A stretch of DNA of 33,605 nt. It comes from a virus. Below, one piece after another: positions 1 through 33,605 of the stretch; position 1 is the stretch's first letter, and every line of letters starts with the position of its first letter. The translations under genes were made by a program, and so were the position numbers. The stretch covers positions 1-33,605 of IMG/VR virus record IMGVR_UViG_3300035698_003607. One strand, written 5' to 3'. The notes under the pieces were generated by a model, which searched no databases, had not been told where the DNA came from, and saw only the letters and a list, made by a program, of their open reading frames with translations.

Positions 1-1
1 A

Positions 2-127
2 ATTAAAAGAGGTGGAGAGTTTACTATACATTATGCTAGCCCAGACTTCAAAACACGCAAAGGCTGTATCAAGAACATGGAGAAGTTCATGAAAGATAAT
101 GGGTTTAAATACAAGGTGGTGGGGTGA
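2..127 (+). CDS. C-terminal fragment of a hypothetical protein
   Basis: An open frame runs in from the window edge and stops at TGA 125-127, giving the last 41 residues of a protein whose start lies outside. The fragment is basic and reads IKRGGEFTIHYASPDFKTRK, then a KGCIKNMEKF stretch, ending FKYKVVG. No family is recognised. Its stop overlaps the start of the next small gene (TGATG), which is the spacing seen throughout this phage and supports it being a real gene end. The call as coding rests on that junction and on reading direction only. Confidence 0.5.
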   Translation: MKRGGEFTIHYASPDFKTRKGCIKNMEKFMKDNGFKYKVVG

Positions 128-225
128 TGAGTTGGGAAAATTTACACTTAATTATACTTAAAATACTAACCTTGTTAAATATAATAAATTTATTAGTTTG
201 GGCTATAAGAAAAGCTTTAATTTAA
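127..225 (+). CDS. 32-aa single-helix membrane peptide
   Basis: ATG at 127 overlaps the preceding TGA by one base. The frame codes 32 residues, nearly all of them one hydrophobic helix (about residues 6-27, rich in Ile and Leu), with a short basic end (RKA). It has no cysteine pair or enzyme motif. Small single-pass peptides are common in early phage regions, but no function can be assigned. The translational coupling to the upstream frame is the main support; the AT-rich composition means a chance ORF is possible. Confidence 0.45.
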   Translation: MSWENLHLIILKILTLLNIINLLVWAIRKALI

Positions 226-251
226 CCGCCCATTGGGCTTGAGGAGGGATG

Positions 252-689
252 ATGAAAGAAGCACAAATGCAAACAATGTTTGGAAAATGGTTACAAGAAA
301 GAAAAAGCTACAGTGGCGCATATGAATTGAAAATAGAGAAAGGTAAGGCATTTGCTTTTAATAAAGTTAAGGAACATCAAATTGAAGCCTTGTTACAGAT
401 TGGAGAGGGTGGGTTATACCATAAAATAGCGGATAACCCTATCTTTGCAGGCAAGAAGACAAGGTTTCACACTGTAAAGCCATTTGACTGCGTTTATTTG
501 AGACATTGTATTGCAAGTATAGTCCTATGGTACTATGTCCCAAGAACGCCTAAGATGTGCTTTATAATAGATATAAGGTCATTTTTAGATATTGTAGAAA
601 ACCACACACGAAAAAGCATTAGAGAATATGAACTAGATGAGTATTTAAACAATGTTGAATACCAAATAAAAAAGGTTAGGTTTGCATGA
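252..689 (+). CDS. Putative PDDEXK / Holliday-junction-resolvase-like nuclease
   Basis: A 145-aa soluble protein. It begins with a helical segment (FGKWLQER), then AYELKIEKGKAF, which contains an E-x-K pair typical of the PDDEXK nuclease core. Then come KVKEHQIEALL, YHKIADNP and, after a gap, KPFDCVYL followed by a hydrophobic strand (ASIVLWYYV). This pattern matches the small resolvase-like nucleases encoded by many phages, which cut branched DNA during recombination or before packaging. There are two in-frame ATGs; GAGGAGG at 241-247 sits almost against the first (249) but 4 bases from the second (252), so 252 is preferred. The gene ends in a 4-base ATGA overlap with the HNH-like gene. Family assignment is by motif reading only. 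Confidence 0.55.
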   Translation: MKEAQMQTMFGKWLQERKSYSGAYELKIEKGKAFAFNKVKEHQIEALLQIGEGGLYHKIADNPIFAGKKTRFHTVKPFDCVYLRHCIASIVLWYYVPRTPKMCFIIDIRSFLDIVENHTRKSIREYELDEYLNNVEYQIKKVRFA

Positions 690-1024
690 TATCCAAAGAC
701 GAAGTAAAAAAACTAGACTCTCTCGCATACAAGATATTCTGCGAAGAACACCGTAAATGTTTTATGTGTCCATCTATGGCAATAGAAGAGCATCACCTAT
801 TTAAGCGTGAAGCTTATATCATTAGGTGGGATAAGAGAAACAGAATACCTGTCTGTCGTGAATGCCATAGATACATTGAAGATATTGAAAACAAAACGTT
901 GAAAGAGAAATATATATCAACTTACGGACAAGAGCAATACGATGAACTAAGTAGGCTTAATAGATTGATTAAACCGCCCATCTATTTTGAATATTGGGAA
1001 TCTAAACTAAAGGGGCTGAAATGA
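686..1024 (+). CDS. HNH-type endonuclease-like protein
   Basis: A 112-aa protein with a compact metal-binding pattern: CFMC, then EEHHLFKREA, then NRIPVCRECHRYIED. The C-x2-C and C-x2-C-H pairs with a central HH and a downstream N...H fit the HNH (beta-beta-alpha metal) nuclease fold, also seen in small phage recombination proteins such as NinG. The C-terminal third is helical and charged. It starts in an ATGA overlap with the upstream nuclease and itself overlaps the next gene by ATGA, so the three are probably co-translated. A role in DNA recombination or packaging is inferred from family and neighbours. Catalytic activity is not certain, because such folds can be purely DNA-binding. Confidence 0.6.
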   Translation: MISKDEVKKLDSLAYKIFCEEHRKCFMCPSMAIEEHHLFKREAYIIRWDKRNRIPVCRECHRYIEDIENKTLKEKYISTYGQEQYDELSRLNRLIKPPIYFEYWESKLKGLK

Positions 1025-1200
1025 TATACTGTAACGACTGCCAACACTATGGCAAAGTAAAGGACGATGAACGACTGCTGAAACTAAGCCTACCGACCAA
1101 GGGCTGTATCAAGCATAACAAAAGAGTGTCCGATAAGGATTACCCGAATGCGAGAAACATGTGTGAAGATAAAGAAAAGAATCAATCTTCGGGAACGTAA
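1021..1200 (+). CDS. 59-aa Cys-rich small protein (possible zinc finger)
   Basis: ATG 1021 overlaps the HNH-like gene stop (ATGA). The 59-aa product starts MIYCNDCQHYGK, has a KGCIKH segment near residue 29 and a further Cys near residue 48, so four cysteines could bind one metal ion. The KGCIKH segment resembles KGCIKN in the frame at the left edge of the window, a similarity too short to interpret. The last 19 bases overlap the end of the converging NlpC/P60-like gene on the other strand. Function unknown; it probably belongs to the same early nucleic-acid-handling operon. Confidence 0.6.
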   Translation: MIYCNDCQHYGKVKDDERLLKLSLPTKGCIKHNKRVSDKDYPNARNMCEDKEKNQSSGT

Positions 1201-1727
1201 TAACCGTAAGTTTTAGATTTAGCGAGCGTCTTTAATATGTCGTTTAATTCTCCAGGATTAAGGCGTTCTTTAATTCCCCACTTGAACGCTTTATTAATAT
1301 CTTTTATCTCACGTTCGGAACAGAAATCTTTGAATGGGTTCTGTAACCATCTTATACCCAACCGTTGACCAATCAGACCAAGGTAGTCATATCGGCCAAA
1401 CGGATTCCACCACTTCTTTTTTTTAATCTTCATTATGCGTTTAGATGCTAAGTCAATAAGTTTTAACCTTTTCTCGGTAGGTACGTCAGGGAAATAAACA
1501 AACTTTAGCTTGTTGTAGCCGTTGACATAAGACTCCAATGGAATCCTCTTGTAGCCCCCTGGGTTCTGCGAGTCGAAACAACCAACCTTATTCATCCGCA
1601 TTACATGGTTGTACGGTTCATTCGTGACCGCCCGTATCCTCCAACTGATAAAACTACGAGTGTTAGACGCAAATACCAACATTGGTAAATCCGATTGTTT
1701 GATTTTGCTTGGGTCAATTATTTTCAT
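1182..1727 (-). CDS. Permuted NlpC/P60-type (papain-like) peptidase, putative cell-wall hydrolase
   Basis: A 181-aa protein with the order typical of circularly permuted papain-like amidases: a catalytic His early (YNHVM, His41), a mid-domain RYDYLGLIG segment (113-120) and a late nucleophile in DFCSERE (Cys136). A polar partner residue is not identified. Members of this fold cut peptide or amide bonds, often in peptidoglycan. It has no signal peptide. It is the last gene of the late block and overlaps the 1512-aa internal protein by 4 bases, so it may be either the endolysin or a virion-associated lysin used at entry. No other cell-wall hydrolase is visible in the window, which favours a lytic role. 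Confidence 0.65.
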   Translation of the reverse strand: MKIIDPSKIKQSDLPMLVFASNTRSFISWRIRAVTNEPYNHVMRMNKVGCFDSQNPGGYKRIPLESYVNGYNKLKFVYFPDVPTEKRLKLIDLASKRIMKIKKKKWWNPFGRYDYLGLIGQRLGIRWLQNPFKDFCSEREIKDINKAFKWGIKERLNPGELNDILKTLAKSKTYGYYVPED

Positions 1728-4700
1728 TGTTTACCGCCTTCTATAAACTTTTCAATAATAGATTTTGGTTCTCGTTTTTCCCAATATTCTCTACCACCCT
1801 TTGTTGACCATTTCCCATAAATACCAGCTTTTAAAAAGTCCATCGGGTCATCAATAACAAACATTTTTTTACCTGCCCTATCTCTTACCGCATTATCTGG
1901 GTCAATATAGGCTTTCATTGCTGACCATGCTCTTTCCATCTGCACACCGCCACCAATACCAAACATGCCGGGCCCATACTTAATCATAGCTGAACTTAAT
2001 TTATCCCAATTCCTTTTCTCAACAACGTTCTTTATTCCTTCAACTATTTCAGATCCTAACGCAACTGGTGATATTTGTCCTGTTCTACCCATGTATTGAC
2101 CCGTTAGTTTTTTTATTATTGGACTTAACCAATATTCTCTAAAAGGCAAAAAGGCTTCAACGGGATTAAATTTTCTTGTCTTTGTTGCCATTGCAAACAT
2201 TCTAAATAAACCTAAACCAATTATATATCTTGTCAACATATAAACAGCGTCCATCTTTGTATCAGGAGGAGTTCCCGTTTTACCAGCCCACTCTTTTGCT
2301 GTGTTCCACATTTCAAACATAAATGTCTGATATGGTGTTGCGGTTTTTGAAGCAAGCGACCTTAATATTCTCGGTTTATCTTCATCGTTATACATCGACT
2401 GAGTTTTTGCACCTCCGTCTGATGCAAATTCCATTAATGCTTTACCTCTTAACCCTTTCTTTCGTCCAACTCGTTCCGCTGCTTTTATTGACGAGCCTGT
2501 CAAAAAGGATTCCATGTTGTCCGTAAAAAAGGTTGTAAAGTTATTAAACATTTCTCCTGCAGAAGTATAAACTTTTACATTCCCTCCTATTGTGTTCTGA
2601 GCGTCTTGTCTACTCACTTGCGCGTTCTTTGCAGACTTGATTTTGTACGCGTAATATTTATTCATACTCTTTGTGCTTTTAAAATAATCAGTGACTCCCA
2701 ACATTGAATTTACATATCCAAACCGAGCCCATGTATTAATTGCTGATCTTATTTGAGTAACTGTCATCCACCCAAAATTTAAAGGGAACACGGCAAGGTT
2801 TCTAATTTGATTAAATTTCTTCGCGGCTTTTGTGATTTTCGGGTTTAATTTTAAAACTCTGTCTAGTTGTGGTTGTATACCAGCAAATCCTTCCGCAGTC
2901 CAATCCTGTATGAACTTTGCACTACCTTCAAATCCCATAGATTCAAGTTGTTGAGCAAAAGCCTTGTTATTCTGAATTATTGACGTATTAAATATATCCT
3001 TACTTGCTGTCTGTAAATACCGCTGTGCTAAATCAATGGATGATTGTACTTGACTATCGTATGGTATACCGCCCTTTCGAGCCATTTCACGGGGATTAAA
3101 GGGCTTATTAAGCTGAACATAGTCTGGAAGTGCCTTTGCTACATCTTCTGGTGTCATCCCTCGTCCTAGCATCTGTTCCCAAATAGTCGTATCTCGTAAC
3201 ATTTCAGGCGAATAATCACCTCTATATGCAATTTCTTGTTGGCCTCTCAATTCTCTCATAACATTTTGTTCTTCTATTAAAGAGTCATACCATTGACGTA
3301 GTTTAGTATCTTTGCCTGATCGTAATTCTTCTGTAAACTTAATATCTTCTTTTGAGTTAGGTTTTGTTTTTTTAAATATCTTTTGAAGCTCGCCTAGCTT
3401 TTCATCAAGCCAATCCATTTTTTGAGTAGTAATATCTCTGGTTCTCCATAATACATTTTTCTCTACTGGCCCCGCTTGATCTTTTAGTTTTGCTTTCTGC
3501 TTAACAGATAATGCACCATCTATATTCTGCAATGCTCTCGTAGGGTCAGTCCAACCGCCAGCTAACTCTTGCACCTCTTTAAAGTTTCCATAATCTGCAA
3601 ATTCTTGAGACACATAAGTACCTGCTTGCCGTAATGCAATCTTTGTTTTACCTTCTTTTGTTTCTCTTGTTGCGATACCTTCCCTTTGTGCAGTCTCTTT
3701 TAAGAGATTATTTAATCGCTCGGCTTTTCTATTTGCCTCTTGTGCAGTTATTGTTCCTGCTAATCTTTGACCGTTAAGTTTTCTTTGTGATTTTTGTATC
3801 ATTCTAATTTTAGAACTTTCAGGCAATGCAATATCTTCAAAGTATTCTTTATGCTTATTAAAGGTTGGTGATTTAGAAATATACTCAGGCGTTTGTTCTG
3901 GTTCTGCTATCTGTTCGGCAGGGAGTTCAATGTCTTCTGCAATTTCGCCTTCTTCTGTAAAATAGCTCGTAAGGTCGGCGATATCTTCTGAGCTAAGTCC
4001 TTCATCTTCTTGGAGTTGTTTGATGTGGCTGTCATAAAATTTATCCTTGGCTTCTAACGTTTCTTTTAAACCGTCTATAAGGTCATTATACACTATTTCT
4101 TGCTTCTCTGTCAATGGTTTACCCTTCTCAACCTTATCAAGTATATTTAGCGTTTCTTTCTTCGTGTAGCCTTTATTTTTAAAATACTCTGGGAACGTGG
4201 ATGGTTCAATCATAACGTTAAGAACTTCACCGTCTTCATCTCTAATCACTAGTTTTTCAGATGCAACACCTTCTGATATTTCGTCTTTTAGTATTTTGTT
4301 ATAATTACGTTGTGTTGTCGTCACGCTCTCTTTAATGTCTAACCCCTGTGCCTTGTTGTATATGTCGGTGAGTTGGGATTTTGTTTTACCATAAACATCT
4401 TCTAATGTTGTTTGTAATTCTTTAGGTGCATAAATTACCTCACCCTCTTTTATCTTAGGGTTTACGATATCAGACCTTTGTATTTTTTTAGATGAAACAT
4501 TTCTCCCAAAATCTCTTGCTCCCTTTTCACTTAACGTTATCCAATCGCCTTTACGGATTCCTTTTGTACCTTCGGGAGTAGCCCTATAAACAGTTACTAT
4601 CTCGTCACCTTCTAATCTTTCAAAACCATTTAGATTTGTTGCCCTTACGTCAATCGCTTTATTTGCTAAACTATCGAACCTTGGTATTTCGTTTTTAAAG

Positions 4701-6262
4701 CCCTCTATGCTTTTATATTTATTAGCCATAGAGATAAGGCTTTTTATTTCTTTAGGTTGTTTTTTGTTACTCTCCACAAACTCCTCGGCTGTGGCGTACT
4801 TGCGGGCTTCCTCGATTAGTGGGTCTTCTGTTCCCTTAGCTATCTCGGCTTTACCTAGCTTTTCAGGGAAAAATATTTGATACGTTGTTTCGTCCTCATC
4901 TTCTAGTTTAACTCCATCATAACCTTGCTCAATCAATTCCTGAGTGCTGTATTTATCTGTTTCATTCCATCCAGCTAATTTTAGTTTGTTCTCGTCTATA
5001 AGGCGTTCCATTATTTGACCTTTGCCTGTAGCAGAAACCTCGCCTTTTTCTATTTTGCTTTTATTATCAGTAAACCAAATTGTGCCATCAGCTGATTTTT
5101 TAATATTAAAATCTTCAAATTCTTCTGCTGTTCCATGATAAATAGTCTTTGGTTTAACCTCGTCAAACTCTGCCTGTGCATACTCCTCTAAATCTTTCTC
5201 AAAGTCTATCTCGGCTTGCTTGGCAACGTTCTCTGTTTCTTCCATTGCACTGTCTACACCCTGTTGCATAACCTTCTCGGCTTGTGGGTCTGTTAATCCG
5301 TTTTCCATGAGGGCATCTTTTGTGCCATCACTTCGCATAGTATCTAATAATAAAGACGCTGAACCGCCCAAAACTGCACCTAAAAAGGCACTGTAAGCTG
5401 AATCCGTTGCTATATCTATAAGTGAATCTTCACGGATGCCTGCCATCTTTGTCATAAGCCCTTCTGAACCTGTCTGAGCCGCTTCCTGTAGTCCTTCTGT
5501 CATTGCACCGCCTACCCAATTCGCCGCACCCTTAACGAACTTATTGCGGATATTCTTCCCAAACCCTTTCATAATATAATCTACACCAATGCCCTCAAGT
5601 GCGCCTTCAACCATTCCTGCCAAAGTTGAAAACTCACCTGCAACCCTTGGGTCTTTCTCTTGATTTCGTGCCTCTGTATAAATACTTCCTTTTTGCATAA
5701 GTCCAAACACCATTGCTGATGCTTGAGGACTTTTTGAAGCGTACCCTATCGCCAAACTTGCAGCAAGACTTACCGACCCTGCGCCCAAATCTTCCATGAC
5801 TTTGTTTACTGTTGTTTCTTGTGCTGGAAATCTATCCTTTAATCTCTTTTGTGTCTTTTTTATTAAGTTACGCCCATAATTGGCTATCTTCTCATCAATA
5901 TCAGTACGCTTGAAAATCTCTGCTTTTAACTGTTTAGCCAATGGCAAGTGACCACCTGTAGCCATACCAACCATTGTATCTTTCGTTGAGGGGTCTTCCT
6001 CGGCTCTTTCCCCAACTTCTTGGATAAGACCGCCAGCTGCAATAGGAAGGCTCTCTATGCCCTTTAAAATACCTGTAAAGCCCACTTGAGTTCCATCTTT
6101 CCACTGTTCCTTAAATTCTTTCCTTGGATGTATAGCAAGTAAATCCGTTGGCTGTTGTTTCTCTAACAGATCAACAGGCTCTTGTTGATGATTAGACAAT
6201 AAGTCTTGTGGTTCTTCCGCTAATAAATCTCTAGGCTGTTGTCCTAATAAGTCTACTGGCAT
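1724..6262 (-). CDS. 1512-aa internal virion / polyvalent-type protein with two ART-like domains
   Basis: This is the largest gene in the window. The N-terminus (1-42) carries five P-x-DLL repeats. A helical, glycine- and alanine-rich region with hydrophobic stretches follows (about 160-190 and 285-305). Around 373-470 is a module starting IYHGTAEEFEDF and ending GYDGVKLED...FFPEKL, which resembles the ADP-ribosyltransferase-like domains of phage polyvalent proteins. A second, shorter ART-like pattern spans about 554-615 (YRATPEG, WITLSEKGARDFGRN, EVIYAP). The rest is long, charged and helical with a few hydrophobic segments near the C-terminus (YIIGLGLFRMF). Position at the end of the structural block suggests an ejected internal protein, like the large internal proteins of podoviruses. 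Enzyme activity is inferred only from motif shape. Confidence 0.6.
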   Translation of the reverse strand: MPVDLLGQQPRDLLAEEPQDLLSNHQQEPVDLLEKQQPTDLLAIHPRKEFKEQWKDGTQVGFTGILKGIESLPIAAGGLIQEVGERAEEDPSTKDTMVGMATGGHLPLAKQLKAEIFKRTDIDEKIANYGRNLIKKTQKRLKDRFPAQETTVNKVMEDLGAGSVSLAASLAIGYASKSPQASAMVFGLMQKGSIYTEARNQEKDPRVAGEFSTLAGMVEGALEGIGVDYIMKGFGKNIRNKFVKGAANWVGGAMTEGLQEAAQTGSEGLMTKMAGIREDSLIDIATDSAYSAFLGAVLGGSASLLLDTMRSDGTKDALMENGLTDPQAEKVMQQGVDSAMEETENVAKQAEIDFEKDLEEYAQAEFDEVKPKTIYHGTAEEFEDFNIKKSADGTIWFTDNKSKIEKGEVSATGKGQIMERLIDENKLKLAGWNETDKYSTQELIEQGYDGVKLEDEDETTYQIFFPEKLGKAEIAKGTEDPLIEEARKYATAEEFVESNKKQPKEIKSLISMANKYKSIEGFKNEIPRFDSLANKAIDVRATNLNGFERLEGDEIVTVYRATPEGTKGIRKGDWITLSEKGARDFGRNVSSKKIQRSDIVNPKIKEGEVIYAPKELQTTLEDVYGKTKSQLTDIYNKAQGLDIKESVTTTQRNYNKILKDEISEGVASEKLVIRDEDGEVLNVMIEPSTFPEYFKNKGYTKKETLNILDKVEKGKPLTEKQEIVYNDLIDGLKETLEAKDKFYDSHIKQLQEDEGLSSEDIADLTSYFTEEGEIAEDIELPAEQIAEPEQTPEYISKSPTFNKHKEYFEDIALPESSKIRMIQKSQRKLNGQRLAGTITAQEANRKAERLNNLLKETAQREGIATRETKEGKTKIALRQAGTYVSQEFADYGNFKEVQELAGGWTDPTRALQNIDGALSVKQKAKLKDQAGPVEKNVLWRTRDITTQKMDWLDEKLGELQKIFKKTKPNSKEDIKFTEELRSGKDTKLRQWYDSLIEEQNVMRELRGQQEIAYRGDYSPEMLRDTTIWEQMLGRGMTPEDVAKALPDYVQLNKPFNPREMARKGGIPYDSQVQSSIDLAQRYLQTASKDIFNTSIIQNNKAFAQQLESMGFEGSAKFIQDWTAEGFAGIQPQLDRVLKLNPKITKAAKKFNQIRNLAVFPLNFGWMTVTQIRSAINTWARFGYVNSMLGVTDYFKSTKSMNKYYAYKIKSAKNAQVSRQDAQNTIGGNVKVYTSAGEMFNNFTTFFTDNMESFLTGSSIKAAERVGRKKGLRGKALMEFASDGGAKTQSMYNDEDKPRILRSLASKTATPYQTFMFEMWNTAKEWAGKTGTPPDTKMDAVYMLTRYIIGLGLFRMFAMATKTRKFNPVEAFLPFREYWLSPIIKKLTGQYMGRTGQISPVALGSEIVEGIKNVVEKRNWDKLSSAMIKYGPGMFGIGGGVQMERAWSAMKAYIDPDNAVRDRAGKKMFVIDDPMDFLKAGIYGKWSTKGGREYWEKREPKSIIEKFIEGGKQ
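6137..6262 (-). repeat. Five N-terminal P-x-DLL repeats of the internal protein
   Basis: The first 42 residues of the 1512-aa protein contain PVDLLGQQ, PRDLLAEE, PQDLLSNH, PVDLLEKQ and PTDLLA. The DLL cores start at residues 4, 12, 20, 31 and 40, so spacing is 8, 8, 11 and 9. The codons for the repeats differ, so it is a protein-level rather than a fresh DNA-level duplication. Such short repeated acidic-dileucine motifs usually act as multivalent docking sites; the partner is unknown. Confidence 0.8.
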
Positions 6263-6945
6263 TATTTACTCATTCGTTTTAATACTTCTTCAACGGTTAT
6301 TCCATGTTTTTTTGCAGTAAAGGCTAAATCTTCTTTTGATAATCCACTATTTTTAGCAGTGAGTTTTTTTGCTTTTTGTTTTTTTCCTGCACTTGGCTGA
6401 CCTCTATCACCTTTAAGCTGACTAAGATATTTTTCTTTTATCTTAGCAACGTCTGATAAGGCTGTTTGTCTTGCCTCTGCTGATTCAGGAGTTTCTTTAT
6501 TGTCAAATGGATTCCACTTGTTGCCAATGTCGATGTCTTTGTTAGGAATAAGACCTTCAGATGTTTCAATATCTTTTGGTGTTATTTTCCTGTCTACCGT
6601 GTCGTCTTTACCATATTTGATTTTACCACCTGAAACACTCTGAGGTATCATACCAAATTGTTGCGCTAATGCACTAGAATTATCAAACCCCATCATGCTA
6701 TCATAAATCTGTTGCTCTTTCTGTGACAATGGCGCACCGCTTTCCTGTTTCTTTTGGATTCTGCGTTGTATAACTTTCTTCGGGTCATACTGCAATTTCA
6801 CTTCCTCTGCCTGTTGTAACCTTTTGAGATTAGCGTCACTACTTCTCTTTTCTGTTCTGCGTGTTTCCTCTGCCCCCATAAATCCCCGCAAAAGGGCTTG
6901 CATTGGGTTCTCTGCTTGTGTTTTTGTTTTGCTGTATCTTGGCAT
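6262..6945 (-). CDS. Hydrophilic hypothetical protein, probable internal virion protein
   Basis: A 227-aa, highly charged protein rich in Lys, Gln and Glu, predicted mostly helical or disordered. It has no signal peptide, no membrane segment and no cysteines. The C-terminus (LSKEDLAFTAKKHGITVEEVLKRMSK) is a compact helix-turn-helix-like segment of the sort found at the ends of small docking domains. It overlaps both neighbours by a single base (TAATG). It lies between two probable ejection proteins and is likely to belong to that set, but no family is recognised. Confidence 0.6.
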   Translation of the reverse strand: MPRYSKTKTQAENPMQALLRGFMGAEETRRTEKRSSDANLKRLQQAEEVKLQYDPKKVIQRRIQKKQESGAPLSQKEQQIYDSMMGFDNSSALAQQFGMIPQSVSGGKIKYGKDDTVDRKITPKDIETSEGLIPNKDIDIGNKWNPFDNKETPESAEARQTALSDVAKIKEKYLSQLKGDRGQPSAGKKQKAKKLTAKNSGLSKEDLAFTAKKHGITVEEVLKRMSK

Positions 6946-7829
6946 TAGTTACCCCCTGATGTGTTCAGATAACTCAATAACGGTGCTATAGAACCCATTC
7001 CTGCGCCTGCGGTACTTGCCTGACCCCTTGCTGGGGCTGTTGCTCCTACTGAAGACGGTTGTGAGCCTGCTTTGTTTGCTAAAATATCGCTTAGCATTCC
7101 TCCTGCGCCTGCCATCCCTGAATTGTTAGGAGCAGCGGGCAAGCTATCTTCGTAAAACATTGGCAATAATGAACTAAAATTTTGCATCTGTGATTGGTTT
7201 GCGAAGCCTGCTAATCTATTCATATAATCCGATTTCGCACTAGAAGTAAGGTTAGTTTTCTGTATTCCTTGTTTAACGCCCAAGTCGGATATTTCCCCTG
7301 CTTGTTCAGCGGCCATTCTTGCCATCAATTCGCCCTCCGCAGGACTATCCTGAACGCCACGCCTTGCTGAAGATGCCTTAATTTGGTCATTTACTCCACC
7401 TTTTGTCGGTGAACCCCAATAATGCTGATTTATTTTGTTCTCGTAATTATCCCATATTTCGCCCCAGTCAGGTTGGATTGCCCCGTAATTAGGATCTGCA
7501 CCCATCTTGTCAACTTCACCTTTGTATGCTTTGTATTCAGGCTGGCCTCGTTGCCAGTTCATCATTTCGTCAAGCATGTCGAACATAGTCTTTTCATCTT
7601 CTTTATCTCCTCCTGGACGCATAAAGCCACCAGGGTCAAACATATTAGCAGCTACAGATTTTCCGGTACTTCCGTAAGTATCTTTACCTGCATATCCTTG
7701 ACCGCCAAACATTCCTCCTGGACCTCCACCTTCTTTAAAAGAACTCAGGGCTTGCATGTTTGAACTACCGGGCTGTGTTTGACTTCCTTGCCCTAACATA
7801 CTTAATAAAGACATTATCATTTGTAACAT
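6945..7829 (-). CDS. Gly/Met/Ala-rich ejection-like structural protein
   Basis: A 294-aa protein with a hydrophobic, Met-rich N-terminus (MLQMIMSLLSMLG) that is too short and polar-flanked to be a clear signal peptide, then a Gly-rich low-complexity stretch (GGGPGGMFGGQG). A helical centre (about 90-215, with Trp-rich PDWGEIWDNYENKI) follows, and then a low-complexity Ala/Gly/Ser tail. This composition resembles small internal or ejection proteins of short-tailed phages. ATG follows directly after the TAA of the upstream gene, and the stop overlaps the next start. The assignment rests on composition and position. Confidence 0.55.
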   Translation of the reverse strand: MLQMIMSLLSMLGQGSQTQPGSSNMQALSSFKEGGGPGGMFGGQGYAGKDTYGSTGKSVAANMFDPGGFMRPGGDKEDEKTMFDMLDEMMNWQRGQPEYKAYKGEVDKMGADPNYGAIQPDWGEIWDNYENKINQHYWGSPTKGGVNDQIKASSARRGVQDSPAEGELMARMAAEQAGEISDLGVKQGIQKTNLTSSAKSDYMNRLAGFANQSQMQNFSSLLPMFYEDSLPAAPNNSGMAGAGGMLSDILANKAGSQPSSVGATAPARGQASTAGAGMGSIAPLLSYLNTSGGN

Positions 7830-8201
7830 TTATGCCTCCTCTTCTTCTAGTTCGCCTTCCTCAATTAACTGATCCTCGGCAATCTTTTCCATACGTTTCT
7901 TTATTTTATCTTGTCGCTTGAACTTCTTCCGTGCTTTTTCTTCTTTCTTTGATTCTTCTTCTAACATTTTCATGTTCAACTTAAACTTACCATTTTTAAA
8001 GGTGTAATACTCTGCCGTGTAGGTAAAGTCTAAATCCTTTAATTCGCCTTTAATAACCGCCTTATCTTTGGTCTTAGGGCATACTGCATCATCTTGTGAA
8101 CTCAACGAGTACACGTGTCCTGTTTGCTTGTCGCTTAATACATAAACTTCTGCAAAAGCCATGTTTGAAACCAAAATAAATAATACTAATAAATAACGCA
8201 T
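7830..8201 (-). CDS. Secreted/periplasmic hypothetical protein with charged coiled tail
   Basis: A 123-aa protein that starts MRYLLVLFILVSNMAFAE, a complete Sec signal peptide with an A-F-A cleavage site before Glu18. The mature part has a short beta-like region with one Cys (about 18-70), then a very charged Lys/Glu helix ending EEGELEEEEA. No family is recognised. It sits between a tail-fibre-like gene and an ejection-like gene in the late block. A spanin-like or periplasmic scaffolding role would fit an exported coiled coil, but this is speculation. Confidence 0.6.
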   Translation of the reverse strand: MRYLLVLFILVSNMAFAEVYVLSDKQTGHVYSLSSQDDAVCPKTKDKAVIKGELKDLDFTYTAEYYTFKNGKFKLNMKMLEEESKKEEKARKKFKRQDKIKKRMEKIAEDQLIEEGELEEEEA

Positions 8202-8210
8202 GTTTCTCCT

Positions 8211-9026
8211 TTATTGTTTTGGAATCCAGTAATATGTTGCTGTTGGTGCAACACCATTGCTTGATAACGTGCCTTTATAATAATCTCCTGATTTTACAGA
8301 AAAACTGAAACTATTTCTTCTTGTGCCTGTTGTTGCAACGTAAGTTGATGCTTGATACCAAGCACTACCATATCCCCTTATGGTAACGGGTGAACTAGCA
8401 GAATCAGTATATCCTGTTATTACGCCTCCTCCACCGTTCGTTTCTGCGTATATTGTTCCTACAAAAGTACCATCACTTGTTGCCTGATATGCAACGGCAT
8501 TCGACTTTGAAGTATAATCGCCTAACCCTGAAGGTTCATTGTCGTTATTTATCAAGGTGATGTTTCCGTCAGTGTTATTGTAAAACGATCCTAACCTTAA
8601 ATATTGTGTGATACTTGTCGGTGTGGTTGACGATTCAGAAATAGTAACCGAGAAAGTATCGGCTGAACTTGAGCCATAACCATATACATAATACGTTTTT
8701 GTTGAATCTTCGGTTCCTGTGTCAATCGAAGCCCATGTTACAGTTGTATCAGTTGTCATTTGCAGATATTCTCTGTCCGTTCCATTTGAATTAGATACGC
8801 ATATCTCACCTTTTGTTACCGTAAAGGTTGACGCAGAAGCGTATTCTATCCGTGCCCCTCGCTTGTAGTTTGACAGTAAGCGCTCAGTCGCAGCACTCTC
8901 GTTTGAAATGTAAGTATCCAAATCTGACGGACTTCTTGCACCCGTGGGTTCAGTGTCGTAATGAGGTGTTACCGCCCATACGTTAAAACTAATCAATAAC
9001 CCTAAAACAAAAATAAACCTTTTCAT
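8211..9026 (-). CDS. Tail-fibre-like beta-rich protein with Sec signal peptide
   Basis: A 271-aa protein beginning MKRFIFVLGLLISFNVWAV, a clear signal peptide with cleavage near residue 18. The mature chain is rich in Ser, Thr, Gly and Tyr and has the strand-like pattern of phage fibre domains, including IDTGTEDSTKTYYVYGYG and YLRLGSFYNNTDGNITLI, which match the common fibre module that ends in an LGSF...G-N-I segment. No enzyme motif is seen. It follows the propeller-like gene by 9 bases. Most likely a host-attachment appendage or its cap, but the export signal is unusual for a virion protein. Confidence 0.6.
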   Translation of the reverse strand: MKRFIFVLGLLISFNVWAVTPHYDTEPTGARSPSDLDTYISNESAATERLLSNYKRGARIEYASASTFTVTKGEICVSNSNGTDREYLQMTTDTTVTWASIDTGTEDSTKTYYVYGYGSSSADTFSVTISESSTTPTSITQYLRLGSFYNNTDGNITLINNDNEPSGLGDYTSKSNAVAYQATSDGTFVGTIYAETNGGGGVITGYTDSASSPVTIRGYGSAWYQASTYVATTGTRRNSFSFSVKSGDYYKGTLSSNGVAPTATYYWIPKQ

Positions 9027-9035
9027 ATTTCCCCC

Positions 9036-9791
9036 TTATTTATCCATTATTATTACTTGCGCAATAAAAGAAGCCAATTCATATTCATATACTTCATCGT
9101 CTACTGCCTCGTCTACGACATACAATAATCCATCTTCTTCTTTTATTCCTCTATAATCTGACGACCCTGTACTTAAAGCAAAGGTATATCTAAAAGTACC
9201 ATCCATTGTATATTTATAAACCAACTGGTCGTGCAAATCAAAAACATAAAAATATCCTCCATTTGTTGTTATTCCATAAGAATCTGCGTTGTCTGCGTTT
9301 AACGAAATACTGGATTGATGAACTCCAGACATATTAAATACTTCTATAGTTGAACCACTTTCAGGGCAGAGCCAGATATAAGTACCATCTGTATCTATTC
9401 TGCCATACCCATAAGAGTCTACTGAAAAAGTAGAAACGTAAGTGCCGGTCATTCCTAGTTTTAAGATTACCGATAATAATCTTAAACCATCGTACGCAGA
9501 AGCACATACCCATATATTTGTTCCATCTGTGCAAACACCAACAGGCATAACAAAAAAATACGATCCTGTCGGAACAGAAAAATTGCTTTGGTATGTTCCT
9601 GCCATGTTATATTTGTATACTTTTACATCTACATCGTCTATTATCCACCAGAAACTACCATCTGTTGCTAAGTCTTGCGGATCCGCGTTCCCACTTGCAG
9701 TTGTATCAAAATGTGTGCCTGTATAAGTACCATCTGCTCCATATAAATTAAAACACGCCAATATTAAACATATGAATATAAGTTTTCTCAT
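9036..9791 (-). CDS. Secreted beta-propeller-like (NHL-type) protein
   Basis: A 251-aa protein with the signal peptide MRKLIFICLILACFNLYGAD. The ILAC sequence loosely resembles a lipobox, so a lipoprotein is possible but the -2 residue is atypical. The mature part holds about five blade-like repeats with the pattern DG-x-W/Y-x-hydrophobic, then V-x-K/F-x-M-x-GT/V, for example DGSFWWIIDD...YKYNMAGTY, DGTNIWVC...LGMTGTY, DGTYIWLC...FNMSGVH and NGGYFYVF...YTMDGTF. This is the rhythm of an NHL or 6-bladed propeller, a fold for binding sugars or proteins. It overlaps the upstream gene by ATGA. Role on or near the virion tail is inferred from position. Confidence 0.6.
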   Translation of the reverse strand: MRKLIFICLILACFNLYGADGTYTGTHFDTTASGNADPQDLATDGSFWWIIDDVDVKVYKYNMAGTYQSNFSVPTGSYFFVMPVGVCTDGTNIWVCASAYDGLRLLSVILKLGMTGTYVSTFSVDSYGYGRIDTDGTYIWLCPESGSTIEVFNMSGVHQSSISLNADNADSYGITTNGGYFYVFDLHDQLVYKYTMDGTFRYTFALSTGSSDYRGIKEEDGLLYVVDEAVDDEVYEYELASFIAQVIIMDK

Positions 9792-10438
9792 TCAAACACC
9801 AGTATTATATCTAGCCCTTTTGTTCCTGTGCCTGCTCCGTCAACATCTATTCTTATTCTATCGCCTGTTACGACATCATCGTTACTTGTATTTATTACTG
9901 GAGCAGTTGTTGCTGTATATGAACTAAATTCACTTGCGTCTATTGTTATATTGGTAGACAACATATCGCTCGTATCTGTCAAATTATGTATTTGGAAAGA
10001 TGGTAAACCACTTGAAGAAACGGTATAAACACAAGCGTCAGCATCTGTTAAATCCATTCCAGTTAAGTCAGATGGAACAGTCCATAAAGCTAGACCATTG
10101 CCTGTTGCTAAAGCTATCGCACTATCTTGTGCTTTAATATAAACTATTTTCCCACCGAGGACACCAGATTTTAATGATGCGGTTACGGTAGAACCTGATG
10201 CACTGAAATTTATATCTCCTCCATCATTAAAATTAGGATCTGTTACGGAACTGCCATCTACAGAAACAGTTGTTGAAGCGTCTTCAACTTTATCAGTGGA
10301 GTCTTTTAGTCTTCTTAAATTATCGTTTAATATAGAAATACCATAATCGTCTAGCTCTGTTATTTCAGGGAAATCAGTTCCCCCAAAACATAGCGAACAA
10401 CTAAACAATAAAACTATAAACAAACTAAACTTTCTCAT
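9788..10438 (-). CDS. Tail-fibre-like protein with signal peptide
   Basis: A 216-aa protein starting MRKFSLFIVLLFSCSLCFGG, a hydrophobic leader with a likely cleavage site near Gly19-20. The next segment (ELDDYGISILNDNLRRLKDS) is helical and typical of the N-terminal region of fibre subunits. It is followed by SVTDPNFNDGGDINFSASG and STVTASL, a module also present in the 763-aa fibre gene (VTDPDFTDTATVAFSVST, STVTADI). The C-terminal half is beta-rich and ends in a regular strand (GLDIILVFE). It overlaps the nozzle gene by ATGA. A short fibre or nozzle-associated protein is the best guess. Confidence 0.6.
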   Translation of the reverse strand: MRKFSLFIVLLFSCSLCFGGTDFPEITELDDYGISILNDNLRRLKDSTDKVEDASTTVSVDGSSVTDPNFNDGGDINFSASGSTVTASLKSGVLGGKIVYIKAQDSAIALATGNGLALWTVPSDLTGMDLTDADACVYTVSSSGLPSFQIHNLTDTSDMLSTNITIDASEFSSYTATTAPVINTSNDDVVTGDRIRIDVDGAGTGTKGLDIILVFE

Positions 10439-12810
10439 CGTGTTGTTGTCTCCGCGGTTCCTGTTAAATACATCTTGTCAAAAACAAGAGGGATTAAATC
10501 ATTGTTGTAAATAGTTACCTTTATCTGTCTACCACTAAACGCAAAGAACTCCTCAAATGTTGTGGTGTTATCGGTTAAATTAATATCAAACTCCTGAGAT
10601 TGACCGAGTCTATTCTCAAAGGTTATTGTTAGAGTTCCACTTGTTCCTGTTTGGTACGTCCGTATCTTCTGTAAGTTCTTTACCATGTCAGGTGCGCCCA
10701 TGTCTAACCATCCGCTAGCCCATGTCATAGGAACGGAAGTCTCTGAACTTGCTCCCTCACGGTTATATGTTATCTTTATTGCGTAGCCTGCACTTGTATA
10801 CAGCGTTGGCGTATAAGTAAAATCAGTTGAAGACATTGTTATACGGTATTGCAGATATGTATTTGTCGATATTGCTGATATATCACTCCCTGTGGGATCT
10901 GTATATTCTCCTGACCAAGGGGCAATCAAACACGCTGCCGAAGTTGCCCCTGTTCTAATGGCAATAGTTACGTCACCGCCTGTTGCTGGAACAGTTTCAT
11001 TCCAGTATATTTTATCAAAAGTATCAGCGGTTGTTGTCATAACCTGAGAGATATAAGTACCGCCACCATCTGGTCGGTCTATAATTACGTTAGGTAAATA
11101 TGTTGCTATTGAATCTAAATCTGTTACGCTTGCATCTTTTGTCTGTAATTCTGCCAACCAACCGTCAATAGTACAATCCCATGCTAATTCTATTGTTGCG
11201 CTTTTTTCATCCCCTCCAGGTGCGCCTGTAGGTATATAACGCATATCATTCCAAGTACCTGTAAAGTCTGTATGTTTTCTATGAATAAGACCAACGTCAC
11301 TATCGCCCATTGCATACACGGCACCTGTACTCGAAGAACCTGCGTAAACTACTTCATTATCGTCACCTGAGTTGAATACACACAATGAGTTAAAATCAAC
11401 TAAATCTATTGAATAAGCGTCTGCCAAAATATCATAAACTAACATTCTATTGTTATACGTTCCCCCTGAGCTTTCCGAAGTGTAAACCATATAGTAGATA
11501 TTGTTGCTATAAACAGCCCAACAGTTCACTAAATTAGAAGAAGATATATCAAGTATCTCTGGCGTTATGGCTTCTGATATTAGCTTAGAAGTCTGCCCTG
11601 TAAACCGATATAGCCCATCGTTGGATAAAGAAACAATACCAAGGTCTGGCACGTTTATTGCAGTGTATGGCGCACGGCAACCCATAGTTGAAGAAAAAGG
11701 GTCTGATAATTCCCAATCTGTTGACGGTGTATCTCCATCTGTGAAGTAAAACTGCGTTGAATTATCTTTACCTACACATAATTTACCAAGAAAATTCATA
11801 ATAAAAGTAACACTATCGCCATCGTTTAATCGTACATCTACACAATTCAAAACAGGGAAATAATCGTGACTGCCTGAATCGCTGTAATATATCCTTGAAA
11901 AATAACTGTCGGTCGGATTACAAGCTAAGAACAACCTGTTGTTATGTATAACGCTATATCTAGCCTTTGGCGGTGCCATTGTTGTAGTAGGGCTCAATGT
12001 TGCCCCTAATGCCCCGTCTGCGTCACTGTCTGTTAATACCACGGCAGAATTGTTAGCTATTGTTCCGTTTGTTAAAAGTTTATATGTTGACCCACCTGTT
12101 TCTGTCCTGTATATCTTCCGTCCTGTTACCGTTTCGCCCAAATAAGAATCGGGCCCTATTGGTATCATGCTCAAATCTATATCATTATCGACCACTGTTA
12201 TTGAGTTTGATGGCGTTCCCAAAGACACTTCATAGCTTGTTGTGTAAAAGGTCACTTTATAAAGATAGGTACCATCGGGCCCTGCGCCCTCGCCTGCGTC
12301 CTCAGCAAAACATGTACCCAAATATGTGGCATCGGTTAAATTTGTTTTAATCGGTTGATTGTACCCATCTGAGAATATAGCTAAATTATGCCATGTTAAA
12401 GAACTAAATTTATGATCGCTTGACGTTAAATCTAATATACTTGTGAATGTACCTGCACTATCACTGCCAACCTCAAGCTCATTTCCGTGCGTTACAAGCA
12501 ATCCTTTAGTGCTATCGTTAAGATATAGCCTGTGCATACCAGTAATGGCTTCTGAGGCATCGGCTGAGCCAAATAAGAGGAACTGTTCACGCTTTGCCAA
12601 AGCTGTTAGGACTTCGTTGTAACGAATGTTCTCTGCAACTGTGGCATAGTTTTTTGGTAATGATATTTCAGACGACTTTGTGTCTAGTCCACCACTGAAA
12701 TTATCAAGTGCAAAAGACCAAGGTTCATCGACCGCATATAAAGGCGTGTTTAGAATAAACAAAAAACCTAGGGCAAGACATATTTTACGGACGAAACTGT
12801 ATAGTCGCAT
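10435..12810 (-). CDS. Tail nozzle / tubular tail B-like protein with signal peptide
   Basis: A 791-aa protein. After a leader (MRLYSFVRKICLALGFLFIL, cleavage likely after LYA near residue 26) it has DNFSGGLDTKSSEISLPKNY followed by AENIRYN...KREQF. That is the conserved start of short-tailed phage nozzle proteins (T7 gp12 / P22 gp10 type: F-x-GGL, LP...NY, N-hydrophobic, R). The body is beta-rich with repeated segments such as HNNRLFLAC, IVSLSNDGLYRF and NNIYYMVY, consistent with a propeller platform. A ribosome-binding site (AAGGGG) lies 5 bases before ATG 12810, so the leader is translated. The gene overlaps the upstream adaptor by 26 bases. A signal peptide on this family is not expected. 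The family call is by motif. Confidence 0.6.
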   Translation of the reverse strand: MRLYSFVRKICLALGFLFILNTPLYAVDEPWSFALDNFSGGLDTKSSEISLPKNYATVAENIRYNEVLTALAKREQFLLFGSADASEAITGMHRLYLNDSTKGLLVTHGNELEVGSDSAGTFTSILDLTSSDHKFSSLTWHNLAIFSDGYNQPIKTNLTDATYLGTCFAEDAGEGAGPDGTYLYKVTFYTTSYEVSLGTPSNSITVVDNDIDLSMIPIGPDSYLGETVTGRKIYRTETGGSTYKLLTNGTIANNSAVVLTDSDADGALGATLSPTTTMAPPKARYSVIHNNRLFLACNPTDSYFSRIYYSDSGSHDYFPVLNCVDVRLNDGDSVTFIMNFLGKLCVGKDNSTQFYFTDGDTPSTDWELSDPFSSTMGCRAPYTAINVPDLGIVSLSNDGLYRFTGQTSKLISEAITPEILDISSSNLVNCWAVYSNNIYYMVYTSESSGGTYNNRMLVYDILADAYSIDLVDFNSLCVFNSGDDNEVVYAGSSSTGAVYAMGDSDVGLIHRKHTDFTGTWNDMRYIPTGAPGGDEKSATIELAWDCTIDGWLAELQTKDASVTDLDSIATYLPNVIIDRPDGGGTYISQVMTTTADTFDKIYWNETVPATGGDVTIAIRTGATSAACLIAPWSGEYTDPTGSDISAISTNTYLQYRITMSSTDFTYTPTLYTSAGYAIKITYNREGASSETSVPMTWASGWLDMGAPDMVKNLQKIRTYQTGTSGTLTITFENRLGQSQEFDINLTDNTTTFEEFFAFSGRQIKVTIYNNDLIPLVFDKMYLTGTAETTTR

Positions 12811-13438
12811 GTGACCCCTTCTTTATTTTCTTCCTAGCTTTCTGTTTATACGCTTCATATTCGCCTTGTGCTGTTATTGCATCTTGAGGTTTGAACTTAG
12901 CTTTCTTTGCTCGCATTGCAAGATATAAAACTAAGGCATAAGAATAACCTGACAAATAGCCCCTATTATTAAACGGACTTTCGGTGTCATTGTTAAAATC
13001 TGTTGGTAACAAAGTGCAATCAATGTCTATAGTTAAAGCACTAAGGCAAGGACGCTCAAAGATTATCTCGCTTCCTCTGCGGAAATACTTCCTTGGTGTT
13101 CCACTTGAATTGGATCTCCACGAACGGGTCTTTTGGTCTAACTCTGCTTTTGTAACAAAGTCTAGTCTGTCGTCATCAAACGCCACGCCCCCACCTGGGT
13201 ACTCGTCAATGTCAATAAAGTTCTCTATATATGCGTCAGAATCACTGTCGTCTACGTCATAAGTGTCTATATCAGCGGTAGCAGCAAAAGAATGAGAACC
13301 TGTTATACAACCTGTATCTCTGCTAAAATCAACGTTTCCTTCAACAAGCCAAGAATAAGCTGTAACGTCAGTAACAACAAACGCTGAAATATCTGGATTC
13401 TCTGCTCTAAACATTGCTAGTATTTCTATCCTATTCAT
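12785..13438 (-). CDS. Putative head-tail adaptor / neck protein
   Basis: A 217-aa protein without a leader. The N-terminal half is acidic with Asp/Ser-rich loops (DVDDSDSDAYIENFIDIDEY), the middle carries WRSNSSGTPRKYFRRGSEI, and the C-terminus is a basic helical segment (YALVLYLAMRAKK...YEAYKQKARKKIKKG). A beta-loop body followed by two long C-terminal helices with a Y-x2-Y-K pattern is typical of the small adaptor or head-completion proteins that sit between portal and nozzle in short-tailed phages, and its place directly before the nozzle gene agrees. It starts in an ATGA overlap with the 56-aa gene. Assignment is by shape and context. Confidence 0.5.
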   Translation of the reverse strand: MNRIEILAMFRAENPDISAFVVTDVTAYSWLVEGNVDFSRDTGCITGSHSFAATADIDTYDVDDSDSDAYIENFIDIDEYPGGGVAFDDDRLDFVTKAELDQKTRSWRSNSSGTPRKYFRRGSEIIFERPCLSALTIDIDCTLLPTDFNNDTESPFNNRGYLSGYSYALVLYLAMRAKKAKFKPQDAITAQGEYEAYKQKARKKIKKGSHATIQFRP

Positions 13439-13605
13439 TTTATCCCCTCTTTAAATCCCTCGTCTCTTAATTCATTCATATAAATACATATCTTTGGCGT
13501 ATCCATTATTTCAATCTCGCTATCTATTATCACTAAAAACACGTTCAACACGGAAACGATTTCAACTATCTCTTTGCCTCGCTTAAACACTAAGCAAGTA
13601 AACAT
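13435..13605 (-). CDS. 56-aa hypothetical protein
   Basis: Read directly from the sequence. ATG at 13605 is preceded by GGGGTGAG, a usable ribosome-binding site, and the stop overlaps the adaptor gene start by ATGA. The product has a hydrophobic middle (IVEIVSVLNVFLVIIDSEI, about residues 13-31) that is too interrupted by acidic residues to be a sure membrane helix, then a charged C-terminus ending RDEGFKEGIK. No family is recognised. It may belong with the adjacent membrane proteins or be a small virion component. Confidence 0.6.
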   Translation of the reverse strand: MFTCLVFKRGKEIVEIVSVLNVFLVIIDSEIEIMDTPKICIYMNELRDEGFKEGIK

Positions 13606-13607
13606 TC

Positions 13608-13934
13608 TCACCCCGTCAACGTTTTAGTCACCCACCCTATAATGGCGAAGACTGTGCCTATTATCCAAACACCTGTCGTCCTAAAGGCTGTATTCTTCTT
13701 TATCTCATCTATTCGACCAACCCCACTTTCAATATGGTCAGAAAACTTTTTATCCAATCTAATCCTGTGGTCTTTTTCAGATTGTTGGATAGTCTTAATC
13801 TCAACAACTACTTCTTTTATAGAGTTTAAAGTATGACCGTTTTGCTCATGTAATCCAAACAAGGCTGTCGTCTGTTTCTTTAACTCAACTATAGACTGTT
13901 CGTTTAAAGCTCCTTGAATACAATTCTCAGGCAT
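13608..13934 (-). CDS. XhlA-like membrane protein, possible lysis accessory protein
   Basis: A 108-aa protein: a long amphipathic coiled-coil region (about 12-80), then a short basic turn (KKNTAFRTTG) and a C-terminal membrane helix (VWIIGTVFAIIGWV) with a 5-residue tail. This layout, a cytoplasmic or external coiled coil with one C-terminal helix, is that of XhlA/hemolysin-type small phage proteins that help holins and endolysins. It is followed closely by the 56-aa gene and preceded by another single-pass protein, so a lysis cassette is plausible. The alternative is a tail or head assembly chaperone anchored in the membrane. Confidence 0.5.
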   Translation of the reverse strand: MPENCIQGALNEQSIVELKKQTTALFGLHEQNGHTLNSIKEVVVEIKTIQQSEKDHRIRLDKKFSDHIESGVGRIDEIKKNTAFRTTGVWIIGTVFAIIGWVTKTLTG

Positions 13935-13978
13935 TATAAGACTTCCTTCTTGCGTTAGACCGTTTATCTTTTGCGCTA

Positions 13979-14203
13979 CTACTCGACTTCTGCGACTTGC
14001 GTAAGGCTTTTAATACTTTCAGTCGTGCTTTCTTCGGCATAAGTTTGTCCATTGATTATCTCCTGTATAAACTGCTTCTCTTCTTTGTACTGCTCAGGGT
14101 CTTGATGATTGGCTACAAACCAACCCAATATAATTAAAGCGATTATCGAACCAAATAATACTATCTTTAAATAAACCTTATTCTTATGTTCTGGTAACGT
14201 CAT
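13979..14203 (-). CDS. 74-aa single-pass membrane protein
   Basis: Residues 1-11 are polar and basic (LPEHKNKVYLK), residues about 12-30 form one strong membrane helix (IVLFGSIIALIILGWFVA), and the remaining 44 residues are charged and Gln/Glu-rich. The positive-inside pattern places the C-terminal part outside the membrane, as in inner-membrane spanins, though it is shorter than usual. It overlaps the preceding secreted coiled-coil gene by ATGA. Inner spanin, holin or antiholin are all possible. Confidence 0.55.
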   Translation of the reverse strand: MTLPEHKNKVYLKIVLFGSIIALIILGWFVANHQDPEQYKEEKQFIQEIINGQTYAEESTTESIKSLTQVAEVE

Positions 14204-14556
14204 TCAATCCCCACAAATTTAATGTCAGTCTTTATTTTAGTAATCTCAAGCTCATCACACATATCTTTGCGAGCTACCCATAAGGCAATCTCGTCATTAA
14301 ACACGTCAATTTTGGTATTAATAACAGCCTTCCGTGCTAACAACTTTGAGACTTTATTATTAATAGAGTTTCTTCTGCCACCCTCTACATTTTTTTCAGC
14401 CCTTAATTCCGCAATCTTTACCACTATTTCTGCCTTAGTGTATGGTACTGCATTTACAACCAAGTTATTATCAACCTTCTCGTAAGTCTCTGCCTGTGCT
14501 GTATACGCCCACGTCAAGCCTAAAACCGCTACTAACACTAATAATCCTTTTTTCAT
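14200..14556 (-). CDS. Secreted coiled-coil protein
   Basis: A 118-aa protein with the signal peptide MKKGLLVLVAVLGLTWAYTA and an AQA-E cleavage site near residue 22. The mature part is almost wholly helical and charged (KAEIVVKIAELRAEKN, then SINNKVSKLLARKAVINTK), fitting a coiled coil of about 80 residues, with one Cys near the C-terminus. It sits between a basic 33-aa peptide (ATGA overlap upstream) and a single-pass membrane protein (ATGA overlap downstream). That pairing resembles inner/outer spanin partners, but there is no clear lipobox. Function unproven. Confidence 0.55.
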   Translation of the reverse strand: MKKGLLVLVAVLGLTWAYTAQAETYEKVDNNLVVNAVPYTKAEIVVKIAELRAEKNVEGGRRNSINNKVSKLLARKAVINTKIDVFNDEIALWVARKDMCDELEITKIKTDIKFVGIE

Positions 14557-14654
14557 TTCTTCCTACCTTGGTTTCTACCGCCACGAGGTTTTGAATCGCC
14601 TTTTCTTCCTACTCTTGGTGAACCTCCACATGAACCCTTTTTACTGCCTGCCAT
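14553..14654 (-). CDS. 33-aa basic Gly/Arg/Lys/Ser-rich peptide
   Basis: Read directly from the sequence. An excellent ribosome-binding site (AAGGAGG, 5 bases before ATG 14654) leads a 33-residue frame that ends in an ATGA overlap with the secreted coiled-coil gene. The peptide starts MAGSKKGSCGGSPRVGRKGD and ends in an NQGRKK tail. It has about eleven Lys/Arg and only one acidic residue, with a single Cys. It looks disordered and nucleic-acid-binding, like a protamine-style peptide. Function unknown; the strong translation signal argues that it is real. Confidence 0.65.
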   Translation of the reverse strand: MAGSKKGSCGGSPRVGRKGDSKPRGGRNQGRKK

Positions 14655-14667
14655 GATTGCCTCCTTA

Positions 14668-16959
14668 TTAAGTTGCTTCGCCTAAACTATTTGCAACGTA
14701 AGTAATAACTGCACCCTCAACAACAAATTCCCCTGTTATTTCTACTGAAGTTGCTGCTATTCTTCTAATTCTAATGCCAACTGGGTCGCCTGCTGTGGCT
14801 GCGATAGTTGAAGTATCTAAAGTGAAACAAACTATAAATGATGTATACTGTGAGGCTGTTCCTGTGTCTGTTTCTGTTGTATAATCATTTGTAGTAACTG
14901 CAACTACTTCATTAGTGACGGGGTCATAAGTTTCTACTGAGCATTGGAAATTAAACTTCTTACCTGTATTTGCTGTATCTAACCAACCAGCAATACAAAA
15001 AGTAGGGTTAGTTGAGCCATCCCAATCAAGAGGTATACAACTACATGCATATAGTTCTTCATTGTCAGTATTATAAACTGGTAAACTCCACCCAAAGAAA
15101 ACCCCTCTACTAACTAATGTTGGCTTGCCCTGTCCTGTTATTCTAGCATAGTTAAAATTGAATGTTTTGCTTTTAGTTACCTTGGCTGTTCCGAGCATGG
15201 TTTGTCGTCCAACCGCAGACCAAGTAGTATTATTTGTAGCATCATCACCAACTGACATTGTTCCTATAACTTCTAAGTCTTGGTCTGGCGCAGTCGTTCC
15301 TATTCCTACTTTGCCACTAACATCTACACTTCCTGTTACGGTTAGTTCGTTGTTTACATCACTTGCTGACGTTATCCCTATGCCTACATTACCACCACTA
15401 TATAAATCTTCTTCTAGTCCTAAGTTGCCTGCAACCTTTAACGAACCGTCGTCTGTTGCGGCTGTTATAAAAGATGAACGTAATGCCGTTCCTGCTTTTG
15501 GTATTGAAAATCCATCTGTTAAGTCTACATATCCAGCAGACTTATCGTCTTCTGTTCCTGAACCTGAGTTGTATAAAAAATCTAAATCTGTATCAGATAA
15601 TACTATACTAAACAAGCGAGTGTCATCTATTAAACCATCATGGTAAAAGTTTGAATTATAATCATTATGCCCAATATAAGCATCTTGAGTGAATGACGTT
15701 CCTAGACTTGACGAGATAGTTCCTGAATAAGTCAACGTCTTTTCAACTCTATTAATATAACATTTTAATTTATCTGCGTTTGTTGCCCCAACTCCGTTAT
15801 AAACTATTTGTAGGCAATACCATGTCCCTGCACTAACCGTACTTGCAAAATTTGGGATATAACCATATGTTCCAGTACCACCGCTTACTCTTAAAAACAA
15901 ATAATCCAAATCAGTATTGTAATTAAGATATAGCCCCCTGTTCGAATTGAGGCGCATGAAGAATACACCTGTACCGCCAAAAGCATCCCAATTAATCCAT
16001 GTATGATAAGTAAAGGTTGTCAAACTGTTTAACGCACTTATATTTCCTACAGTAATCCCATCACTAGTTCCGTTAAAGTGAACCGCATTATTTATTTTCC
16101 CCACTTCTGACGTTAAGCTCGTATTCCTTGCGGCTGTTCCATTATAATCCCCTTCTGTATCAATTATATTGGTCGTTTCTAAATTATCGTTTAATTTATA
16201 ATGCAATATCTTGTCACTATCTGTCCAAGCAGCACCTGCCCCCGCATCAGTAACAGCAACGTCATCTGTCTTTACTTCGCCGAAAGCGTCTAATATAATA
16301 TCACCACTTGTTGTGGTGCTTAATGTTAAATCAGAACTTGCTCTTGTTATTGTTGTTACTGAATTAAGTATCGGCTCTAAGTCTACTGTACTCGCTGGGC
16401 TTCCGCTTATATCTATATCATTGCCTGCTATTGGGAGTTCGTTGGTAATTGAACCATCTACCTCTGTAGCGTCAAATGTAATCGTATCTGCTGATTCTGT
16501 TATGTTCATTATTCCTGTATCGGCAAATGTTATCGACAATCCAGCCGTAACCTCTGCATCGGGAGTTGTAATAGTGTTGATTTCATTGGTAACAGATCCG
16601 TCTACTTCTGTTATATCTGCAGTGACCGTTGAGGTAGAAACAGAAAAAGCAACTGTGGCTGTGTCCGTAAAATCGGGGTCTGTAACCTCTGCTGTGTTTA
16701 CATAAATAGATGAACCCCCTCCGCCGCCTGTTATTTCATATGCTGCACCATCTTTTGAAATCATCTGTTCTTTAGTTGTTCTATTGTAATATTGCCTTGA
16801 CTTACCTGTTTTTGATACTGGAGGTGCTGAAGTTTTACCTCTAAAATCCTGTATTATTACCTCATCAACACAAACCCCACCAACGCGCGATTCACAATCC
16901 TTAGCCATTGAGGTATTTGTGATAAATAATAGTAATATAAACGCTATACATTTACGCAT
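14668..16959 (-). CDS. Large tail-fibre / adhesin-like protein with LamG domain and signal peptide
   Basis: A 763-aa protein with leader MRKCIAFILLLFITNTSMAK (cleavage near residue 19). Residues about 85-200 are fibre-like with two TEVDGS-x-TNE repeats. Residues about 248-470 form a LamG/concanavalin-like jelly roll: ILHYKLNDN, AVHFNGTSDGITVG, FTYHTWINWDA, WYCLQIVYNG, YIGHNDYNSNFYHDGLIDDT. Residues about 525-560 carry GNVGIGIT and GKVGIGTTAPDQDLEVIGT, the usual fibre shaft or trimerisation repeats. The C-terminal 150 residues are beta-rich. No intramolecular chaperone motif was found. LamG domains bind glycans, so a receptor-binding role is likely. It overlaps the upstream coiled-coil gene by 8 bases. 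Confidence 0.65.
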   Translation of the reverse strand: MRKCIAFILLLFITNTSMAKDCESRVGGVCVDEVIIQDFRGKTSAPPVSKTGKSRQYYNRTTKEQMISKDGAAYEITGGGGGSSIYVNTAEVTDPDFTDTATVAFSVSTSTVTADITEVDGSVTNEINTITTPDAEVTAGLSITFADTGIMNITESADTITFDATEVDGSITNELPIAGNDIDISGSPASTVDLEPILNSVTTITRASSDLTLSTTTSGDIILDAFGEVKTDDVAVTDAGAGAAWTDSDKILHYKLNDNLETTNIIDTEGDYNGTAARNTSLTSEVGKINNAVHFNGTSDGITVGNISALNSLTTFTYHTWINWDAFGGTGVFFMRLNSNRGLYLNYNTDLDYLFLRVSGGTGTYGYIPNFASTVSAGTWYCLQIVYNGVGATNADKLKCYINRVEKTLTYSGTISSSLGTSFTQDAYIGHNDYNSNFYHDGLIDDTRLFSIVLSDTDLDFLYNSGSGTEDDKSAGYVDLTDGFSIPKAGTALRSSFITAATDDGSLKVAGNLGLEEDLYSGGNVGIGITSASDVNNELTVTGSVDVSGKVGIGTTAPDQDLEVIGTMSVGDDATNNTTWSAVGRQTMLGTAKVTKSKTFNFNYARITGQGKPTLVSRGVFFGWSLPVYNTDNEELYACSCIPLDWDGSTNPTFCIAGWLDTANTGKKFNFQCSVETYDPVTNEVVAVTTNDYTTETDTGTASQYTSFIVCFTLDTSTIAATAGDPVGIRIRRIAATSVEITGEFVVEGAVITYVANSLGEAT

Positions 16960-17809
16960 TGCTTGTTAATTCCTTTAGTTCGTTTTCAATCCCTAGTTCA
17001 TGTTCCTTTTTTATTGTCCGTAATTCTCGTATCTTTACTTCCTGTTCTCTAACACTTAGCGATTCTTTCATTGCAAGGTAAGATTTCTCTTGTTGTTTTG
17101 CTTGGCTTAAAGCATCTCTTAAAGTATCTCTTAATTTCTCTACCTCTTCAGCATCTTTTAGAACCTCACATTCGCTACTTACTAAAGAAGCCTTTTGACC
17201 TTTAATCTCAGTCTTCAGCACGTTTAGCTCTTCTATTTCTTCTTCCTTTTTCTGTATAATTAAAGCCGTCTTGTCGGCTAGCTCACTCAATTCAGCTTTC
17301 TTTTCTTCTATTCTTGCTTTTTGGTTGTTTAATTCCTTTATGACTTCTAGTTTTTCAACCTCTAAACCGTCTAAATCTTTAATCTTTTCCGAATAAGCAA
17401 TCTTTTCTGCGGTTGTTTGGTTTATAATGTCTGCCAATCCTCGTTGTTCGTCCTTAAACGTTGATTTATCTTCTACAAGTTTATCTGTTTTCTTCTTAAT
17501 TTCAGCTAATTTATCGTCTACATCCTTTCTTTCTTTCAAAACTTCGTCCAATTGAACCTTTACATCAGCCATTTGTGAACTAATCTCTGTTAATTGTTCT
17601 GCTTTATCTTGCATAAGACCATTAATCTCTTGAATTAAGGCTTTCTTTGCGTCTTTCTTTATGGTCATTTCCTCATCCAACGCTGTATTCTTCTTACGCA
17701 AAGCAATATTTTCATTAAAAACATGTTTATTCTCAGTTTCTAACTCAACGTTTTTTTGTTTTAATATTTTACCTTTTTCTATTTCCTTTTGAAGTTCCTC
17801 TACGTTCAT
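16952..17809 (-). CDS. Long coiled-coil protein
   Basis: A 285-aa protein that is helical from end to end, with continuous heptad-like Leu/Ile/Val spacing and a very high Glu/Lys content (for example QKNVELETENKHVFNENIAL and QLDEVLKERKDVDDKLAEIK). It has no leader or membrane segment and only one Cys. ATG 17809 is preceded by AGGGGGC. It lies directly upstream of the LamG fibre and overlaps it. Possible roles are a fibre assembly chaperone or a rod-like tail component. It is too short and wrongly placed to be a tape measure of a long tail. Confidence 0.6.
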   Translation of the reverse strand: MNVEELQKEIEKGKILKQKNVELETENKHVFNENIALRKKNTALDEEMTIKKDAKKALIQEINGLMQDKAEQLTEISSQMADVKVQLDEVLKERKDVDDKLAEIKKKTDKLVEDKSTFKDEQRGLADIINQTTAEKIAYSEKIKDLDGLEVEKLEVIKELNNQKARIEEKKAELSELADKTALIIQKKEEEIEELNVLKTEIKGQKASLVSSECEVLKDAEEVEKLRDTLRDALSQAKQQEKSYLAMKESLSVREQEVKIRELRTIKKEHELGIENELKELTSNA

Positions 17810-17818
17810 GTCAGCCCC

Positions 17819-18163
17819 CTAATTTTGATATATTTCAGTCGTTTTAACGTGATAGGTCACGGTTCCTGTTGCATTTGCCTGTGTGCAAGCTAGTAACAAC
17901 TTATCGTCCATCTGAAAATCACACTTGCCTTGTGGTCTAAACGATGCGCTATCCTCTGCAATAAAATCACCCTCGTCAAGACTATAATTTGTGCCGTCTG
18001 CTGTCTGTTTAACAATCGTATACGCCTCTGTGATGTTCCCATCAATAGAAAATAAAACCTCCGATAAACTCCGAGGTCTTGTCATTGTTATAGAAACACT
18101 CAAAGCACCTGCTGATAAATCTTGTGAGCCTGTTATGTCAGGTCTTATTGGGCCTTGATACAT
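17819..18163 (-). CDS. Hypothetical beta-rich small protein
   Basis: A 114-aa soluble protein without a leader. It reads as alternating strands (ALSVSITMTRPRSLSEVLFS, AYTIVKQTADGTNYSL, DDKLLLACTQANATGTVTYH), resembling small head- or tail-associated beta-sandwich proteins. It overlaps the upstream secreted gene by one base and is 9 bases from the coiled-coil gene. No family is recognised; a structural role is inferred from composition and position. Confidence 0.55.
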   Translation of the reverse strand: MYQGPIRPDITGSQDLSAGALSVSITMTRPRSLSEVLFSIDGNITEAYTIVKQTADGTNYSLDEGDFIAEDSASFRPQGKCDFQMDDKLLLACTQANATGTVTYHVKTTEIYQN

Positions 18164-18927
18164 TATAAATCATATCCTTGTACTGTAACGCTTCCGTCTG
18201 AGTTCGCTGCTCCACCTATACAATAAACTGCAAGCCAACCACCGGCAGGGCATACTATAGGCTGTGGAAACGGTCTGTTTTGCGTTCCTAGAACGTTTGT
18301 AAATACTATCTGGTCTAATACTCTAAATCCGTCACCTGCGTCTAAACAATCCGCATCGTCTGGATACCAACGCAAATCATAAATCAATGTTCCTGTTGTA
18401 GACGTACAGCTTGCTCTCCAACCTGTAATATAAGATTTCTTTGTTCCGTTAAAATGCTGAACCGCTGTTCCCTCAAGTGATCCTATTGGAATCGAAATAA
18501 TAAGTGCGTCACCTGTTTTCTTTCTAACTGTTATTGCACCTGCACACTCAGTATCAACTTCTACTTGGTCAATGTATCTAAATGTCGTAGATGATGTAAC
18601 TACGGTCGTGCCTGCGGTTGTGTCTAAAGCAATATCTTCTGAAACTCTTTTGCCTGAACTGTTGATACCTGAGATTGTAACTGTTTGCGTAATATCTGCT
18701 GCGTCTGCGCTTAATACTTCAACCGCTTCTTCGCCTGCTAACTGTGCATAAGTTGTGTCTAGTTCTGTTATAAGCTCATAAGCAGCGTCTATATCATCGT
18801 CTAACCCGAATACCGTCCATCCTGTCGCCTCTTTATGTCTGTTATGCTCATACACTGCGGTTACGTCTGCAAACGCTACCCCTGAAACCATTGCCATTAC
18901 TAAAAATATCCCTAATAACTTTTTCAT
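18163..18927 (-). CDS. Secreted beta-rich protein, probable structural component
   Basis: A 254-aa protein with the textbook leader MKKLLGIFLVMAMVSGVAFA and cleavage before Asp21. The mature chain is rich in Thr, Asp, Ala and Gly, with strand patterns such as ITQTVTISGINSSGKRVSED and VQHFNGTKKSYITGWRASC. Several cysteines (ECAG, SCTS, DCLD, VCPA, YCIG) could form disulfides if the protein is exported. It has a strong ribosome-binding site (GGAGG) and is the first gene after a terminator and a candidate promoter, so it may head a transcription unit. No family is recognised. Confidence 0.6.
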   Translation of the reverse strand: MKKLLGIFLVMAMVSGVAFADVTAVYEHNRHKEATGWTVFGLDDDIDAAYELITELDTTYAQLAGEEAVEVLSADAADITQTVTISGINSSGKRVSEDIALDTTAGTTVVTSSTTFRYIDQVEVDTECAGAITVRKKTGDALIISIPIGSLEGTAVQHFNGTKKSYITGWRASCTSTTGTLIYDLRWYPDDADCLDAGDGFRVLDQIVFTNVLGTQNRPFPQPIVCPAGGWLAVYCIGGAANSDGSVTVQGYDL

Positions 18928-18959
18928 TTCGTCCTCCGTTTAATTACTGAATCTATGTA

Positions 18960-18988
18960 AATGTAATCCTTTAAAAAAATAATGTAAA
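18960..18988 (-). promoter_or_regulatory. Candidate sigma70-type promoter after the terminator
   Basis: On the minus strand, TTTACA (18983-18988) is separated by exactly 17 bases from TACATT (18960-18965): five of six and four of six matches to the -35 and -10 consensus. It lies just downstream of the terminator and upstream of the 254-aa gene, a logical place to restart transcription. The region is very AT-rich, so a chance match is quite possible. Confidence 0.35.
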
Positions 18989-19019
18989 AAAACACGGTGG
19001 GGTATATTTCAACCCCACC
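18986..19019 (-). terminator. Rho-independent terminator
   Basis: On the minus strand a perfect 7-bp GC-rich stem, GGTGGGG (19019-19013) with CCCCACC (19002-18996), encloses a 10-base loop and is followed after GTG by seven T residues (18992-18986). It begins six bases beyond the stop of the 777-aa gene. This is the strongest terminator in the window and should end or reduce transcription coming from the capsid region. Confidence 0.85.
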
Positions 19020-19024
19020 AAGCA

Positions 19025-21358
19025 TCAGCTCAAATTGTCTGATAAATCCATAAATGAAATTAATAGCCAATCTGTACCGTTGTAAATCCAAGATGTTAAA
19101 TCACCATCTGCTGTTGTTAAATCTGTACTTCCACCAATCAGTCCAGTTGTTGTTACGTCATATACAATAGCACCTGCTGACTCTATTACTATAATCTGAC
19201 CTGCTACGATACCAGCTCCATCGAAGTCTGTTAAGGTTGCGCCAGTTGTATTAGTAATAAAATATGAACCATCTGAAACGTCAGGAGTTAAATCAGAATC
19301 AGTAAAAGTTTGCACTGTTCCTATGTCTAAAGCTCCTTCAACTATCAGATTACCACTTGTTGTAACGTCAGTATTCTCATCAATAGCCATTGCCTGAGTT
19401 GTTCCCAACGCACTTCCAACACCGATAACCAAGTCATCTGCTGTGTCGTCAAGTCCTATATGAAAGTCTTGAGTATTACCGTCAAACTCAACTTTTGTAT
19501 CTTCGGCACCTGCATCACCAATCATAATTGATGGTAGCGCACCTGATAACAAAATGCTTGAACCGTCTGCGTCAAAACGAACACGCTCAGTTAAGGTACC
19601 GTTGACATCTTGTGTAAACACAAAATCAGTGTCATTAGTTGCCCTAGCTGCTGTTGTTTGAACTATGTCAATACTGGCATGTTGTTCTGAACCTGTTGCA
19701 TCTTCAGGCTCAAACGATATTCCCATACCTGAATTGTCTGTTGCTGTTCCTGTAGCAATCACCAATTTTAAAACATCTACAACCGCATTTGTCTCAGTTG
19801 TGTTTGCTGTAAATTGTAAAGCATCACTAGTTGTTGCTGAAGAATTAGCGACTACTCTAAGCGTTTCTGCTACTGTACCTGCTGTTGTTTGCGACAAGAT
19901 AACGTCACAATCTTCAACACCAGTAGACGAATCTACCAACGTGAAGTCAACAGACGCTTGCTGAACAGGTGTTCCGCTATCCTCTTGTTCTAAGATAATT
20001 GAGATACCAGCACCAAAATCGTCTGTTGCTGTATCTGCCGTATTATCAAGTGTCAATTCTAGCATGTCGATTACAGCATTAGTCTCAACAGTCCACGAAT
20101 CAAGTTCATGCACCGTACCCAATGTTGTACTTACGTCTGTGTCTATTGTATAAACATCACGCATTGTACCCGCTTGATTTAGCTTTATTACTAGGTCAGC
20201 TTCTTCTGCTGCATCAGTAACGTCAGAAAGAGCAACATCTATCGAACCTTGTTCCTCAATTCCACCTTCGTCATCAACCTGAAATACAAGTCCTGTTCCA
20301 ACCCCTGATGCTGCCGTACCACCGTCATGTGTCAGTTTAGCTACGTCTACAACCGAAGCTGTATTTGAGTCTGTTATAACCTGATTTATATAACTAGTAG
20401 TAGTTAAAATCCCTGTTTTCGCCAAAGTCATAATTGTAGCCAACGTATCGGCTGAATCAGTATCACTTTGGAAAAGCAAAGAGTTTGTTGCACCATCATG
20501 TACTATAGCTGCTCTATCTCCTGCGTCTGCGTCTGCATCAGCAGTTAATAAAAGAGTAGCATCTCCATTGGTAGCATATGGGCTATAAACCTCTAAAACC
20601 ATGTCTAAATCGTTTGACGCAACCCTTACTGTATCGTCTGTGGCATTAGAAATAACCTCGGCTTCAGTTAAGCTAACTGTACCGTCAAGGATTAATGTAC
20701 CACCGTCAGATACAAATGTATGATCTGTAACGTCTGCCGATCCATAATCAATGTCAACTGCTCCCTCTCCGTCAAGACCGTTCGTGACAGTTAGAGCTGG
20801 TGTCGCTGAGTTTGGAATATTGAAACACTCTGCTGTTCCCAACGCTGAACCTCTACTAAAACTAAAAGTGTCGCCTGAATCATCATAACCAAAAGAAAAG
20901 TCGATGGCATCCCCATCTAAAACTATTGTCTTGTCATAACTATTCACGCCGTCACCAATAGTGATTGTTGTTGCATTTGTGTCGTCTACTATTGCTAGGC
21001 GAACATCCGTTCCTACCGTTGAACCATAACCTATGACTAAGTCATCGGCTGAATCGTCCAATCCCATGTAGAAATCGTCTGCGTTACCATCCCAAATAGT
21101 TACGACATCTGTTGCTACTGCACCGCCGCGAGTTATATCTCCGTCATCATGGAGTTTTAACTTTGAACCGGCATCTGTTGTTGCTGTATACCCATCATAG
21201 TCTGTCATTGGCGATACAACTGAACCCCAAGATGACTTTTTCTCGCCACCTAATGTTAGACCGCCACTCAATACTAAATCATCAAGATTAGTTTCTGCAT
21301 AGGCTCCGTTTAATACTAAAGCCATAAACAGAACCATTAATAAACATATTTTTCTCAT
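19025..21358 (-). CDS. 777-aa repeat-bearing secreted adhesin / fibre-like protein
   Basis: A leader (MRKICLLMVLFMALVLNGAY, cleavage AYA-E near residue 22) precedes a very acidic, Thr/Ser/Asp-rich beta protein. Residues about 94-120 and 628-655 hold related units (DDFYMGLDDSADDLVIG and QDFHIGLDDTADDLVIG), with a third degenerate one near 154. Residues about 333-595 hold three tandem modules of 75-95 residues. The last 80 residues include the pattern GSYFITNTTGATLTDF...GAGIVAGQIIVI, typical of fibre tips. A strong AAGGAGG precedes ATG 21358. It follows the capsid genes and is closed by a terminator. A surface-exposed fibre or capsid decoration is likely. Export would be unusual for it. Confidence 0.6.
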   Translation of the reverse strand: MRKICLLMVLFMALVLNGAYAETNLDDLVLSGGLTLGGEKKSSWGSVVSPMTDYDGYTATTDAGSKLKLHDDGDITRGGAVATDVVTIWDGNADDFYMGLDDSADDLVIGYGSTVGTDVRLAIVDDTNATTITIGDGVNSYDKTIVLDGDAIDFSFGYDDSGDTFSFSRGSALGTAECFNIPNSATPALTVTNGLDGEGAVDIDYGSADVTDHTFVSDGGTLILDGTVSLTEAEVISNATDDTVRVASNDLDMVLEVYSPYATNGDATLLLTADADADAGDRAAIVHDGATNSLLFQSDTDSADTLATIMTLAKTGILTTTSYINQVITDSNTASVVDVAKLTHDGGTAASGVGTGLVFQVDDEGGIEEQGSIDVALSDVTDAAEEADLVIKLNQAGTMRDVYTIDTDVSTTLGTVHELDSWTVETNAVIDMLELTLDNTADTATDDFGAGISIILEQEDSGTPVQQASVDFTLVDSSTGVEDCDVILSQTTAGTVAETLRVVANSSATTSDALQFTANTTETNAVVDVLKLVIATGTATDNSGMGISFEPEDATGSEQHASIDIVQTTAARATNDTDFVFTQDVNGTLTERVRFDADGSSILLSGALPSIMIGDAGAEDTKVEFDGNTQDFHIGLDDTADDLVIGVGSALGTTQAMAIDENTDVTTSGNLIVEGALDIGTVQTFTDSDLTPDVSDGSYFITNTTGATLTDFDGAGIVAGQIIVIESAGAIVYDVTTTGLIGGSTDLTTADGDLTSWIYNGTDWLLISFMDLSDNLS
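19574..20362 (-). repeat. Three tandem protein modules in the 777-aa gene
   Basis: Residues about 333-404, 426-503 and 523-595 share an order of elements: ASVVDVAKLT / NAVIDMLELT / NAVVDVLKLV, then GTGLVFQVDDE / GAGISIILEQED / GMGISFEPED, then QGSIDVALSD / QASVDFTLVD / HASIDIVQTT, then QAGTMRDVYTI / TAGTVAETLRV / VNGTLTERVRF. The modules are diverged at DNA level, so they are old duplications of a fibre building block. Confidence 0.8.
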
Positions 21359-21547
21359 GTTAAATCCTCCTTAGCGCTTTGTTTCGGGTTATAGACTTTT
21401 TGTCCGATTATTTGTTTACATTCTTTTACTTTTGTGCCTTGATATAAAGATTTACACAAAGAAGAACAAAAAAGTTTATCCCCCTCTTTTCATCCAATTT
21501 GGATAAGTAATATAAAGCTTGTTACAATGCGGACAATTTCTTTTCAT
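21355..21547 (-). pseudogene. Small zinc-ribbon gene split by a frameshift at a G5 tract
   Basis: ATG 21547 opens MKRNCPHCNKLYITYPNWMK, but the frame stops at TAA 21478-21476 after 23 codons. Moving +1 at the five-G run (21484-21480) continues as GDKLFCSSLCKSLYQ and runs 41 codons to a TGA (21357-21355) that overlaps the next start as ATGA. The joined 63-aa product has C5-x2-C8 and C27-x3-C31, a convincing zinc ribbon, and its end shows the coupling typical of this operon. The gene is therefore real but interrupted: either a one-base insertion (or sequencing error), or a programmed +1 frameshift. Function unknown, probably small nucleic-acid or protein binding. Confidence 0.65.
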
Positions 21548-21568
21548 AACCCTCTCAATAGCAATGAC

Positions 21569-22504
21569 TTATGCGCCGGTAGAGGCCAAGCCGAAGCGCC
21601 AGTTTGTATATCCACAATCAAACAACATACGACCCTTAAAGATGTATAACTCAAGGTTATTATCAATGTAGTTAGTAAAGTTTGGTTTCTGTGAATAGAT
21701 AAGTTTTAACATATCTTGCTTAGGATATATCATATACCATCCAGTAGTTGTACCTGTGTACCCACCAGAAGACATTGACAAGTATCTCCAATTCATCGGA
21801 CTATACATACCAGCAAAACGGTTAATATCTCTATTAGCCGTACCTGGTCTTTCATCTGCTCTACCTTCCAATACTCTTGATACCGCACCATTCAAAGCAT
21901 ATGGGTGAAGTATGATTGGATTTTCGCCAGCTTCAATAGGAAGATTATCTTCTCCCACATATTCTGCTGCTAATTGAGTTTCTGCTGCTTCTAAAGCATC
22001 ATGAGAAAAAGCACCTGATAACAAGTTATCAAAAGTTGTTGATGTTTCTTCTGAGTTCTGTGGATGATCAGTGTCAAAACCATACTGTCCGTCTGGCCCT
22101 GCAACACTAAACGCATCTAACAAAACACCTGAAGTTTCACGCTCAACACGCGCTCTTGCTCCTCTACCCATTTTTTCTGCCTGAGTTGCTCTCTTTAAGA
22201 TTGCATACTCATCTTGGTCAACAGCTTCATAAGTGATAGGAATGTCTTGGCGATATTTGACCTGAGTAAACGTCTTGTTATACCCTTCAACCATATCTAC
22301 AAAGTTTCCGCCTTCGCCTTCTTGTGCTGTATCCCACATACCTGTTCCAGAAATTTCAGATGTCTTATATTCCTTAGTCTTATCAGTGATCTCTTGGAAC
22401 ATACCCATCTTAGTACACACTTGTGGAACTTCTGCGTAACCCCTATAAAGTCTTTCGTCAAAAATAGGAGTGAACGAATCTGCATGATTTGCTCTATTAT
22501 TCAT
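21569..22504 (-). CDS. Major capsid protein
   Basis: A 311-aa protein with ribosome-binding site AGGAGG before ATG 22504. It shows the features of an HK97-fold major head protein of the Mu gpT-like kind: an N-terminal arm, WDTAQEGEGGNFVDMVEGYN, KYRQDIPITYEAVDQDEYAI, an RGARARVERETSGVLLDAF spine helix, a loop with FDTDHPQN, then NPIILHPYALNGAVSRVLEG and a C-terminal strand (LELYIFKGRMLFDCGYTNWR). Length is at the small end for the fold. Its place after a scaffold-like gene and a decoration-like gene is standard. There is no leader, in contrast to the fibre-like genes. As an abundant protein it is a natural client of the phage GroEL. Confidence 0.75.
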   Translation of the reverse strand: MNNRANHADSFTPIFDERLYRGYAEVPQVCTKMGMFQEITDKTKEYKTSEISGTGMWDTAQEGEGGNFVDMVEGYNKTFTQVKYRQDIPITYEAVDQDEYAILKRATQAEKMGRGARARVERETSGVLLDAFSVAGPDGQYGFDTDHPQNSEETSTTFDNLLSGAFSHDALEAAETQLAAEYVGEDNLPIEAGENPIILHPYALNGAVSRVLEGRADERPGTANRDINRFAGMYSPMNWRYLSMSSGGYTGTTTGWYMIYPKQDMLKLIYSQKPNFTNYIDNNLELYIFKGRMLFDCGYTNWRFGLASTGA

Positions 22505-22518
22505 CTCTACACCTCCTA

Positions 22519-22983
22519 TTATGCTATATTACAAGATATGAACCTTCCGATTCCATATCCGTAAGTGGCTACTGCCACTGCTTCTGTTGAAGCATCTATT
22601 GACAAAATTTTGAACCCATAACCAACAGGTGTAACATCTGAAATGTCAATACCGTCTGCTGTTTCTAAATCTACTAACAAACCAACTGCTGCTTGCGTAA
22701 TTACCGCGTCATTCTCTACTGGAACGCTAAAACGTAATCCTGCTGTTGGCGGTATAACTTGGATATATAAATCCCCTGCTGAACCAGCAGAGTTATCTAC
22801 TGTTTCTGTGGCTATACCTGCAAAACCCTTAGTGAATAACGATAATCCAGCCGCATAACCTGTGTTAGCTGCCGTGTCAACCGCATCACCTTTGGTGATT
22901 GTTGTAGCTGCCGCAACTGGATAACGGTCAAAACCATCACCATCTACCTTGCTTATACAATCGAAACCTGTTAAATATCTCAT
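22519..22983 (-). CDS. Putative capsid decoration / cement protein
   Basis: A 154-aa beta-rich protein without a leader, with long Ala/Gly/Thr strands: YPVAAATTITKGDAVDTAA, FTKGFAGIATETVD, DLYIQVIPPTAGLRFSVPV, AVGLLVDLETADGID. The ITKGDAVD...GIATETVD...GD layout matches the small barrel proteins (DUF2190-like) that decorate capsids and are encoded just before the major head gene. It lies 14 bases upstream of the capsid gene. Assignment rests on this pattern and on position. Confidence 0.6.
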   Translation of the reverse strand: MRYLTGFDCISKVDGDGFDRYPVAAATTITKGDAVDTAANTGYAAGLSLFTKGFAGIATETVDNSAGSAGDLYIQVIPPTAGLRFSVPVENDAVITQAAVGLLVDLETADGIDISDVTPVGYGFKILSIDASTEAVAVATYGYGIGRFISCNIA

Positions 22984-22998
22984 CTTTCCCCCAAAGTT

Positions 22999-23223
22999 TT
23001 ATAATCCATCTGCCGGCCCACTATACGGAACAGGTATTTTTATGTCAGAAGGTATATCATAAGGATTTCTAGGGGCACTAACCTTGTTGCTCCAAGGGTA
23101 GCCTTGCCATTCACAATCAGGGCACTGTGAAGGCTTGTCGTCTTTTAAAAAAAGAATTGTAGACTTACAACGACCGCATACACGTTCATCATATTTATAT
23201 TCTGCATTTCTTCTTCTATCCAA
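22999..23223 (-). CDS. 74-aa zinc-ribbon protein
   Basis: Two clear metal-binding pairs, VCGRCKS (near residues 16-19) and SQCPDCEWQG (near 34-37), spaced about 15 residues apart, form a classic C-x2-C...C-x2-C zinc ribbon. The C-terminal third is Pro-rich and ends in a flexible tail. It lies between scaffold and decoration genes. Short zinc-ribbon proteins occur in many phage head modules but their role is not established. The fold assignment is firm, the function unknown. Confidence 0.7.
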   Translation of the reverse strand: MDRRRNAEYKYDERVCGRCKSTILFLKDDKPSQCPDCEWQGYPWSNKVSAPRNPYDIPSDIKIPVPYSGPADGL

Positions 23224-23225
23224 AA

Positions 23226-24395
23226 TTACCCTCCGTTACTTTCCTTTTGTTGCCGTTTTAAGGCTTTAATATAATCTTCGTCACTCATACCTGCCATCTT
23301 AGCGGCCTTTTTTTGGTCATCTGTTAATGTAAAATTCTTGTTCGGTTTCCCGTTTACGTCTGATCCTGTACCCTCGTCAATATTCTTTTGACGGTTCTTT
23401 TCTCTTGTCGCTCCTTCCTGACGCAATGCTTCCTTGTCTTCACTAGACAATTCCTTAGAAGACTTCTTTCCTTGACGCTCTTTATAGTCCTTAACTAACA
23501 AAGATAATCCACCTTTGACATACCGTTGTTCATTCTCGTCCTGTAATTCCTTAAAAATAGGGAACTCAGAACGTAAGATCTCAAGTACCTCTTTAGCTTC
23601 TTTACCGTCTTTTGCTAACTCAACACTACGAGCTATAAAATCTAAATCTTTATTCTCACTCGCAACCCTTTTATTTTCAACCTGACGCTGTTGTTTAGCC
23701 TCTTCATCATCGTCTGATGTTAGACTTGACATTTCCTTGTCAAAAAGCTCTTTAGTCTCTTTCTGGTACCTTAACTTGCGGTCAAGCATCCAATCTTGAG
23801 CGTCTACAGGGTCATCTATCAACCACTGTTCCAAATCATCCTTTGACATTTCCCTACGGTCAGCTAAATCTTTACCCTTATCTGCCTCTAAATACTCGGC
23901 TCTACGGCTTATAAGAATCTTTTTAACATTAGCTTCGGCAGTTTCCTCAGGAGGATTGAACTTGTCTTCAATAGACTTATCCTGTTTCTCAACCTTTTCT
24001 TTAAGTTCAGCAAGCTCACCTTTTAAAGTGTCTGCTTCAGCGCGGTCTTTTAGGCGTAACTTAGTTGCTTTGGCAAACATAGCATTGATTTTCTCTTTTC
24101 CTTCAGGGGTGTTAATATCCTCATCCTTTAAAGAACCGAGTTCATCTTCTAATTCGCCTAACTCTTCGCTACCTTTACCGTCTTCCTGTTCTTCATCGGT
24201 CTTTTCCCCTTCATCGTCATCGCCTTGATTAGTTTTTTTATCGGCTTGCTCATCCGACTCCTCACTACCATTGGTCTTTTTTGCATCAGCTTCCTTTTCA
24301 GTGTCACTCTTTGACTCTTCCTTTTCCGCTGTCATGCGAGCTATTTCCTTTTCGGCAATATCAATTACTGGGTCTGTTTCCGTTTCTGTAAACAT
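23226..24395 (-). CDS. Scaffolding-like head assembly protein
   Basis: A 389-aa, very acidic, helical protein with a low-complexity N-terminal third (Lys/Glu/Asp-rich, KKTNQGDDDEGEKTDEEQED), central coiled-coil segments (LKGELAELKEKVEKQDKSI) and a basic-acidic C-terminal helix pair (LTDDQKKAAKMAGMSDEDY). High charge, coiled coil, a basic C-terminal end and a location between portal and capsid are the hallmarks of a phage scaffold, the internal template removed from the prohead. No protease is visible next to it. Confidence 0.65.
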   Translation of the reverse strand: MFTETETDPVIDIAEKEIARMTAEKEESKSDTEKEADAKKTNGSEESDEQADKKTNQGDDDEGEKTDEEQEDGKGSEELGELEDELGSLKDEDINTPEGKEKINAMFAKATKLRLKDRAEADTLKGELAELKEKVEKQDKSIEDKFNPPEETAEANVKKILISRRAEYLEADKGKDLADRREMSKDDLEQWLIDDPVDAQDWMLDRKLRYQKETKELFDKEMSSLTSDDDEEAKQQRQVENKRVASENKDLDFIARSVELAKDGKEAKEVLEILRSEFPIFKELQDENEQRYVKGGLSLLVKDYKERQGKKSSKELSSEDKEALRQEGATREKNRQKNIDEGTGSDVNGKPNKNFTLTDDQKKAAKMAGMSDEDYIKALKRQQKESNGG

Positions 24396-24454
24396 GCGTA
24401 CGCTCCTTATTCAGATAGTTTTTTAGGGAAAACAAACAAACCCTTGGATTGTTA

Positions 24455-24937
24455 TTATTCTGCGTCCATTATCAACTTGATAATGTCATCTTTTTTTGCA
24501 TTAGCTAAGACTTCTATACCTTCGTCTTTTGCTATTTCTTTCAACTGAGCAACTGTCTTATTGCTAAGATTGTCACTATCGTCTGCGTCAACTGGTGTTT
24601 CGTCAGGCGCATCTGGAGTCCTTTTTTCTCCTCTATCGTCAACGATTTCATCAATGGCTTCATCCCGTGCTTTTGAAATTTCTTCTTCAACTTCGAGCTG
24701 AGCTTCTTTCTTAATCTTAGCCGTTGCATCTTTAACTTTCACTGCAACCAACTTCGCTATTTTTCTGTCCTTTACAAACTGAGCCTTTGGCTTAGTTATG
24801 TTTGACGGATCAAAAGGAACCACATCTGTAGCTTTCACACCTTTCATCTTGTTTGTTGTAATACCTGGTTTACGTTTAGCGAGCTTTTTTAAATACTCCT
24901 TACGTCCTGGTACTGCACTTGCTTCTGTTTCAGTCAT
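24455..24937 (-). CDS. Hypothetical protein with C-terminal SAP/Rho_N-like helix pair
   Basis: A 160-aa charged protein: a basic N-terminal half (EYLKKLAKRKPGITTNKMKG), a long acidic helix (EAQLEVEEEISKARDEAIDE) and an Asp/Pro linker. Its C-terminal 36 residues read LSNKTVAQLKEIAKDEGIEV and then KKDDIIKLIMDAE. This end matches the small helix-extension-helix (SAP, Rho_N or HeH) modules found at the ends of phage head proteins, which bind nucleic acid or protein. It lies between portal and scaffold. It overlaps the 88-aa gene by 8 bases. Confidence 0.55.
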   Translation of the reverse strand: MTETEASAVPGRKEYLKKLAKRKPGITTNKMKGVKATDVVPFDPSNITKPKAQFVKDRKIAKLVAVKVKDATAKIKKEAQLEVEEEISKARDEAIDEIVDDRGEKRTPDAPDETPVDADDSDNLSNKTVAQLKEIAKDEGIEVLANAKKDDIIKLIMDAE

Positions 24938-25196
24938 CTTGTACCTCTCCTTTGTTAAAATCCTTTATCCTTGCCTTTGCAAGTTTGACTAATTTTGTAT
25001 ATTCATCCATCTTTGCCAAGGTTTGCCCTGCTTTTGTGAAATTCTCCTCCCTTAAACATTTGTTGACAATCTTTTGTAAATCTTTTTGGCGTTCCTTAAT
25101 CAAATCTATAAACACAAACCACCCATTAGTGGTTATTATTTCATCCCATGCTGACTTCTCTAAGATTCTGCTCTCTGCTTTCGATAAGTCTTCCAT
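24930..25196 (-). CDS. 88-aa helical hypothetical protein
   Basis: A soluble all-helical protein (AWDEIITTNGWFVFIDLIKE, then KDLQKIVNKCLREENFTKAG), charged, with one Cys. The first ATG overlaps the portal stop (TAATG). Short helical proteins directly after portal genes are common in phages, but no family is recognised. It may be a portal-associated or head assembly factor. Confidence 0.6.
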   Translation of the reverse strand: MEDLSKAESRILEKSAWDEIITTNGWFVFIDLIKERQKDLQKIVNKCLREENFTKAGQTLAKMDEYTKLVKLAKARIKDFNKGEVQDD

Positions 25197-27442
25197 TATT
25201 GATTACCCCCGTCTGGCATTAGTTGAGCGTTCGGTTGTGCCTCTTGAGCCCCCATAAGACCTGCCTGTGGCGGTTGTCCTCCACCTTGCGTTGGTTCTAT
25301 TGGTACACCACTTGTCAATGTCTGTGTGGCCATTTGCTCGGCTATCTGCTTTTCTTGTGATTGTTTCATAAATTCCATCATATACATCTGCGTCAAGAAC
25401 CTGTGGTTATCCCAATTTGGTAGATACTCTTCGTCTATCTCATGGCGTGATTCCTGTTCTTGTCTTTCGTGGCCTTGTGCATGTTGGATAATCATTGGTG
25501 TGCCACGTTCAGGTGGGTCTATTTGCTCACCCTGTTTGATTCTAATTAACTCGTTGTCTATTTCGTCACTTCTACCATCTGCATTAGGTGGCTCTGGTGG
25601 TAAATATTGTTCAGGGTTATCCATACCTATTGCTTGATATAAATCTCTAAGCTGTTTCCAACTACCTTTAGGGTTGAGTTCTGGACTCATCCACATAGAA
25701 GCCTGTGTATTTTGGAAAGCCCATATTTTAATCTCTTTATCCAACGTCTTTGAACCTGCTGTGACGTTTGGTGTCTGTGCTAGGTCATAGTTACCGCGTA
25801 TAGAATTGATAGAAAAGTTCTTTATTAGCTCACTTCCGTCTTTTCCAAGCACTCTTTTGCCTAAATCTGGTGGTGCCCAATCTTGGTACATCCTTATTCT
25901 ACGGTTTAATGCTCCCGATATACAACCCTGAGCCCGCTTAACCCATAAACTAAACCTGTTCTCGGACTTTTCTGATACGATATTATCTCTTGTTGCGGTT
26001 GCGCCCTTGCTACTTGATGTTAAAAAGTAAGCTGCCGCACCAGTTTTCTTCTCCAATATCTCAAATAAGAGGTTTACCATCTGGTAACTCCACGCATTTG
26101 AGCGTTGATTATTAGGGAAATATACGTTCTGTGATGGGTTTTCGGAAGGGTACAACCTGCCAGGTCTAAGCCTTTGCTCGCCTTTTAGGTACTCGTCATC
26201 TGGATTGTAGAACCCATAAGGACAGTTCTCTACTGTCTGATAATCTACTGTTTGGTCAAATACATTGTTGATTGCGTTGGTTTCAGGTGCAACTAATTGA
26301 GCAAGTCCTTTACCTTTCAACTGACCTGGTATGCGGATAAATCCTTGGTCGTCAAATGGTCGCTCTCCTGATCTTGTAACCTTTCTCAATGGTTTACCCG
26401 CTAGAAAAGTTTCGCTTTCAGGGTCAATAGTTAGCCTGTATTCTTCTGTTATCTTCTTTTTGGTTTTTTTCTTACCGTCTGTAATATCAATAGTTCTAGT
26501 CAATGGCCCGTACCATTCGTATAAGTCTACAGGTTGTAACCTTACATCTAAATCACTTATGTCAACTTCAGTAACACCTAAGGCATCTTCTCGTTCTGCC
26601 TGTTGTCCTTCGCCCTTCTTTGCTCTTGGTTTAACTCTACCATTTAATGCTTTCTTGTATGTATCATCTATGTTGGTGAATATTCCTCGTTCGCCTTTAT
26701 CAATTATTGTTCCACCTAGCAAATGTATTCTGTGAACAAACTGTGGAACGCTTTGTAAATCTTTACCAAATTTAGGTGCAATTATATCTTCAAGGTTCGC
26801 AATGTTCTCTGTGATAGGTTTTTCAAAACGTACCTCTTCGGTCTTTATCTCGTACCCTTTAAAGTCGCCGAACTTCTTACCAATGGACTCTATGCCATCA
26901 CTTAACGCACCATACTTGGGAACTCTTTTGTCTACCCATTGATACCATACTTTCCAATATGTTTTCAGTACAGCATAACCACCAACAATATAATTGTGGA
27001 GAAAATCGTCTATCTCGTTTTGTATTTCTCTTTCGTGTGAGGTTACATCCCACTTAGCAAACTTCTCTAAATTCTCTTTGTTTTTAACGTCATTCTCTTC
27101 TGTTGGTACAAAATAAATACTGTTAGGATTTAGACATGTTGACAATAATGTTGCTTGGTAAGTATCACAAACGGCCCCACACATGCCAAGGTTACGGTCG
27201 GATTGACCCTTGTCTTTGTCGAGGTTTTCGATTTCTGAAGGTGGTGCGCCATTATATAACTTGACATTCATTGCCTGCTGTTTTAGCCAATCAGCATTCT
27301 CGTTTTTGTTGTTCTCTGCACAAAGCAAAACCATATTAACGATTTCTTTTTGCTCTTCTGTACTGAAGTTATCTGTTTCTAATTCTAAATCTAAACGTTG
27401 GGAATCTTTGTCTTTGTCGCTGACGGGATTTAATTTGCTCAA
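25196..27442 (-). CDS. Portal protein
   Basis: About 748 residues, starting at TTG 27442, which has GGAGG five bases upstream. The frame stays open 15 codons further up to an ATG inside the terminator, which is not a credible start. The chain has the features of a P22-size portal: a helical start, LLSTCLNPNSIYFVPTEEND with a helical FLHNYIVGGYAVLKTYWKVW region, a beta-rich wing (EEYRLTIDPESETFLAGKPL), then IRIPGQLKGKGLAQLV, NAINNVFDQTVDYQ and SSKGATATRDNIV, and a Gln-rich C-terminal tail (QEKQIAEQMATQTLT). It forms the DNA channel ring of the head. Position between terminase and scaffold agrees. Confidence 0.75.
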   Translation of the reverse strand: MSKLNPVSDKDKDSQRLDLELETDNFSTEEQKEIVNMVLLCAENNKNENADWLKQQAMNVKLYNGAPPSEIENLDKDKGQSDRNLGMCGAVCDTYQATLLSTCLNPNSIYFVPTEENDVKNKENLEKFAKWDVTSHEREIQNEIDDFLHNYIVGGYAVLKTYWKVWYQWVDKRVPKYGALSDGIESIGKKFGDFKGYEIKTEEVRFEKPITENIANLEDIIAPKFGKDLQSVPQFVHRIHLLGGTIIDKGERGIFTNIDDTYKKALNGRVKPRAKKGEGQQAEREDALGVTEVDISDLDVRLQPVDLYEWYGPLTRTIDITDGKKKTKKKITEEYRLTIDPESETFLAGKPLRKVTRSGERPFDDQGFIRIPGQLKGKGLAQLVAPETNAINNVFDQTVDYQTVENCPYGFYNPDDEYLKGEQRLRPGRLYPSENPSQNVYFPNNQRSNAWSYQMVNLLFEILEKKTGAAAYFLTSSSKGATATRDNIVSEKSENRFSLWVKRAQGCISGALNRRIRMYQDWAPPDLGKRVLGKDGSELIKNFSINSIRGNYDLAQTPNVTAGSKTLDKEIKIWAFQNTQASMWMSPELNPKGSWKQLRDLYQAIGMDNPEQYLPPEPPNADGRSDEIDNELIRIKQGEQIDPPERGTPMIIQHAQGHERQEQESRHEIDEEYLPNWDNHRFLTQMYMMEFMKQSQEKQIAEQMATQTLTSGVPIEPTQGGGQPPQAGLMGAQEAQPNAQLMPDGGNQ

Positions 27443-27457
27443 GCTAACCTCCACAAT

Positions 27458-27498
27458 AAAAAAAGCGATAACCTGATGTTTAGTCAAGTTACCGCTTT
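27458..27498 (-). terminator. Rho-independent terminator upstream of the portal gene
   Basis: On the minus strand AAAGCGGTAAC (27498-27488) pairs with GTTATCGCTTT (27472-27462), giving an 11-bp stem with one G-T wobble, a 15-base loop and a T7 tract (27464-27458) that begins in the stem. It lies between the 49-aa gene and the portal ribosome-binding site, with no room for another promoter, so it is likely to act as an attenuator or to end a short transcript. Confidence 0.8.
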
Positions 27499-27525
27499 AC
27501 ATATGTAGTGGTCGGTCACTTTAGT

Positions 27526-27675
27526 TTATAATTTTTCTGTTGCTGTAACCTTTATCTTTTCAGTAATGCTGTGCTCATATACATTCAGTTCTATCTTACC
27601 GAACCTATGTTGCTCTATTTTACTTCTTAGTTTAATTATAATCTTTTTTTCTTTTTCTGTCAAGTGTAAACACAC
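27526..27675 (-). CDS. 49-aa DUF2292-like small protein (overlaps a promoter)
   Basis: Read directly from the sequence. GTG 27675 follows the upstream TAA by two bases, with AAAAAAAGG as ribosome-binding site. The product starts CLHLTEKEKKIIIKLRSKIE after the initiator and continues FGKIELNVYEHSITEKIKVT. A helix LTEKEKK-I followed by an FGKI-hydrophobic hairpin and a basic end resembles the small DUF2292-type proteins, a family of unknown function. The gene contains a perfect promoter sequence at 27635-27663, so part of its coding may be chance; the protein call is therefore moderate. Confidence 0.5.
   Translation of the reverse strand: MCLHLTEKEKKIIIKLRSKIEQHRFGKIELNVYEHSITEKIKVTATEKL
27635..27663 (-). 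promoter_or_regulatory. Perfect consensus sigma70-type promoter
   Basis: On the minus strand TTGACA (27663-27658) and TATAAT (27640-27635) are both exact and are 17 bases apart, the ideal spacing, with an A-rich spacer. A small inverted repeat, GTGT-TT-ACAC, lies just upstream and could be an operator. Transcription would start near 27628 and run towards the terminator at 27458-27498 and then the portal gene. No other site in the window was seen to match as well. Confidence 0.8.
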
Positions 27676-27677
27676 AT

Positions 27678-28010
27678 TTAAAACCTTTTTTTACCGAATT
27701 TACCTTTTGCCTTTCCCCCATTATCCCCTACATGTGGCGTAAACTTCTTATTGTTGTTTGCTACATACCTTCTTGCTATCTCATTGGTGATGAAGAAATC
27801 AAGGTCTGTCTTAGCAATACATATGTCTAAATGTGGTGCGTTTTGATTAACCATTGTTATTATCTTTTTGGTTTTCGGGTCTAGCACGCTACACGCTACA
27901 ATGAATGATCTGTCTATAAACCTGTCTGGTTCCGCTAAAAACGCTTCTTTCTTAGCTTCAGCAATCTCTTCTGGTGTTGGTTCTGGTATCTTTTCGTCAT
28001 TGTTACTCAT
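27678..28010 (-). CDS. Hypothetical soluble protein
   Basis: A 110-aa protein with an acidic N-terminus (PEPTPEEIAEAKKEAFLAEP), a mixed alpha/beta centre (IVACSVLDPKTKKIITMVN, DICIAKTDLDFFITNEIARR) and a basic glycine-lysine tail (GGKAKGKFGKKRF). It overlaps the upstream secreted gene by ATGA. The basic tail could contact nucleic acid. No family is recognised. Confidence 0.6.
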   Translation of the reverse strand: MSNNDEKIPEPTPEEIAEAKKEAFLAEPDRFIDRSFIVACSVLDPKTKKIITMVNQNAPHLDICIAKTDLDFFITNEIARRYVANNNKKFTPHVGDNGGKAKGKFGKKRF

Positions 28011-28417
28011 TTTTCCCCCTTAAAGTCTTTAACCGTGCAACGGTAAGGATTTGAACAATTATAATTCTTTGTTAAATACCACATTTCCTCTGAACCGTCA
28101 AATATTAACGTTGTCGAACCCTTAACCGTACCTAGTATTAATTCAGGACATTCATAAACATACATAATGTCTATTATTTCTGCCCCTACGTCTATCCAAT
28201 CTAATTCTTTTTCTTCTCTTTCGCCTACTCCTTTCCAATATATTCTACTGCCTTCGCTTCTAAATTCATATGATGAAAAAGAAGGTGCTTGGATATGTTC
28301 ACCTATTATTATACCCAAATCCTCTGTTTCTATTGATTCCAGAAAATTATCTGACCGTGCCGCAAAAGCCGTGCTTGTTAAAGCGACTACCGCTAACATA
28401 AGAATTATGGTCTTCAT
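28007..28417 (-). CDS. Secreted hypothetical protein downstream of groES
   Basis: A 136-aa protein with the signal peptide MKTIILMLAVVALTSTAFAA, cleavage near residue 19-20. The mature chain looks like a small beta domain (GSRIYWKGVGEREEKELDWI, LILGTVKGSTTLIFDGSEEM) with three cysteines (ECPE, NCSNPYRC) that could be disulfide-bonded in the periplasm. It overlaps groES by ATGA and is thus the last gene joined to the chaperonin set. No family is recognised. Confidence 0.6.
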   Translation of the reverse strand: MKTIILMLAVVALTSTAFAARSDNFLESIETEDLGIIIGEHIQAPSFSSYEFRSEGSRIYWKGVGEREEKELDWIDVGAEIIDIMYVYECPELILGTVKGSTTLIFDGSEEMWYLTKNYNCSNPYRCTVKDFKGEK

Positions 28418-28746
28418 TTCTCCACCACCGCCAATACATCACGTTCATCAAGAATCTTGTAGTCTTTACAGTCCTCTACAAAATCATTACCGTGATATTT
28501 TACGAAATAGACGGTGTCACCTACCTTAAAGGGTATGGCGAAATAAGCGTCAATGCCACCTTCTTTCTCATCTTCGCTGATATTCTCATCCCTTCGCCCT
28601 GTACCAACCGCTACAACTACGCCCTTGGTCATCTTCTTGCCTTCGTCACCTTCGGAACCTGGCACGATAAACCCACCGTCACGCACTTCGTCCTTCGCAT
28701 CAATCCTTTCTACAATAACCCTGTCTCCTAATGGCTTAATGTTCAT
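28414..28746 (-). CDS. groES: GroES / Cpn10 co-chaperonin
   Basis: A 110-aa protein that starts MNIKPLGDRVIVERIDAKDE, the canonical Cpn10 opening, followed by a mobile loop DGGFIVPGSEGDEGKK whose F-I-V hydrophobic tripeptide should dock on the GroEL apical domain. Then come KGVVVAVGTGRRDENISEDE, a roof region about 12 residues longer than that of E. coli GroES, the VGDTVYFVKYHG strand and the typical end YKILDERDVLAVVEK. Its ATG overlaps the groEL stop (ATGA), the reverse of the usual bacterial order groES-groEL. It forms the seven-fold lid of the folding chamber. Confidence 0.9.
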   Translation of the reverse strand: MNIKPLGDRVIVERIDAKDEVRDGGFIVPGSEGDEGKKMTKGVVVAVGTGRRDENISEDEKEGGIDAYFAIPFKVGDTVYFVKYHGNDFVEDCKDYKILDERDVLAVVEK

Positions 28747-30404
28747 TCTTTGTCTTCCTCCTCTTCCTCACAAATTACACATTCTGTTGTCAACAACAAC
28801 CCTGCTATACTTGAAGCGTTCTGTAATGTCAAACGAACTACCTTGGTCGGGTCGATAACACCATCTTCATACATATCAACATATTTACCTGTTGATGCGT
28901 TGAAACCATTGTTGTTAGCTAGATTCTTCGCTTCATAAATTCCATCTGTGCCAATCCCTATGTTACCGCATGAAGATTTTAATAGCTCTTTAATTACCAT
29001 GCTACCTTCTTCGCCCGCATTCGAACATATTTGACGAATAGGAGCTTCGCAGGCTTTAGATATTATTTGCATACCTATCTTTTCGTCTTCGTCAATCATA
29101 TCGTCAAAAACAAACTTCCCTATATCTAACATTTTCTTTGCCCTCAACAAAGCACAACCACCACCGGGTACGATGCCCTCTTCAACTGCAGCTCTTGTTG
29201 CACAAACCGCATCATCAATTCTCATTTTCTTTTCTTCCGCTTCAACCTCAGTGCTTGCACCAACATAAATAACCGCTATCCCACCAACCATTCTAGCTAG
29301 TCTAGCCTTTAGGAATAGCTTATCTATACCCTCATCCTCAGATGTTAGCTGTTCTTTAATCTGGTCAATCCGTGCTTGGATGGCTACCTTATCGCCCCCA
29401 CCCTGCATAACAGTACAGTCCTTTTTGGTGACTCGCACCTTGTTAGCTGTTCCCAACATTGCAAGAGTGGTATCTTTTAGCTTCATTCCTTTGTCACGGC
29501 TTATGACTGTCGCACCTGTTAGAATCGCTAAATCCTCTAAGTTCTGTTTGCCGTGATCCCCAAACCCATACATCTTTACAGCACAACATCGCAATACACC
29601 TTTAACATGGTTGAAAACTAAAGTGTTTAATACCTCAGGTTCAGCCTTTTCAGATATAACTAACACTGGTCTACTCTGGTCAGACAACTGTTCAAATAAT
29701 GGAATGATTTCTTTAAGGTTGTTAAGCCTCGAATCATACAATAAAATATATGGGTCTTCCAGTACGGCTTCCATCTTGTGAGGATTAGTAACCATGTAAG
29801 GACTTTCCCATCCATTCTTGAACTGAGTACCGTCAATTAAATCAAGAGTTGTTTCCAAACCTTTAGCATTTTCTACAGTAACAACTCCATCTTTGCCTAC
29901 TTTGTCTATCGCATCAGCAATAAGATCACCAATCTCTTTATCACTGTTTGCCGAGATTGTAGCGATATTCAGGATGTCTTGCTTATCCTCTACCTGTTTG
30001 CTCATGGTTGTCAACTCTTCCACTATAAGCGTCACTGCCTTATCCATTCCACGCTTTAGACTCATTGGGTTACAACCTGCTATAACGTGGCGCATACCCT
30101 CTCTAAAGATGTTTAAAGCTAAGACTACCGCAGTAGTCGTGCCGTCACCAGCTTCTTCTGCAGTCTTCTCCGATACTTCACGCACTAACTGAGCCCCAAC
30201 GTTCTCAAACTTGTCCTTCAACACTATATGCTTGGCTACCGTAACGCCGTCTTTAGTTACAATAGGCAATCCTCTTGCTGAATCTATTGTGACATTGCGA
30301 CCTTTAGGGCCAAGCGTTGTCATTACAGCCTTAGCCAGTGTCTCAACACCAACCAACATTCTCTTTCTTGCTTCTTCATCAAATGCTAATTCTTTCGGTT
30401 TCAC
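28743..30404 (-). CDS. groL: Phage-encoded GroEL / Cpn60 chaperonin
   Basis: A full-length 553-aa chaperonin that aligns without gaps to the bacterial protein at the start (LGPKGRNVTIDSARGLPIVT, KDGVTVAKH with Asp52, GDGTTTAVV with Asp87). It keeps RIDDAVCATRAAVEEG with the hydrolysis-critical Asp, the glycine loop GIVPGGGCALL and the DPTKVVRLTLQ segment. The apical groove is present with changes (GWESPYM for E. coli GYLSPYF; IIPLF for MLPVL). The C-terminus is acidic (CEEEEEDKE) and lacks the usual GGM repeats. GTG 30404 follows directly after the TAA of the membrane peptide, with AAGGGGGG as ribosome-binding site. All ATP-site motifs look intact, so it should be an active ATP-driven folding machine. 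Confidence 0.95.
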   Translation of the reverse strand: MKPKELAFDEEARKRMLVGVETLAKAVMTTLGPKGRNVTIDSARGLPIVTKDGVTVAKHIVLKDKFENVGAQLVREVSEKTAEEAGDGTTTAVVLALNIFREGMRHVIAGCNPMSLKRGMDKAVTLIVEELTTMSKQVEDKQDILNIATISANSDKEIGDLIADAIDKVGKDGVVTVENAKGLETTLDLIDGTQFKNGWESPYMVTNPHKMEAVLEDPYILLYDSRLNNLKEIIPLFEQLSDQSRPVLVISEKAEPEVLNTLVFNHVKGVLRCCAVKMYGFGDHGKQNLEDLAILTGATVISRDKGMKLKDTTLAMLGTANKVRVTKKDCTVMQGGGDKVAIQARIDQIKEQLTSEDEGIDKLFLKARLARMVGGIAVIYVGASTEVEAEEKKMRIDDAVCATRAAVEEGIVPGGGCALLRAKKMLDIGKFVFDDMIDEDEKIGMQIISKACEAPIRQICSNAGEEGSMVIKELLKSSCGNIGIGTDGIYEAKNLANNNGFNASTGKYVDMYEDGVIDPTKVVRLTLQNASSIAGLLLTTECVICEEEEEDKE

Positions 30405-30581
30405 TTATCCCCCCTTATGTTTTATAAAATAAATTAAATAGCCACACACAAAAACGAAGGTTATAGTTGCTATAGATAAGCTGATTATATTCCCTATGTT
30501 TTCATAGTCTGCATGCTTATACATTCCATATAGACCTTGTATCATTATTGAGACTCCTATGAATTGTATTACTTTAAACAT
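30405..30581 (-). CDS. 58-aa two-helix membrane protein between the cpn10-like gene and groEL
   Basis: Read directly from the sequence. ATG 30581 has GAGGAG four bases upstream. The product begins MFKVIQFIGVSIMIQGLYGM, a first membrane helix, then a short polar loop (YKHADYENIGN), a second helix (about 32-52, IISLSIATITFVFVCGYLIY) and a basic end (FIKHKGG). The stop TAA touches the GTG of groEL. Two short helices with basic tail is a common small-holin layout; an inner-membrane factor linked to the chaperonin is an alternative. No family is recognised. Confidence 0.65.
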   Translation of the reverse strand: MFKVIQFIGVSIMIQGLYGMYKHADYENIGNIISLSIATITFVFVCGYLIYFIKHKGG

Positions 30582-30582
30582 C

Positions 30583-30867
30583 TTACTCCTCGTATTTACC
30601 CATCACCCAACGTTCTTTTAATACTAAATACTCGTCATCACCAATCACTATCGGCTTGCCTTCGTGTCTTTGGAATATAACCTTATCTCCTTTTTTTAGT
30701 TCATACGAATAATCGGGGCCTATGTCTACTACCTCACCATAGTAATCTGAATGGTACTTGTGGATAGACACCCCTGAGTTGGGAATCAAAAACTTCCCAC
30801 CGTCCACATTGTGTGAATAGATTATCTTGACCAAGACCATGTCTGCAACCACTTTTGGAAGATTCAT
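30583..30867 (-). CDS. Second, divergent Cpn10-like protein
   Basis: A 94-aa protein with the Cpn10 plan: N-terminal strand (PKVVADMVLVKIIYS), a mobile-loop-like segment DGGKFLIPNSGVSIHKYHSD with the hydrophobic F-L-I preceding P, then YYGEVVDIGPDYSYELKKGD (matching G-x-V-hydrophobic-x-hydrophobic-G), KVIFQRHEGKPI and EYLVLKERWVMGKYEE. It is clearly diverged from the canonical GroES at 28414, so it is not a recent duplicate. ATGA overlap with the upstream gene. It may form alternative or mixed lids on the phage GroEL. Confidence 0.75.
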   Translation of the reverse strand: MNLPKVVADMVLVKIIYSHNVDGGKFLIPNSGVSIHKYHSDYYGEVVDIGPDYSYELKKGDKVIFQRHEGKPIVIGDDEYLVLKERWVMGKYEE

Positions 30868-31217
30868 TTTAATCTCTCCAACTTTATCCCTCTAATCCTT
30901 TCAATCGACTCAATGGCCTTGTCTACCTCTTGCTTGTTCTTTTCTTTCCTCCTCTCACTTTCTTCCAAAATCGTGTGGACTTGGCACGTTAAACACTTCG
31001 ACACATACCTCCGTCTTCCATGACCGTCATGTTCTGTGAAATACTCAAGGTCTGTATGTGGGCAGAGTTTTGTTATCATCGTACCTAACTCTTTTATCTT
31101 CTCCGCTTGTTTTTCCACAACAAGCATAAACCTTTTGCTTATCTCCTCTCTTCCAAGGTCATTCCTGTGTGCCAAATCAACCATCATCTCATCTACTCTC
31201 TTCCTTGTTACAAACAT
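30864..31217 (-). CDS. Hypothetical Cys-containing protein
   Basis: A 117-aa protein. The frame is open further back to a GTG at 31307, but that would overlap the terminase by 67 bases and has no ribosome-binding site, while ATG 31217 has GAGGAG a few bases upstream and starts just after the terminase stop. It has a helical N-terminus (EEISKRFMLVVEKQAEKIKE), a metal-binding-like pair (KLCPH...SKCLTCQVH) and a charged helical C-terminus. The Cys/His spacing suggests one zinc site. Function unknown. Confidence 0.6.
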   Translation of the reverse strand: MFVTRKRVDEMMVDLAHRNDLGREEISKRFMLVVEKQAEKIKELGTMITKLCPHTDLEYFTEHDGHGRRRYVSKCLTCQVHTILEESERRKEKNKQEVDKAIESIERIRGIKLERLK

Positions 31218-31240
31218 CTCACTCCTCTTGGTTCTCGCTT

Positions 31241-32731
31241 TTAATATATCCTCCTGCCATCTTCTACTGGTGCCTTGTACTCTATGAAACGTGGGTTGCT
31301 GGTACACATATACCTAACATTGTCAGGGAAATCCTTCCACTTCTCTATGATTTTGGCTATATGCTTCACATCACCACTTGGTGTTTCAGGGCTACCTCGG
31401 CTATACTTACTCATAAAATTAATTGTGTTGATACAGTTCTCCAATATAAACACCATAGGTTGTTGCACTATCTCACCTTGGTCGTTCTCTTCCCAATCTA
31501 GCCACTTGCGTACTTCCATGTGACCTACTTCTATCGGTAAATCAGGACAGTCCTTAAACCTTAACCCAACGTTTAACAACTCTTTGACAACGGTTGTCTT
31601 TGCGTTTCCCTCCTCTTCTATTGTTCTTCTTACTGTTCTTTGACCATAATATCTATCAATTATCCTTCTGCGTGGCTTAACTCCGTACATGTCGTACATT
31701 GCGCTCTCTTTGTCTTTTATTATTTGTGCATACTGTTTATAGCTGTAGTTGTCACCTAATATATCATAAAAGTGTCTGTTGGGATACTCGTCCACGCAAA
31801 ATATTGTGCCTGTTATGTGTACTAACCACCATGTCATAGCCCAAGGCTTGCCGTCATGAGGGTCAAGTATGTGCCACATCTGCCTTTTCTGATCACCTGG
31901 CAACCAATCCATAGGTATAACGTGTATCTTTTCGTTAAACTTCGGGTATATTCTGCCGGCAAGGTTGCTTGGTATACCATAAAACCTTGACATTATCTCT
32001 TGTTTTGGCATTAACTTTGCCCTGTTCGCTGTTGCTCTAGCGTCTATGTATGGGTTCTCTTGAGTCCATAAGAAAAAGAACTTGATGCCTTTGTTCTCTG
32101 CTATGCGTGGTAAGTCCATTTTTACAAGTGGGGCAAACTGGCTTTTGATTATCTTGTAACCCTCAAATAACGTACACAACAGCTCTGTCATTCCCATAAG
32201 TGAGGTCATGGTGAATATCATTTCACCGTCACGATCCATTAACCTCATTACTTGCTCATCATATATCCCTTTCTTGTCGGGTTCTTCATCATTCCAAATA
32301 TAATCTATATCGTCTGACTGAAAAGCCTTTAAGCCTTGTTCATATGACTTAAACTCTATCTGTGTATTGTTATCAAGTATAATTTTTTGGTGTGTGTAAC
32401 CATTTACAGGGTCATAATGTCCTCGCTTGATACGATTCTTTGGAAGTAAGCTGTCGATCTTACGTTGTTGTATGCTTACTGAGTCCTTAAAGGTTAAACC
32501 ACAACACCATATCCGTTGATTTGGTTTCTCTAAAGCCTTGGTTATGATGTATTGTGCGCCCTTCTCAGTTTTTCCGCTGCGATTTCCGCCAAATAAAACC
32601 TTAATCTTCGCTGGGTCTTTACCAAATAGGGCTTGCATAGGTAAGTTCTCGAAGAACTGTAAAGGATTAACTGCCTTCCTATGTATCAGCTCTGCCACTA
32701 TCTCTGCGTCTGTTATATTATCGAAACTCAT
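31241..32731 (-). CDS. terL: Terminase large subunit
   Basis: A 496-aa packaging motor. Walker A is GGNRSGKT (residues 48-55), Walker B is DYIWNDEE (about 143-150, with acidic pair), and the coupling segment MTSLMG follows. The C-terminal nuclease half has HILDPHDGKPWAMTWW (first acidic residue near 290) and RRIIDRYYG with further acidic positions. AAAGG stands six bases before ATG 32731, making it a better start than the ATG at 32737, which is too close. It pumps DNA into the prohead and cuts it. It follows the small subunit and is of Terminase_6-like type. Confidence 0.9.
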   Translation of the reverse strand: MSFDNITDAEIVAELIHRKAVNPLQFFENLPMQALFGKDPAKIKVLFGGNRSGKTEKGAQYIITKALEKPNQRIWCCGLTFKDSVSIQQRKIDSLLPKNRIKRGHYDPVNGYTHQKIILDNNTQIEFKSYEQGLKAFQSDDIDYIWNDEEPDKKGIYDEQVMRLMDRDGEMIFTMTSLMGMTELLCTLFEGYKIIKSQFAPLVKMDLPRIAENKGIKFFFLWTQENPYIDARATANRAKLMPKQEIMSRFYGIPSNLAGRIYPKFNEKIHVIPMDWLPGDQKRQMWHILDPHDGKPWAMTWWLVHITGTIFCVDEYPNRHFYDILGDNYSYKQYAQIIKDKESAMYDMYGVKPRRRIIDRYYGQRTVRRTIEEEGNAKTTVVKELLNVGLRFKDCPDLPIEVGHMEVRKWLDWEENDQGEIVQQPMVFILENCINTINFMSKYSRGSPETPSGDVKHIAKIIEKWKDFPDNVRYMCTSNPRFIEYKAPVEDGRRIY

Positions 32732-32753
32732 GCACATCCTTTAGGGTGGTTGC

Positions 32754-33218
32754 TTATAGTCCTCGGTTTTTTAATTCTTCCTTTAGCTCTTTGGGTGACT
32801 TGTTCTGTAGTTTTTCTATTAGTGTATCCGATATACCATAATCTACTTCTGTTTTGTCTTTGTATTTATGCTTGTTTTTCATTACCATCATTTGAGCTGC
32901 TGGTTTCAGTAAGTCCTTGTCTTTCACCACTCTAATCTCTGTAATACTGTCTATTAATTCGTATGTGTTTTGTATACTTATATTATCCTTGTATAGTTTC
33001 GTACACCAGTTGTATATAGTATTACTTGGTACTCCATGCTTTTCTAGTGCATATACCCATAGTTCTTTGAGTAGAAGGGTTTGTTTGTTGTTCTTGATAT
33101 AGTTGTAGCAATCAAGTAGGATCTCTTCAGCTTGTTTCTCAGTCCATTTCTGAGCTGCTTTGTTTCCTCTGAACCAGACTTGCTTGTTCTTAACACTCTT
33201 CTTTGGTTTTTTAGCCAC
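32754..33218 (-). CDS. Putative terminase small subunit
   Basis: A 154-aa basic protein directly upstream of terL. The N-terminus is Lys-rich (AKKPKKSVKNK), a helix-turn-helix-like segment lies near residues 45-72 (LLLKELWVYALEKHGVPSNT, followed by IYNWC), and a central KNKHKYKDKTEVDYG segment is typical of small terminases that recognise the packaging site. The rest is helical oligomerisation-like. No Walker motif, as expected. Overlap of one base with the preceding gene. The call combines HTH-type sequence and position. Confidence 0.7.
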   Translation of the reverse strand: MAKKPKKSVKNKQVWFRGNKAAQKWTEKQAEEILLDCYNYIKNNKQTLLLKELWVYALEKHGVPSNTIYNWCTKLYKDNISIQNTYELIDSITEIRVVKDKDLLKPAAQMMVMKNKHKYKDKTEVDYGISDTLIEKLQNKSPKELKEELKNRGL

Positions 33219-33409
33219 TATTTTTTATCCTGGCATATTATGTCGTCTACTTTGTGTGTGGTCATTTGTTCCCCTTTGTTTAAATGGTCGATTAGTTCAT
33301 TTAATTTTTGAGCTACTATTAGCGGTTGTATTTTCTCGTTCATGTTGTCTAGCACGTTTAGGTCTATCTTCTCTATCATAACAACTCTATCCTTATGTTT
33401 ATTGCTCAT
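33218..33409 (-). CDS. 63-aa hypothetical protein
   Basis: A small charged protein with a helical middle (NEKIQPLIVAQKLNELIDHL) and one Cys near the C-terminus. No clear ribosome-binding site precedes ATG 33409; the start lies 11 bases inside the end of the upstream 25-aa frame, so translation is probably coupled. No family is recognised. It precedes the terminase genes. Confidence 0.5.
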   Translation of the reverse strand: MSNKHKDRVVMIEKIDLNVLDNMNEKIQPLIVAQKLNELIDHLNKGEQMTTHKVDDIICQDKK

Positions 33410-33476
33410 CTGTATACTTTGGCATAGGAGGGTTCATTATCTTGTACGCCTGTTTTAGCTCTTTACTCTCTATCAT
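33399..33476 (-). CDS. 25-aa leader-like peptide
   Basis: Read directly from the sequence. ATG 33476 has a good site, GAGAGGTG, about four bases upstream, and encodes ESKELKQAYKIMNPPMPKYT plus a short polar end. Its start overlaps the stop of the 42-aa frame (ATGA) and its end overlaps the start of the 63-aa gene by 11 bases. It may be a real micropeptide or a translational coupling leader. Confidence 0.4.
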   Translation of the reverse strand: MIESKELKQAYKIMNPPMPKYTDEQ

Positions 33477-33601
33477 GCCTCACCTCTCTCTTTATAACAT
33501 GCCCATGCACATACTAAATATAGTCTGAAAGAGTAATACGGCTCCATAAACCTCAAGTACCAATGTTGTATCTTTCTTTTTATTCTCTTGATCTCTATCA
33601 T
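33473..33601 (-). CDS. 42-aa basic-aromatic peptide at the right edge
   Basis: Read directly from the sequence. The frame can start at ATG 33601, only four bases from the window end, so the true start may lie outside. The product is basic at first (IEIKRIKRKIQHW) and then aromatic and hydrophobic (LRFMEPYYSFRLYLVCAWAC). It ends in an ATGA overlap with the next frame. Possibly membrane-associated. No family is recognised. Confidence 0.4.
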   Translation of the reverse strand: MIEIKRIKRKIQHWYLRFMEPYYSFRLYLVCAWACYKERGEA

Positions 33602-33605
33602 TGGT

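Follow-up and report, generated by a model that had tools for sequence, protein, structure and literature searches.

What might a perfect sigma-70-type promoter, followed within 140 nt by a strong intrinsic terminator, do directly in front of a phage portal gene? Outside a few model phages, little is known of how late genes are controlled. The window analysed here, an IMG/VR virus record of 33,605 bases taken at its full length (39% GC), carries a minus-strand block of virion genes (TerL, GroES-like, GroEL, GroES-like, three small frames, SU10-type portal, capsid, and more). The portal gene (25196..27442, minus strand; Pfam PF23899, E = 2e-12) starts with TTG at 27442 behind the Shine-Dalgarno (SD) sequence GGAGG (27452-27448), and upstream of it lies a conserved 110-aa gene (27678..28010, minus strand) whose homologues usually precede the portal. 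Between the two genes stands the promoter TTGACA-N17-TATAAT (12/12 matches; 27635..27663, minus strand; -35 box at 27663-27658, spacer 17, -10 box at 27640-27635), which begins 15 nt past the stop of the 110-aa gene and has a predicted transcription start at ~27628. It is followed by a terminator stem-loop of 15 bp with a 7-nt loop (27462..27498, minus strand; -17.9 kcal/mol) and a TTTTTTTATT tail reaching to 27455, the longest-stemmed terminator-like site among the parts scanned. A sequence-only reading had described this pair as a perfect promoter and a strong terminator before the portal gene. Its coordinates proved right, with the terminator 137 nt after the promoter and the portal ribosome-binding site (RBS) 10 nt further, and its estimate of a ~170-nt transcript agrees with the predicted start and an end in the U-tract (27455..27628, minus strand, as judged from promoter and terminator). 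It had also seen no promoter space between the terminator and the portal RBS, and indeed none fits before the SD. The plain end of one operon followed by a new start was ruled out, since the promoter stands upstream of the terminator.

Close DNA relatives of the window were found neither among GenBank phages nor in IMG/VR. Relatives were collected via portal and TerL, which gave 36 non-redundant sequences comprising 334 kb including the window. Counting TTGACA-N17-TATAAT sites in these 334 kb revealed exactly four, compared with 0.106 expected from dinucleotide content, and all four lie within ~300 nt upstream of a portal gene on the same strand, where 0.0016 were expected. The carriers are the window and the contigs L036, L040, and L058, in which position and spacing are the same; conservation of the promoter in relatives, named beforehand as the point on which the proposal could fail, was therefore found in three of them. 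No perfect N17 promoter turned up in a control set of contigs totalling 683 kb, in nearly all of which TerL is more distant. Within the fetched stretch of each of L036, L040, and L058, the highest-scoring promoter and the terminator with the longest stem coincide before the portal, and in all four carriers a strong terminator lies right against the portal start. The window alone would be moderately persuasive, because a second 12/12 promoter-like match with a spacer of 18 (4114-4085, minus strand) sits inside a 1512-aa coding sequence, probably by chance. Because all four N17 sites precede portals, the promoter itself is not a chance match. A fortuitous consensus in AT-rich DNA next to an ordinary operon terminator, for which that second match within a coding sequence might speak, is strongly disfavoured by a position conserved in four contigs against an expectation of 0.0016, and we regard it as scarcely credible. 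An inverted repeat GTGT-TT-ACAC abutting the -35 box (27664..27673, minus strand) had been put forward as an operator; the repeat is present, but its 4-bp arms and its absence from the promoters of L036, L040, and L058 leave the operator role unsupported, and it is probably a chance occurrence. Portal relatives were not found in bacterial genomes, and the TerL relatives found there are only ~30% identical and come mostly from Clostridia assemblies.

The promoter overlaps a 49-codon open frame (27526..27675, minus strand), which had been taken as a case of coding and regulation sharing the same DNA. The frame exists, with a GTG start, an SD-like AAGG upstream, and the terminator 27 nt past its stop, as might be expected of a real small gene that the terminator ends, that is, of a protein-coding moron (the definition of a moron includes a promoter and terminator of its own; PMC2629481). 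However, the frame contains the promoter itself and offers no in-frame start past the predicted transcription start. Searches against Pfam, PHROGs, NCBIfam, and phage proteins gave no match, the codon score is uninformative, being equalled by 38% of spurious frames, and L036, L040, and L058 have no counterpart. The claim of an overlap thus did not hold up: the frame is probably not a gene expressed from this promoter, and a protein-coding moron appears very improbable. A resemblance of the frame to a known small protein family (DUF2292-like), noted by eye, received no HMM support.

From the promoter, the terminator, their order, their positional conservation, and the predicted structure, we infer transcription, termination, and regulated read-through, and likewise what any regulator might be. 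Host RNA polymerase would start at the constitutive consensus promoter and produce a short, apparently untranslated RNA, and most transcripts would end at the terminator. Read-through would be the sole source of portal mRNA: there is no room for a promoter between terminator and portal, and transcripts from the promoter, and any from upstream, reach the terminator first. In the read-through RNA, the terminator hairpin would gain an outer helix extending into the portal RBS in the window and up to it in the relatives, a second possible brake, this one on translation. Either a phage factor or the leader RNA itself would presumably promote read-through. Q-type antiterminators were found neither among the window proteins scanned nor, with PF03589 as the one family searched, in six partial relatives represented by incomplete contigs. 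Judged from its layout, the promoter–terminator pair probably does act on the head genes as an on/off switch or a dimmer; that a promoter-leader-terminator switch gates the portal and the following head genes by read-through is a proposal whose chances of being right and wrong we hold to be about evenly balanced.

The leader of the window folds with z = -4.6, and with z = -1.9 when the terminator is left out. For L036, L040, and L058, whose portals are ~80% identical among themselves (the window portal is 40-41% identical to those of L036 and L040), whole-leader folds gave z values from -5 to -6.6. Their leaders are ~100 nt long, hold no plausible or translatable frame, and contain between promoter and terminator a hairpin with an invariant 14-nt apex, UUUCUCGACGGAGA, which would be the obvious candidate site for raising read-through in these three phages. 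The base of its stem shows three pairs with two-sided, compensating changes, and 90% of cells are paired compared with 25-67% for slid versions (three sequences); the covariation control is weak, as an equally good result came from 40 of 500 shuffles. A role of the motif as a repeated operator was rejected, as each contig has a single perfect copy and weaker matches are no commoner than in the control. A wider search of IMG/VR with the hairpin pattern returned, beyond the known three, unrelated chance matches only. Rfam 15 gave no hit at the gathering score in the window or eight relatives, and a relaxed search of 27420-27700 gave no match up to E = 5 and nothing credible. Likewise, a covariance model of the L036/L040/L058 clade found no match in the window at E <= 5. 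The window therefore has the layout, not the sequence, in common with the clade, and arguments from the invariant hairpin do not extend to it. A passive attenuator, whose strong constitutive promoter and leaky terminator would keep portal mRNA at a fixed low level and leave read-through unregulated, would have the same anatomy, and neither an antiterminator nor an alternative antiterminator hairpin was identified; yet it leaves the invariant apex in three diverged phages unexplained, and we consider it improbable. The terminator apices of the same contigs (L036:4947-4980, L040:4945-4979, L058:3941-3976) are perfect palindromes with differing centres (CCUGUACAGG, CCUGAUCAGG, and CUUGCGCAAG, respectively), which could permit loop-loop pairing between two RNAs.

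In the window, the outer helix is formed by a 5' strand at 27504..27518 (minus strand; registers GACCaCUACA or UGACC..CCAC) and a 3' strand at 27446..27455 (minus strand; UGUGGaGGUU) that contains the portal SD GGAGG. Because the 3' strand lies beyond the U-tract, the helix can form only in read-through portal mRNA, and any selection on that strand therefore acts on read-through transcripts. In the predicted fold of the window's read-through RNA, nearly all bases of the portal SD are paired, its A excepted; predicted occlusion of the SD is strong in the window and L036 and partial in L040 and L058. Comparing the flank pairing with shuffles gave p = 0.026 for the window, 0.022, 0.076, and 0.072 for the other three carriers, and 0.008 for L012, where a strong outer helix surrounds the terminator and no promoter is recognisable. 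The helix was not significant against shuffles in L004, L013, L014, L041, and L049, of which L004, L013, L041, and L049 are of the Com type described below. It reads CCAACAA/UUGUUGG in L036 and L040 and GUACCAA/UUGGUAU or CCAAUA/UAUUGG in L058, so that both strands of L058 differ from those of L036/L040. These predicted folds point to a cis-acting leader. A further helix (P1) between the RNA 5' end and the portal SD, attractive in MFE folds, failed the shuffle tests (p 0.05-0.35). The sequence-only reading had offered a small RNA or a read-through leader as alternatives; a terminated short transcript and a leader are both supported, and the predicted structures tilt the balance towards a leader that would give a small RNA as well. 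Taken further, the clade might represent an undescribed class of phage regulatory RNA: a promoter-proximal leader at the portal, in which the invariant UUUCUCGACGGAGA hairpin precedes a terminator enclosed by an outer helix, would work as an RNA-based antitermination/translation switch for virion assembly, a tentative idea that we judge unlikely.

The spot before the portal also looks like a moron insertion site, judging from its variable content among relatives. Promoter and terminator are both missing before the portal at about 25 of 33 related loci, and in most relatives the portal comes directly after the preceding gene; the phage family therefore does not need the cassette. In relatives without it, homologues of the 110-aa gene stand immediately before the portal, adjacent and with no insert in L007, L010, L017, L019, L021, and L023. 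A terminator is found at the same place in L004, L012, L013, and L014 as well as in L036, L040, and L058. A Com-like zinc-ribbon gene with a terminator occupies the spot in L004, L013, L041, and L049 (Com matches below the Pfam cut-off), and another zinc-ribbon frame with a terminator in L014. Comparison of L004 (3038-3360) with the near-identical L007 (at 7113) showed a precise insert of Com-like gene plus terminator between direct repeats ATGAAAGA.

Could the cassette then be an RNA moron, that is, an inserted small-RNA gene acting in trans on host or phage targets while late transcription ignores its terminator? Like phage morons, it is inserted between genes that are adjacent in close relatives, has its own promoter and terminator in keeping with the classical definition (PMC2629481), and shares its spot with unrelated inserts, the Com-like gene plus terminator and the zinc-ribbon frame of L014; in addition, the RNAs of L036, L040, and L058 lack a translatable frame. 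Unlike phage morons, it has no evident gene product and its predicted structure extends into the portal mRNA. The outer helix takes in sequence past the terminated RNA, with the two-sided changes between L058 and L036/L040, and the cassette abuts the portal in 4/4 carriers, even in L058, where an extra gene separates the cassette from the 110-aa homologue. The outer helix and this persistence at the portal in L058 lead us to prefer a cis-acting leader over a trans-acting RNA moron, which is possible, though on balance somewhat unlikely.

The late switch of phage lambda, pR'-tR', includes the 6S RNA. As read from the sequence, the putative leader switch before the portal has the same order of sigma-70 promoter, short RNA, and intrinsic terminator before late genes, and would resemble pR'-6S RNA-tR' in its strong host promoter, its short untranslated RNA, and late genes reached via read-through only. 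It differs in that pR'-tR' precedes lysis genes, whereas the cassette lies directly before the portal, and in that no Q protein was found here. To our knowledge, neither the outer helix nor the invariant hairpin of the clade is known from lambda pR'. Lambda Q needs a DNA element and a sigma-dependent pause near the promoter, where it loads onto RNA polymerase (PMC7171158). Gifsy-1 IsrK has a single promoter that gives rise both to a small RNA ending at a terminator and to a read-through mRNA that is shut to translation (PMC4825925). The likeness would lie in a phage locus with a terminated RNA and a read-through mRNA whose start is occluded, all of this by prediction here; however, IsrK controls an anti-repressor and antQ, whereas the cassette precedes a head gene, and there is no sequence or Rfam relation. 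The sequence by itself points to a discrete switch before the portal, the nucleator of head assembly, in little-known uncultured phages with SU10-type portals. With at least two unrelated terminator-ended cassettes at the same spot (promoter plus RNA; Com-like gene plus repeats), ways to gate one virion gene can be compared.

The repeats are tandem copies of TAGARCGYC directly after the Com-like genes (L004:3254-3271, L013:3853-3879, L041:3173-3192); on both strands of L001-L070, in which some contigs are represented twice, 7 of 11 copies follow such genes. In L013, CCTAGAG arises twice from these repeats, a fit to the CC(N)2-3GAG motif bound by Mu Com, and a hairpin at the portal RBS comes right after. 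L004, L013, and L041 resemble the Mu com/mom leader (PMC6483171) in that tandem repeats come after a Com-like gene and a hairpin lies close to the RBS of the next gene. Unlike in Mu, that next gene is not mom but the portal, or a small gene ahead of the portal, and the window lacks this arrangement.

ARAGORN found no tRNA in L034, where inspection by eye had suggested one. Between TerL and portal, the window encodes a phage GroEL flanked by two different GroES-like genes (28414-30867; GroES-like genes at 30583-30867 and 28414-28746), a chaperonin block absent at that place in the relatives seen. TerL is seemingly interrupted by intein-like sequence in or near the Walker A motif in L040 (2009-4534) and L001 (3-2153), and its match is split in L014 (1742-2729).
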